From a virus, in the IMG/VR virus record IMGVR_UViG_3300032086_003167, positions 1 to 48,139 of that record: 48,139 bases of DNA; one strand, 5' to 3'. Made by a program: the position numbers and the translations under genes. Positions within the stretch are counted from its first letter, which is position 1, and the number at the start of each line of letters is the position of its first letter. Positions 1 through 48,139 of this stretch are shown here, one piece after another. The notes under the pieces were generated by a model. That model ran no database searches. It saw only the letters and a list, made by a program, of their open reading frames with translations, and was not told where the DNA came from.

Positions 1-259
1 CACGCAAAAGAGTTTCGAGCTAGACAGTTTTTGTTCCAAGGCGGCAAACAGGCAGCTCCAGTTCCGTGGGACCGTAAAGATCACAACTCTGCCACCAAGT
101 TAATGAACACGATTCAATGGTTTCGTGACAATCCTGATGCAGTCGGCAAAGGCGACTTTTTAGACATTTACTCTGGCGTAATGCGTCGGATGCCTCTGAC
201 GTTTGGTGCTGGCGAATTAGCCGAAGCAGTGGTGAAGGGGAAAGCCATTGACCGTATTT
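1..259. repeat. Terminal overlap, left copy (circle junction)
   Basis: This segment matches 47881-48139 base for base without gaps except at positions 3, 13, 21, 36, 61, 145, 156 and 168. The last 91 bases (169-259) are identical. The codon phase is preserved, so the gene running off the right end continues here. Four of the eight changes are silent. Read together, this is the closure overlap of a circular or terminally redundant genome in which two slightly different variants were sampled. Confidence 0.93.
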
Positions 260-3200
260 ACGAAGGCAATCCAGAGAAAGGTGACATCTACGGACTAGCG
301 AGAGATATTGTTTACGCCGAGATGCAGGAGTCCGATCCAACAGCACTGAAGGTTGCCCGTGGTGTCACCGAACTTCCAGCGTATGCAGTAGACATTGCGG
401 TTACGGGCGGCATCGGTGGAGTGACTAGAGGTATAGGCCGAAAGGGCATGGCAATTCTTGCGAAGCGTCTCGGCAAAGAAAAGTTCAAGAAGTTCATGGC
501 TTCGGCTGTGGTCAAAGGTGCAACTAAAGCAGCACCAGCAGTCACTGAAGCTGGTATCTACGCAGGTGTCACAGATGTTGGAGGAACGCTCGCTCAGGCT
601 CTACCACAGCGTGACCTTAAGTTCGACGAGAGCACTGAGACTGGATTCGCTGCGACCGAGAAAGACTCATGGATGAACAGCCTACCCAAGGCTGTCATCA
701 ACCAGATGAGCGAGTACCTGGTTGAAAAGGTTGGTGGTGAAGCTTTAGCGAAAGGTGCGAGTAAGATTGGAGCACCAATCCGCAAGGCAATGACACCAAA
801 GCCTACGTCAGCGGATGTGCCTGAGAACATGAAGACGTACATCCTGAATCGCATCCGTCAGTCATGGCAACGTGCTAACCCAGACGTTGGCCCAATGGCA
901 AGCCGAATCGGATTCAACGGAATGATTGCTGAGTTGGGTGAAGAGCGTGTTACCGAAATCGTACAGGGTGCTAACGAAGTCTTCTTCAGCCAGATGCCTG
1001 GCTACAACCGTGATGCTGCCCCGCAAATCGACCAACGCTTTGGCATGACTGGTGATGTCGTTCAAGAGGCTGGCTATCAGCTTGGTGTGACGGATGAAAC
1101 ACCAGAGCAAGCTTCTCAACGCCGTGATGACATGGTGACACAAGGGCTTACTGAAGTCATCGGTATCGGTGCAATGAAGGGCATGGCTGGAATGCGTAGC
1201 ACGCCAACGCCCAATGTTGAAGAGCTTGAGAAAGGCAATATGGCTCAAGCGATCCTCCCAATTAGTAGAGACGCTAACTATCAAGCTGGTGTGCAAAAGC
1301 TTATCGCTGAAGGACAGACTAGCCGCAAAGCATTTAGCCAAGTTCAAGTTCCCGGAACTAACAAAACACTCTATGACATGATGCCAAACGGCAAGGCTCG
1401 TCAGGAGTTTTTGCAGAACGCCAGTGATTACATAGACACACGGAACCGTATGGAAGCACGGATGTTGGAGCAACAGCAACAACCTCCTTTGCAGCAGGAT
1501 CAACTAGAACAACGTCCTGTAGAGCAGGATCAACCAAAACAACCTCCTGTAGAGCAGGATGTTGTGTCTGAACCGCCGGTTGAACAACAAGTACCAGAAC
1601 CACCAGAGGTGACAGAAGCTAAAGCGATTACTCGTGATTTAACACGAGCTGATGTCATGCGAATGTCGCCTGGTATGAAAGTCAATGAAACACCTCAAGG
1701 ATACGAGGTTGAAATGGGCAACGGTAAGCGTGTACTGGTTACGCTTGAAGAAGAAGGCCTTAGCAAATACACCAGTGATGCCGATTTGCGTGCAATCTAC
1801 CCCACATACTCTCAATACGACTGGTTCAAAAAGAAGTATCCAACGGTGGATGACTATGTACGGAAAGAGAGGAAACGACTGGACGCAGGTGGAGGCTTTG
1901 GTGGATTTATCATTGGGCCTGATCAGCGAATGCGAGATGATGTCGCCACGCTGGATGTTGTTGCAATTGTAAGAATAAACAATTCGGATTGGGCGCGTAA
2001 TAAGACAAGCCTGAAGCAAACTAAAACTTACATGCACGAAATGATGCACCTCGCATACAACGGTGGCATGTTTACTGATGCTGAAATGGATGCGTTGATC
2101 AAAAAGTACAGCGATCCAAACAGATCAGTGATGCAGCAGTCTGAAGACTTTGCGCAAACAGCTGAGTTCTGGGAAGAACCTGGAATGATTCAACGGTTTG
2201 TTGACTGGATTAACCGTATGGCTTCTAAGCTAACTGGTGGTCGTATCGAACTGAATGGTGAAGCTGTTCGCCGGTTGATCTACAGCGAGAACTTCTGGAA
2301 ACGAGATGTTCAAAGCATACATGATTTTCAGGTGCGAGAAGGTGATCGCCAGCAAGCTAAGCTACAGGCGAATCAGATACAGCAGCCTGATATCCAGCCT
2401 ATGGCTGACGACCTCGACTTCCGTGGTAAAGAGCCAACGCCTGGACCAGCGGATCGCTTGCCAGGTGGACGAGCAATTCCGGCAAACGTCACCAAAGCTC
2501 GTATGACATGGCGAAAAGCCGACGAGAAACAGATGGGTTTCCATTTATCACGCCAAGAAGTTTTTAACGAAGTGAATCGTCGTCGCTTCGGTTCTCCAGA
2601 ACAACGAGCTAAAGTCGATGAGGAAGCGATTGCTCGCTGGAATGATCCTAACCATACGTTTGATGTGTATGACCACGAACACATCATTCGGCTTTCCAAT
2701 GAACTAGCTCTTAGCAAAGACCCGAACGACTACGCCAAAGCCATCGACCTCATGATTCTTAAGCGTGACAAGATCGCTGATGTCGCACGTAACCTTGGCT
2801 ACGGCAAAGACCCTCTTGGGAAAACTGAAGCGTCACGACGCAAAGATGCTGTCACCGATGCGATATTTCTGAACGACAAGAAGGCTTTGGAACGCATACG
2901 CAACCGCAAGAGTTCTGACCCTCGCAAGCAGAGAGCTGGTGAAAAAGCTTGGGAACGTGAACAGGCACGACTCCAGAAAGTACGTGAATACGTCGAGAGG
3001 CTTGGCTACGAGTGGAGTGAGAAAGGCTTTACAAAGCTTGGAACGAATGTAACCGATTCGATCAAAGTTGCACGCTTTGCTATTAACACAAAGAAGAACC
3101 TTGGCCGAAGAGCCAACGACATCTTCACGGAGATCACATATGGCTTCATGCTCTCTGGCCATCAGACACAAATGGTCAACTTCCTAAGTAACACAACTTG

Positions 3201-5070
3201 GGGAGCGACGATGATGGCAGAGCAATATGCTTCAGCTGCATTGAACTCAGCTCTCGGAAACACGGATGACATCACACTGGCAGACTATAAGTTTGCTCGC
3301 AACCAACTAAAGAACATGACACCTGACAAGTTACGTGTGATTGCGATCGCTGGTCGTAATGCCATGACAAGGTTCATGTCTGAGCGTGGCGTGATTGAAG
3401 AAGAAGTTGGCATCGACGAAAAGACCAAGTACGAAGTTGCACCTGCATTGCCAGGCAAAGGTGGTCAGGCGTTCAGAGCTATCTTTGGCTTCGGCCCGAT
3501 GAGTGCTATCGACCAGTTCTACAAGACACTGTTTACCAACCTTGAAGTTGGTGTGCACGCTGCTCACCTAGCGAGAATTGAAGCTGAAGCGTTTAACCGC
3601 AAACAAAAAGATGCTTCCAAGCACATGACTGAACAGGAGATGGCTGACAGAGCGGAAGAGTTGTTGCTCGACAAGCGATCGCCAGCATGGGTAGAAGCAC
3701 TGAATCAGGCTGAACAGAAGATGTTTCAGGATGACGGTGGTGTAATCTCTCAAAAGATCATTGGTGTGTCTGAAAACATCAGAAGCATACCGCTTGTGGG
3801 TCCGGCGTTTCAGCACCTGGTTGCACCGTTCGTCCGAACACCAACTCGCATTATTGGAAACGCTTTGGTTCGCATGCCTGTGCTCGGCATACCTGTGTAT
3901 CACAAGATGTTCCAGAATTACAAAGACGGCAACCACGTGCTCAAAGGTGTAAGTCGTGAAGCACTAAGCCAAATATCAGTCGGCTTGCTAGTTGCGATGA
4001 TCTGGAATCTGGTTGATGCAGATGAAGAGGAAACAACACTGACTGGTGCGAAAGGAGCATTAGGTGAAAAGAGCCGTACATTCCGCTATCAAGAAGGTGT
4101 TGCTCCACCACAGGCTGTAAAAATCGGAAACACTTGGTATCAGTACGACAGGTTCGATCCGTTTGCGATGGCGTTAGCTACGGTTGTCGATTCTATCCAG
4201 GCACTCAAGTCTGATAAAAGCATCGGCGAGAAAGGTGCTGACGTAGCTCGCTCTATCGGCGGCTCAGTGCAAGAGAAGACCTTCTTCCGCTCTGTTGGTG
4301 ACTTAATTAAAGCAGTTGACTCAGAGGATGGTGGTCAGCGATGGGTAGCATCAGCACTCACGAGGTTTGTGCCTAACCTTTATACACAAGCAGCACGAGC
4401 ATCATCACCGACGATCACTGACTCACGAGCTGACACAGCATTTGAGTCCTTTAAGAAGCGTTCAAAGATTGCACCAGCACAAGACATCCACGATCCATGG
4501 GGTCGCAAGGCAAAGACCTCTGGTGGCATCACAGGTGTGAAAAGCAAGACTGCTGAGCCGTTTATCGGCGACCGTGTGTTTGTTAACTGGAACCGCCTGC
4601 ATCCAGAGACTGACGATCAGCGTTTCCCAACCAGGCCAAGACGTGAGTACACCTACAACGGTGTCAAACACAAGATGCCTGAAGAGCAATACGCTCAGTA
4701 TTCAGAGCTTGCAGGAACGCTTGCAAAGAACGTCGTTGAGAAGATGCTGAGCGACGACATGGCTCGCAATCCTGATGACGTAACGATGAAGATTGTCGAA
4801 GGTGCGATTAGTCGAGCCAGGATGATGGTCAAAGATCACCTACACTCCAAAGGCAATATGGACATACCGATGGAACGCTTTGAGCGTGACATGCAGAGCA
4901 AGCTGTACAGCACCGCCATCGCACCACTGAGAGCAAAGCGTCCACGACGTGGAGCATCACAGTCTGTGTATGAACAGGAAGTTGCCGAGTGGCAGTCAGA
5001 CCGTGACGCTGCTCTACGCTACGTCGAGTGGTACAGACAGCGGCCAGACAGGGTAAGGATAAGACGATGA
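1..5070 (+). CDS. Giant polyvalent virion protein with HExxH peptidase motif (3' part, continues from 47623)
   Basis: This is the 3' part of a gene that starts at 47623 and crosses the circle junction, giving about 1,775 aa in total. A zinc-metallopeptidase motif HEMMH followed by LAYNGG is encoded at 2035-2049 (about residue 765). A Gln/Pro/Glu-rich linker lies at about 1465-1615. The C-terminal third (from about 3100) has the look of the large-polyvalent-protein-associated domains seen in ejected proteins of short-tailed phages, with a hydrophobic stretch near 3960-4010. Inference: a virion protein delivered into the cell with the DNA, whose peptidase may help cross or remodel the envelope. 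It is the last gene of the late virion block, just upstream of the small membrane genes. A structural role is likely; the peptidase role rests on the motif only. Confidence 0.75.
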   Translation, partial: HAKEFRARQFLFQGGKQAAPVPWDRKDHNSATKLMNTIQWFRDNPDAVGKGDFLDIYSGVMRRMPLTFGAGELAEAVVKGKAIDRIYEGNPEKGDIYGLARDIVYAEMQESDPTALKVARGVTELPAYAVDIAVTGGIGGVTRGIGRKGMAILAKRLGKEKFKKFMASAVVKGATKAAPAVTEAGIYAGVTDVGGTLAQALPQRDLKFDESTETGFAATEKDSWMNSLPKAVINQMSEYLVEKVGGEALAKGASKIGAPIRKAMTPKPTSADVPENMKTYILNRIRQSWQRANPDVGPMASRIGFNGMIAELGEERVTEIVQGANEVFFSQMPGYNRDAAPQIDQRFGMTGDVVQEAGYQLGVTDETPEQASQRRDDMVTQGLTEVIGIGAMKGMAGMRSTPTPNVEELEKGNMAQAILPISRDANYQAGVQKLIAEGQTSRKAFSQVQVPGTNKTLYDMMPNGKARQEFLQNASDYIDTRNRMEARMLEQQQQPPLQQDQLEQRPVEQDQPKQPPVEQDVVSEPPVEQQVPEPPEVTEAKAITRDLTRADVMRMSPGMKVNETPQGYEVEMGNGKRVLVTLEEEGLSKYTSDADLRAIYPTYSQYDWFKKKYPTVDDYVRKERKRLDAGGGFGGFIIGPDQRMRDDVATLDVVAIVRINNSDWARNKTSLKQTKTYMHEMMHLAYNGGMFTDAEMDALIKKYSDPNRSVMQQSEDFAQTAEFWEEPGMIQRFVDWINRMASKLTGGRIELNGEAVRRLIYSENFWKRDVQSIHDFQVREGDRQQAKLQANQIQQPDIQPMADDLDFRGKEPTPGPADRLPGGRAIPANVTKARMTWRKADEKQMGFHLSRQEVFNEVNRRRFGSPEQRAKVDEEAIARWNDPNHTFDVYDHEHIIRLSNELALSKDPNDYAKAIDLMILKRDKIADVARNLGYGKDPLGKTEASRRKDAVTDAIFLNDKKALERIRNRKSSDPRKQRAGEKAWEREQARLQKVREYVERLGYEWSEKGFTKLGTNVTDSIKVARFAINTKKNLGRRANDIFTEITYGFMLSGHQTQMVNFLSNTTWGATMMAEQYASAALNSALGNTDDITLADYKFARNQLKNMTPDKLRVIAIAGRNAMTRFMSERGVIEEEVGIDEKTKYEVAPALPGKGGQAFRAIFGFGPMSAIDQFYKTLFTNLEVGVHAAHLARIEAEAFNRKQKDASKHMTEQEMADRAEELLLDKRSPAWVEALNQAEQKMFQDDGGVISQKIIGVSENIRSIPLVGPAFQHLVAPFVRTPTRIIGNALVRMPVLGIPVYHKMFQNYKDGNHVLKGVSREALSQISVGLLVAMIWNLVDADEEETTLTGAKGALGEKSRTFRYQEGVAPPQAVKIGNTWYQYDRFDPFAMALATVVDSIQALKSDKSIGEKGADVARSIGGSVQEKTFFRSVGDLIKAVDSEDGGQRWVASALTRFVPNLYTQAARASSPTITDSRADTAFESFKKRSKIAPAQDIHDPWGRKAKTSGGITGVKSKTAEPFIGDRVFVNWNRLHPETDDQRFPTRPRREYTYNGVKHKMPEEQYAQYSELAGTLAKNVVEKMLSDDMARNPDDVTMKIVEGAISRARMMVKDHLHSKGNMDIPMERFERDMQSKLYSTAIAPLRAKRPRRGASQSVYEQEVAEWQSDRDAALRYVEWYRQRPDRVRIRR

Positions 5071-5291
5071 GAAAACGAAAGAGATACCGCACTGACGGCC
5101 AGCACGAAGGCACGTCACGCATAGAAACACGCACAGGGGCTAAGGCCGCACGCACGGATGCCAAGGCTAATTTGATACTCGCCAAAAGCGAGAAAGCTAA
5201 ACAGACCGCAGCCAAACGGAAATGGCTTGTATTCCTCTTAGGAATGGTCATGGCTATAGCTGCATTCTTCAAATTCAAGATAGGACCCTGA
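5067..5291 (+). CDS. Small basic membrane protein
   Basis: A 74-aa protein whose ATG overlaps the upstream stop codon (ATGA), indicating translational coupling. The N-terminal 45 residues are very basic and probably helical. One hydrophobic segment follows (KWLVFLLGMVMAIAAFF, about residues 52-68) and then a short tail. It is the first of four small genes between the virion block and the convergent leftward block, the usual place for lysis genes. The layout (cytoplasmic basic domain plus one C-terminal membrane segment) would suit a holin-like or spanin-accessory protein, but no family is recognised. Confidence 0.7.
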   Translation: MRKRKRYRTDGQHEGTSRIETRTGAKAARTDAKANLILAKSEKAKQTAAKRKWLVFLLGMVMAIAAFFKFKIGP

Positions 5292-5292
5292 T

Positions 5293-5526
5293 ATGAATAA
5301 CATCACAAGCGTGATTGGAGACTTCCTCAAAAGTCTCAAATCTAAACGAGTCATTACCGGCATTCTGACCATCGTGTTCATGGCCGCATACAACTACTTC
5401 AACCTCGCTGAGGTCGGTGTGTCTGAAGACACAGTGAACAACCTCGTTATCACAGTCGCAGCTCTGATCGTCGGCGATACGATTCGCCCAGTGAATCCTG
5501 AGAAGGGAGATAGCGATGAAGGTTAG
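5293..5526 (+). CDS. Holin-like small membrane protein
   Basis: A 77-aa protein with an N-terminal amphipathic stretch, a first hydrophobic segment at about residues 20-36 (VITGILTIVFMAAYNYF) and a second at about 47-63 (NNLVITVAALIVGDTI), then a charged tail. Two membrane segments, small size and position after the late virion genes fit a class II holin-like protein. The start lies 2 bases after the preceding stop and the end overlaps the next gene by 11 bases. No sequence family is recognised, so holin is inferred from topology and position. Confidence 0.65.
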   Translation: MNNITSVIGDFLKSLKSKRVITGILTIVFMAAYNYFNLAEVGVSEDTVNNLVITVAALIVGDTIRPVNPEKGDSDEG

Positions 5527-5725
5527 AATGGTTAAACCAGGCGAACGCTATCGCTTCATGGCGAGAAGTAGTAACCCACACACACTGAGCCGGTTGGAAA
5601 CCTTAATGGCCGCTGAAGGCTACAAGCGTGTTAAGTTCCTGAGCTTCCTAGCGCACATCATCAACTTTGAATACACGATACGAGAGGATTGGTATGGAAA
5701 CGAACTTACCTCAGATGCTGACTGA
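5516..5725 (+). CDS. Small hypothetical protein
   Basis: A 69-aa basic protein. Its start (GAGAAGGGAGATAGCG then ATG) has a strong ribosome-binding site inside the end of the preceding gene. Its C-terminus overlaps the start of the next gene by 32 bases. It has no clear membrane segment, signal peptide or metal motif. Position within the tightly overlapped lysis-like cluster is the only hint of function. Confidence 0.6.
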   Translation: MKVRMVKPGERYRFMARSSNPHTLSRLETLMAAEGYKRVKFLSFLAHIINFEYTIREDWYGNELTSDAD

Positions 5726-5930
5726 TGTCGGTTTCCCAATCGGCTTGTGTCTGATTCTCTTATACGGTTTCAAGAAGGTCGGTGAGGTGCTGCTGGCTCG
5801 TGTAGTCGATCCAGTCATCACCTCGCACCGAGAGTTCCTCGTGAAGCTTGAGCAGCAGCTTGAGCTACAAGGGGAACTGGTGCGTAAGATGGTGTCTATT
5901 CAGGAAGAGATTCTGCGGAAGCTGGAGTAG
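5694..5930 (+). CDS. Single-pass holin-like protein (BhlA/UviB style)
   Basis: A 78-aa protein started at 5694 because GAGAGG stands 7 bases upstream; an earlier in-frame ATG at 5667 lacks this. It has one N-terminal hydrophobic segment (VGFPIGLCLILLYGF, about residues 11-25) followed by a charged helical region with regularly spaced Leu/Ile, predicted coiled coil to the end. This layout, including the VGFPI start of the membrane helix, resembles BhlA/UviB-type holin-like proteins. No separate endolysin was recognised nearby, so the lytic enzyme may be one of the unassigned proteins or a virion domain. Confidence 0.6.
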   Translation: METNLPQMLTDVGFPIGLCLILLYGFKKVGEVLLARVVDPVITSHREFLVKLEQQLELQGELVRKMVSIQEEILRKLE

Positions 5931-5936
5931 GTGGTA

Positions 5937-6725
5937 TTAGTAATAGCAACCAGGTGTATCTTTAAGAATCTCTCTAGCTTCTTCATCAACAGTTGATAGG
6001 TCTAGTATTAGATACTTGCATTTGGCAAGAAGTTCAGCTGACTTGTTTGAAAGGTATACTTGCTCACCACAATCACCTATGCCCAACCATTCACCTTCAT
6101 AATTTGATAGCCACTCGCATGAGATGTCTTCCATCCAATCTGCGCTTATGCCCAAACCGCCTTTGTGATGCGATAACGCTTCAGCAATAGGATCTTCATC
6201 ACCTTCATCGCTTCCAGGAATACCCTCCCAACTAAACCACAATTCGCATTCGCATTTACTAAGGAGTTTTGCAACCTCAACAGAGGGAACGAAGTTTTTT
6301 CCGAAGCCTAATCGCTTCCCTTTATACTCTTGGAATAAGGTAGCAACTTCAGGCGAAATTTCTTTCAGTCCTTTCAGGCGTATAGACTGATTCTTTTCGT
6401 TTAGTTTTTCATGGCGGATTAGAATTTTCGCTGCATCCAAATCTATGTGTGTATAGTCATCATCACGCAATCCATCATACGAAACAGCATACTCGTTATT
6501 AAGCAACTGCTTCGCAGCTTCCGCTGTCATGACCTTAACTCTGTTCGCCTCAGCTTCCCGTTCAGCTTCTATCACGGCTTGGCATTCTTCGTTATCACAC
6601 ACATCTTCAGGCCACCAGTCTTCTGGGTATGCAAGATGAGTACCGTGTATATCCCAAAGGTCAACACGCTCAATCTCTTCTCCGCATTGATCGCAGAATG
6701 CGATGCCGAAATATTCTTTACCCAT
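5937..6725 (-). CDS. Zinc-ribbon protein with leucine-rich-type repeats
   Basis: A 262-aa protein started at the ATG at 6725, which has AAGGAGA about 8 bases upstream; longer in-frame starts do not. The N-terminus carries a CDQCG...CDNEEC zinc-ribbon-like pair. From about residue 70 there are degenerate repeats built around L/I-x-L, an A-x-x-L helix and y-x-G-x-x-L-x-[LIF], repeated about five times. Such repeats are common in planctomycete proteins and hint at host origin. It is the last gene of the leftward block and ends 6 bases from the convergent lysis-like genes. Function unknown; a protein-binding role is inferred from the repeats. Confidence 0.65.
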   Translation of the reverse strand: MGKEYFGIAFCDQCGEEIERVDLWDIHGTHLAYPEDWWPEDVCDNEECQAVIEAEREAEANRVKVMTAEAAKQLLNNEYAVSYDGLRDDDYTHIDLDAAKILIRHEKLNEKNQSIRLKGLKEISPEVATLFQEYKGKRLGFGKNFVPSVEVAKLLSKCECELWFSWEGIPGSDEGDEDPIAEALSHHKGGLGISADWMEDISCEWLSNYEGEWLGIGDCGEQVYLSNKSAELLAKCKYLILDLSTVDEEAREILKDTPGCYY

Positions 6726-6771
6726 GAAACTGTCTCCTTGTGTCTGAAATACCACTTGCTTTCTAACATCC

Positions 6772-6810
6772 ATGCCGACTGATTTCAAACACACATCAAT
6801 GCCGACTGAT
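6772..6810. repeat. Two 12-bp direct repeats next to the integrase gene
   Basis: ATGCCGACTGAT occurs at 6772-6783 and 6799-6810, 27 bases apart. A partial third copy, CAATGCCG, lies at 6825-6832 inside a TGCAAT repeat. They sit in the 116-base gap between the integrase 3' end and the next leftward gene. Repeats next to an integrase are candidates for integrase arm or core sites, but they could equally be operators for the downstream gene. No attachment core can be proven from this sequence alone. Confidence 0.3.
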
Positions 6811-6841
6811 ATGACAGGTTTGTGCAATGCCGTGCAATAAG

Positions 6842-8680
6842 CTACGACCCCTTCAGCATCTGGTCAAATAGAGCGTCTTTAACTTCGCCCTGAAGCCATA
6901 CCAGTGCCGTGCATTCTGGTGCATCTGTGTCCAATAGCGTGTCGAGTTCTTGCCGGTTGACGTGCAGGAACGGTTCGGATTCGGGTTCGGATTTTACTGC
7001 ACGCACCTTGCCGACTCTGTAATTCAAGGTGTTTGAGAGCGATTCTTCGAGTCCCTCCTTCGCTACTTTTACCCCTTTCGGGATGTCGTCCGTGAGTGCA
7101 CGGTATGCTACGGGGTTGGACGCTATGAGACGCTTCAACCCCTCTATTTGTAGCTTCAACTCTACTATTTCAGCGTTTAAGACCACCTCATTCTCAACCG
7201 GCGTTGCACGCTGTAGCACGGGATCGTTAGAGTTTGATTTTGGCTGTTTGGGTTCGGATTTGGGTTCGGATTTTGAAAACAGCCCTCTCATCGCTGATTG
7301 GGTGATAGTGCTAGCATGTTGCTCAGCTGCCTGAGCCAGAGCTGGCATGTTGTCCTTCAGAGCGTCGAGAACCATTCCGAAGAAGTAAGTCGTGTGTTCC
7401 AAGCCAGCGACACGAGACTCTTTCCAGTGGCTCATAGCATCCTTCACGCCGTCACCAACGATCTGGAGATAGTGTTCTTCCTGGATCGCTTTGCTGTGTC
7501 CGATCCATTTAGCAGCGTCATGCTGATGCTGATTGAAGATTTTTACGAGGTCAGTTACCCATGAGCTGCGTGAGTTGTTGAACAGGTTTGGGATGCGTGG
7601 CTTCTCGGTGTAAGCTTCGTAGCGACCTGCATATTGCTCAGACAGGCTGAAGTCACAGTCGGCTTTACCGGCTCTCACAGCGTCCTCCTTCTCACCTTTG
7701 AACAGATAGCCGTCAGGGTTTGGTTCAGCGTCACAGAGCAGCTTAAAGATGATCCAGTTCGCATCATGGAACATTGGGCAGATGCGGCCACCGTTCTTGT
7801 GAGAGTCGATGGTAACAGTCGCACGATTGACATCGCCGTCTGCGAAATCCACATCACAGTTACGAATCCACAATGTGTCTGCTGCACCTCGTAAGCCCAT
7901 CAGTCGAGCAAGCACAATGCGAGCAAGGCTCTTGAGGTCAAACTGGCTGTTAAACAAATCCTGAGTCTCTTCGAGCGTCACGTAGCGAATGCGTGTTTCA
8001 TCCTTCTTCTTGGATGTGCGAATGCCGTAAGCAAACACATTGACCTCTATGATGGATGATGCCACAGCCCAGCTAAACAGTTCCTTCACCTGGTCAACCT
8101 GCTTAGCGACATATGTGTTTGATAGCGGCTGCTTTGGATCGAGCTTAAATTTAGTGACACCTTCCTTGGTGTAACGCACTTTCTTGCCTTGCTTCTTTAG
8201 CTGGCGAGGATAGTTCTTAGCGTCGTTCATGGTGAGGTCACGAATATCCTTATCGCCACCGAACTGATGTATCAGACGCTCAAAGGTTTGGACGAACTTG
8301 TTGACCGTTGGTGCTTTGACAACTTCCTTCTTCATCTCCAGAAACTCTTCGGTTACTGAATCGAGAGAGAACGCCGATGCACTTCGACGAGCTGCACGCT
8401 CACGCACAAGGCCATACTTCTCCAAACGATTATGTATTTGCTGGCGAACATCCTTTAGCCACTTCTGTTGCTTTCTGTCGAATGTCTCACCTTGCTCTAC
8501 TGTTCCGACCAGTGACATAACCATGTCATGCTCTTTAGTAGCTTGCTTTTCAGAGATCTTCTTAACACTTCCAAGAGGAATGTATGCGGTAACACGGCGA
8601 TTGCCCATTAGCTGCTTCCATTGAACACGCCAAGAGTACGAACCACTACCCTTCTTATTCTCTACCTGCACGAGAGCCAT
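6842..8680 (-). CDS. int: Tyrosine recombinase / phage integrase
   Basis: A 612-aa site-specific integrase expected to insert the phage into the host chromosome. The start at 8680 gives MALVQVENKKG with AAAGGG about 9 bases upstream, 4 bases after the stop of the HTH gene; a longer TTG start at 8791 runs antisense-frame through that gene and is rejected. A SAM-like core-binding region is followed by the catalytic domain: the first Arg lies in RLMGLRGAADTLW, the box II region in NNSRSSWVTD (Asn where His is usual), then WIGHS and the tyrosine in EEHYLQI. This C-terminal pattern is the style I associate with planctomycete integrases. The extra approximately 140-residue tail is low-complexity and charged. 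Confidence 0.9.
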   Translation of the reverse strand: MALVQVENKKGSGSYSWRVQWKQLMGNRRVTAYIPLGSVKKISEKQATKEHDMVMSLVGTVEQGETFDRKQQKWLKDVRQQIHNRLEKYGLVRERAARRSASAFSLDSVTEEFLEMKKEVVKAPTVNKFVQTFERLIHQFGGDKDIRDLTMNDAKNYPRQLKKQGKKVRYTKEGVTKFKLDPKQPLSNTYVAKQVDQVKELFSWAVASSIIEVNVFAYGIRTSKKKDETRIRYVTLEETQDLFNSQFDLKSLARIVLARLMGLRGAADTLWIRNCDVDFADGDVNRATVTIDSHKNGGRICPMFHDANWIIFKLLCDAEPNPDGYLFKGEKEDAVRAGKADCDFSLSEQYAGRYEAYTEKPRIPNLFNNSRSSWVTDLVKIFNQHQHDAAKWIGHSKAIQEEHYLQIVGDGVKDAMSHWKESRVAGLEHTTYFFGMVLDALKDNMPALAQAAEQHASTITQSAMRGLFSKSEPKSEPKQPKSNSNDPVLQRATPVENEVVLNAEIVELKLQIEGLKRLIASNPVAYRALTDDIPKGVKVAKEGLEESLSNTLNYRVGKVRAVKSEPESEPFLHVNRQELDTLLDTDAPECTALVWLQGEVKDALFDQMLKGS

Positions 8681-8684
8681 GTGT

Positions 8685-8861
8685 CTAACCCTTTCGCTTT
8701 CCACCCTTGATGTACTTATCAAGGTCTTGAATGTCGAATCGTTTTGAACGCTGACCAACCTGAACAACCGGCAGCTGCTTCCCACGAACAAGCGACCAGA
8801 GCTTGCTCTTACTGATTGCCAGATACTCGCTGGCTTCGAGGTCTGTAAAAAGACGTTTCAT
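8685..8861 (-). CDS. Excisionase-like helix-turn-helix protein
   Basis: A 58-aa protein (MKRLFTDLEASEYLAISKSK...) ending 4 bases before the integrase start. The sequence L-x-A-S-E-Y-L-x-I-S-x-x-x-L-W-x-L-V-x-G-K-Q-L-P followed by a basic wing and F-D-I-Q-D-L-D-K-Y-I is a typical HTH_17/MerR-like excisionase fold. Position directly upstream of int supports a role as recombination directionality factor or as int regulator. It is too short for most gene callers' defaults and overlaps the spurious integrase extension. Confidence 0.8.
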   Translation of the reverse strand: MKRLFTDLEASEYLAISKSKLWSLVRGKQLPVVQVGQRSKRFDIQDLDKYIKGGKRKG

Positions 8862-8883
8862 AGCTTACACTTTCTGCAAATTT

Positions 8884-9054
8884 TTAAACAGCCGAATTCA
8901 CTAATTCAGACACGATCCAAGAGAGACTCACCATCAGGAGCAGTGAGCTGAAACAGCCGTCGCCATCAGCAACCAGCTCGTCTTCACGCTCTAGCTCCTC
9001 CAGGATGATGTAGTCGATGGCATCAAAGTCGCCATCTCCGTCGAAGTCAAACAT
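8884..9054 (-). CDS. Tiny membrane protein with EF-hand-type calcium loop
   Basis: A 56-aa protein whose ATG overlaps the end of the upstream HTH gene (AATGTTTGA), so it is probably translationally coupled. The N-terminus reads MFDFDGDGDFDAID, which fits the calcium-binding loop D-x-D-G-D-G-x-x-D-x-x-[DE] of EF-hands and dockerins. An acidic helix follows, and the C-terminal part (CFSSLLLMVSLSWIVSELV) is hydrophobic enough for one membrane segment. Calcium binding and membrane location are inferred from these motifs; no function is known. Confidence 0.6.
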   Translation of the reverse strand: MFDFDGDGDFDAIDYIILEELEREDELVADGDGCFSSLLLMVSLSWIVSELVNSAV

Positions 9055-9436
9055 TGAGGCCTATCGCACGAAACATACGCTTCAACAGTCCTGGCTTTTC
9101 AACCGGCCTGAAAGGTCGAACGACCTTCTTTACGACACCTTCGCATATCTGTTGGATACGCTGAAATGAAACACCATGCACCTCAGCAAGTTCCCGCATG
9201 GTCACTTCGGTGTTTGCGTAAACTTCCCGAATCGACTCATCACGTTGCGAGTTCTTACGCTGACGAACGCTGTTTTTCCTGCCTTCGGTGAGTGTGGAAG
9301 TATCTATTCCCCAATCCTCAACGATGCGTTTGCAGGTAGTGTGACTATAACCCGTTTCCCGAACAATTGCGGATATGATGTATCCCTGTTCAGCCAGGTG
9401 GATTATCTCTTCCTGGTCCTTGATTGACATAGTCAT
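9047..9436 (-). CDS. Double helix-turn-helix DNA-binding protein
   Basis: A 129-aa protein with two HTH-like units: residues about 8-42 (EIIHLAEQGYIISAIVRETG) resemble transposase/Hin-type HTH, and residues about 75-100 (TMRELAEVHGVSFQRIQQIC) resemble a sigma-region-4-like or terminase-small-type HTH. The C-terminus is basic. GGGAGA precedes the start, and an alternative start lies two codons downstream. Located in the integrase-side leftward operon, it is probably a transcription regulator. Target unknown. Confidence 0.65.
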   Translation of the reverse strand: MTMSIKDQEEIIHLAEQGYIISAIVRETGYSHTTCKRIVEDWGIDTSTLTEGRKNSVRQRKNSQRDESIREVYANTEVTMRELAEVHGVSFQRIQQICEGVVKKVVRPFRPVEKPGLLKRMFRAIGLNV

Positions 9437-9499
9437 ATCTTTTCTCCCAAAACCGCAGCCTCACCGCCCATCCGAATGAGACGGTGAGGCTTAAACAAA

Positions 9500-9997
9500 C
9501 TAGGAACTCTTCGGTGGGTACAACAGGTGGTTGACTGTTACATCATCCTGTAGCACACGGTTGAAGAACTCAGCCCACTCACACAGAAGCTCATTGGTCT
9601 TAGTTAAGACCTTTAGGTTTCCAGCCATCAACTGCTGGAACTGTCCCCATTCGAAAATTTCCTGCAACTTGCAACCACGTTTGAGCTGGTGGTAGTTGTC
9701 ACGAATTTCAGACTCATCATATGGGAAAGCACCACCTGTGTACTTCTCGTAAACCCGACGAGCGTACCAAATGCAGTTTGCACGCATAATCTGCATTCGT
9801 CGTCGTTTCTTGGCTTTGCGAGGCTCATCAGAAAAGCTCTCGAAGTACTTTGTGTCTGGATCACGCACAATGACCGGACCAACAGGTTTACGCTCCATGG
9901 GCTTGTAGGCACGAAGTGGCTCTACCGGTTGGTTGAGCCTGTTTACTGGGTTCTGTTTTTTAGAAGTGAACCAAAACTTCTTCAGCATACCGAACAT
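9500..9997 (-). CDS. Hypothetical protein
   Basis: A 165-aa basic protein. The start at 9997 has AGGAG 8 bases upstream. An in-frame ATG at 10093 also has a good AAGGA, but the extra segment contains a perfect 7-bp RNA hairpin (GTTCCTT/AAGGAAC) and reads poorly as protein, so the shorter form is preferred. The N-terminal 65 residues are Pro/Lys/Arg-rich, including a KKRRR cluster; the rest looks alpha-helical. No motif or family recognised. Confidence 0.55.
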   Translation of the reverse strand: MFGMLKKFWFTSKKQNPVNRLNQPVEPLRAYKPMERKPVGPVIVRDPDTKYFESFSDEPRKAKKRRRMQIMRANCIWYARRVYEKYTGGAFPYDESEIRDNYHQLKRGCKLQEIFEWGQFQQLMAGNLKVLTKTNELLCEWAEFFNRVLQDDVTVNHLLYPPKSS

Positions 9998-10202
9998 AGG
10001 TTCTTCTCCTGCTCTGAAGTTAGTGTTGAATAAAAGCTTGTTTTGGTTCCTTTTAAGGGTAAGGAACACTAACCACCGAAATCGATGCTTCATAATCGAA
10101 TCCTTTTCGAATGTGTCACTGCCAAATTTCGAGTCCAGAAGCTCACGTACAGTGAAGGGGTTGTTAATATGATTCCTACCGATTCTGGTCGGTGGACTTA
10201 GG
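9998..10202. other. Intergenic leader with inverted repeats
   Basis: About 200 bases without a convincing gene. It contains the hairpin GTTCCTT/AAGGAAC (about 10045-10066), a short palindrome TCACGTACAGTGA (about 10142-10154) and ACCGATTCTGGTCGGT (about 10179-10194). None is followed by a T-run on the coding side, so none is a clear terminator. They are possible operator or attenuation elements between two leftward genes. Confidence 0.3.
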
Positions 10203-10556
10203 TTAGATAGCTGTTACGAAGCTATCTGCGACTTTCACAACACTTTCTAGCAAGTCAACTAGCGGCTGCTCAATTCGCTTCGGTGCTACGATGCGACCAT
10301 CATAAAATGACTTGACATCGCCGTTGGCAAGCTCCAAAGTCACAAGCTGTTGCGAACGCTTACCTTTTGGCTTACCTGTTTTCCAGGTTTTTTCCAAAAG
10401 CGGCTGCTCGACAATATCTCGCACGCTAAGGACCTCACCTAAATAGTTTTCAGCTTCAGAAACGTAGTCCGTAAAGAAGTGACCACCAACATGGTTATGG
10501 TGGATTTGTTTGAGATACGTGAATGAAACACGATCTCCAGGATTAAACTTAGTCAT
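10203..10556 (-). CDS. Hypothetical protein, SH3-like barrel possible
   Basis: A 117-aa protein beginning MTKFNPGDRVSFTYL, a pattern common in small SH3/KOW-type beta barrels (x-x-G-D-x-V-x-[FY]). Later alternating hydrophobic strands (QQLVTLELANGDVKSFYDGRIVAP) support a mostly beta domain. The C-terminal helix ends DSFVTAI. Its start overlaps the upstream gene stop (ATGA). No function assigned. Confidence 0.6.
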   Translation of the reverse strand: MTKFNPGDRVSFTYLKQIHHNHVGGHFFTDYVSEAENYLGEVLSVRDIVEQPLLEKTWKTGKPKGKRSQQLVTLELANGDVKSFYDGRIVAPKRIEQPLVDLLESVVKVADSFVTAI

Positions 10557-10882
10557 ACAACAACCTCGTAAAAAACTTGGCTGCGAGCGTCAGCTTGATA
10601 CCGCCGAACAACGCACGCATCCTCTCTAAGTAAGTGCAACGCTCCCAATTCCTCGTGTCGGACGTATTCCATTCCGAGTTGATAATGGTCATCGATGCTT
10701 ATCTCGAACGCTAAAGGATCAGCCTTCACTGCGTTCAGGATTTTTGCGACTTTGATCTTCCTGGCAAGGTGTTTGTTTTTGCCTTTACATCCCTTTGAGA
10801 TGAGATTGGCCTGTTTTGCTGCCTTAAAAGATGCCTTTGCCGCTTCGGGATTTGACTCCCTTTTAATTTGTTTCATTGTCAT
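10553..10882 (-). CDS. Hypothetical basic protein
   Basis: A 109-aa protein with a strongly basic N-terminal half (Lys-rich, helical, about residues 1-50) and an acidic C-terminal half. The start overlaps the preceding gene by 20 bases and its stop overlaps the next start by 4 bases, typical of the densely packed leftward operon. Nucleic-acid binding is possible from charge alone. No family recognised. Confidence 0.55.
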   Translation of the reverse strand: MTMKQIKRESNPEAAKASFKAAKQANLISKGCKGKNKHLARKIKVAKILNAVKADPLAFEISIDDHYQLGMEYVRHEELGALHLLREDACVVRRYQADARSQVFYEVVV

Positions 10883-11120
10883 TCCTAATCTCCTTTTTGA
10901 ATTTTCCGCTACAAGCCAAGTATCCGGTATTCTTGTGATACTTCAGGCAGAAGTCTAACCTCGCATCTAAATCTTCATTGCCCCACCGCTCACTCACTGC
11001 GTTAATCCAATCCCAACATTGTCTGTTGGTTTGGCCGTCATAGCCTAACGCAAGCGATATGCGGCGTAATGTGTCTTGCATGTATGCCAGCGATTCACAG
11101 TCTTCTATTTTTGCTATCAT
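10863..11120 (-). CDS. Hypothetical protein
   Basis: An 85-aa protein started at the ATG at 11120, with GGAG about 7 bases upstream and the ATG overlapping the stop of the preceding 26-codon gene (ATGA). A longer frame to 11177 would begin in unrelated sequence. The protein is helical with a CWDWIN motif around the middle and a basic C-terminus. No family recognised. Confidence 0.5.
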   Translation of the reverse strand: MIAKIEDCESLAYMQDTLRRISLALGYDGQTNRQCWDWINAVSERWGNEDLDARLDFCLKYHKNTGYLACSGKFKKEIRNDNETN

Positions 11121-11197
11121 CTTTCTTCTCCGAACAAAATGTCGTAGAACGCTGCTGCTGCATAGGTCCAGACACAAATCTCAACTACCGATTCCAT
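11117..11197 (-). CDS. Possible 26-aa micro-protein
   Basis: A short frame, MESVVEICVWTYAAAAFYDI and then LFGEER, with GAGAGGG about 7 bases upstream and an ATGA overlap with the next gene. Regular spacing within a chain of overlapping leftward genes supports translation. It is hydrophobic in the middle. It may simply serve to couple ribosomes to the next gene. Confidence 0.4.
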   Translation of the reverse strand: MESVVEICVWTYAAAAFYDILFGEER

Positions 11198-11206
11198 AAA
11201 CCCTCT

Positions 11207-11359
11207 CTATCGCCGATGAAAGAAATTGAAGTGATAAGCTGCTTCCTCTTCTTCAGTCATCTCGAAGTCATTTTCATCAGTTGCTTTTTCGCAAAACAAC
11301 CCTTCTACAAAGCCGCCAATGATCGCCACAACAAATGCTGCTGTCATAAAAAATTCCAT
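11207..11359 (-). CDS. Small single-pass membrane protein
   Basis: A 50-aa protein: N-terminal hydrophobic helix (MTAAFVVAIIGGFVEGLF, residues 5-22) followed by an acidic tail with EEEE. A GAGG lies upstream, and the start is 4 bases after the stop of the regulator gene. Membrane location is inferred; function unknown. Confidence 0.55.
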   Translation of the reverse strand: MEFFMTAAFVVAIIGGFVEGLFCEKATDENDFEMTEEEEAAYHFNFFHRR

Positions 11360-11363
11360 AACC

Positions 11364-11624
11364 TCACTTATCTCCTTTCAATCGCTCGATGATTTTGTCA
11401 TCAGCCAGATCAAGCACACCGCCGATTGCGGCAAGCTTATATAAGGTCTCCAAATTCGGACGACGGAAACCACCTCGCCATTCCAATATCTGGTGGTACT
11501 GAAGACTTAGTGGAGCTGCGTACAAGCTCTGCTTCTCTTTAGCAGCATCGAGGATCAGATTGACCAACTTGGTCAGCTCTTTCTTCTCGTTGTCACTCAG
11601 TCGCTTCTTGTGTTTGCCAGACAT
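11364..11624 (-). CDS. Small regulator, probable helix-turn-helix
   Basis: An 86-aa protein, the first gene after the strong leftward promoter. A charged N-terminal helix is followed by a segment of the form SLQYHQILEWRGGFRRPNLE and then TLYKLAAIGG, which resembles helices 2-4 of Cro/XRE-type DNA-binding domains (turn, recognition helix, Arg-Pro-x-Leu-x-x-Leu-x-x-Leu-Ala). Position directly downstream of the promoter, in the integrase-side operon, fits an autoregulating switch protein. Assignment is tentative because the first helix is divergent. Confidence 0.55.
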   Translation of the reverse strand: MSGKHKKRLSDNEKKELTKLVNLILDAAKEKQSLYAAPLSLQYHQILEWRGGFRRPNLETLYKLAAIGGVLDLADDKIIERLKGDK

Positions 11625-11668
11625 TTTATTTTCTTTTGAATTCCAATAGTTGCCGTGTTATTTCCTAT

Positions 11669-11696
11669 ATTATAACATATATCGTCTTTTTGTCAA
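11669..11696 (-). promoter_or_regulatory. Consensus sigma-70 promoter for the leftward integrase-side operon
   Basis: On the minus strand TTGACA (11696-11691) is followed after 16 bases by TATAAT (11674-11669), a full match to the bacterial consensus. Transcription would start near 11662 and read the regulator, the chain of small genes and probably the xis-like and int genes. The segment overlaps no gene. Confidence 0.85.
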
Positions 11697-11873
11697 TAGT
11701 TACAGCAACTTTTTAACGTAAATAATCTCTGTTTTTTTGCTGGCATCCGTTCTACCCTTGTTTTACAGTGTTTTAAGCAGATTTTATCTTACCATAAAAT
11801 TCTAAAATTGCAACCCAAAACCCAATATTTAGTGCAAGTTTCTATCCGGTTGGTAAGTAGCAGTGTTTTTTGG
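11697..11873. other. AT-rich divergent control region
   Basis: About 180 bases between the leftward promoter and a rightward promoter. No gene or clear repeat is seen. It has several T- and A-runs (for example GTTTTTTTG near 11731 and ACCATAAAATTCTAAAATTG near 11796), as expected for a region bound by regulators or curved DNA. A replication-origin role is possible but unsupported. Confidence 0.3.
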
Positions 11874-11901
11874 TTGACAATCTGTGGTCTCGTGTTAAGA
11901 T
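11874..11901 (+). promoter_or_regulatory. Rightward promoter in front of the structured RNA
   Basis: TTGACA (11874-11879), 16-base spacer, TAAGAT (11896-11901). No gene of 60 codons or more lies downstream on this strand before the convergent 526-aa gene; instead the transcript would be the structured RNA at about 11906-12260. Confidence 0.7.
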
Positions 11902-12260
11902 TCTTCTTGGCCGTCTGGCTCAGACACAGGTTACTTGCTGCTGCGTTGTTCTCCTGCCCACAAAAGAACGCAGAATAAACATCCGCTGAGGGAGAGAAAT
12001 CCCATGGCCATCAGCGTCAGGAGCGAAATGGAGTGACGTGTTTAGACACATATCACAAGGGTTTTGCTAATCGCCGTTATGAAATCCAGGCAACGCGCAG
12101 CTACTAGATGCTGCAAGACAGATGCGTCCTGGTCGTATAGCCGTTATGAATAAGTGACGACGACCTGAGTTAAATAGTGAGTAAAGGACTCACGCTAGAC
12201 CGCTTTGGTAAAGCTTCGGTAGAGGCTAAAGGGAATCTGTCTAGCTACGCTGCTGTAGAC
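11902..12260 (+). ncRNA. Structured non-coding RNA candidate (about 350 nt)
   Basis: Downstream of a good promoter the plus strand folds into many near-perfect local helices: GTCTG 11913/CAGAC 11921; CTGCGTT 11941/AACGCAG 11967; CGCTGA 11984/TCAGCG 12011 enclosing GGGA/TCCC; GTGT 12038/ACAC 12046; CCAGG-ACGC 12086/GCGT-CCTGG 12124 enclosing GCAGC 12097/GCTGC 12110; GTGAGT 12177/ACTCAC 12188; GCTAGAC 12194/GTCTAGC 12239 enclosing GCTTT/AAAGC. GCCGTTATGAA occurs twice (12073, 12140), flanking the central hairpin. A possible end is GTCTA/TAGAC (12239-12260) followed by GCTTTT, overlapping the end of the convergent gene. It does not match tmRNA, RNase P, 6S or a group I intron core by eye. Confidence 0.6.
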
Positions 12261-13821
12261 GCTTTTCGAAGCTAATAGGTTCTCTGATCGATTGTCCCCA
12301 ATCGTCGCATTCGCTATCCCACGCCATTGGGAGCTTGCCCTTCTCTACCAGCTCGGGATCATAAACAAGCTTGCCAATTGCTACGCTGGCCGACACTGGA
12401 CCAGGTTCCTTCTCTTTGACAACACGCTCTTCAAACATGAACAGCTCATTCTCCTCAACGCATGTTGTCCATTCCCAGATACACGATGCAATTAGATAGA
12501 TCAGCTGGTGAAACAATAGTGGTTGATCTGGACTTGTGATACGCATCCGTTCACGAGCGTCATCTGTGATATATCGATTTGCTGACGACAAGAACAATGA
12601 GTTGCTAATGTTAATGTTTAACTTGTCTGGTTGTACTTGCCCATCAGTAAACTGATGAACCCGATCGAGTAAATCCTTAACCAAATCTGACACAGAATTA
12701 GCCATGCCAATAGGCTCAAACTCACCTGCTCGACCATCCCTTTCCCAAGCTCTGAAATGCCACAGTCGGTGAGGAATGATGCCCTTAAATGCTTTCAGGA
12801 TAATGTTTACATCCTTCATCCAGGCATCCAGCAGATACACTTCGTTTCTAATATCCCGCTCGCTGGAGTCTATCTTTTCAGCTGCATATATAGCATCTGC
12901 TGTGTTATCCATGACACGGTTGATGGCATCGTAGATGTTAGTTGAGGTGTTGCGTTTGATCTCTTTTCCGTTGCGGAAAAAGGTTGCTGCACGACGCTCA
13001 CTACGCTTTCTGAATGCCGACTGAGCAAAGCTGAATCGACCAATCGGCAGGTCAAATCTCGTTGACTCGCCATCGGTACGCCACTTGTAACCAAACAGGC
13101 TCAGCACCTCCTCAAACACATCGAAGTTTCGCTTGGTGGTCATGCGTCGAGCACTAGCACGATCCATATTGAGAATCTGGTAAAGGTGGAAATATCCGTG
13201 ACTCCCAAAGTCCATCACCGCAGCTTGTACCTCATCAACGCCTGAATTGCGAAATATCTGGCCAGCAGCGTGTGCAACAGCTTCCAAGTGGCACGTTTCT
13301 GGTAAAGAAGCCGGATTATCACGCTCAAGCTCGACATTCCATGAGTCTTCTGCATCTGGCTTAATAGTCTTCTCAGCTTTAGCAATTCGCTCCTCAAGAT
13401 CATCCATAGAGGCTTCTATCGTTCCACGAGCAAATGGATCGTTGATTGACGCTGCCATCGCCGACAGATTCTTTAGGTCAAGCTTCAACTCTTCGAGGCT
13501 CTTCTGTGTCTGCGGTGTATTGCTTCCACCGGCACTGAGCTGCTCGTTCACAGCGTTGCGAATTTCCCATCCAAGACTACAGACACCGCCAACAGCATCG
13601 TTAAGCGTCGAGAGCGATTCAATCTTAATCGTATCGATTTCACGATCCTGACGTTCAATAGCTAGCTTTAATCGACCGCCAGCTGAGCAGATTGTCTGGC
13701 CTATATTGCGAAGCAACGACCCTAAATCGTACAGCTCCTCTGAAGTCCAATGGTACGCATTGATCTTGTATGCGTTTTGTTCCTGGATTTTCTTCTTGAT
13801 CGAATCGTATCGAGTGCTCAT
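12241..13821 (-). CDS. Orphan 526-aa hypothetical protein
   Basis: Started at the ATG at 13821 (MSTRYDSIKKKI), about 72 bases inside the predicted transcript and with AGGA upstream. The longer frame to 13899 starts with TTG next to the promoter. The protein is largely alpha-helical: an N-terminal coiled-coil-like part (about 1-160, including DLEERIAKAEKTI), a central basic segment (about 250-300) and a C-terminal helical part. No Walker, nuclease or membrane motif is visible. It is a single-gene unit diverging from the replication operon, opposite the structured RNA. Function unknown; regulator, replication accessory or host-takeover roles are all possible. Confidence 0.65.
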   Translation of the reverse strand: MSTRYDSIKKKIQEQNAYKINAYHWTSEELYDLGSLLRNIGQTICSAGGRLKLAIERQDREIDTIKIESLSTLNDAVGGVCSLGWEIRNAVNEQLSAGGSNTPQTQKSLEELKLDLKNLSAMAASINDPFARGTIEASMDDLEERIAKAEKTIKPDAEDSWNVELERDNPASLPETCHLEAVAHAAGQIFRNSGVDEVQAAVMDFGSHGYFHLYQILNMDRASARRMTTKRNFDVFEEVLSLFGYKWRTDGESTRFDLPIGRFSFAQSAFRKRSERRAATFFRNGKEIKRNTSTNIYDAINRVMDNTADAIYAAEKIDSSERDIRNEVYLLDAWMKDVNIILKAFKGIIPHRLWHFRAWERDGRAGEFEPIGMANSVSDLVKDLLDRVHQFTDGQVQPDKLNINISNSLFLSSANRYITDDARERMRITSPDQPLLFHQLIYLIASCIWEWTTCVEENELFMFEERVVKEKEPGPVSASVAIGKLVYDPELVEKGKLPMAWDSECDDWGQSIREPISFEKRLQQRS

Positions 13822-13899
13822 GTCTTTATCCTGCAAATGCAGTGGTTTCAGGTGTTTAGGAAGTCTTAATATGTTTTTGGCTATATCGGCCACAATCAA

Positions 13900-13927
13900 A
13901 TAGTAGCATTAACTAACTTCTTATCAA
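13900..13927 (-). promoter_or_regulatory. Promoter of the 526-aa orphan gene
   Basis: On the minus strand TTGATA (13927-13922), 16 bases, then TACTAT (13905-13900). It is placed back to back with the rightward promoter of the replication operon, so a regulator bound here could control both directions. Confidence 0.6.
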
Positions 13928-13955
13928 TTGCAATATCAGAAAAACATAGTATCTT
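13928..13955 (+). promoter_or_regulatory. Promoter of the replication/recombination operon
   Basis: TTGCAA (13928-13933), 16 bases, TATCTT (13950-13955), about 47 bases upstream of the first gene. The -35 element is directly adjacent to the -35 element of the opposite promoter. The match is moderate. Confidence 0.5.
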
Positions 13956-14002
13956 TTTAATTGTCACGCAACCCGTAACCTCCAAAACATAGGAAATACG
14001 CC

Positions 14003-14209
14003 ATGAAATACGAATTCGACGTGACGACCGACAAATTCAACACACTGCACGTTTACGCAGAAAAGTTCGGTGTAAACGTGCAAACCGTAGATAGTTGGAC
14101 CACCAAACATGGTCTTCCATATATAAGACCAGGTTCAACGAAATACACCACCAATGAAGCTTTCAACGAATGGCTAAATGAACGCAATGGCGAATTGCCA
14201 GAGGTTTGA
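14003..14209 (+). CDS. Small excisionase/MerR-like HTH protein
   Basis: A 68-aa protein, first gene of the rightward early operon, with AGGAAA 8 bases before the ATG. The sequence LHVYAEKFGVNVQTVDSWTT, then HGLPYIRPGSTKYTTNEAFNEW, follows the plan helix-turn-helix, wing with a Gly-Ser/Thr turn, then a closing helix, as in HTH_17 proteins. It may regulate the divergent promoters or act at a replication origin. Its stop is one base before the next start. Confidence 0.65.
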   Translation: MKYEFDVTTDKFNTLHVYAEKFGVNVQTVDSWTTKHGLPYIRPGSTKYTTNEAFNEWLNERNGELPEV

Positions 14210-14210
14210 G

Positions 14211-15266
14211 ATGCCACACGTATATGAACCGCTTCAAGCAGCATTAGACCACCTAAAGGCGTGCCAAAGCACAGGAAGTGACCCATTTGAAGTCGCCTCT
14301 GCTTCGGCACTGCTGGAAGTGTACGACAGTTACTACGACAACGGCAAGTTCGATGTTGTGTCTGTTGAAGCAACTCAAAAGATAAACATTCCCGAAACGA
14401 AGTTTTCGCTAACAGGTCGATTCGACACATTTCTGCGAGACGAGCGAGGAAAGTTAATCAATTTAGAGCACAAGACAACTTCTTCTGCTTTGGATAACCC
14501 TTGGCATCCGCAGCTCGCCAAAACGAGCTTCGACCGCCAGATCAGCCTGTACCACTTACTGGCTTACCTCAACGGTGAAATGGTTGAGGAAACGTGGATG
14601 GATGTGATTCGCAAAGTTTCACTTCGCCCAAAAGCCGTACCAGTTGGTACAGCAAACAAGCGGTTTGGGTCTAAGCGAGAAATCGTTGACAACTCAACCT
14701 ACTTCGGCAAGGAGCTCAGCCAGGAAACGCTTATGTTGTTTCGGGCTGACAAGCTGAAGAAAGAGAACGCTGAGATGTATCGTTATCGAGTGCTCCATGT
14801 ACTCAACGAGAACCCTGAAGCGTATTTTCGTCGCAAGACGAGGATTACTCGCACAGTTGATGAGATGAAGGAAGCTTTCCGTCAACTCGTGATGGTCGCT
14901 AAGGAGATAGAGCGAGCAGAAGAGACTGATAGTTGGTATCAGAACACGAATAGTTGTTTCGCTTACGGCACAACTTGTCCATTCTGGACGATCTGTTCTG
15001 GCACTGACCATCCTGAGAGCGACACATGGGTCCCAAGGAAGGGATCGTCGCAGTCAGGCAGGTTCAATCTGTCGCACAGCCGCATTGGTACATTCCATAG
15101 CTGCCGCACTAAATACTACTTCACGTATGTGCGTGGGATTGAAAAGGCGAGTAGAGAAAAATCAGACGCATTGAGGTATGGATCGCTGGTTCACGATGCA
15201 CTGGAGAAATATTGGTTGCAACAGAAGGAACTCAGAAATGGGAATTCTGGAACAAGTGAAGTCTGA
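14211..15266 (+). CDS. PD-(D/E)XK recombination nuclease, apparently circularly permuted
   Basis: A 351-aa Cas4/AddB/RecB-type exonuclease. The ATG at 14211 has AGAGG upstream; the in-frame 14178 ATG lies within the previous gene. Catalytic residues come early: Asp72 (TGRFDTF), Glu86-x-Lys88 (NLEHKTT), Gln110-x3-Tyr114. Three cysteines follow (249, 256, 262). Only after these, at residues 287-335, comes the part that normally opens the domain: LSHSRIGTFHSC (Cys298) and GSLVHDALE (His328, usual first metal ligand). The four cysteines would form the Fe-S cluster. The order of the halves is therefore swapped. It precedes a Sak4-like ATPase and an SSB-like gene, the usual phage recombination set, and probably makes recombinogenic ends. 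The last 29 bases overlap the next gene. Confidence 0.8.
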   Translation: MPHVYEPLQAALDHLKACQSTGSDPFEVASASALLEVYDSYYDNGKFDVVSVEATQKINIPETKFSLTGRFDTFLRDERGKLINLEHKTTSSALDNPWHPQLAKTSFDRQISLYHLLAYLNGEMVEETWMDVIRKVSLRPKAVPVGTANKRFGSKREIVDNSTYFGKELSQETLMLFRADKLKKENAEMYRYRVLHVLNENPEAYFRRKTRITRTVDEMKEAFRQLVMVAKEIERAEETDSWYQNTNSCFAYGTTCPFWTICSGTDHPESDTWVPRKGSSQSGRFNLSHSRIGTFHSCRTKYYFTYVRGIEKASREKSDALRYGSLVHDALEKYWLQQKELRNGNSGTSEV

Positions 15267-16017
15267 GCCTGATCCTCGTGGAATGCGAGTGGTTGTGCTT
15301 GGAGTTCCGGGAGTTGGCAAGACAAGTTTTGCCTGCCAAGCTCCTGAACCATTGGTCATCACGACTCATGCCGAAGATGGTGTGAATACCTTGATGGCAA
15401 GTGGACAGATCGAACCAGTCAGTTACCTGGACGGTCTTAATTCATTCACCGAAGTATCGAATTTAATCCAAGAGCTTCGTGAAACGGATGACCTTAAATA
15501 CAAGTCCATTGTGATCGACACGATCAACGGACTAAGCGTTAGCTGTGTGAAAGAAACCTGCGACCAGGACTATGGTGGCGACTGGAATCGATTCACAGCC
15601 TACGGACAAGGTTACACAATTGCAGCAGATCGCTGGCGTAAGTTCTTTTACGACTTAGATCAGCTGCGGCTTGAGAAGGGTGTGCATGTGTTTGCCATCG
15701 GCCACGTCAAGATCGGCAACTTCGCCAATCCAAGTGGTCAGGACTTCAGCCGCTATCAACCAGATATCCACAAGACATTGTGGCCGGTTGTTGAGCGATG
15801 GAGTGATGCCATCCTCTTTATGGACTTCCTTACAGTTACGTCGCAGGACGGACTGAAGGTCAAAGGCAAAGGTGGTACTGAACGCATCATCCATTGCCAG
15901 GGACAGGCAAGCTTTGTGGCGAAGAATCGCTACGGACTGCCACCCGAACTCTCGTGTGGGAAAACACCACAAGCAGCCTGGCAAAACTTTGCCACTGCTC
16001 TCGGTGCTAATTCTTAG
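15238..16017 (+). CDS. Sak4-like RecA-fold ATPase (single-strand annealing/recombinase)
   Basis: A 259-aa ATPase started at 15238 inside the end of the nuclease gene, with a good purine-rich site (AACAGAAGGAA...) upstream. Walker A is GVPGVGKTS (about residues 22-30), Walker B is SIVIDTING (about 97-105), and motifs around AIGHVK and the sensor region follow the AAA_24/Sak4 family. Family members promote homologous recombination together with a phage SSB and exonuclease, exactly the neighbours found here. Length is normal for the family. Confidence 0.88.
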   Translation: MGILEQVKSEPDPRGMRVVVLGVPGVGKTSFACQAPEPLVITTHAEDGVNTLMASGQIEPVSYLDGLNSFTEVSNLIQELRETDDLKYKSIVIDTINGLSVSCVKETCDQDYGGDWNRFTAYGQGYTIAADRWRKFFYDLDQLRLEKGVHVFAIGHVKIGNFANPSGQDFSRYQPDIHKTLWPVVERWSDAILFMDFLTVTSQDGLKVKGKGGTERIIHCQGQASFVAKNRYGLPPELSCGKTPQAAWQNFATALGANS

Positions 16018-16040
16018 GTCAGCGTAACAGGAGCAAAGTT

Positions 16041-16535
16041 ATGCAATTTCAAGGTTTGTACGTCGGTGAAGTAGCCGACCAAGGCATGGAATATGCCAAA
16101 ACCGGCACACCTCAGATTGTTCTGAAGTGTCGGGTTCTATCCAAAATTCAACAGGATGGAACGTATGAGCCAGTTGGTGATGCAATTGAGCGAACCATCT
16201 GGATGAGTTTGACGGAAAAGACAAAAGGCTTTGTCGCCAAAGACCTTCAGTCCATTGGCTTCGTTGGCCAACCGTCGCAGATTCAGCTTGATGGCGACAA
16301 CGCAATTGACCTTCGTGGAAACGAAGTTCGCTTGTGGTGCAAGCAAGAGACTGGCATGGACGGCCAGACTCGGGAACGGTGGAGCATTTCACGACCTCGT
16401 GAAACACGTCCAGTGACTCCTGTTGCAGCTGGAGACGCATCTCGCATTGATGCAATGTTTGGTGATGCGTTTGGTAGCACAACAGAAGCACCAGTACAGC
16501 AGGCTGGAGAGCGTATTACGCCACTCAACCTGTAG
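16041..16535 (+). CDS. Single-stranded-DNA-binding-like protein (DUF669-type)
   Basis: A 164-aa protein with CAGGAG 8 bases before its ATG. The core (about residues 1-125) is rich in beta strands (IVLKCRVLSKI, RTIWMSL, EVRLWCKQE), consistent with an OB fold. The C-terminal 40 residues are Pro/Ala/Thr-rich and probably disordered. It follows the Sak4-like gene, as DUF669-type SSBs do. Assignment comes from fold impression and neighbours, not from invariant residues. Confidence 0.65.
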   Translation: MQFQGLYVGEVADQGMEYAKTGTPQIVLKCRVLSKIQQDGTYEPVGDAIERTIWMSLTEKTKGFVAKDLQSIGFVGQPSQIQLDGDNAIDLRGNEVRLWCKQETGMDGQTRERWSISRPRETRPVTPVAAGDASRIDAMFGDAFGSTTEAPVQQAGERITPLNL

Positions 16536-16554
16536 GCTTCGTTGCCGTGACCTT

Positions 16555-16605
16555 GGTGGCGACGCAGTGGCTTTATCCTTTTTCCCTGCGTCGCCGCCTT
16601 TTCTT
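16555..16605 (+). terminator. Rho-independent terminator inside the early operon
   Basis: A perfect 10-bp stem GGCGACGCAG (16558-16567) / CTGCGTCGCC (16586-16595), extended by GG/CC after one mismatch, with an 18-base loop, is followed by GCCTTTTCTTTT. It lies between the SSB-like gene and the replisome-organiser gene. It would reduce transcription of the replication genes unless read through or antiterminated. Confidence 0.8.
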
Positions 16606-16625
16606 TTGCACTTTTAGGAATCGAT

Positions 16626-17078
16626 ATGAATTATCACGAACACGTGCTGATGCTCCTTGAAAGCATCAACAGTCGGCTTGGTTTTATGGTCGAGCAAAAA
16701 GCGGCTCGCAAAAAGCGTAGTCGCAAAACGAACAAAGAACTCTATACCGATGAGTTCAAGACGTTCTGGTCAATCTATCCTCGCAAGGATCGCAAGCTTG
16801 ATGCTGCCAAGGCATACCACAAAGCTGTGAAGAATCTTGAGGATGAAATGCAAGAGTTGTTTCACGAGGTGGACACTGCTCATGAGTTGCTACATGTGCG
16901 TGCAATGCAATACGCACAGGCTTGGCCAAAAGAACGATTAGTTGATGGTGACTTTCGACAACATGCAGCGACATGGCTCAACCAGGAAACATACATGAAC
17001 CCTGAAGGGTTTGCTGCAACTAATAAAACTGAGCGTCTGAATTCACGAGGACCGCAATGGGAACCGACACTCGACTGA
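16626..17078 (+). CDS. Replisome-organiser / helicase-loader-like protein
   Basis: A 150-aa protein. After a basic segment (about residues 27-38) comes the block FKTFWSIYPRKDRKLDAAKA with a later W-x-x-x-x-x-x-x-D-x-x-F and PATWLN-like end (QHAATWLNQETY, about 117-128). This arrangement is seen at the C-terminus of many phage replication-initiation or helicase-loading proteins. The end overlaps the primase-helicase start by 22 bases, supporting a role in loading that enzyme. Confidence 0.65.
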   Translation: MNYHEHVLMLLESINSRLGFMVEQKAARKKRSRKTNKELYTDEFKTFWSIYPRKDRKLDAAKAYHKAVKNLEDEMQELFHEVDTAHELLHVRAMQYAQAWPKERLVDGDFRQHAATWLNQETYMNPEGFAATNKTERLNSRGPQWEPTLD

Positions 17079-18793
17079 TCCTAGAGCATTTCGTTGGTCG
17101 TGATGACGTGGTGGCTGTCCAGCATCCTGGTGGAACTTTTCGCCCTGCTGTTCAGTCACCACCGACCAACGAAGAGTTTGACGACCACCATCGCACTGGC
17201 AAGTTGTGCTACGGATTCTATCCGATGCGTAAGGACAACACCGTGATGCTTGCGTGTGTGGACATCGACAACCATGAAGACAATCCAAATGAGGATTGGA
17301 AGAAGCAAGTGGAAGACCTGTACTTCTACCTCGTGAAGCAGGACTTCCATGTGTATGTCGAGCATAGTGCCAATAGTGGTGCGCACTTATGGATATTCTT
17401 CAACGAACCTGTTGAAGCGTACAAGCCTAGAGCATTCTTTCGGATCGTCAGTGACCAGCTGGAACTGCCACTCACTGAAGTCTTCCCTAAACAGGAGCGT
17501 CTGAAAGGCAAGGGATACGGCAACCTCATCCGTTACCCCTTCTTTAACAAATCCCACTTCGTAGACGTTGAAGATGACTGGGCTGAAATCCATCTCGACA
17601 AAATCGTCACCATGTCACCTGAACTGTTAGATGTGTATGCGTCCCGCCTACATACACGATTAGAGCCTGCGACTCCGGTTCAGGTGACTGGTGATCTTCC
17701 TACGTCGATTGCGACGTTCATGAAACAAAATCCAAATGACTTTTTGTCCATGCGTTGGCGTGGTGAAACATCAGACCTGCGAGACAAGTCTACATCCAGC
17801 CTTGTTATGAGCATGGCAAAGCTCGCAGTGAAACGAATGTTTCAGACACACGAAATCGAACAGATGATTCGTGTCTGGTGTTATGAGCACCAGTACGAGA
17901 AAGGTAGTCGAGATGACTGGGTAATTGGCACAGTTAAAAAAGCTTACGAGTTCGCTCAGGAAAAGCCAGTCAGCCACATCCGTGAATCCACGATGAAAGA
18001 CTGCTCACTTGAATTCCTGGATCGACTTGGAACACAGAACTACATGTCCACTGGTGTGACTGCACTCGATCTTGCAGGCTTCCAGATGGCACAAGGTGAG
18101 ATGTGGGTATATGGAGCTAGGCCTGGCATGGGCAAAACGGCTTTTGCTTTACAGGTGCTCAACCACAACGCTCGTAAAGGAATCAAAACGCTTTTTCTCT
18201 CGGCTGAAATGGGTGCGTATGAAATTGGTCGTCGGCACATCCAATCATGTGTCGGTGGAACCGAAGAAGAGTGGCTACGGAATAAAGATGCTGTACGTCA
18301 GCGACTGGATGAGTATTACAAAACAGCCGAACCAACTCACTTCCGCTTGGTGAACAGTATTGAAGACTGCGAGCGTGAGCTCGTCTCACATGTCAAACAA
18401 TACGGTGTCACGCTGGTTTGTGTTGACTACATCCAGCTGATCAACAGCAACAAAGGTGGTCTGTATGAGCAAACAACTGATGTGTCTAAACGACTCAAAG
18501 GTCTTTGCCGGGATTACAACGTCGCTATGATCGCCCTATCTCAGCTGAGTCGAGAAGTGGAGAAGCGAGACAAACTGGAGATTCACTTATCTGACCTGGC
18601 TAACTCTGGCGGCATTGAACGTGATGCCTGCGGAATCGCTTGTGGGTATTGGTGGGCGAAATCCAATGCTGAGAACGCTCCCAAAGACGCATACGACATC
18701 TTCCTGCTTAAACGCAGAAATGGACCAGTACATCGCAACCAGACACGCATTGTGTTTGATGGACAACGACAGCAATTTAGTTCGAAGGAATGA
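17057..18793 (+). CDS. AEP-type primase fused to DnaB-like helicase
   Basis: A 578-aa bifunctional replication protein. N-terminal archaeo-eukaryotic-primase domain: catalytic VDIDNHED (Asp69, Asp71), SGAHLWIFF (Ser107-His110) and GNLIRYPF (about 155-162), the pattern of the TOTE-type AEP branch. A linker domain (about 210-310) leads to a RecA-fold helicase: Walker A GARPGMGKT (353-361), Walker B VCVDYIQL (Asp457), ALSQLSRE (493-500) and LSDLANSGGIERDA (511-524), all typical of DnaB. It should prime DNA and unwind the fork. As no DNA polymerase gene is recognised in the genome, the AEP domain might also contribute synthesis, or the host replicase is recruited. Confidence 0.9.
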   Translation: MGTDTRLILEHFVGRDDVVAVQHPGGTFRPAVQSPPTNEEFDDHHRTGKLCYGFYPMRKDNTVMLACVDIDNHEDNPNEDWKKQVEDLYFYLVKQDFHVYVEHSANSGAHLWIFFNEPVEAYKPRAFFRIVSDQLELPLTEVFPKQERLKGKGYGNLIRYPFFNKSHFVDVEDDWAEIHLDKIVTMSPELLDVYASRLHTRLEPATPVQVTGDLPTSIATFMKQNPNDFLSMRWRGETSDLRDKSTSSLVMSMAKLAVKRMFQTHEIEQMIRVWCYEHQYEKGSRDDWVIGTVKKAYEFAQEKPVSHIRESTMKDCSLEFLDRLGTQNYMSTGVTALDLAGFQMAQGEMWVYGARPGMGKTAFALQVLNHNARKGIKTLFLSAEMGAYEIGRRHIQSCVGGTEEEWLRNKDAVRQRLDEYYKTAEPTHFRLVNSIEDCERELVSHVKQYGVTLVCVDYIQLINSNKGGLYEQTTDVSKRLKGLCRDYNVAMIALSQLSREVEKRDKLEIHLSDLANSGGIERDACGIACGYWWAKSNAENAPKDAYDIFLLKRRNGPVHRNQTRIVFDGQRQQFSSKE

Positions 18794-18796
18794 CCT

Positions 18797-19126
18797 ATGA
18801 AATGCCAATGGTGCAAGAAGGCGACTATGCAATCATCGCCCTTCCCAAATGTGTGTGAGCTATGTCACTCACGCTACATCGAAAAGAAAAACTTTGTCAG
18901 CCCAATGAAAGTTGATGAAGAGACGAGTGAAGCGGAACTGCGAGCTTTAGCTAGTCCGTATGGTGATGAAGCTGAAGCAATCCTAAATGCTCGCATTAAA
19001 CGTATGACCCAAGAGATTCAAGACTCGTGGACTCCTGAACAAGCAGCGAGTCGTCGAGTTCAAAAAAAAAGTGCACGTTGGATCTCAGTATCGTCACTCG
19101 ACTCGGCAATACGGAACAGCATATAG
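18797..19126 (+). CDS. Zinc-finger protein with A9 slippery tract
   Basis: A 109-aa protein with an N-terminal zinc ribbon CQWC...CELC (residues 3-6 and 20-23), an acidic middle, and WTPEQAASRR near residue 80. Nine consecutive A residues at 19062-19070 lie in the last third. As read, the protein ends 56 bases before the next start. With one extra A the frame extends to a TAA that overlaps the next ATG (TAATG), which is the spacing used throughout this operon. The tail may therefore be made by slippage, or the tract may hold an indel error. Confidence 0.65.
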   Translation: MKCQWCKKATMQSSPFPNVCELCHSRYIEKKNFVSPMKVDEETSEAELRALASPYGDEAEAILNARIKRMTQEIQDSWTPEQAASRRVQKKSARWISVSSLDSAIRNSI

Positions 19127-19178
19127 ATCAGCAGCATGAGCGTAAAGCTACCATCGCACAGTTCGGAGTAAAGAGATA

Positions 19179-19520
19179 ATGGGTAAGCCATCAAGGGACA
19201 AAGGGAAGCGTGGAGAGCGTGAAGCAGCTGCTGAACTTAATAAGCTGTTCGACTGTGAAGCACATCGAGCACAGCAGTATTGCGGAGCGGATCATGACGC
19301 AGACATCAAATGCAACATTGATGGCTTGCACTTCGAAGTGAAACGCCAGGAGCGAATGCAGCTCTACAAGTGGATGGAGCAAGCCGAAAGCGATAAGCGT
19401 TACAGCGAAGTGCCTGTTGTGCTTACCAGACAGAACAACAAGCCATGGCTTCTGGCTATTCAGCTTGACGACCTACCAAACCTAATCGACGCAATCAATG
19501 AATACAGGAGCAGCTCATGA
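19179..19520 (+). CDS. PDDEXK-type endonuclease / Holliday-junction-resolvase-like
   Basis: A 113-aa small nuclease. It opens RDKGKRGEREAAAEL (basic helix with the conserved Glu), followed by the catalytic core DADIKCN...HFEVKRQ (Asp about 49, Glu-x-Lys about 58-60) and YKWMEQAESDK, then a beta strand PWLLAIQL. This is the compact phage PDDEXK endonuclease fold often described as a resolvase-like protein. It probably resolves branched DNA from recombination-dependent replication before packaging. Confidence 0.8.
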   Translation: MGKPSRDKGKRGEREAAAELNKLFDCEAHRAQQYCGADHDADIKCNIDGLHFEVKRQERMQLYKWMEQAESDKRYSEVPVVLTRQNNKPWLLAIQLDDLPNLIDAINEYRSSS

Positions 19521-19708
19521 ATGGCCAACCAACCGTCGTCTCGATAACGGGAGATCAAATCTACGTGAGCTACAAGCCACGTAGTCAGCGTGTGATGTTG
19601 TTCGGCAAAGACGATGACACAACCAGCGTTGTGTTGCACTTTGAGCAGAAGGATGCGATCCGTATACACAAGGAAATCGGTGAGTACCTGGAGACACATC
19701 ATGAGTGA
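19517..19708 (+). CDS. Hypothetical protein
   Basis: A 63-aa, mostly beta-strand protein (VSITGDQIYVSYK, SVVLHFEQ) with a C-terminal helix. It starts in a 4-base ATGA overlap with the nuclease gene, preceded by AGGAG, and its end overlaps the next gene by 8 bases. No family recognised. Confidence 0.6.
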   Translation: MNGQPTVVSITGDQIYVSYKPRSQRVMLFGKDDDTTSVVLHFEQKDAIRIHKEIGEYLETHHE

Positions 19709-19931
19709 TGTAGTTAACAAGCCTACACACTATCGCCAGTCGCCAATGGAGTGCATTGAAGCGATTGAAGGCTTGGAGCTGGATTTCCATCAAGGTCAGG
19801 TACTGAAGTATGTGTATCGACATCGCTTCAAGAATCCTGACTTGGAGAAGCAGCTCGAAGACTTACGCAAGGCTGAGTTCTATCTCAACCGGCTGATACA
19901 CTTCGCTCAGGAAAGGATCTACCAAGCATGA
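19701..19931 (+). CDS. DUF3310 protein
   Basis: A 76-aa protein started at 19701. The signature NKPTHYR...MECIEAIE, then GQVLKYVYRH...LRKAEFYLNRLI is that of DUF3310, a small helical protein common in phage nucleotide or replication modules. Its biochemical role is not established. It overlaps both neighbours by a few bases. Confidence 0.88.
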   Translation: MSDVVNKPTHYRQSPMECIEAIEGLELDFHQGQVLKYVYRHRFKNPDLEKQLEDLRKAEFYLNRLIHFAQERIYQA

Positions 19932-20080
19932 AATGCTGGCACTGTGGAGCTGAACTGATATGGGGTGGAGATCACGACTACGAGGATAGCGACCTGTTTG
20001 ACATCGTCACAAACCTAAGCTGTTCTGGCTGTAGCACTGATGTGATTGTGTACCACTCATTTGGAAAAGCCGACGACTAA
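19928..20080 (+). CDS. Small zinc-ribbon protein
   Basis: A 50-aa protein beginning MKCWHCGAELIWGG with a second pair CSGC near residue 32, a two-knuckle zinc ribbon. It starts in an ATGA overlap with the DUF3310 gene and ends the rightward early operon. It overlaps the convergent gene by 4 bases. Role unknown. Confidence 0.75.
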   Translation: MKCWHCGAELIWGGDHDYEDSDLFDIVTNLSCSGCSTDVIVYHSFGKADD

Positions 20081-20577
20081 TTAATTTTCAACGCCCAATC
20101 GGGAGCCTCATAGCCAAACATGTTTTTCCACAATGTCGCTCTGTAGCTTTTGCCTGGACGATTATATTTCCCAACCGATGCGTCTTGCATCGCATCCCAA
20201 ACACGCTCATAAAATTCTTTGTGTCGCCAAACAGCATCATCGCCTTCATCTCTATACTCTTGGCGATACTTCTCTAGCTTTGCCTCTTCCTCAATACGCT
20301 GTTGCTCAGCCCACTCTTCTGGGTTCTCTCGTCGCCACTTCTCAACAGCGGCTCGCTCAGCTTTAGCCTTCGCTTCTTCTTCTGCCCATTTAAGCTCCTG
20401 AAGCTCTTGCTGTCGCTCTTTCTCGATCGCTCGCTGCGTCTCTTCCTCCATCCGTTGTATATCACGACTGATGTAGTAGTAAGGGATTGGCATACATATC
20501 GCTAAGCCAACGATGAAGATGAGCAATTGCTTGAAGAAGCCTCGCACCCAAGTTTGCTTTGTGTCTGATGAGTTCAT
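20077..20577 (-). CDS. Membrane-anchored coiled-coil protein
   Basis: A 166-aa protein: one N-terminal hydrophobic helix (LLIFIVGLAICMPIPYYYI, about residues 18-36) followed by about 75 residues of highly charged Glu/Lys/Arg heptads that should form a coiled coil, then a small C-terminal region with KNMFGYEAPDWAL. Topology suggests a long helix reaching from the membrane, like spanin i-type or superinfection-exclusion proteins. It lies convergent to the early operon, last in the leftward block. Confidence 0.65.
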   Translation of the reverse strand: MNSSDTKQTWVRGFFKQLLIFIVGLAICMPIPYYYISRDIQRMEEETQRAIEKERQQELQELKWAEEEAKAKAERAAVEKWRRENPEEWAEQQRIEEEAKLEKYRQEYRDEGDDAVWRHKEFYERVWDAMQDASVGKYNRPGKSYRATLWKNMFGYEAPDWALKIN

Positions 20578-20584
20578 AACTCAT

Positions 20585-20803
20585 TTAGCCTAGTCGAGCA
20601 GACACATGAATGCGAATACCGACAGCTTTTGCCATTGCGTAGAGATGATCCCAAGTCGGCTCTCGCTCATTGTGTATGAACCGATGCCATTGGCTTTGGC
20701 TAATGCCTTCTGTCTTAATACCGGCTTGATTCATGCTGATGCCCTTCTCTTTCCGTACTTCTTCAATCCAGGCGAGTAGTTGTTCTTTGGTTTCAATCTT
20801 CAC
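20585..20803 (-). CDS. XRE/Cro-type transcription regulator
   Basis: A 72-aa protein with GTG start, overlapping the recombinase end by 11 bases. After a charged first helix come GISMNQAG, SQSQWHRFIH, EREPTWDHLYAMAKAVGI, which is the helix 2-turn-recognition helix and closing helices of the XRE fold. It is a candidate for the protein that binds the GTCCCCA-type palindromes at 23.2-23.5 kb, though this pairing is an inference. Confidence 0.75.
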   Translation of the reverse strand: MKIETKEQLLAWIEEVRKEKGISMNQAGIKTEGISQSQWHRFIHNEREPTWDHLYAMAKAVGIRIHVSARLG

Positions 20804-21476
20804 TGATCTGCTCCTGTCGTTTCACAATCTTCCAGACAGCGGAGCGAGTCCATGCCTTGCCTGATCGATTGGTGTATCCGTCCTCATTCAACTGATTGGC
20901 GATCTTAGTCGCACCTAATCCGGTCGTCGAATACGAGCGTATCTTAGCGAGAATGTCGGTTTCCCGTAAACACGGAATCAGTTGCGTCTGGTCGTTAGGA
21001 TCGAACTGGAAACCATACGGAGCAAACCTACCGATTCGCCTGCCCTGCTTGCGCAGGTAGTTCATCGATGCCTGAGTCCGTTCGGCAATGGTCTCACGTT
21101 CCCATTGGGCTATCGTGGCGAACATGTTGGCGATCATCCGTCCCGATGCTGTGGATGTGTCTATCGAGTCATACACACTAATCAACACCTTGGATTTCCG
21201 GTCGAATGTCTCCATGAGGTCACACCAGTCACGCACTGAGCGACTAAGCCGGTCGAGCTTGGTGATGACTACACCGTCAACTCCGGTCGTGCTTAGTCGT
21301 TTCAATGCCTGGCGAAGTCCTGTCCGTTCGACGGTCTTGCCAGACACACCCTCATCTAAGAATGTGTCTATCAATTTGTGGTCGTGCAAGTCGCAGTACG
21401 CTTGCATCTTCTCAACCTGGTTGGCGATCGTCTGCTGATCTCCGGTCGAGACTCTGGCGTATCCTATGAGTTTCAT
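20793..21476 (-). CDS. Serine recombinase (resolvase/invertase family)
   Basis: A 227-aa protein starting MKLIGYARVSTGDQ (catalytic Ser10), with DEGVSGKT (41-48), KLDRLSRS (73-80) and the E-helix region MIANMFATIAQWERETIAERT, then a short recombinase/HTH domain with LGATKIANQLNEDGY and an Arg-rich C-terminus. The ATG at 21476 with GGAGA upstream is preferred over a TTG at 21512, which however has its own GAAAGG within the upstream hairpin. It could catalyse inversion, resolution of dimers or a second integration pathway; the genome also has a tyrosine integrase. Confidence 0.9.
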   Translation of the reverse strand: MKLIGYARVSTGDQQTIANQVEKMQAYCDLHDHKLIDTFLDEGVSGKTVERTGLRQALKRLSTTGVDGVVITKLDRLSRSVRDWCDLMETFDRKSKVLISVYDSIDTSTASGRMIANMFATIAQWERETIAERTQASMNYLRKQGRRIGRFAPYGFQFDPNDQTQLIPCLRETDILAKIRSYSTTGLGATKIANQLNEDGYTNRSGKAWTRSAVWKIVKRQEQISED

Positions 21477-21505
21477 GTCGTCTCCGGTCGTGCTATGATT
21501 TAGAT

Positions 21506-21555
21506 GTGTCAATTGATCCTTTCAGGCTCTACTTCGGTAGAGTTGATCGACACAG
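21506..21555 (-). promoter_or_regulatory. Structured leader of the recombinase gene
   Basis: A long hairpin: GTGTC 21506-21510 with GACAC 21551-21555, GATC 21515 with GATC 21547, and CTCTAC/GTAGAG (21527-21542) around a TTCG loop on the plus strand. On the minus-strand RNA, GAAAGG (a ribosome-binding site for the TTG at 21512) lies in the internal loop. It shares CTGAAAGGATCAA with the leaders of the upstream genes. Confidence 0.55.
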
Positions 21556-21558
21556 GCG

Positions 21559-21585
21559 AGGGCTTCGGCTCTCGTCTTTTTTTGG
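21559..21585 (+). terminator. Plus-strand terminator in a leftward-coding region
   Basis: CGAGGGC (21559-21565), TTCG loop, GCTCTCG (21570-21576) then TCTTTTTTT. It works only for rightward transcription, though all genes here read leftward. It would stop transcripts running on from the early operon, which would be antisense to the XRE and recombinase genes. Confidence 0.75.
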
Positions 21586-21592
21586 GTCCTGA

Positions 21593-21829
21593 CTATCGTC
21601 TGATCTCGTATCCTGTAACATCGACACATTCACACGCCAAGCCGAATTCTGGTGAATTGCTGAAGTAAACCCAGTCGTCGCTTATGAAGTGGTCAATGTA
21701 CGATTCACGCTCTAGGAACTCTTCAAAGAGTTTCCGGTCTTCTGGTTCGAGTTCGTCGGCGGTTCCGTATACCAACGCACAGAGAGCCCATGTGGGAAAA
21801 GTATATTTAGCTGTTTCGATTAATTGCAT
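21593..21829 (-). CDS. Small acidic hypothetical protein
   Basis: A 78-aa protein, started at 21829 behind the repeated GATC-hairpin leader. It is acidic (pI low) with ELEPEDRKLFEEFLERE in the middle and VYFSNSPEFGLACECVDV near the end. No motif recognised. It is directly downstream of ArdA and separated from it by hammerhead ribozyme A; small acidic proteins in such loci are often host-enzyme inhibitors, but this is speculation. Confidence 0.6.
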   Translation of the reverse strand: MQLIETAKYTFPTWALCALVYGTADELEPEDRKLFEEFLERESYIDHFISDDWVYFSNSPEFGLACECVDVTGYEIRR

Positions 21830-21864
21830 TGTGTCTGATCCTTTCAGAGATCGAGCGAGGGTCT

Positions 21865-21922
21865 GCCTCGTCAGTGTATGGCGAACAACTGCCACACAGA
21901 CGCCCACAACGGGCGTTTCGGC
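21865..21922 (-). ncRNA. Type II hammerhead ribozyme A
   Basis: Minus-strand RNA reads GCC-GAAA, stem III ACGCCC/GGGCGU, then GUC (cleavage expected between 21899 and 21898), stem I UGUGUGGC/GCCAUACA with an 8-base loop, core CUGACGA, and closing stem II GGC with the starting GCC. All catalytic-core residues (CUGANGA, GAAA, A15.1-U16.1, C17) are present. The ribozyme begins directly after the TAA of ardA and precedes the leader of the 78-aa gene, so cleavage would separate the two messages. Confidence 0.88.
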
Positions 21923-22453
21923 TTACTCGCTGAAAATGTGGTACTTGTTGCGATACTCAACGAACGTATACCCAAACTCCCAACAATACGCAATCTTTTC
22001 CCAATCACACCAGGTCTCGAAGAATTCGCGCTCGTATCCTGACAACGGGCAACACTCCATAAACTGATCCTCGCACCATTTTCTCTTGTCTTCTTGGTGC
22101 GCTGGTATCGCTCCGCAGTAGTGCTCCTCAAAGAGTTCTTTATTCCATGTGCCGCAATTGCTCACGTAAGCTTCGACGGCTTCTTGTCCGAGTTCTTCCC
22201 AGCATTCGACACGCTCGGCGATATGGTCAAGGTCTTCGTATTCGCTCATTCTGCCGAATCCCTCAAAGTCGTGGATTGCCCATTCTTCGGCGTATGGTTC
22301 CGGGCTCCGGTCGAGCATGGCTTGAACTCGTGCTTTTAGCTCGTCGGCGTCTGCTGTCGCTTCGATCCATTCACCATGCAGGATGCCAGCGTTGTATGAT
22401 GCCAAGCATGCAACATAGATTCGGCCCATGTGTGATTGTGTTTGAGTAGTCAT
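21923..22453 (-). CDS. ardA: ArdA antirestriction protein
   Basis: A 176-aa protein started at 22453 behind the repeated leader. Recognisable ArdA blocks: RIYVACLASYNAGILHGEWI (about residues 10-29), the SPEPYAEEWAIHDFEGFG region (about 50-70), then a helical acidic second domain. ArdA is an acidic DNA mimic that blocks type I restriction enzymes, and early expression on entry protects phage DNA. The C-terminal third is rich in Trp and Cys and more divergent. It is flanked on both sides by hammerhead ribozymes. Confidence 0.9.
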   Translation of the reverse strand: MTTQTQSHMGRIYVACLASYNAGILHGEWIEATADADELKARVQAMLDRSPEPYAEEWAIHDFEGFGRMSEYEDLDHIAERVECWEELGQEAVEAYVSNCGTWNKELFEEHYCGAIPAHQEDKRKWCEDQFMECCPLSGYEREFFETWCDWEKIAYCWEFGYTFVEYRNKYHIFSE

Positions 22454-22487
22454 GTGTTTGATCCTTTCAGAGATCGATTGAGGGTCT

Positions 22488-22544
22488 GCCTCATCAGTGA
22501 ACAGCGAACCAATGCTGCTCAGACGCTCCGTAGAGCGTTTCGGC
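22488..22544 (-). ncRNA. Type II hammerhead ribozyme B
   Basis: Minus-strand RNA: GCC-GAAA, stem III ACGCUC/GAGCGU around UACG, GUC (cleavage expected between 22522 and 22521), stem I UGAGCAGC/GCUGUUCA (one G-U pair) with loop AUUGGUUC, core CUGAUGA, closing GGC. It begins right after the TAA of the 65-aa gene and lies upstream of the ardA leader. Stem sequences differ from copy A while pairing is kept. Confidence 0.88.
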
Positions 22545-22742
22545 TTATTTGATCGCGCCGAGCTTCTGGAGCTCCTTGCGGAGCTCGTCGCATCTCTGGC
22601 GATACACACACTCTGTCTCGTGCCATCCTCTAGACTGCCGAAGGCTTGTAGACTCGCTCCAAAGCTTTCGGATTTTAATAAGCTCTAATTCGTACCAGTA
22701 AAGCTTGTCGGCGAGTGTTGCAATTTGTTTTTTCTTAAACAT
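22545..22742 (-). CDS. Small helical hypothetical protein
   Basis: A 65-aa basic protein (MFKKKQIATLADKLYWYELE then LIKIRKLW...) predicted to be two helices, ending in LRKELQKLGAIK. The ATG follows the repeated GATC-hairpin leader; the stop codon is fused to ribozyme B. No family recognised. Confidence 0.6.
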   Translation of the reverse strand: MFKKKQIATLADKLYWYELELIKIRKLWSESTSLRQSRGWHETECVYRQRCDELRKELQKLGAIK

Positions 22743-22777
22743 GTGTTTGATCCTTTCAGAGATCGTGTTAGGGAGTT

Positions 22778-22903
22778 TTAGCGTGTGGTAATAATCCACT
22801 TGTCGAAGTTGTTAGCCCAATTTTCAACTTCAAATCGGATTTCATTCGCGTGAAGGAGTGTAATTATTTCAACCATTGATTTGGTGGATTCGCAGTAAAT
22901 CAT
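22778..22903 (-). CDS. 41-aa hypothetical protein
   Basis: A short gene started at 22903 behind the repeated leader, encoding MIYCESTKSMVEIITLLHAN followed by a segment with FEVENWANNFDKWIITTR. Its boundaries are supported by the leader upstream and by the next leader 14 bases downstream. No ribozyme lies between this gene and the next, so these two would stay on one message after processing. Confidence 0.55.
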   Translation of the reverse strand: MIYCESTKSMVEIITLLHANEIRFEVENWANNFDKWIITTR

Positions 22904-22943
22904 TGTGTGTGATCCTTTCAGAGATCGTGTTAAATGTCGGCTT

Positions 22944-22998
22944 GTCTCATCAGTACCAGGAAGCCAAACCTGGTAGACGCTCCGAGGAGCGTTTCGAC
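22944..22998 (-). ncRNA. Type II hammerhead ribozyme C
   Basis: Minus-strand RNA: GUC-GAAA, stem III ACGCUC/GAGCGU around CUCG, GUC (cleavage expected between 22976 and 22975), stem I UACCAGG/CCUGGUA with loop UUUGGCUU, core CUGAUGA, closing GAC. Stem II is GUC/GAC here versus GCC/GGC in copies A and B, a compensatory change. The first G is the last base of the TAG stop of the 63-aa gene. Confidence 0.88.
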
Positions 22999-23189
22999 TA
23001 TTTGCGAGTAAAGCATTTGAAATCGTCGTACAAATCCAAATCGCACAAGAATGCCTCTCGGCTTCTCTCGTACAAGTTAACGAGCATGGACTCGGCAAAC
23101 TTTCGTGTTTGCTCTGGTGTCATCTCGGCGATGACATGCTCGGCTAGTTTACGTTCGATGCTTCGTGCTGCTTTTGGTGTGGTAGCCAT
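22998..23189 (-). CDS. Small helical protein, first gene of the ribozyme operon
   Basis: A 63-aa protein, basic N-terminus (MATTPKAARSIERKLAEHVI) followed by helices with MTPEQTRKFAESMLVNLYER. It is promoter-proximal, about 57 bases downstream of the predicted start of transcription, and has the repeated leader. It could be a small regulator, but no DNA-binding motif is clear. Confidence 0.6.
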   Translation of the reverse strand: MATTPKAARSIERKLAEHVIAEMTPEQTRKFAESMLVNLYERSREAFLCDLDLYDDFKCFTRK

Positions 23190-23232
23190 TGTGTTTGATC
23201 CTTTCTGAGATCGTGTTAAAAACGTTTCAGCT

Positions 23233-23248
23233 GTCCCCACTTGGGGAC
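23233..23248. promoter_or_regulatory. Operator-like palindrome 1
   Basis: GTCCCCACTTGGGGAC: two perfect 7-bp arms around CT. It overlaps the expected transcription start of the leftward promoter at 23253-23281, where a bound repressor would block it. Confidence 0.7.
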
Positions 23249-23252
23249 CCCC

Positions 23253-23281
23253 AAGATATCGACGAATTAAACCGTTGTCAA
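23253..23281 (-). promoter_or_regulatory. Promoter of the leftward ardA/ribozyme operon
   Basis: On the minus strand TTGACA (23281-23276), 17-base spacer, TATCTT (23258-23253). It is flanked by operator-like palindromes on both sides and is the only good promoter seen for the genes down to the serine recombinase. Confidence 0.75.
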
Positions 23282-23289
23282 TAGTTTTT

Positions 23290-23304
23290 GTCCCCATTCG
23301 GGAA
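23290..23304. promoter_or_regulatory. Operator-like half-conserved palindrome 2
   Basis: GTCCCCATTCGGGAA, matching the left arm of operator 1 exactly and the right arm partly. It lies 8 bases upstream of the -35 element. Confidence 0.55.
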
Positions 23305-23438
23305 TATTTTTCTTTATTCTTCTAAATACTTAATATCGATAGTTATCAATGATTAAAGCGTTGACAGTGTGCGTACAATATAAAGACACAGGACAACGAG
23401 CGAGCCAGAGTGTTAGTCGTCGGCGTGTCTGTCTCGCG

Positions 23439-23454
23439 CTTCCCAATTGGGGAC
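23439..23454. promoter_or_regulatory. Operator-like palindrome 3
   Basis: CTTCCCAATTGGGGAC, one mismatch between arms, same family as operator 1. It lies on the rightward side of the intergenic region, about 200 bases before the first late gene. Confidence 0.6.
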
Positions 23455-23491
23455 AGAGCAAGAGCAGAGTTAACCAGGGAGAGCTTGCCAT

Positions 23492-23505
23492 GTTCCCAAC
23501 GGGAC
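23492..23505. promoter_or_regulatory. Operator-like palindrome 4
   Basis: GTTCCCAACGGGAC, a slightly shorter member of the same palindrome family, about 135 bases before the first late gene. Confidence 0.5.
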
Positions 23506-23639
23506 AGAGTGAAACGCTTTATATACAGTGTTTTGATGGTTTCCCTGGTGTTTTGGTGGTGTTCTTAAAATTGAACCAAATCCCCCACCCCACCACTGGA
23601 GTCCCACGTATATAGTCCCTAAGCCCCGCGCACAGAAAA

Positions 23640-23927
23640 ATGAAAACCCAAAACCTCAAAGCCGTCCGTAACGCCGTCAACATCGTCGAGAACAAGCTTA
23701 GCGGCTACCGCACGGAGCACTTCATGGGAGCCCATCAGGCCGCACAGATGGCGTTTAGGAACGTTGTGCAGACACTGTCGGCAAATGGCTGGATTCCGCA
23801 CGATGACGCAGAGGTTTTGATACAAGAACAGGAGTCACAATGGCTGAAACAGTGGAACTACACGCCGCTTGGCGATGGGACTGCCCAGAATGTGGACGTG
23901 AACAATGGGTACGAGGAATTCAGTTAG
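23640..23927 (+). CDS. Hypothetical protein, first late gene
   Basis: A 95-aa protein (MKTQNLKAVRNAVNIVENKL...) with a helical, basic N-terminal part and an acidic C-terminus ending NNGYEEFS. It overlaps the following gene by 88 bases in a different frame, unusual for this genome. The first two-thirds look like genuine coding sequence; the overlapped tail is less certain. No family recognised. Confidence 0.55.
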   Translation: MKTQNLKAVRNAVNIVENKLSGYRTEHFMGAHQAAQMAFRNVVQTLSANGWIPHDDAEVLIQEQESQWLKQWNYTPLGDGTAQNVDVNNGYEEFS

Positions 23928-24070
23928 AGAACGAACATTTGTCGCAAGAGCAGCGTGACCGCTTAGCAGAAGCTGAGTGGTGGGTGTTGTATCCAGAGAT
24001 GGTGCAATGCAGCGATTGCAAGAGTCCCTACTACGTACAACAAGGACAAGAAGATGCCGAAGGTTGGTAA
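23840..24070 (+). CDS. Zinc-ribbon protein
   Basis: A 76-aa protein with AGGAG 7 bases before the ATG. Two cysteine knuckles, CPEC (about residues 15-18) and CSDC (about 57-60), flank a helical insert, consistent with one zinc ribbon. Highly acidic overall. It lies at the front of the late block; related small Zn proteins occur at several other places in this genome. Function unknown. Confidence 0.65.
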   Translation: MAETVELHAAWRWDCPECGREQWVRGIQLENEHLSQEQRDRLAEAEWWVLYPEMVQCSDCKSPYYVQQGQEDAEGW

Positions 24071-24158
24071 GAAGAAATACCCATACACAAAGAAGGGAAA
24101 AGCCGCTGCGAAGCGTGCTGCTAAGAAGTCTGGCAGAAAGATGAAGCGAGGCTATTAG
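24054..24158 (+). CDS. Tiny Lys-rich protein
   Basis: A 34-aa protein MPKVGKKKYPYTKKGKAAAK followed by RAAKKSGRKMKRGY, almost half Lys/Arg. Short basic proteins with the MPKVG...YTKKG opening occur in other podovirus-like phages. It probably binds DNA or acidic virion parts. It overlaps the gene before by 17 bases and the next start by one base (TAGTG). Confidence 0.7.
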   Translation: MPKVGKKKYPYTKKGKAAAKRAAKKSGRKMKRGY

Positions 24159-24709
24159 TGGCACAGTTCGCACGCCCTGATGCAGATGATACAGGCGGCA
24201 ACTGGACGGACAAGTCTGGTGGTTCGACGCTGTACACGAGCATTGACGAGTCCAGTTCTGATGATGACACAACGTACATCAAGGTCAGTGACAACGGCAG
24301 CAATGAAGCCTGTATTGTGCGACTGAGTGATGTGTCTGCTCCTGATTCTGGGAACTCATACATCAAATACAAGGCATTAACCTCAGACAACGCCTGGACT
24401 GGCGATCCACCTGATCTGAAGCTTGAACTGCTTCAGGGAAGCTCAGTAAAGGCAACAACAACGAATTCAAGTGTAAGCACCAGTAGTTGGACTGCTTACT
24501 CATACACAATCAGCGATACCAGCGGTATTAGTGATTGGACTGACCTGAAGATGCGAATCACCATGCTTGCTGGCTCAGGCGGTGGCATGGGAGCAGGAGA
24601 TGAGATGAAAGTCACACAGGTGTATTTAGAAACACCGGATGCCAGTAGCGGAGGTTCAACACCAATCGCTGCTATTGCGGGAAACGCATTCCGGCAGATG
24701 CGGGGTTAG
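24158..24709 (+). CDS. Beta-sandwich structural protein
   Basis: A 183-aa protein with GTG start. Rich in Ser/Thr/Asp/Gly and alternating beta strands (SYIKYKALT, LKLELLQG, DLKMRITML), ending with a Gly-rich and Ala-rich tail (GGMGAGDEM, AIAGNAFRQMRG). The composition and N-terminus (MAQFARPDADDTGGNW) are those of metagenomic phage head- or tail-decoration proteins. Likely on the virion surface; exact location unknown. Confidence 0.65.
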   Translation: MAQFARPDADDTGGNWTDKSGGSTLYTSIDESSSDDDTTYIKVSDNGSNEACIVRLSDVSAPDSGNSYIKYKALTSDNAWTGDPPDLKLELLQGSSVKATTTNSSVSTSSWTAYSYTISDTSGISDWTDLKMRITMLAGSGGGMGAGDEMKVTQVYLETPDASSGGSTPIAAIAGNAFRQMRG

Positions 24710-25326
24710 TCCCGCCGCCACAGCCACCTTGGCCCAAGCTTAATCGAATCCCACTCATCCTCAGTGGCGAATAAATAAATGATAGCGGCAATGAAAATAA
24801 CGACAACGACAAGGCAACCAAATCCGCCGACGAATACATACCCTTCTTTGAATTCACGATACCAAGGCCGTTCGTTAACTAACCAATTAAAACCCCAACA
24901 CCCCAAATTTACTAACAAACTAACTACACAGAGTACACGCAATAAAAGTAGCGTATTATCATTCCGTCCATCTGGCGAAATACTATCGGGAGACAGCCAG
25001 GCAGAAGATAGCCCAATTGCGGAAACACCTGAGATTATCCAAAGACACAGAAATGCAACGCCTAACCAAGCTATTTTTGTTAACTGCCCATCTGTGGATA
25101 TTGTAGGTTTTGTTGACTGCGCATCTGCAATTGCTGCCTGTTTTAATCGAGCTGAATGTTCTCGTGATCGTTGTCTAGAATTTTCCTCCATTAATTCACG
25201 CTGTTGTTCTTCCTTGTAAACAAAGCTCCTAGAGCAGCTAGGGCATTGGATGTAGTTTCCCTCAGCTGATTTTTGTGGGCTAACTATCCAGCCGTTACCG
25301 CAATGATTGCAAAACACAATACCCAT
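24706..25326 (-). CDS. Antisense-oriented zinc-ribbon membrane protein
   Basis: A 206-aa protein read against the late genes. The N-terminus has CNHCG and CPSC (about residues 6-9 and 28-31), a zinc ribbon; a charged helix follows (about 40-75); then three hydrophobic segments (AWLGVAFLCLWIISGVSAIG, LLLRVLCVVSLLVNLGC, VFVGGFGCLVVVVIFIAAII). AGGGG precedes the ATG. It overlaps the 3' end of the upstream late gene by 4 bases. It looks like an independently acquired single-gene cassette (moron). A role at the host membrane, such as superinfection exclusion, is plausible but unproven. Confidence 0.7.
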   Translation of the reverse strand: MGIVFCNHCGNGWIVSPQKSAEGNYIQCPSCSRSFVYKEEQQRELMEENSRQRSREHSARLKQAAIADAQSTKPTISTDGQLTKIAWLGVAFLCLWIISGVSAIGLSSAWLSPDSISPDGRNDNTLLLLRVLCVVSLLVNLGCWGFNWLVNERPWYREFKEGYVFVGGFGCLVVVVIFIAAIIYLFATEDEWDSIKLGPRWLWRRD

Positions 25327-25337
25327 AACGAACCCCT

Positions 25338-26399
25338 ATGTTCCTAAAACAATCCACAGCATACACATTCCGCTTCGGCCCGTTTCTTGACGACACTGAC
25401 GGCAAGACTGCGGAGACCGGTTTGACCATCAGTCAAGCGGACATTCGGCTCAGTAAGAACGGCGGCAACTTCGCTCAGAAGAACGAAAGCTCTGCGTCGT
25501 CCCATGATGAGATAGGTTACTACATCGTCGTACTAGATTCAACAGACACAAACACATGTGGCGAGCTGCTAGTAGCCTGCCATGAGTCTGGAGCATTGCC
25601 CGTATTCAAAACCTTCTACGTGTTGGAGGAAGCGATATATGATGCCCTGTTTGCTGCCAGTGCTAGTGCTTTCGACAGCAATGCTAGGGTCGATGTGGCT
25701 AGCATCGAAGGTAGTGACGCAACCGATCAGATAAACGCAGCGTGTGATGCAGCCATTGAAACCTACGGACTCGATCACCTTGTGTCTGCTTCGGTAGCTG
25801 GATCAGATGTGACCGACAACTCAATCATCGCACGGCTTGTCAGCAAAGAATCAACAGCCGACTGGGATGACTACGTGAACACGACTGACAGTTTGCAGGC
25901 TCTCAGAGACAGAGGTGATTCCGCTTGGACAACCGGTAGTGGTGGAGGCGGTGCTAGTGCTGCCGACATCGCTGATGCCGTCTGGGATGAGGCTGCTAGT
26001 GGTCACGCTAGTGCCGGTTCATTCGGCAAATACGTGGCTGACATCCTAACTGACACGGCTGAAATCGGTTCAGCAGGTGCAGGTTTGACGGCAGTTCCGT
26101 GGAACAGTGCATGGGACGCTGAAGTTCAGTCCGAATGCACAGACGCATTGAATGCCTACGATCCACCGACCAAAGCGGAAATGGATGCGATGTGGACAAC
26201 GGCTCTGACAGAGAGCTACGCCTCTGACGGAGCAGCTGCTACGCCAGCACAACTGCTGTACATGATTTACTGCTGTGTCGGCGAGTTCGCCATCAGTAGC
26301 ACCACGATCACAGGCAAGAAGCTGGACGGCAGTACGACAGCCATGACATGGACGATTGACGACGCAAGTAATCCAACTAGCAGAACTCGTGCGAGCTAA
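25338..26399 (+). CDS. Virion structural protein with beta N-terminal domain
   Basis: A 353-aa protein. The opening FLKQSTAYTFRFGPFLDDTDGKTAETGLTI-type pattern, with strands up to about residue 100, is a domain common in head-fibre or tail-associated proteins of environmental phages. The middle has Asp/Ala repeats (ADIADAVWDEA) and a GSGGGG linker; the C-terminus has a hydrophobic LLYMIYCCVGEF and ends as a beta hairpin. Probably exposed on the particle. Confidence 0.65.
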   Translation: MFLKQSTAYTFRFGPFLDDTDGKTAETGLTISQADIRLSKNGGNFAQKNESSASSHDEIGYYIVVLDSTDTNTCGELLVACHESGALPVFKTFYVLEEAIYDALFAASASAFDSNARVDVASIEGSDATDQINAACDAAIETYGLDHLVSASVAGSDVTDNSIIARLVSKESTADWDDYVNTTDSLQALRDRGDSAWTTGSGGGGASAADIADAVWDEAASGHASAGSFGKYVADILTDTAEIGSAGAGLTAVPWNSAWDAEVQSECTDALNAYDPPTKAEMDAMWTTALTESYASDGAAATPAQLLYMIYCCVGEFAISSTTITGKKLDGSTTAMTWTIDDASNPTSRTRAS

Positions 26400-26809
26400 T
26401 GGCAATAAAACATTTAGTCGCTCCTGGATTCACAGGAGGAATCAAATACGCAGTGACAAGAGGGTTGGCTGTAACCCAAAACGTCACACCAATCATCGCT
26501 CAGTCAAACATATTGATCGGCGACGTAGCAACAGAAGACACATACCGCAAAGGCTTAGCCCTGACAGGACTGACCTTTGTGTTGGTGGACAAGACGACAG
26601 GAGCTGCGATCACGAGCGGCTCAGTGACAACCAAGATAACTAAAGACGGTGGCACTCAAGGAACAACCTCCAACAGTGCAGCACACGAAGGCAATGGCCA
26701 ATGGTCAATCAATCTGACAGCGACGGAAATGGATGCAGACATTGTCGGTCTCGCAATAACGCACACCAACGCACTGACACTGTACAAGACCCTCAAGACA
26801 AGCAGGTGA
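26399..26809 (+). CDS. Structural protein paralogous to the N-terminus of the 35679 gene
   Basis: A 136-aa protein. From about residue 50 (GLTFVLVDKTTGAAITSG ... TKDGGTQGT ... HEGNGQWSINLTATEMDADI) it matches the first 90 residues of the 367-aa protein encoded at 35679, including KDGGTQ, EGNGQ and NLTA-EM. A small beta domain copied within the genome is the simplest reading. It overlaps its upstream neighbour by one base (TAATG). Confidence 0.7.
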   Translation: MAIKHLVAPGFTGGIKYAVTRGLAVTQNVTPIIAQSNILIGDVATEDTYRKGLALTGLTFVLVDKTTGAAITSGSVTTKITKDGGTQGTTSNSAAHEGNGQWSINLTATEMDADIVGLAITHTNALTLYKTLKTSR

Positions 26810-26958
26810 GAAAGGTCTGCACAGAGTGCAATCGCAAGGTTGAAGAAGACCTTGTTGGTGTGTCGGAACCGTGTTGGCAGGGCTGGCTTTGCGAAGGCTG
26901 TTTTGACAAATACCTCAATAACGAACTGACAGACGGTTTTGAGTTTACCGATGGCTAA
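26806..26958 (+). CDS. Small zinc-finger protein
   Basis: A 50-aa protein with GTG start in a GTGA overlap with the preceding gene. CTEC...C...CEGC gives four to five cysteines in a ribbon-like arrangement, followed by an acidic tail. It ends 8 bases inside the terminase small subunit gene. Function unknown. Confidence 0.6.
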   Translation: MRKVCTECNRKVEEDLVGVSEPCWQGWLCEGCFDKYLNNELTDGFEFTDG

Positions 26959-27514
26959 AGGCACAACAACACGAACGCTCTTCATCAACCGGCTCAAACG
27001 AGAAGGCCGTGGAGCTGAATGGCGCAGACGCTACAAGGAAGCCAAGAAAGAGTGTGATGGCTGGAAGGAAGCGTCAGACAAAGTGATGGCAGAAATGGGC
27101 TTTGTGTCTGCTGCCGTCGAGCGGGAAATACACGAACGATTCTTGAAGTATGGAATGGCTGGAATTCCAGAACAGCTTGAATCGATCCAACAAGACAAAG
27201 AACAAACAGAGTTGATCGAGATACTCGGAGAGTACGACATCAACGACAGTGAGTTGCCAGCTGACATCGCCTTTGTGTTTCACAACCTACACAAGGCAGT
27301 TGGCGAGATGACGAACTGGAAGACGAAGCCGGATGATGCTCCAACACCAGGAGCGTGGAACATGCTGATATGGGCCAGTGCCAATCAGACCAAGTTCTTC
27401 GACAAGGTGTTGGGTGAACAGCTGAAGTCTGGACGCACAACAGAAGATCAAGGAATGAGAGACACACAGGAGAGCGTTGAGCAAATCGAAGCAATGCTTT
27501 CCGAACTTTTATAA
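26951..27514 (+). CDS. Terminase small subunit (probable)
   Basis: A 187-aa protein started at 26951 (MAKGTTTRT). It is basic at the N-terminus and helical, with a long C-terminal helix ending ESVEQIEAMLSELL. No HTH is obvious, but size, helical make-up and position 166 bases before the large subunit fit the DNA-recognition subunit that starts packaging. The call rests mainly on context. Confidence 0.55.
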   Translation: MAKGTTTRTLFINRLKREGRGAEWRRRYKEAKKECDGWKEASDKVMAEMGFVSAAVEREIHERFLKYGMAGIPEQLESIQQDKEQTELIEILGEYDINDSELPADIAFVFHNLHKAVGEMTNWKTKPDDAPTPGAWNMLIWASANQTKFFDKVLGEQLKSGRTTEDQGMRDTQESVEQIEAMLSELL

Positions 27515-27525
27515 GGGTGTCTCAC

Positions 27526-27684
27526 ATGAAACGTAACCGACTGTTCTACATCACTGGAACGCTTTTCCACATAGCCGCAACTACATATTTTCTGGTGCTC
27601 ATTTGGAAAACGTACGTGTGGTGGCAGTGGTTACACCGGCTTCAAGACACACTTGAGGCACAGCCTAATGGAATGCTGATTTGA
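27526..27684 (+). CDS. Small membrane protein before the terminase
   Basis: A 52-aa protein with one hydrophobic helix (LFHIAATTYFLVLIW, about residues 13-27) followed by an aromatic segment VWWQWLHRL. The TGA overlaps the TTG start of the terminase gene (TTGA), implying coupling. Too short for most gene-finding thresholds. Function unknown. Confidence 0.55.
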   Translation: MKRNRLFYITGTLFHIAATTYFLVLIWKTYVWWQWLHRLQDTLEAQPNGMLI

Positions 27685-29516
27685 GTTTATACAAGCTTGT
27701 CCCCAAAGGACTGAAAGAGAATCTGGAGTTCAGACGTGACCTGCTTCAATGGGCAGACACAATCGAACGACAGCGAACTCTCTGGACTGCTTGTAAGCAC
27801 GATGTCCTGTTTTTCATCAACACATTCTGCTGGCTTTACGAGCCACGTGGAAGTCGATTGGTAGGGACGACGAGCAATGTGATTCCGTTTAGAACCTACA
27901 AGTTCCAAGACAGAGCATTCCTCGAAATGGATGAAGTGTTAGGTCAGCACGACATTGGTGTAGAGAAGTCGAGAGACTTGGGAGCGACATGGATGTTCCT
28001 GACTCTCTTCTTTCATCACTGGATGTTTCACGACTTCAGTAGCTTCGGGATTATGTCTCGTACTGCTGATCTCGTAGACAAGCCAGGAAAGAAAGACACA
28101 TTGATGTGGAAGCTAGACTTCCTGCTCAATGGAGATGGTGGTCGTGGTGGATTACCTGCCTGGATGAAACCGTCCAAGACATACCGCTCAATGATGCTGA
28201 TGGAAAACCGAGACAACGGTTCGACGTTTGAAGGAGCATCGACAACGGAAGACGCTTTCCGTGGTGGACGTAAGAAAGCCATTGCTATCGACGAATATGC
28301 AGCGTTCCCAACTGGTGACGACTACAAAGCGTTGGCAGCGACACAGCATGCGACTGACTGTCGTGTGTTTGTGTCTACTCCGAAAGGAGCAAGCGGTGCT
28401 TACTACGATGTAATGCACACGCCCTCGAACATCAAGAAGATCATCCTTAACTGGACTGAACATCCTGATCGTGGCGTTGGCTTATACACAAGCAAGGACG
28501 GTGTGCTTGAAATCCTCGACAAGGAATACAAGTTCCCGGAAGGCTACAAGTTTGTGCTTGATGGCAAGGTTCGAGCACCGTATTACGACCAAGAATGCCA
28601 GCGTCCAGGAGCGACACCACAGTCAATCGCACAGGAACTAGACCGTGACTACGGCGGTTCTGAGTATCAAATCTTCGGCAAAGACTTGTACGAACAAGGT
28701 AAGTCAGGACTGCTTCGCCCTTACGAGCAAGGAATCCTGTTCTATGAAGAAGAAGACCTTACTCCCGAGTTTAATGAGACTGCGGACGGTCCGTTTAAGG
28801 TTTGGTGTCACCGTGATAGTAGCGGTGTACCTGTAAAAAGTGGACAGTACGTGATCGGCTGTGACATCTCTGCCGGACTAGGTGGAGACTACACAAGTAA
28901 CTCTGTATTAGTTGCTGTAGACACAGTAACCGGACAGCAGGTTGCAGAGTTTGCAACCAACACACTCAGACCTGAAGCGTTTGCTGACCTCACGATTGCA
29001 ACAGCAAAGTGGTTTAACAACGCTTACCTGATCTGGGAAATGAATGGTCCTCCTGGTGGAGCATACACAAAGCAAGTTCTCGAACGTAACTACGGCAACA
29101 TTTACTACCGTGAGATCGAGAACAAAAGTTATCGCAAGAAGACACGCAATCCAGGCTGGTTCAGTACGGACAAGAACAAACTTGCTGTACTAAGCCAGAT
29201 GTCAGCCGCTATTCAGAACGGTGAATACTGCATCCGCAGTGAGAAGCTACTGAATGAATGTCGGCAGTACGTCTACAAGCAGGGGAAAGTCGTACATAGC
29301 CGTTCTGTGAAAACTCAGGACGACTCAGCCAAAGGTCAGGCACATGGTGACCGAGTGATTGCAGCAGCAATTGCATGGCATGCGACGAAGGACAGACCAG
29401 CACGCAAACCAGTTGAACGAGATGCGTTTGAAGAAGACTTGCCATACGGCTGCATGGCATGGCGACTCAAAGAGCACGAAGACCGTTTAGCGTTACAGAA
29501 CAACGATGGTTGGTGA
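27681..29516 (+). CDS. terL: Terminase large subunit (packaging ATPase-nuclease)
   Basis: A 611-aa DNA packaging motor with TTG start in a TTGA overlap. Walker-A-like EKSRDLGATW (95-104), Walker B AIAIDEYAAF (200-209), motif III VSTPKG (231-236). The RNase-H-fold nuclease follows: VIGCDISAG (Asp395), LIWEMNG (Glu453) and the third acidic site in the DDSAKGQAHGDR region (547-558). It drives DNA into the capsid and cuts the concatemer, working with the portal encoded next. Length and motif order are normal. Confidence 0.93.
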   Translation: MSLYKLVPKGLKENLEFRRDLLQWADTIERQRTLWTACKHDVLFFINTFCWLYEPRGSRLVGTTSNVIPFRTYKFQDRAFLEMDEVLGQHDIGVEKSRDLGATWMFLTLFFHHWMFHDFSSFGIMSRTADLVDKPGKKDTLMWKLDFLLNGDGGRGGLPAWMKPSKTYRSMMLMENRDNGSTFEGASTTEDAFRGGRKKAIAIDEYAAFPTGDDYKALAATQHATDCRVFVSTPKGASGAYYDVMHTPSNIKKIILNWTEHPDRGVGLYTSKDGVLEILDKEYKFPEGYKFVLDGKVRAPYYDQECQRPGATPQSIAQELDRDYGGSEYQIFGKDLYEQGKSGLLRPYEQGILFYEEEDLTPEFNETADGPFKVWCHRDSSGVPVKSGQYVIGCDISAGLGGDYTSNSVLVAVDTVTGQQVAEFATNTLRPEAFADLTIATAKWFNNAYLIWEMNGPPGGAYTKQVLERNYGNIYYREIENKSYRKKTRNPGWFSTDKNKLAVLSQMSAAIQNGEYCIRSEKLLNECRQYVYKQGKVVHSRSVKTQDDSAKGQAHGDRVIAAAIAWHATKDRPARKPVERDAFEEDLPYGCMAWRLKEHEDRLALQNNDGW

Positions 29517-29864
29517 TTAAACCTTTTGCCAGTTGGTCGATTTGCACATGGGGCATTTGTACTGGGATTCGCGACTTAAGTTGTTCGAATCTCGGACTAA
29601 AGTTTTATCGATTCGGACTCGGTGTTTCACATGTAATTCATAAGCAAAGAATTCCTGATATGACATACCGTCACCCCAATTACCAGTCCATTTGCACTGT
29701 GGACAAACGATCTTGCCTATCGCCTGTTTTCGCTGTTCATATTCACGCTGAAATCTTTGATGCACGGCATCTGCACCTGAAGATGCATCTGACAGCAAGC
29801 ACAACAGACTGTAGATGCCAAGAGACCCGATGATACCCGCTACTGCAATCCAAAAGAACGACAC
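29517..29864 (-). CDS. Antisense-oriented membrane protein with C-terminal zinc ribbon
   Basis: A 115-aa protein read against terL and portal. The GTG at 29864, 8 bases after GGAG, is preferred; TTG at 29870 is the alternative. An N-terminal hydrophobic helix (FFWIAVAGIIGSLGIYSLLCLL) is followed by a charged helix and a zinc ribbon CPQC...CPMC (about residues 54-57 and 105-108). Stop codons of terL and this gene are adjacent. A second single-gene antisense cassette with the same parts as the 24706 protein in another order. Confidence 0.7.
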   Translation of the reverse strand: MSFFWIAVAGIIGSLGIYSLLCLLSDASSGADAVHQRFQREYEQRKQAIGKIVCPQCKWTGNWGDGMSYQEFFAYELHVKHRVRIDKTLVRDSNNLSRESQYKCPMCKSTNWQKV

Positions 29865-29884
29865 CTGCAACTCTCCAAAAACAC

Positions 29885-31669
29885 ATGAATCCTAATAAGG
29901 AATTAGACCGCACTCGCCTGCTGAAAGCAATTCAGCATTCGACCAAAGCACTAAAGCCTTTTCGTGAAGTGCGTAAGGCAATGGTGCGTGACTTCGTTGG
30001 TTCGTACTACGGAATGACCGATGAGCTTAATCGCCGTGAGGTCATTATGAACCTGATGTACCAAACGGCTGAGACGTACACCATGAGCTTGGCTGCGAAT
30101 CGACCAAGGGTTTTAGTCACCGCTCGTCATCCAGACATCGAATGGTTTGCACACACATTCCAACTGAGCCTAAACAATCTCATTAAAGAGATACGCCTTG
30201 AGAACATCTTGCGGAAGGCGGTGATGGACTCTTTCTTTGCCATTGGCATTGTAAAGGTCTACACCGCTGACGCAGGACTCGTACAGCTTGAAGGGGAAGA
30301 CGAATGGGTTGATCCAGGCAAACCGTTTGCTGAGAACATTAGCCTTGATGACTTTGTGTATGACACAACAGCGAGTGAGTGGCGAAAGAGTTCGTTCTGC
30401 TTAAACAAATTCCGCATCAGTCGTGAGAAGGTCATGAACGACTCTGCTTACGACCGCAAAGTCATTGAGCAGTTAAAGCCAGCAACACAGTATCCGAACT
30501 ACAGCAACCACGATGGCGAAGTTCCAGTTCGTGAAATGCTAACTGCTGAAACCACAGAACCAGGCATTGATCCAATGCTTGACCTGATGGACATCTGGCT
30601 TCCGAAGGACAACCTGATCGTCACGATGCCGGTTGGAAAAGACACAAAGCCAGTACGCATCGTTGAATGGGAAGGACCTGAAAACGGACCTTTCCACACG
30701 CTGAGCCTGACGTGTGAAGTTCCAGACAACATCATGCCGGTTTCGCCAGCGATGAACCTCAAGCCACTAAGCGATTTGGTAAACGGCTTGTTGAGAAAAC
30801 AGAAACGACAGGCTCAAAGACAGAAAGACATTCCGTTCTATCAGGCTGGCCATCAGGACGATGCTCGCCGGATTGAACGTGCCAGTGACGGTGAATGGAC
30901 GAGAGTAGACAACCCTGACAGCGTGAACGTGATGAAGATGGGCGGTGTTGATCCGCAGAATCAAGCGTTCTCCCACAGCATGAGAGACACATTCGATCGG
31001 ATGGCTGGGAACTTGCAGATGATGGCAGGTCTTGGTCCACAAGCGGATACGCTAGGCCAAGACAAGCTCATCCATGGTGCTGTGTCTAAGCGAGAAGCGA
31101 ACATGCAGTACCGTGTCGTCGATTTTACCGCACGTATCTGCAAGGATCTCGGCCAACTGCTTTGGCAGGACGAGATGCTTGAGATACCGAACGAGTTTGA
31201 AGCTGCTGGTCAAACCATTCGTGCAGATTGGGACCCTGAAGTGCGTGAAGGCAACTTCTGGGATTACAACTTCGAAGTCGAGCCATTCAGCATGATGTAC
31301 AAGTCTCCGAGCGAACGAGTTCAGGGACTGACAAACTTCGTGACTCAGATCGCTATGCCGATGGAGCAAGTGCTTGCTCAGGCTGGTGGAGCAGTAGACA
31401 TGCAGGAGCTGACCGAAGTCTACGCAGACCTGATGGACATGCCACGACTGAAATCGATTGTGAAGTTCGATCAGCCAGGCAATGAACGTCCAGGCCCAAC
31501 TCCAGAACAACCGGCTCAAGCGAGTCACACAGTTCGTGAGTCAGTACGTAAGAGCGTTCCAACCGGAGGCACAGACAAAGCCAGAAGCAACGTGATGCAG
31601 CAACTTCTTCAGGGAGGTCAGCCTAACTCACAGCAGATGGGAATGATGGGACGGGAGAAGGCTGGTTAA
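29885..31669 (+). CDS. Portal protein
   Basis: A 594-aa protein directly after the terminase. The N-terminal helices (KALKPFREVRKAMVRDFVGS), the ENISLDDFVYD region, and the long helix near LKPLSDLVNGLLRKQKRQAQ match portal proteins of podovirus-like phages (crown/stem arrangement). The C-terminus is Gln/Gly-rich and flexible. It forms the dodecameric DNA gate at one capsid vertex and binds terminase and the tail adaptor. Overlaps the convergent moron by 4 bases. Confidence 0.88.
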   Translation: MNPNKELDRTRLLKAIQHSTKALKPFREVRKAMVRDFVGSYYGMTDELNRREVIMNLMYQTAETYTMSLAANRPRVLVTARHPDIEWFAHTFQLSLNNLIKEIRLENILRKAVMDSFFAIGIVKVYTADAGLVQLEGEDEWVDPGKPFAENISLDDFVYDTTASEWRKSSFCLNKFRISREKVMNDSAYDRKVIEQLKPATQYPNYSNHDGEVPVREMLTAETTEPGIDPMLDLMDIWLPKDNLIVTMPVGKDTKPVRIVEWEGPENGPFHTLSLTCEVPDNIMPVSPAMNLKPLSDLVNGLLRKQKRQAQRQKDIPFYQAGHQDDARRIERASDGEWTRVDNPDSVNVMKMGGVDPQNQAFSHSMRDTFDRMAGNLQMMAGLGPQADTLGQDKLIHGAVSKREANMQYRVVDFTARICKDLGQLLWQDEMLEIPNEFEAAGQTIRADWDPEVREGNFWDYNFEVEPFSMMYKSPSERVQGLTNFVTQIAMPMEQVLAQAGGAVDMQELTEVYADLMDMPRLKSIVKFDQPGNERPGPTPEQPAQASHTVRESVRKSVPTGGTDKARSNVMQQLLQGGQPNSQQMGMMGREKAG

Positions 31670-31968
31670 TCACCAAGATTTTCGGCGATTATGTGGGCAG
31701 CCGTTTTGAGATCAGCTTTTGCGTCCTCTATTAATTCATCATCGCTGACTTCATCAACAGAAGAAGCAATTTTGTTTTTGAGGAAAAGTCGCAAGTGCAT
31801 CAATAGCCCACCAACGGGAGCCATGACAAGCATAAACAATGGAATAGATAAAAGCGTCTCCAAGCGACTTGAGGCTGGCTCTGAAAACACAAGCAGAACT
31901 GCCATAACCAATCCCGCACCCGCACCACCGATGTAGCAAAGTAGAACCTGTCGTTTGTAAGAAATCAT
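31666..31968 (-). CDS. Antisense-oriented two-pass membrane protein
   Basis: A 100-aa protein with GAGGGA before the ATG. Two hydrophobic helices (VLLCYIGGAGAGLVMAVLLV, residues 8-27, and LLSIPLFMLVMAPVGGLLM, about 39-57) are followed by a long acidic cytoplasmic-type helix. It is the third single-gene cassette inserted against the late genes. No zinc ligands. Function unknown. Confidence 0.65.
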   Translation of the reverse strand: MISYKRQVLLCYIGGAGAGLVMAVLLVFSEPASSRLETLLSIPLFMLVMAPVGGLLMHLRLFLKNKIASSVDEVSDDELIEDAKADLKTAAHIIAENLGD

Positions 31969-32007
31969 TACTTATCCCTCAATTCGAAATCATACGCACT
32001 CATCCTA

Positions 32008-32325
32008 ATGAAGAAATATTATTACCGCAACAAAGACGGCGAGCTCGCATGGCACGACCAACCAGCACCTGAGTTCGGCAAAGAGAACGTCAAGAAAGCT
32101 GACAGACGACTAGGCACAAATGCTTGGTCAACCGGCTTAGTCAGCGACGCAGCTGGAGTACACCCGAACCAAGTCAAAGAGTTTCGGGAAGACGCACAGA
32201 AACAAGGATTTACAGGAGTTTCGTTTACGGACAGCGGTGATTGTGTTTTTCACTCACGCCGTGAACGCGCACGCTATTTGAAGCACCGTGGTCTGTTTGA
32301 CCGCAACGGTGGTTATGGAGACTGA
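32008..32325 (+). CDS. Small conserved protein between portal and scaffold
   Basis: A 105-aa protein. It is basic, with YYYRNKDGELAW at the start, an HTH-like middle (GLVSDAAGVHPNQVKEFREDA) and RRERARYLKHRGLFDRNGGYGD at the end. I have seen this C-terminal pattern in genes at the same place in related podovirus-like phages. Its function is not established; DNA or portal contact is possible. Confidence 0.65.
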   Translation: MKKYYYRNKDGELAWHDQPAPEFGKENVKKADRRLGTNAWSTGLVSDAAGVHPNQVKEFREDAQKQGFTGVSFTDSGDCVFHSRRERARYLKHRGLFDRNGGYGD

Positions 32326-32326
32326 G

Positions 32327-33328
32327 ATGCCAGAAGAAGTAAACGAAGAAGTACAGGAAGAAGAAATCACTCTTACTGAAGATGATTTAGCGGTCATCGA
32401 TGAGGTTGAAGCAACCGACGAAGAGCCGCAGGAAATAGAACAATCAGACTCTGTTGAATCAGAGCCTGAACCAGTTGTCGATGATGAACCTTCCATCGAT
32501 GACGATGTGTCTGGTCAGACGTTTAATCCTGACTTGGTGGCACGAGCACAGCAGTACGGACTCGATCCGAACGGCTTTGCAAACGAAGAGCAGTTGAACT
32601 ATGTAGTTGACCAATTCAACCAAGGTAATGACCAACTCTACCAATGGCAGAACTGGTATCAAAACCAACTACAGACACAACAGCCTCAGACGGCTGAGCA
32701 ATACAGAACTCAGCAACCTCAATTCCGTGTGGACTTGAGTGACGACTACGACGAGGGATTACGAACAGCGATAGATCAAATGGCTGCACAAATGCAGTCG
32801 TACTACGATCAGCAGCTTGATGTCGTCGCTCGCAGTATTCTCGATCAGCAGGATCGAATTGCCTATCAACAACAGTATGTGTCTCAGGCTGAAGCTTATC
32901 AGCAACAGCAGAACGCAGCTAGCGAGTTAGACCAATTCAACAATGCTGTATCTCGTTTAGATAACCAAGCACTCTTTGGTGATGCGTCTTATCAGGAACT
33001 TGAGCCTGGTAGCCAGCAAGCACAGAACATGGAACGCCTGTTTGATCAGGTCAACGTGTTAGCTGCCGGTTATGAAGCTCAGGGATTTCTCGTTCCTCAA
33101 CAGGACGAGCTTGTGAAACAGGCATATCACACTGTGTTTGGTGAACAAATTAGTAACCAACACCGACAACGATTTAATGACCGAGCACGCCGCAACTCTC
33201 GCCGTAGACTTGGTTCAGGTGCAACGACAGCAGCTCAGCCCGAGCTTGCGGATGATGTAGATGAACTGGTTAACAGTGAAGTGCTAAAAGAGTTTTACGA
33301 CTCTGCGATTTCGGACAACGGATCATAG
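32327..33328 (+). CDS. Scaffolding-like protein
   Basis: A 333-aa very acidic, Gln-rich protein. The ATG at 32327 has GGAG 8 bases upstream; the two earlier in-frame starts overlap the previous gene. The first 70 residues are almost all Glu/Asp, the middle is a long Gln-rich helix (QQLDVVARSILDQQDRIAYQ), and the C-terminus carries a basic patch (RRNSRRRLG). Position between portal and major capsid protein and this composition fit a capsid scaffold, whose basic tail binds the shell. Confidence 0.7.
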   Translation: MPEEVNEEVQEEEITLTEDDLAVIDEVEATDEEPQEIEQSDSVESEPEPVVDDEPSIDDDVSGQTFNPDLVARAQQYGLDPNGFANEEQLNYVVDQFNQGNDQLYQWQNWYQNQLQTQQPQTAEQYRTQQPQFRVDLSDDYDEGLRTAIDQMAAQMQSYYDQQLDVVARSILDQQDRIAYQQQYVSQAEAYQQQQNAASELDQFNNAVSRLDNQALFGDASYQELEPGSQQAQNMERLFDQVNVLAAGYEAQGFLVPQQDELVKQAYHTVFGEQISNQHRQRFNDRARRNSRRRLGSGATTAAQPELADDVDELVNSEVLKEFYDSAISDNGS

Positions 33329-33355
33329 TCGGTCTGAATATAGGAGGGCAATTCA

Positions 33356-34414
33356 ATGCCTTTGCTTCCAGACCAGCTCGGTGATTTCGTTACCCTGACT
33401 CTCAACAACTTCAAGAAGAAGAGTTGGGTTGACTTGTCACTGGACAAACAACAACACATTTTCGCTCAGAAATTCCTGAGTGGAAAGACTCGTACACCGT
33501 ATTCTGGCGGTGGACAACTTGAGTGGAAGGTTCAAACAACCAACACCGGAACAGCGAAGTTCTCTGAGCTGTACAGTGTTGACGCTACATCGGTCAAAGA
33601 CCTGATGACAACGGCGAAGCAACCTTTTACCAAAGCAACTGTCAACTTCAGTTATGACGTTGATGAAGATGCTTTTCAGAGTGACCGTGAGACTATCATT
33701 CGTGAGATTGATATTCGACGACACTCTGCTTACAACGATTACTTTGAACTGATGGAAGAGGCTCTGTGGTCTGCACCTAGCAGCTCAACAGAAAGCCCAC
33801 GAAGTCCATCTGGCATCCCATTCTGGGTTCAGAAGTCAGCATCGACTCCTGGCGGTGGATTCACTGGTGGCGATCCTAGCGGATTTTCCAACGGTGCAGC
33901 AGGCATCAAAGTGTCTGATGTAAGCAATTGGAAGAACTGGTCATTCAATTATAAGAGTGCCGGTTCTCGTGATGACCTCGTATCCAAGATACGTAAGGCC
34001 ATTGCTCACTGTTACTTCCAAGCTCCTAAGCAGTTCTCTGAATTAGCTGGTGGCAAGGCTGAAAGTGACCATATGTTCTACACAACTTACAGCGTAATTG
34101 CTGATTTAGAGAAGCTCATGGAAAGTCGAAATGACAACCTTGGGACTGACCTGATGAAGTACGCTGGCTCAGTTGTGATTAAAGGTAATCCAGTTATTTG
34201 GGTTCCTTACTTAGACCAGAACGACTCCAGCAACCCTATCTATGGAATTAACCATAAAGTGCTTCAGTGGCACTACAAGAAGGGTCGTGACATGTTGTGG
34301 CATCCACCACAGAAAGCTGCACGTCAGCATACTGTGCGGGAAGTCCACTGTGACAGTTGGGGTAACTTCATCTGCCTGAACCGCCGACGACTCTTCGTTG
34401 GCTACGTGGCCTAA
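33356..34414 (+). CDS. Major capsid protein
   Basis: A 352-aa protein preceded by AGGAGGG, the strongest ribosome-binding site of the block, as expected for the most abundant virion protein. N-terminal helix (FVTLTLNNFKKKSWVDL), a strand-rich core (GGGQLEWKVQTTN, ATVNFSYDVDED), a long spine-helix region and a C-terminal beta domain ending RRRLFVGYVA. The order scaffold-capsid-decoration supports the call, and the length fits HK97-fold capsids of podovirus-like phages. Confidence 0.85.
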   Translation: MPLLPDQLGDFVTLTLNNFKKKSWVDLSLDKQQHIFAQKFLSGKTRTPYSGGGQLEWKVQTTNTGTAKFSELYSVDATSVKDLMTTAKQPFTKATVNFSYDVDEDAFQSDRETIIREIDIRRHSAYNDYFELMEEALWSAPSSSTESPRSPSGIPFWVQKSASTPGGGFTGGDPSGFSNGAAGIKVSDVSNWKNWSFNYKSAGSRDDLVSKIRKAIAHCYFQAPKQFSELAGGKAESDHMFYTTYSVIADLEKLMESRNDNLGTDLMKYAGSVVIKGNPVIWVPYLDQNDSSNPIYGINHKVLQWHYKKGRDMLWHPPQKAARQHTVREVHCDSWGNFICLNRRRLFVGYVA

Positions 34415-34434
34415 TTAGGAAAGGAGTTTGAATA

Positions 34435-35193
34435 ATGGGTGACCTTTATCTCAAACCGCAACGAGGGTCAGATGCCGTTCTGCGTGGTCTGTCCCCTAAC
34501 ATCTGGAGTCAGTCTCCACTCACGCAACTCAGCGTTGGTGGCTTAGACGAAGGCTTTGGATTTATCGACGACTTCTTGGCATTTGACGATGCCTCGACTC
34601 GTTGGCTTTTAACTCAGGCAACAACCGGTACCGCCGCTTGTGACGTTGCTGCTAAGGGTGGTGTGTTGCTGCTGGATTCTGCCAGCTCAACCAACAACCA
34701 AGGTGCACAACTTCAAATGGGTGGTGCAGCCGCTGCTTCCAGCTTCATCCCGAACGCTAATGCGAAAATCTATTACGAAGCTCGCATTAAGTTGGCCGAT
34801 ATCGGCTCAACGACTGTTCAGGCTTTTGCTGGCTTGTCTGAGATTGACTCAACGCTGTTTGCTTCAGCAGCAAACTCTTCTGCCAACCACGTTGGATACG
34901 AAGCTATCAATACGACAGCTTTGGCAATCCATAGTGAGAAGGCTGGAAGCCGTAGTTCTACCAGCGGAGTTCACACTCTCGTTGATGACACCTACGTGAA
35001 AGTTGGGTTTGTCATTGATGGTCTGACCAAGATCACACCGTACGTCAACGGTGTGGCTAAGGACACCATCACCACGAACATTCCAATCGTGGAAATGACA
35101 CCTAGCTTTGTTTGCCATAGTTCTGGAACGACTGATCCAATCATGCACATTGATTGGGTTGCTTGTTTCCAGGCTGAGCAAGTAGCTAACTAA
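34435..35193 (+). CDS. Head decoration / LamG-like structural protein
   Basis: A 252-aa protein right after the capsid gene with AAGGAG upstream. An N-terminal arm is followed by a beta-sandwich (IYYEARIKLADIG, YVKVGFVIDGLTKITPYVNG), the jelly-roll/LamG style found in capsid-surface or adhesive phage proteins. Probably decorates the capsid and may touch the host or environmental glycans. Exact role inferred. Confidence 0.65.
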   Translation: MGDLYLKPQRGSDAVLRGLSPNIWSQSPLTQLSVGGLDEGFGFIDDFLAFDDASTRWLLTQATTGTAACDVAAKGGVLLLDSASSTNNQGAQLQMGGAAAASSFIPNANAKIYYEARIKLADIGSTTVQAFAGLSEIDSTLFASAANSSANHVGYEAINTTALAIHSEKAGSRSSTSGVHTLVDDTYVKVGFVIDGLTKITPYVNGVAKDTITTNIPIVEMTPSFVCHSSGTTDPIMHIDWVACFQAEQVAN

Positions 35194-35251
35194 GTCTCCT
35201 GTGCGTCAGCTCTGGCGTGGTGGCTTCGGCTGCTGCGTCAGGGCTACTCGC

Positions 35252-35656
35252 TCATTGGTCTAGATTAAACAACACAACTAAACCTCCCAAGATTGCGGAT
35301 ACAAAAACTGCACATATGACAAAAAGAATGTCTTTTAGTGTTTTGTTACCCTGTTGCACTTCGATGTAAAGCTCACGAAGTAACTGCTTGTCTGACATCT
35401 TGCTCGGTTTGCTCGGTGTTTGCTTGATAGCCTGTGCAGTGTTCGTCGGGTTTAACTGTATACCCGTGGCCTTAATCTCACGACTATCCGATTGCTCAAT
35501 ATGTTTTTTTAATCGGGTGTAAGAACGAAAGTCATAAGCCTCACGCAAGCTGAGCGACTTACCACAAGATTGACAAAATAGTTTCACATCAGCCGGAACG
35601 TAGCCAATCTCAATCGATGAACGGCAGTGCGGACAATTGCCGCTAATCATTTCCAT
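35252..35656 (-). CDS. Antisense-oriented zinc-ribbon protein with C-terminal membrane anchor
   Basis: A 134-aa protein, start chosen at 35656 (MEMISGNCPHC). The N-terminal zinc ribbon CPHC...CQSC (about residues 8-11 and 28-31) is followed by a basic linker, a helix (KQLLRELYIEVQQGNKTL) and one C-terminal membrane helix (ILFVICAVFVSAILGGLVVL). Fourth antisense cassette in the late block. Zn ribbon plus membrane helix is the shared theme of three of the four. Confidence 0.7.
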   Translation of the reverse strand: MEMISGNCPHCRSSIEIGYVPADVKLFCQSCGKSLSLREAYDFRSYTRLKKHIEQSDSREIKATGIQLNPTNTAQAIKQTPSKPSKMSDKQLLRELYIEVQQGNKTLKDILFVICAVFVSAILGGLVVLFNLDQ

Positions 35657-35678
35657 TTTCCTTCCCCCCAACAACTAA

Positions 35679-36782
35679 ATGAGTTTCATACGCAACCAAG
35701 CCGTCACCGGATTCACCTTCGGCCTAGTCAATAAATCCACTGGTGCTGCCCTTACAGGCGTAGCCAGTGCCATAGGAAAATATGTTACCAAAGACGGTGG
35801 CACACAGGCCAGCATTTCAGGCTCTGTCGCCGAAGAAGGCAACGGCCAATACAGCGTTAACCTAACCGCTGCGGAAATGAACGCATCGGTAGTTGGCTTG
35901 CTGTTTACACACAGTGATGCCATACCTGTTCAGTTCACTATCAAGACGCTCGGAAGTCCGGCAGACACATCCACTGAATCAAGCCTCAGTCTCACGTATG
36001 CAGACATTCGCAAGGAGATTGGCTGGTTTCTGTTTGGTGAACGCACAAGTTCAAACTGGTCAAGTGACGAAGGCTCACAGATCGACGACATCGTGAAGTC
36101 AGGCCTTCGCAACTTCTACCACCCTGCTCCGACTCAGAACGCACCAACAGGTTACAAGTGGAGCTTCCTCGAACCAACAACAACTTTATCAACCGTCGCC
36201 AATACATCTGATTACACACTCAGTGCAGACTTTGGCGGCTTGATAGGCCAGATGACTTACTCATCCGATGACAGTCGCTGGTTCCCAATCGAAATAACTG
36301 GTGAGCATCGGATAAGAGTGTTGCGACAGCGAGATTATAGCGATCTTGCCAGTGACCCGAAGCTTGCCGCTATTCGTCCGATCAGCTCTGACGGATCAAA
36401 CGGACAGCGATTCCAGCTGATGCTTTATCCCAAACCAGATAAGGCTTACACGCTTAGCTATCGCTACCACGCACTGCCTGGAAAGATTGACGCAAGCTAT
36501 CCGTATCCCAAAGGCGGTGCTGCTCACGCTGAGACAATCCTTGAGTCGTGTCTGGCTGTCGCCGAAGCACGGATGGACAACAACGCAGGTATTCATGCAG
36601 CTGCATTTCAAAACAGACTCAATGCCTCAATCGCCTACGACAAGCTCATGCACACTCCTGAACGCATGGGATACAACGGCGATGGCAGTGATCTGGACGC
36701 ATGGAACGAACAACAAAACAGATACATGAACGGAGACGTTGTGAAGTACAACGGCTCATTCTTTACAGATACGAACCCATAG
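35679..36782 (+). CDS. Head-tail adaptor with duplicated N-terminal beta domain
   Basis: A 367-aa protein in two parts. Residues 1-90 are a paralogue of the 136-aa protein encoded at 26399 (FGLVNKSTGAALT, KDGGTQ, EEGNGQYSVNLTAAEMNAS). From about residue 105 it resembles tail-tubular/adaptor proteins of short-tailed phages: ADIRKEIGWFLFG, then strands with LSYRYHALPGKID and helices EAR-MDNNAG, AAAFQNRLNASIA. It probably seats on the portal and carries the beta domain as decoration or receptor contact. Confidence 0.7.
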   Translation: MSFIRNQAVTGFTFGLVNKSTGAALTGVASAIGKYVTKDGGTQASISGSVAEEGNGQYSVNLTAAEMNASVVGLLFTHSDAIPVQFTIKTLGSPADTSTESSLSLTYADIRKEIGWFLFGERTSSNWSSDEGSQIDDIVKSGLRNFYHPAPTQNAPTGYKWSFLEPTTTLSTVANTSDYTLSADFGGLIGQMTYSSDDSRWFPIEITGEHRIRVLRQRDYSDLASDPKLAAIRPISSDGSNGQRFQLMLYPKPDKAYTLSYRYHALPGKIDASYPYPKGGAAHAETILESCLAVAEARMDNNAGIHAAAFQNRLNASIAYDKLMHTPERMGYNGDGSDLDAWNEQQNRYMNGDVVKYNGSFFTDTNP

Positions 36783-36789
36783 GTGAACT

Positions 36790-37113
36790 ATGCACTGCAC
36801 ACCACAAAACGATGTGTTGCCCAGCATCACAGTAAGTGATGACAAGGACAACTCAGATGCGATTGTGTTCTCTGGATTTACGAAGGGAGTTGTCTTAGTT
36901 CCCAGCGGTTCATCCATCACATCGCTGACGTATTGGATTTCCAGTACAGAAGACGGCACATACACACAGCTCTACAACGCTGGTAGTGCCATCTCAACAA
37001 CCGTCGCTGCAAACCGAGTATTCGCACTGGACAGTGCAATCGAAGGTGCAGCTTTCCTCAAGCTGCAAGGCGATGCCGCCGGAACAGTAGACCTACATTT
37101 AATCTCTTCCTAG
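36790..37113 (+). CDS. Small beta-rich structural protein
   Basis: A 107-aa protein made of beta strands (GVVLVPSGSSITSLTYWIS, AFLKLQGDAAGTVDLHLIS), with a discoidin- or decoration-like feel. It is placed between the adaptor and the next structural gene. No family recognised; virion location inferred from position. Confidence 0.55.
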   Translation: MHCTPQNDVLPSITVSDDKDNSDAIVFSGFTKGVVLVPSGSSITSLTYWISSTEDGTYTQLYNAGSAISTTVAANRVFALDSAIEGAAFLKLQGDAAGTVDLHLISS

Positions 37114-37123
37114 AAGGAACCCT

Positions 37124-37495
37124 TTGATGAGTGGACATAACATTCTTCAACAACTGGCTCGTGAGCCGGAAATGAACATCGTCGATCCAGGCAATGGTGG
37201 CACGATTCCCGTAGACCGAACACTCGGTATTTGCAACTTAGTTAGTGCTGACTCTGAAACCAGAATAATTGCTTCACCAGAACGAGCTGGGATCATTCTC
37301 GCCCTGTGTTGTAAAACACACGGTGGCAACATTGCAGTGACTGGTGCAGGTAGTGAAATTCTCAATTCAGGAAACGGTTCCGAAACAACTGCAACTTTGA
37401 ATGCTGCTGGCGACTTGGTAGTGCTGATGTCGATTGAAAAAGGCTCAGACATTATCTGGTCACCGGTTGGTAATAGCGGAGTGACAATGTCCTAA
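37124..37495 (+). CDS. Small beta-rich structural protein
   Basis: A 123-aa protein with strands separated by Gly/Asn turns (GIILALCCKTHGGNIAVTGA, GDLVVLMSIEKGSDIIWS). The TAATGG junction with the next gene indicates coupling. It lies in the tail region and is probably part of the virion. No family recognised. Confidence 0.55.
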   Translation: MMSGHNILQQLAREPEMNIVDPGNGGTIPVDRTLGICNLVSADSETRIIASPERAGIILALCCKTHGGNIAVTGAGSEILNSGNGSETTATLNAAGDLVVLMSIEKGSDIIWSPVGNSGVTMS

Positions 37496-39066
37496 TGGCG
37501 AGACTCCTGACACGGTTTGATTTGCCGTGGCCAGTCAAAGGACTCGTCGAATCAACCGGCTATGAAACACAGCCTAAAGGAACGACCGTCGATTGTCAGA
37601 ATGTTCGTGCTTATGATCCAGGCACTGGCCGCTCTCGTGGTGGGCAAAGAGCTGGATTAACAAAGTACGTTAACGCTCGAACAGCTGACGGTAAGGTTCA
37701 GGACATTGGTCAGGTAGTAGCTCGTGACACACCAAGTAGCCAATCAGAGGTTGGTGCTAGAACTGTTACGACCTACGCCGTGACCAATGGAACAGTGGCA
37801 AAGGTTACAAGCTCGGCATTCACGACTGCTACGGGTGGCAGTAGTGCATTGTCTTCGAGTGTGCCTGCTATCTATTCAGCTGAACTGTTCGGTGTGGTTT
37901 ACTTCGCTGATGGAGCTTCCACAAAACAGTGGACAGCTTCAACAAACACAGTCGCCACATGGTCGGCTTCCTCTGGCTCTCTGCCGGTTGACAGTGGTAA
38001 TGAACCTCGTCTGATTGAGACGTGGCGTGGTCGTATTGTTTGCAGTGGTGTTAGCACTGATCCACACAACTGGTATATGTCAGCTGTTGGTGATGCTCGC
38101 AATTGGAACTACAGTCCTTCTACGCCAACCGCTACGATGGCTGTCGCTGGAAACAATGCTGATGCTGGCAAAAGCCCAGACATCGTCAATGCAATGTGTC
38201 CGTATAACGACGACATCCTGCTGTTCTTCGGTGACCACAGCATCTACCAGATGACTGGTGATCCAGCTGAAGGTGGTCGTCTCGACCTTATCTCAGACAC
38301 AATCGGTGCTCCATTCGGCAGACCTTACTGCAAGAGTCCTGAAGGAATTGTTTACTTCTTCGGTTCAACAGGCGGTGTCTATCAGATGCAGCCTGGTTCT
38401 CCTCCGCAGAACATTACCGAGAACGCTATTCAGGAACGGATGAACTCCTACAACGCCAACACTACGTTGGTCCGTATGGTGTGGTCTGACCGTGAGCGTG
38501 GTTTCTACGTGTTTCTGACACCGCTCGGTGGTGGAGCAACAACCAACTATTACTACGACGTTCGTAATCAGAGTTGGTGGCCAGATAAGTTCGGTAACAA
38601 CTCACACAATCCTGTGTCTGTTCACACTTTCGATGGTGACGCCGCTGCCGACAGGACTGTGTTGATGGGTGGTCAGGACGGATACGTTCGCCGCTTTGAC
38701 TATGACACACCAAGCAAGACGGATGATTCAACAGCAATTGATTCATACATCAAGCTTGGACCAATCAATTTGAAGAACCGCCCGAAACTCATGCTCACTG
38801 AGATTAAGGCTGCACTAGGTACAGGATCGAACGATGTTGAACTCAATGTTTACACCGGAGAAACAGCAGAAGCTGCTGCTGCTTCTAGCACTTCTCAGCT
38901 GGCTGCTACTGTGTCTGCTGGTCGCAATAAAAGCGAAAGACGAAGAGCGACTGGTCATGACATGTTTATCAAACTTCAAAACAACACAGACAGCCAGTCA
39001 TGGAGTTATGAATTCCTCGGTGTGGAACTTAACAGCTTCGACGGCCCAATAGCGAGGCAATGGTAA
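37495..39066 (+). CDS. Tail nozzle-like beta-propeller protein
   Basis: A 523-aa protein beginning MARLLTRFDLPWPVKGLVES, then a long series of WD-like blades: SAELFGVVYFADG, ETWRGRIVCSGV, DDILLFFGDHSIYQMTGDPA, EGIVYFFGSTGGVYQM, ERGFYVFLTPLGGG, DRTVLMGGQDGYVRRFDYD. This order and composition match the beta-propeller tail tube/nozzle (stabilisation) proteins of podophages, which form the distal short tail after the adaptor. C-terminal beta domain about 400-520. Confidence 0.75.
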   Translation: MARLLTRFDLPWPVKGLVESTGYETQPKGTTVDCQNVRAYDPGTGRSRGGQRAGLTKYVNARTADGKVQDIGQVVARDTPSSQSEVGARTVTTYAVTNGTVAKVTSSAFTTATGGSSALSSSVPAIYSAELFGVVYFADGASTKQWTASTNTVATWSASSGSLPVDSGNEPRLIETWRGRIVCSGVSTDPHNWYMSAVGDARNWNYSPSTPTATMAVAGNNADAGKSPDIVNAMCPYNDDILLFFGDHSIYQMTGDPAEGGRLDLISDTIGAPFGRPYCKSPEGIVYFFGSTGGVYQMQPGSPPQNITENAIQERMNSYNANTTLVRMVWSDRERGFYVFLTPLGGGATTNYYYDVRNQSWWPDKFGNNSHNPVSVHTFDGDAAADRTVLMGGQDGYVRRFDYDTPSKTDDSTAIDSYIKLGPINLKNRPKLMLTEIKAALGTGSNDVELNVYTGETAEAAAASSTSQLAATVSAGRNKSERRRATGHDMFIKLQNNTDSQSWSYEFLGVELNSFDGPIARQW

Positions 39067-39344
39067 TGGGGTTAATTGGTGGATTGAATCGAGGACCGAA
39101 GTTTCCTCCAAGAGCTAGAAGAGCTAATGCTCGACTGGCTCTAACTGATGCTGAGCAAATCACGGTCAACGGAGCGATAGCGATTCCAGTTGTGACCAGT
39201 GATTACACCGATTCAACAGATTTAAGCAGCGATCCTGCTGACGGTGAAATTGTACTGCTTTATGGCGGTGGCGGTTCAACCGTCAAACTTTGTGTTGCCT
39301 ACGGCGGCAACTGGTACTCCGAGATATTAGACCAATTGAGCTAG
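39066..39344 (+). CDS. Small structural protein
   Basis: A 92-aa protein started in a TAATG overlap with the nozzle gene (ATG at 39060 is the alternative). A basic N-terminus (RGPKFPPRARRANARLALTD) is followed by beta strands ending NWYSEILDQLS. Such short proteins with Gly-Gly-Gly-Ser turns often accompany tail tip genes. Function not recognised. Confidence 0.55.
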   Translation: MGLIGGLNRGPKFPPRARRANARLALTDAEQITVNGAIAIPVVTSDYTDSTDLSSDPADGEIVLLYGGGGSTVKLCVAYGGNWYSEILDQLS

Positions 39345-39346
39345 TT

Positions 39347-39862
39347 ATGAGCAGAGTAATCATGCTCCGTCCAAACGGAAGCAATCAAAGACCTTCAGCT
39401 GGAGGCCAAGCACCTCAAGCACCTCAAGCACCTATGGGTGGAGGTGGTTTCGGAATGCCTCAACAGCCTATGCCGCTAAATCCGGCAGGAGGCATGATTA
39501 GTCCTGTCTCGCCAGGAATGCCAGGCACACAAGGCAGCGGCAGTATGGATACCGGTGGACTCGACGCTAATCCAGGCGGTGGATTCGGAATGCCAGCACC
39601 TGCACCATTACCGCCTGTGACAAACAACACCTACAACACGTCACGAACCTACAACACATCAAACCGCACTAACAACATGTTTGACCAGCGTAAAAGCACG
39701 ACGAACATCGACAACTCGATGACCCAGCAAGGTCAGCGAATGCAACGCAAAACAAAAGCACAGTTGAATCCTTTCCAAACCATCTCACCAGAAATGGATC
39801 AGAAGATGATCGGCGATCCTTCTAATCCTTTGGCTCAACTACGAATTATGCGAGGCCGCTAA
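39347..39862 (+). CDS. Gly/Pro/Gln-rich low-complexity virion protein
   Basis: A 171-aa protein, start at 39347 (MSRVIMLRPNGSNQ). The first 90 residues are almost wholly Gly, Pro, Gln, Met and Ala; a Thr/Asn/Tyr repeat follows (NNTYNTSRTYNTSNRTNN), then a basic helix with QGQRMQRKTKAQLNPFQ and a C-terminus LAQLRIMRGR. It is unlikely to fold on its own over its first half. TAATG coupling to the next gene. Probably an internal or tail-associated linker. Confidence 0.6.
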   Translation: MSRVIMLRPNGSNQRPSAGGQAPQAPQAPMGGGGFGMPQQPMPLNPAGGMISPVSPGMPGTQGSGSMDTGGLDANPGGGFGMPAPAPLPPVTNNTYNTSRTYNTSNRTNNMFDQRKSTTNIDNSMTQQGQRMQRKTKAQLNPFQTISPEMDQKMIGDPSNPLAQLRIMRGR

Positions 39863-42800
39863 TGGCTACCGGACCGAATCAAAAGAATCCGTCAAAGAAA
39901 GACAAGCGTAAAGACAAGTCTGGCGAAGAAAAGACACCATTCGCTCAGTCTTTGATTGAACGTGTGATGAACCTGTTTGAGAATGCTCGTCAGGCAGGTA
40001 ATGCTGCAAATCAAGCTCGTTACGAAAAGATACTTCGTGGTTACGACCAATTAACCAACGAGCAGAAAGCCGATCTCGACCAGCTGAATACTAAGCACAG
40101 CGATCTGATTGAGAACATGGCTGACATGTCTGGCGATGTTGTTAGCAACATGAAAGGCGTTGCTGATGGCACAATCAAAGACGTTCTTACAGGCGGTGAG
40201 CAAAGAGTCGGTGATGTGTCTGATCGATACAGAGCCGACGAATCCCGCCTTGGTCAACTCGCTCAACAAGCTGAAGGACGTGTTGGCGAATTAGGTGATG
40301 CTGCCAGACAGCGTGCTGAGGGACGTGGAGCACAGGTCGCTGGTCAGCTTGGTGAGATGGGCCAAGCTGCTCGTGAAGGTGTAACAGGCCGAGGTGAACA
40401 AAGTCTTCAGGACTTACTGGCTAAGTACCAAGGCGCAACTGACCAGACTGCACAAACAAACCGTGAAGGCCGAGCTCAGATTCAACAGGGCTATCAGGGA
40501 CTTGGGCAAGCTGACGCTGCAAGGCGAGCTACTGCCAGAGGTGAAGTCGGTGCTGACTTTGCTGGTCAAGAAGCTGCTGCTGGTAGACGCTTTGATCAGG
40601 CTCGCCAAGACATCGGCCAAGACACCGCTGCTGGTGTGTCTGAAACAGGACAGCGATTCGCCAGTGGTCGTGAGGATGTGCGTGGAGAGTTTGGACGAGC
40701 CAGACAAACCGCACAAGACATCTCCGCTGGTGCTGAACAGCGTGCTGGTCAACTCGGACAACAGACTCTCCAAGACTTGTCAGCCAGAGCCGAGGGCCGA
40801 TTAGGTCAGCTCGGACAAGGTTATTCAGAGCTCGGACAACAAGCTACTGGTCGTGCCGCCGCTACCGGACAAGATATCGGTGGACGCTTTGATGCCCTTC
40901 GTGGTGAGACCGCTCAGGGAATACGTGGAGCAATTGATGAAACAGGCGAAGCCTTTGGTGCTGGACGTGCTGATGTAACTGGTGGTTTCCAAGGAGCACA
41001 AGCTGAACGTGCTGGACGCTATGATGCCAGAACTCAGCAAGGCCTGAATATGTACGATCAGATGGGTCAGGCATCCATTGATCGCATCAACCGGCAGTTT
41101 GACGAACAAATTGAGCGAACCGTTGGCCAAATGGAACAAAACCTTGTTTCACGTGGTTTAGACAACACAACGATTCGTGGCCAAATAGACAGAGCTAGAT
41201 CAGACATTGAACGCAATCGCCAGGAAGCCATTGGCCAAGTTGAGTCTCAAGTACGTCAGCAGAAAGCTGGAGCATTTGAGCGATTCACTTCTCAAGGCAT
41301 GTCAGCTCAAGACGCAATGCAGGCAGCAGGATTATCAGCTGGTGCTCAGATGACCAGTCAGCAACTCGCTGCACAGCAACAACTGCGTGGAGCTGGTGTG
41401 CAGTCTGACATCGGATTAGGTCAGGCTGGAATCGGAGCAAGAGAACGAGCTGCTGGACGAGGCGAACAAGCCGGACTTCAAACAGGACTCGCTGGTCTAG
41501 CACAGCAGGCTCAAGGACAACAAGCGATCTCAGCAGCTGAACAGGCTGTTGGACGACAAGCACTAGCCGGACAACTTGGTGCAGTTCAACAAGGCACTCA
41601 AGCACAAATGGGTCTTTTAGGCCAAGGTGCTGGAGCAGCCGCTGGAATGACTGGACAAGGATTGGCAGCTCAACAGCAAATGGCTGCTCAGGGATTAGGA
41701 GCACAATCGAATCTTGCAGGTGCAAGAGCTAGTGCTCAACAGCAGGCTGGAATGGCAGGCGTTGGTGCAACAACACAAATGCGTGGCCAAGAGCTTGGTG
41801 CTGCAACCGGACTCGGACAAGCAGGACTCGCTGCTCAAGAACGTGGTCAAACAGCACTCGAAGGTCAGACACAACAAAGCCGACTTGCTGGATTATCAGC
41901 ACTTGCTGCCGGACAACAGCAACAACGAGGCGTAGATGCTTCGATGGCTGGACAACAATTCGGAGCTCAGGCTGGTGCATTAGCCGCAGGCCAACAGCAA
42001 CAGGCTGCACTAGAGGGACAGGCACTTGGTGCTAGAGCTGGCATGATCGGTCAGGGCTTTGGTCAGCAGGCTGGCATGATTGGTCAGGGAGCTGGAGCAT
42101 TCCAGCAAGGTCAGTCACAGCTCACAGGTCTTCAGGGACAGCTCGCTGGACAAGGTATGGCTGCTCAGTTCGGACAGCAAGCACAAGGCTTCGGTACGCA
42201 AGCACAGCTTGGACAGGGTGCTGTGTCTGCTCTTGAACGTGGTCAGCAGCGTGGCGACCTAACTAAACAGAACACACTTGACTTCATGGAACGCAAAACT
42301 GAAGACGTTCCATCACTCGATCAGTACGCTGGTCTTGCACTCGCTGCTGGACAGAGCGGTATGGGAGTCGGCGGTGGAGGACTACCTGTAGGTGGTGCAA
42401 ATAACCAGCAGCAACAGAACCAAGGGTTCAATCCATGGGCAATGGAGCAGATTGCTGCACAGCAAAAGTTCATGCGAGACCAAATGGTTAAGCAGCGTGA
42501 ACAAGAAAGAGCCGACAGAGTAAAAGCTAACGAAGAACGTCGTGCCGAACGTACTGCCGCCAAGAAGGAGCTAAACGAAAGATTGGCAGAGGAACGTAAG
42601 GTTGCTGAAGAGAACCGCGCAAAGCTCGAAGCGACATGGGATAAAGCAAACGAGGAACGCATAAAACAGCAGGAGAAGTTCGAAAAGAAACACGCTAAGC
42701 AGGTGGCAAAGTACGAGCAGGCTATGGCTGAGGGTCGTGACCGTGACGCAGAAAAGCACCAACAAACAATCAGCACTCTCGAAGCCAACTGGAATCAAAC

Positions 42801-45120
42801 GAACAATGCGTTTGCTAATGCAATGCAAGGACTTGTTGATGCACAGCAGAACACACCGCCTGGTCAACCTATTGATTTAGACATCACTGTTAACGGCGAA
42901 CTAGTAGATGCACAAACAGGTACGCAGCCTATTGACCCAAATAGACCGACAGGTGGGTCCGCCACTCAAGGCCCAGGCAATACAAGCACGCAAGGTGGAG
43001 GCGACCCCACCAGCCCTGGAGAACTCGATCCTAATTCTGGTGGTGGTCAGCAAAGCGTTGACCCGTTACCTCCACGCAAAAACCCGCCAAGTCCTACTCA
43101 ACCACCAACACTTCCACCTGTGGGTACGCCTCCTGTAATTCAACCTCCAATACAACCACCGGTTCCTGGGAACCCGCCATTGCCTAACCCTAATGAACCG
43201 CCTGTCATAAGTCAGCCACCCACAATTCCACCACCGAATATTCCGACAACACCATCACCTCCACCAAATTGGCCACCTCAACCGCCACAGCCAGGCGGTC
43301 CGGTTGTCGGTCCAGGTGGTGGGCCGGTAAGAAACCCAACAATACCAAGACCGCCAGTGGATCGAGGGCCAATGCCTAGCGACCCAAGCATGGATCAGGA
43401 ACTCATGCTTGCTGACAATGTGTCCATGCGCGATGTGGATAACAACACTCAGAACTACCAAGACTTCATGGCTAGCCAACTGCTAGGTGGAATGACGCAG
43501 GGCGATTTGACAGCTGACATGCCACCGATGCAGCGACGGAATCCTATGGAGCGACCGCCAATAGATGGTGGCCCAATGCAAATACCCAAACCTCCGATGG
43601 GTCCGATGGGAGGGCCGTTTGATGGACCATACGATCCTAATGCTCCAAACACACCGCCTGCTCAAATGCCTCGCCCACCACAGCGTAATCCACTAGATAC
43701 GGATGTCGAGTACGAGCAACCAGACCCAACACAGATTCCACTGCCTGACCAGCGTGGCCCTGCAAACGATCCGTTTAATCGAGACACACGTGGGCAGGAT
43801 GGCCAGTTTCCACTCGGCCTAAATCAACAGCTTGATAACAGCATGGAAGGCATGAACACTCAAGGCTTTGGTCTTAGAGGTGGTGCTGGAAGCGGTCCAA
43901 CCGCACAAGGTTCGGCTGCGTATCAGCCACAACGTATGCCGCAAACTGGTAACACTGGACAGCCATTAGGCGGTTTCGGTGACGCATTCAATCGTCGCCG
44001 TGAGCAAGGCGGCGGTGGATTCCCCGTTCCTCCACCAGACGTGAGCTTAGCAGCACCTCAAGGTGGAGGTCAGCAAGGCGGTGTTAACCGAGATGCGTGG
44101 ATGGCCGATTACCAAGATGCTGCTGCTAGTCAGGGTTTGAATCAGGATGATATGCGTCAATTCCAAACTTGGGCAAGAACCCAAGGCGGTATGGCTGGCT
44201 CTCAGGATAGGTCGTCTTTGTTCCAGCAAATGCAACGATTCAAAATGGAACGAGGTGACGAAAATCAAGGCTACGCAGATCAAGAGACACAGGAACGTCT
44301 GAGGAGTGCTCCAAGGTGGAATGCACAGCAACCTCAAGCATCTCGTATGCAGCAAGGTCCAGAAGCAACGCCTGAACAACCCACGTTCGGGCAAGAGGGC
44401 TACGGCGACATGATTCGCCAGCGGCGTGCTGAGCAAGGCGGTCCAAAGACACTTGAAGACTTGCGTAATCAAGCTCAGGGTATGCCAGACAGATCAGCCC
44501 TGCAAAGGCAATTTGATTCTGAAAGAAAGAAGTATAACCTGATGGCTTATGGGGAGGGTGGCAGTCCTACTAAGCAGGGACGCAACTTCCGACAATTTTC
44601 ACCTGAAGCTTTGGCTGAGCAAAAATCCTTAATGGATAACGCTCAGCAGAAGCTGCAGGCCTTATCGGGGCAACCTACACCTCAAGCTCAGGGCCGTGGG
44701 CAAATCGACGGGATCGCATACGGCAAAAGCGGTGCACCGCAGATGACTCCCGACGAGGTCCGTCAGCGACAAATTCAGCCTTCTAGGATGAGACAGTTCA
44801 AGTCCAACCCTCAAGGTCAGTGGATAGATTCTCGTGGCAATAGAAGCTCTGAGGTAATACCTCAGCCTGCTTCTCCTAAAGCTCCTATCAGCAAGATGGA
44901 CCGAGTGAAGCAGATGGAACAGAACGCTGTGAAAAGAGCAGCCCAAAGAGGTGGATTCCAGTATAACCCGAACGCTGGAAGAATTACTGGCTATAGGAAT
45001 CCAACTACTAACATGAGCAGGGCGCAGCGTTCTAGTTTTAGAAACAGGCAGTCTGGATTAAGCAATCTTGCTAACAGAGCAAAACCACGCACTTCACTTC
45101 CACAACTATACGGAAACTAA
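39862..45120 (+). CDS. Giant repetitive internal virion protein
   Basis: A 1,752-aa low-complexity protein. Residues 15-130 form a charged helix; about 130-820 is Gln/Gly/Ala-rich with repeated AGQLG, QTGL, QQQ and GARAG units in a helical register, including a more regular part (QASIDRINRQFDEQIERTVG) around 410-450. About 880-1000 is a highly charged coiled coil (REQERADRVKANEERRAERT), about 1020-1180 is Pro-rich (PPTIPPPNIPTTPSPPPNWP), and the rest is Gln/Arg/Pro-rich. Encoded between tail and ejection-type genes, it is probably an ejected or internal head protein. No enzymatic motif seen. Confidence 0.65.
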   Translation: MATGPNQKNPSKKDKRKDKSGEEKTPFAQSLIERVMNLFENARQAGNAANQARYEKILRGYDQLTNEQKADLDQLNTKHSDLIENMADMSGDVVSNMKGVADGTIKDVLTGGEQRVGDVSDRYRADESRLGQLAQQAEGRVGELGDAARQRAEGRGAQVAGQLGEMGQAAREGVTGRGEQSLQDLLAKYQGATDQTAQTNREGRAQIQQGYQGLGQADAARRATARGEVGADFAGQEAAAGRRFDQARQDIGQDTAAGVSETGQRFASGREDVRGEFGRARQTAQDISAGAEQRAGQLGQQTLQDLSARAEGRLGQLGQGYSELGQQATGRAAATGQDIGGRFDALRGETAQGIRGAIDETGEAFGAGRADVTGGFQGAQAERAGRYDARTQQGLNMYDQMGQASIDRINRQFDEQIERTVGQMEQNLVSRGLDNTTIRGQIDRARSDIERNRQEAIGQVESQVRQQKAGAFERFTSQGMSAQDAMQAAGLSAGAQMTSQQLAAQQQLRGAGVQSDIGLGQAGIGARERAAGRGEQAGLQTGLAGLAQQAQGQQAISAAEQAVGRQALAGQLGAVQQGTQAQMGLLGQGAGAAAGMTGQGLAAQQQMAAQGLGAQSNLAGARASAQQQAGMAGVGATTQMRGQELGAATGLGQAGLAAQERGQTALEGQTQQSRLAGLSALAAGQQQQRGVDASMAGQQFGAQAGALAAGQQQQAALEGQALGARAGMIGQGFGQQAGMIGQGAGAFQQGQSQLTGLQGQLAGQGMAAQFGQQAQGFGTQAQLGQGAVSALERGQQRGDLTKQNTLDFMERKTEDVPSLDQYAGLALAAGQSGMGVGGGGLPVGGANNQQQQNQGFNPWAMEQIAAQQKFMRDQMVKQREQERADRVKANEERRAERTAAKKELNERLAEERKVAEENRAKLEATWDKANEERIKQQEKFEKKHAKQVAKYEQAMAEGRDRDAEKHQQTISTLEANWNQTNNAFANAMQGLVDAQQNTPPGQPIDLDITVNGELVDAQTGTQPIDPNRPTGGSATQGPGNTSTQGGGDPTSPGELDPNSGGGQQSVDPLPPRKNPPSPTQPPTLPPVGTPPVIQPPIQPPVPGNPPLPNPNEPPVISQPPTIPPPNIPTTPSPPPNWPPQPPQPGGPVVGPGGGPVRNPTIPRPPVDRGPMPSDPSMDQELMLADNVSMRDVDNNTQNYQDFMASQLLGGMTQGDLTADMPPMQRRNPMERPPIDGGPMQIPKPPMGPMGGPFDGPYDPNAPNTPPAQMPRPPQRNPLDTDVEYEQPDPTQIPLPDQRGPANDPFNRDTRGQDGQFPLGLNQQLDNSMEGMNTQGFGLRGGAGSGPTAQGSAAYQPQRMPQTGNTGQPLGGFGDAFNRRREQGGGGFPVPPPDVSLAAPQGGGQQGGVNRDAWMADYQDAAASQGLNQDDMRQFQTWARTQGGMAGSQDRSSLFQQMQRFKMERGDENQGYADQETQERLRSAPRWNAQQPQASRMQQGPEATPEQPTFGQEGYGDMIRQRRAEQGGPKTLEDLRNQAQGMPDRSALQRQFDSERKKYNLMAYGEGGSPTKQGRNFRQFSPEALAEQKSLMDNAQQKLQALSGQPTPQAQGRGQIDGIAYGKSGAPQMTPDEVRQRQIQPSRMRQFKSNPQGQWIDSRGNRSSEVIPQPASPKAPISKMDRVKQMEQNAVKRAAQRGGFQYNPNAGRITGYRNPTTNMSRAQRSSFRNRQSGLSNLANRAKPRTSLPQLYGN

Positions 45121-45123
45121 CAA

Positions 45124-47622
45124 ATGCCAATTCGTGTTGAATACGGACCTTCAGCGGTAGCTGTTGGCGAACTCGCTTTTCGTACAGGACAAAACGAGTA
45201 TATCGCCAAACGCCGCAAGGAGATGGAAGAGCTGGCTCAACGTCAGGCTGAGATGCGTCAGCGTGGTCAAATACAGCAACAGAATCTTCAAGCTGATCTG
45301 TTTAAGTTTCACGGCCAGCAACAACGTGCAATGCAGGAGTTGCAGCTGAGGCAGCAGCAGTTCCAGCAGCAGGGACAACAGTTTGAACAAGGCCAGCAGC
45401 ATGACCTGAAGCTTGCTGAAGACCGCAGAAAACACGACCTTGACCTGCAAAAGATTTACGGTGATAGACAAGTAGCTGATGCCCGAATGCGTCACGGCCT
45501 CGCATCACAACGTGACTTTAACACATTCCGTCGCAACGCATATTCCGACATCTACAAAACCAAGCTCAACGAGTCTGGCCAAATAAAGATGATGGAATTA
45601 TTCAAGCAGCTTGAAGACCTGAATCAAGACACACGTGTTCCACCGGACGAACGCAAACGTAGCGAAAATGAAATTTACGGCCAGATCGATGCGTTAGAAG
45701 AAGACCCTCAATACACAATCGATAAAGAGCTTCAGCCTGGTTATTCCGAAGGATGGGGTGCGCAGGAGGGCGGTTACGAATCAAACACACCATTTTTACG
45801 AACCCGCAAGCAGGACGGCGAATGGGAATACCGGCAAAACTACAGCTACTACGAGCAGGATCAAAACGGCGAATGGCAGGAACGCCAGCTCACGCCAAAA
45901 GAATGGGTTGAGATTTATCAACCTGAGCCGTTCATTGTAGGAGAGCAAAAATTTATTGCTGACGGCTTCAATTACGAAACTGGTCAGTGGAATATGGTCC
46001 CCGACCCAAACTATGACCCTAACGCTGAAGCAAACGCAACTAAAGCTGAAGCAGCTGAAAACGAAGAGCGTATTAACAAGCGACTAGAGATGTACAACAA
46101 GTATGTGTCTGGATTCGTTGACCCAGCAGAAGCAGACGACTTCGCAACGTGGCAACAAAACACTTATGGCGACACAATCATCGGTGGAGGGCAACAACCA
46201 GCACCGGCTGGACAGCCAGCTCCAGCACCGCAACCTGCACCAGCTCCAGAAGCGGCAGTAGCTCCACCACAACCTGCACCAGCTCCAGCAGCACCAGAAC
46301 AACCTGCTCCGCAACCAGCCGTTCAACCTGTGGAACAAACTCCACCAGAGCAACCCGTTCAGCCAGACCAACCAGCAGGTCCCGTGCAAAATCCAGCAGC
46401 ACCGCTCGGTACGCAGGAAAACCCACATCAAGTTATCAACCAAGCTGAAGCTGAACAAATGGTTCAGAACGGTGAGATTCAGCCAGGCGACATCGTGACT
46501 ACTGCTGATGGCATTCAGTTCTCAGCAGGTGAACCACCAGAACCAGCTGCTGTAATGGAAGAACGTAACGAGCGTCTGGCTACGGAAGCCGCCACTCATG
46601 GTGAAACGCTCGCCGGTATGAGAGCTGCTATACAGCGTGAAGATCGAACGTACATGGCAGCGTTGGTGCCACGAATTAACGCAATGTTCCGTGCAATCAA
46701 TCGGCTGCATCCAGAGTTGCAAACACATGGTGTAATTGATGATTACAATGTAAAGCAGCTCACGATTCTTGATGGTGAAGAGTTTGAACGTGTCATCAAA
46801 CTAGCTGAGAAGTATTGGCCAGAAGTATATGGCGAAATACCAACAGAAGCGAAGCCTTTTGTCCACGAGCCTACACGACGAGAAAACGAGGCAATCAAAG
46901 AGCAGGCTGAAGCTCAACGCCTCGATGCTATAGAGGCTGCTCAGCGTGAGTCATCTATCTATACTCCGCTCGAACAAAGAAAGATGCAGGAAAACGCAGA
47001 TTCATTGTTGCAGCGTGCCGGTATAAGCAAAGAAGAAGCAGAAGCGATGGACAGGGAGTATCGCCGCCAAAATGCAGCGATTGCAGCTGGCTCTCCAGGC
47101 GGTCCAGATTACAAAACGCCAATGGAAATGGGACCGGATGAACCGCAGATCACAGGCTACAAACTTGTTGACGGTGAGATGAAACCCCTAACCGCTCCTG
47201 GTCGAGAGTACATGGCTGAGCTTGAACGCCGTGACGCTGAAAGTCGTGACCGGTACGAAAGCATTGACTACCAGCCCGCTCAGGAAGATGTGGATAAATA
47301 CGGCATTAAACAAACTTGGGAAACTCGTTTTGGCCAAGGTCCACCACGGATGCAGGCTCATCGGATGAGCAGCCCTGCCGGACAAAGCACAGTGGAGTAC
47401 CACCCAAGCGATCAATATAAGGTTGCAGTTTATCCAGGAGCGGAGGTTGCAGACCAAAGCACGATGGAAGGTGTCGCTCTTCAGATGCAGTACAACACTT
47501 CCGCTTGGCAACGTGACCCAAATCATCGTGTCGAACGAGTGAGTGCCGAACAGCTGATGGAGCAGACACGTCGCAAACTTAATGCGCAACCGAAATGGCA
47601 AGGACCGCTACAGGGATTCTAA
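45124..47622 (+). CDS. Large coiled-coil and Pro/Ala-rich internal virion protein
   Basis: An 832-aa protein. Residues 25-135 form a Gln-rich coiled coil (RQAEMRQRGQIQQQNLQADL). A helical and strand-containing middle includes aromatic YNYET/EWEYRQNYSYYEQD segments. About 352-440 is Pro/Ala/Gln-rich (PAPAPQPAPAPEAAVAPPQP). The C-terminal 350 residues are helical and charged, with no clear motif. TAATG joins it to the giant polyvalent protein gene, so the two products are probably made in a fixed ratio and act together in the virion. Confidence 0.65.
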   Translation: MPIRVEYGPSAVAVGELAFRTGQNEYIAKRRKEMEELAQRQAEMRQRGQIQQQNLQADLFKFHGQQQRAMQELQLRQQQFQQQGQQFEQGQQHDLKLAEDRRKHDLDLQKIYGDRQVADARMRHGLASQRDFNTFRRNAYSDIYKTKLNESGQIKMMELFKQLEDLNQDTRVPPDERKRSENEIYGQIDALEEDPQYTIDKELQPGYSEGWGAQEGGYESNTPFLRTRKQDGEWEYRQNYSYYEQDQNGEWQERQLTPKEWVEIYQPEPFIVGEQKFIADGFNYETGQWNMVPDPNYDPNAEANATKAEAAENEERINKRLEMYNKYVSGFVDPAEADDFATWQQNTYGDTIIGGGQQPAPAGQPAPAPQPAPAPEAAVAPPQPAPAPAAPEQPAPQPAVQPVEQTPPEQPVQPDQPAGPVQNPAAPLGTQENPHQVINQAEAEQMVQNGEIQPGDIVTTADGIQFSAGEPPEPAAVMEERNERLATEAATHGETLAGMRAAIQREDRTYMAALVPRINAMFRAINRLHPELQTHGVIDDYNVKQLTILDGEEFERVIKLAEKYWPEVYGEIPTEAKPFVHEPTRRENEAIKEQAEAQRLDAIEAAQRESSIYTPLEQRKMQENADSLLQRAGISKEEAEAMDREYRRQNAAIAAGSPGGPDYKTPMEMGPDEPQITGYKLVDGEMKPLTAPGREYMAELERRDAESRDRYESIDYQPAQEDVDKYGIKQTWETRFGQGPPRMQAHRMSSPAGQSTVEYHPSDQYKVAVYPGAEVADQSTMEGVALQMQYNTSAWQRDPNHRVERVSAEQLMEQTRRKLNAQPKWQGPLQGF

Positions 47623-48139
47623 ATGGCTGATCCATACGAATTATTCTACGAGTTCAAAGACACTGAACCTGTAACACTCCAAGATGACATGTACGCAAAG
47701 ATGTCTGTCGAAGAACGACAGCGTGCTTGGGAAAGCGGTTTGCGCCCAGTGAATGAAGCGTGGCAGATTGTTTACCCTGACGAACGCCGTCGTCGCTATG
47801 AGTTCATTAACACAGGTCGTGTGTCTGAAAAACGCTACTCCGGCAACAAAGCTCCAAAGGACATGTGGAGCAAAGAGGATCAAGCAAAAGAGATTCGAGC
47901 CAGACAGTTTTTGTTTCAAGGCGGCAAACAGGCAGCTCCACTTCCGTGGGACCGTAAAGATCACAACTCTGCCACCAAGTTAATGAACACGATTCAATGG
48001 TTTCGTGACAATCCTGATGCAGTCCGCAAAGGCGATTTTTTAGACATCTACTCTGGCGTAATGCGTCGGATGCCTCTGACGTTTGGTGCTGGCGAATTAG
48101 CCGAAGCAGTGGTGAAGGGGAAAGCCATTGACCGTATTT
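47623..48139 (+). CDS. Giant polyvalent virion protein (5' part, continues at 1)
   Basis: The true start of the gene that continues at position 1: ATG at 47623 gives MADPYELFYEFKDTEPVTLQ. Codon phase at 47881 equals the phase at position 1, so joining the overlap gives one uninterrupted frame of about 1,775 codons. Eighty-six residues lie upstream of the overlap. The N-terminal part (YAKMSVEERQRAWESGLRPV) is helical and charged, a usual opening of ejected podophage proteins. Confidence 0.8.
   Translation, partial: MADPYELFYEFKDTEPVTLQDDMYAKMSVEERQRAWESGLRPVNEAWQIVYPDERRRRYEFINTGRVSEKRYSGNKAPKDMWSKEDQAKEIRARQFLFQGGKQAAPLPWDRKDHNSATKLMNTIQWFRDNPDAVRKGDFLDIYSGVMRRMPLTFGAGELAEAVVKGKAIDRI
47881..48139. 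repeat. Terminal overlap, right copy (circle junction)
   Basis: Right-hand counterpart of 1-259, ungapped, 251 of 259 bases the same. Relative to the left copy, the changes alter His/Gln, Phe/Ile, Val/Leu and Gly/Arg and are silent at four further sites. Confidence 0.93.

Follow-up and report, generated by a model that had tools for sequence, protein, structure and literature searches.

Clustered hammerhead ribozymes in prophages were described by Perreault et al. in 2011 (PMC3088659), including a triple arrangement around the antirestriction gene ardA in Agrobacterium tumefaciens that cleaves both in vitro and in E. coli. The same study reported ardA downstream of a hammerhead in Legionella, a pseudoknot between loop I and the tail, and a U3-A8 variant of the core, and cited C3U/G8A (U3-A8) ribozymes as active in vitro. 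A 2017 review (PMC6155905) still regarded what prokaryotic hammerheads do biologically as an open question. The phage locus analysed here represents a further example of the described array type, since clustered arrays around ardA had been published in 2011; a preliminary description of this DNA took the serial hammerhead array to be new, a view that the published triple array contradicts. The array is real and well conserved, and its central idea was already in print.

Searches of the window (the whole virus record IMGVR_UViG_3300032086_003167, 48,139 nt) with the Rfam covariance models revealed three matches to RF02276 (Hammerhead_II) on the minus strand, all exceeding the curated gathering score of 37 bits; these are the only gathering-level Rfam matches in the window. 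An independent descriptor, composed of the hammerhead core and three uninterrupted stems, found the same three copies and gave no false positives in 3.3 Mb of Markov-randomised sequence. The ribozymes are as follows:

22944-22998, minus strand: ribozyme 1, type II hammerhead (RF02276 match 22999-22935, 49.9 bits, E 2.2e-7; descriptor 22998-22944; predicted cut 22976/22975)
22488-22544, minus strand: ribozyme 2, type II hammerhead (RF02276 match 22545-22480, 41.6 bits, E 3.3e-5; descriptor 22544-22488; predicted cut 22522/22521)
21865-21922, minus strand: ribozyme 3, type II hammerhead (RF02276 match 21923-21857, 43.2 bits, E 1.2e-5; descriptor 21922-21865; predicted cut 21899/21898)

The catalytic core GAAA / GUC / CUGANGA, with GUC at the UH position of the family, is complete in all three copies, as seen in the sequence and by the descriptor (CUGACGA in ribozyme 3); stem II is open, stems I and III are closed, and cuts are predicted after GUC at 22976, 22522 and 21899. 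The preliminary description had placed three minus-strand type II hammerheads in these segments, with the same cores, three stems and cut sites, and had proposed a covariance-model comparison of the minus strand, which gave three matches, all over the threshold (49.9, 43.2 and 41.6 bits against a cut-off of 37). It mentioned neither the pseudoknot of loop I with the tail nor the stop codons next to the ribozymes, both considered below.

Relatives of the phage were found by ArdA and terminase searches of virus contigs, and are referred to as L004, L005 (the same contig as L134), L128 and L125. The order on the minus strand of the window is gene A, ribozyme 1, genes B and C, ribozyme 2, ardA, ribozyme 3, gene E and a serine recombinase gene; the features other than the ribozymes are listed in the direction of transcription:

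23253-23281, minus strand: sigma-70-type promoter, TTGACA / 17-nt spacer / TATCTT (consensus scan)
22998-23189, minus strand: gene A, 63 aa (homologues 93.7% identical in L004 and 83.9% in L128)
22904-22930, minus strand: common leader, approximately ACACGAUCUCUGAAAGGAUCAAACACA, one of five copies, containing a small GAUC...GAUC hairpin that encloses the Shine-Dalgarno sequence
22778-22903, minus strand: gene B, 41 aa (L004 homologue 97.6% identical)
22545-22742, minus strand: gene C, 65 aa (L004 homologue 92.3% identical), following B without a ribozyme
21923-22453, minus strand: ardA, antirestriction protein, 176 aa (PF07275, 7.2e-24, 85.6 bits; PHROG 2059 anti-restriction, 1.9e-20)
21593-21829, minus strand: gene E, DUF6926 family, 78 aa (PF21977, 8.2e-10)
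20793-21476, minus strand: serine recombinase gene (PF00239, 1e-40), downstream of the array

Gene A has no Pfam or PHROG match. Judged by sequence similarity, the gene between ribozymes 2 and 3 can be assigned firmly to ArdA, and the suggestion in the preliminary description of an antirestriction gene in a hammerhead-bearing operon is thereby borne out (PF07275, 85.6 bits). A homologue of gene E follows a hammerhead in the phage contig L007, gene E is not present in L004, and a search of viral contigs for relatives of gene E yielded none that passed. The serine recombinase gene possibly belongs to the same transcript as the array; in L004 and L005, too, a homologue of it lies downstream of the array.

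The promoter is the one promoter-like site found at 20000-24000, where shuffled DNA gives a mean of 4.0; since shuffled DNA gives more such sites, the scan is weak alone and the promoter call rests mainly on its position and on the layout, which is the same in L004. An operator-like palindrome, GTCCCCAAGTGGGGAC, lies over the start site at approximately 23248-23233. Repeated operator-like palindromes, GTCCCCAATTGGGAA and variants, occur in the window at 23454-23440, 23304-23291 and 23248-23234, at least two of them upstream of the one at the start site; in L005 and L128 the start site of the promoter carries another palindrome (ATATCCA..TGGATAT), a difference like that between immunity types. 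Because of the operator-like palindromes at the start site and upstream of it, the operon is probably under repressor control. The four other leader copies stand directly before genes A, C, ardA and E, and in this phage and its relatives a hairpin leader around the Shine-Dalgarno sequence is found at nearly every gene of the array. Its stem is mostly GAUC/GAUC, with UUUCAUC/GAUGAAA and CUAAUC/GAUUAG in L005, and this covariation favours pairing of the leader hairpin in the RNA; the literature searched held no description of a covarying ribosome-binding-site hairpin before each gene.

A stop codon adjoins stem II in all three copies of the window: the TAG of gene A shares one base with stem II of ribozyme 1, and ribozymes 2 and 3 begin directly after the TAA codons of gene C and ardA, respectively. 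The space between genes B and C (22777-22743) contains no ribozyme.

An alignment of 15 hammerhead copies from this phage and three relatives (L004, L005 and L128) was scored against the structure including the pseudoknot. Pairing was found in 93.6% of the pair cells (stem II 100%, stem III 98%, stem I 95%), with double-sided changes at 16 of the 23 pairs and compensatory change in all four helices, the loop I-tail pseudoknot included. None of 500 shuffles reached the observed covariation score, and slid controls lowered pairing to 32-49%; the shuffle control leaves kinship in and the slid control retains it, and the two agree. The preliminary description had pointed to covariation of the stems between copies, which is real and stronger than it could show. 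The pseudoknot, a frequent but not invariable feature of type II hammerheads, has double changes at four of its six pairs in the family alignment and comprises up to 7 bp in ribozyme 1 (UUGGCUU/AAGCCGA), 4 bp in ribozyme 2 (GGUU/GACC) and 3 bp in ribozyme 3, the weakest of the three. Among 162 copies from other phages, the mean score of pseudoknot pairing was 9.5 with the true tails versus 6.85 with swapped tails (sd 0.15). The compensatory changes in stems I-III and in the pseudoknot, in 15 copies from four phages, indicate that the hammerhead fold is under selection.

A scan of virus contigs with a degenerate pattern, which provides a sample and not a census, revealed at least 119 loci; the Rfam model confirmed 46 of the first 50 contigs at E 0.001, 29 of them over the curated cut-off. 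The loci listed contain 184 copies, and 30 loci have two or more; the copies are co-directional in 30/30 of these multi-copy loci, with a median spacing of 520 nt, and exactly one ORF (>=35 aa) is present in 41 of the 64 intervals between neighbouring copies. In 91 of 152 non-redundant copies (60%), the upstream stop codon has its end between -3 and +1 nt relative to stem II, versus 2.7% of random positions; the latter were drawn from intergenic and coding DNA alike, so part of the excess reflects the intergenic location of hammerheads as such, and it is the narrow maximum at 0 that carries information. Within the sample, a median of 26 nt separates stem II from the following start codon. No report of the stop-codon placement was found in the literature searched, which mostly excluded subscription journals, and the words 'stop codon' do not occur in Perreault et al. 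(PMC3088659). One contig, L015 (IMGVR_UViG_3300038412_000035), has an array spanning about 5 kb (approximately 2569-7558) in which the descriptor counts nine type II hammerheads and Rfam, at E 0.001, ten.

In the window, ardA is flanked by ribozymes 2 and 3. A search of 50 other hammerhead contigs turned up no ArdA, a soft negative, as the control genomes were also without a match, and the descriptor found no type II hammerhead at 80 bacterial ArdA loci. A general link between ArdA and hammerheads was rejected on these counts, and ArdA is not defining for such arrays, given its absence from the 50 other contigs. Two type I candidates were observed on ArdA-holding Legionella contigs, L220:3425 about 0.6 kb upstream and L209:641 about 3.4 kb upstream, in agreement with the Legionella cases of Perreault et al. 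(PMC3088659).

Each of L004, L005 and L128 carries four hammerheads; a single copy in L005 and another in L128 fall below the threshold. These low-scoring copies (L005:2843-2906 and L128:91-26) have the core AUUGAUAA instead of ACUGAUGA, with C3U accompanied by G8A; they were considered as dead ribozymes and rejected as such, because the two changes form a covarying pair that has been reported active. With a slash for each ribozyme, the architectures are A/B C/ardA/E in the window, A/B X/C/ardA/ in L004, X/Y/Z/ardA/... in L005 and n/A/n/n/ in L128. L004 thus contains an extra gene X and a ribozyme between B and C, and the B-C junction of the window is a hybrid, its left side being that of the L004 B-X junction and its right side that of the L004 ribozyme-C junction; on this sequence comparison, the difference reads as one clean gain or loss of a gene together with a ribozyme. 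A conserved plus-strand terminator directly follows ribozyme 3 in L004, where gene E is absent. The presence of X with its ribozyme at B-C and the lack of gene E in L004 indicate gene gain and loss in units bounded by ribozymes and leaders, and the literature searched held no description of such turnover between relatives. L125, with a terminase 99% identical, has an ardA operon and no hammerhead, so the arrays are dispensable in this lineage. At L125:5175-5100 and L125:4195-4090 (minus strand) there are GC-rich structured intergenic elements, each followed by the string UUUACUCACUAAUCAC, which they share, and a leader. Known ribozymes were dropped as an identification, as neither element has an Rfam match even at E 5; possibly they are a different element in the same role.

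The presence, structure, conservation and position of the hammerheads are matters of observation. The most likely account of them, to which we give a probability of about 0.7, is that these are three functional type II hammerheads, predicted to self-cleave, that act as cis punctuation of an early phage operon: selection acts on the fold, the copies consistently lie between genes, and activity in vitro and in E. coli has been published for the counterpart. Genes A, B, C, ardA and E would be transcribed as one RNA, in which each ribozyme would fold as soon as it is made and cut 22-24 nt past the preceding stop codon. The products would be four in number, A, B-C, ardA and E, and E might extend into the recombinase gene. 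The upstream product of each cut would close with its stop codon and the stem III hairpin and carry a 2',3'-cyclic phosphate. The downstream product would bear a 5'-OH immediately at the stem I hairpin; its own ribosome-binding site would come next, the whole 5' leader measuring some 68-72 nt. RNA ends of this form are expected to hold back exonucleases and decay that depends on the 5' end, and to let each piece be translated and degraded independently. Cleavage in vivo and its effect on stability or translation are what we infer. The stability consequence is argued from how RNA generally decays and from RiboJ, a hammerhead that, placed at the 5' end, about doubles transcript abundance in E. 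coli, an effect for which the terminal hairpin has been suggested as the cause (PMC6206723). Transcript processing, the reading offered in the preliminary description, holds as the best explanation of the array, with cleavage predicted; the division into single-gene mRNAs that it envisaged applies to A, ardA and E, and B-C would stay bicistronic, so strict one-gene pieces are not required. Several points count against functional punctuation: 4 of the 18 consensus hammerheads of Perreault et al. were inactive in vitro (PMC3088659), the pseudoknot of ribozyme 3 has 3 bp only, and the ardA operon of L125 is free of hammerheads.

It is a serious possibility, at somewhat under even odds, that what selection maintains is modularity: the ribozyme with its leader would serve as an interchangeable connector, at which accessory genes can be replaced in the operon with the expression of the neighbours unharmed, the tuning of the mRNA of a particular gene would be secondary, and the repeats could also act as recombination points. 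Gene content does vary among the window, L004, L005 and L128 while ribozymes and leaders stay, and both the hybrid B-C junction, a clean gain or loss of a gene with its ribozyme, and the lack of gene E between ribozyme and conserved terminator in L004 are what such exchange predicts. However, phage accessory genes are often exchanged without any ribozyme, L125 manages without, and exchange of this kind is compatible with cis punctuation and does not exclude it; the apparent crossover point falls just beyond the identical repeat, so repeat-driven recombination is not proven. The stop-codon placement (60% of 152 copies, and all three here) brings in the ribosome, whose footprint extends some 10 nt beyond a stop codon: a ribosome terminating the upstream gene would cover stem II and GAAA and delay the cut, so that the ribozyme would report translation. 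We consider such gating unlikely, as the close packing may just minimise the spacer in compact genomes and the cutting may precede the arrival of the ribosome.

Dispensability in L125 and the C3U/G8A core changes in one copy each of L005 and L128 could also be expected of relic or selfish hammerheads with no present role in the phage, yet the strong compensatory changes in the helices and the precise placement after stop codons make this very improbable, and the two changes of C3U/G8A covary as a pair, ribozymes with which Perreault et al. cite as active in vitro. That the three are chance hairpins resembling hammerheads is suggested by the smallness of the motif and nothing else, and is practically negligible: E values of 3.3e-5 or better three times in about 1 kb, no false positives in 3.3 Mb and the covariation rule it out. 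Cis cleavage thus stays the preferred account, with ribosome gating and cassette exchange as plausible extras to it. A bolder combination, tentative and to be doubted rather than expected, would make the type II hammerhead and the hairpin ribosome-binding leader a standard joint of phage operons, set flush on the preceding stop codon, gained and lost as one cassette together with accessory genes, and perhaps with its timing set by the ribosome as it terminates; if true, the phage builds its operons from self-releasing mRNA modules. The locus and its relatives, with four, three or no ribozymes in the ardA operon, offer a compact test system, and the stop-codon rule (60% versus 2.7%), if valid beyond the sample, is a quantitative fact that any functional account must explain.

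Compared with the RF02276 family, the three copies share the core, the open stem II, the closed stems I and III, the pseudoknot and a score above the threshold, and nothing in them falls outside the family range. With ribozyme insulators of the RiboJ type they have in common a defined 5' end and a terminal hairpin before the ribosome-binding site; RiboJ differs in that it was engineered from the sTRSV hammerhead and stands behind a promoter, not between the genes of an operon (PMC6206723). Pelagibacter phage Jormungand (L260, MT375528.1) has an ardA region with a hammerhead-like motif, and its neighbours ardA, marR and integrase are those named for A. tumefaciens, but the motif is a single type I candidate recognised by the descriptor only, with no Rfam match; it lies at approximately 4800-4890, at the end of gp49, with stems of 6, 4 and 10 bp and a cut after GUA. 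The closest described system is the A. tumefaciens array, to which the locus is likened by the published description and not sequence-to-sequence. Activity was measured there and cleavage is predicted from sequence here, and by its terminase this phage is related only distantly to cultured phages (22-26% identity among the matches listed). As in clustered phage hammerhead arrays, three same-strand copies stand between A, B-C, ardA and E; ardA lies next to a hammerhead, as in A. tumefaciens and Legionella, a feature that such arrays do not require; and the locus shares with the A. tumefaciens array serial hammerheads that border ardA and a gene without assigned function within DNA of phage origin.
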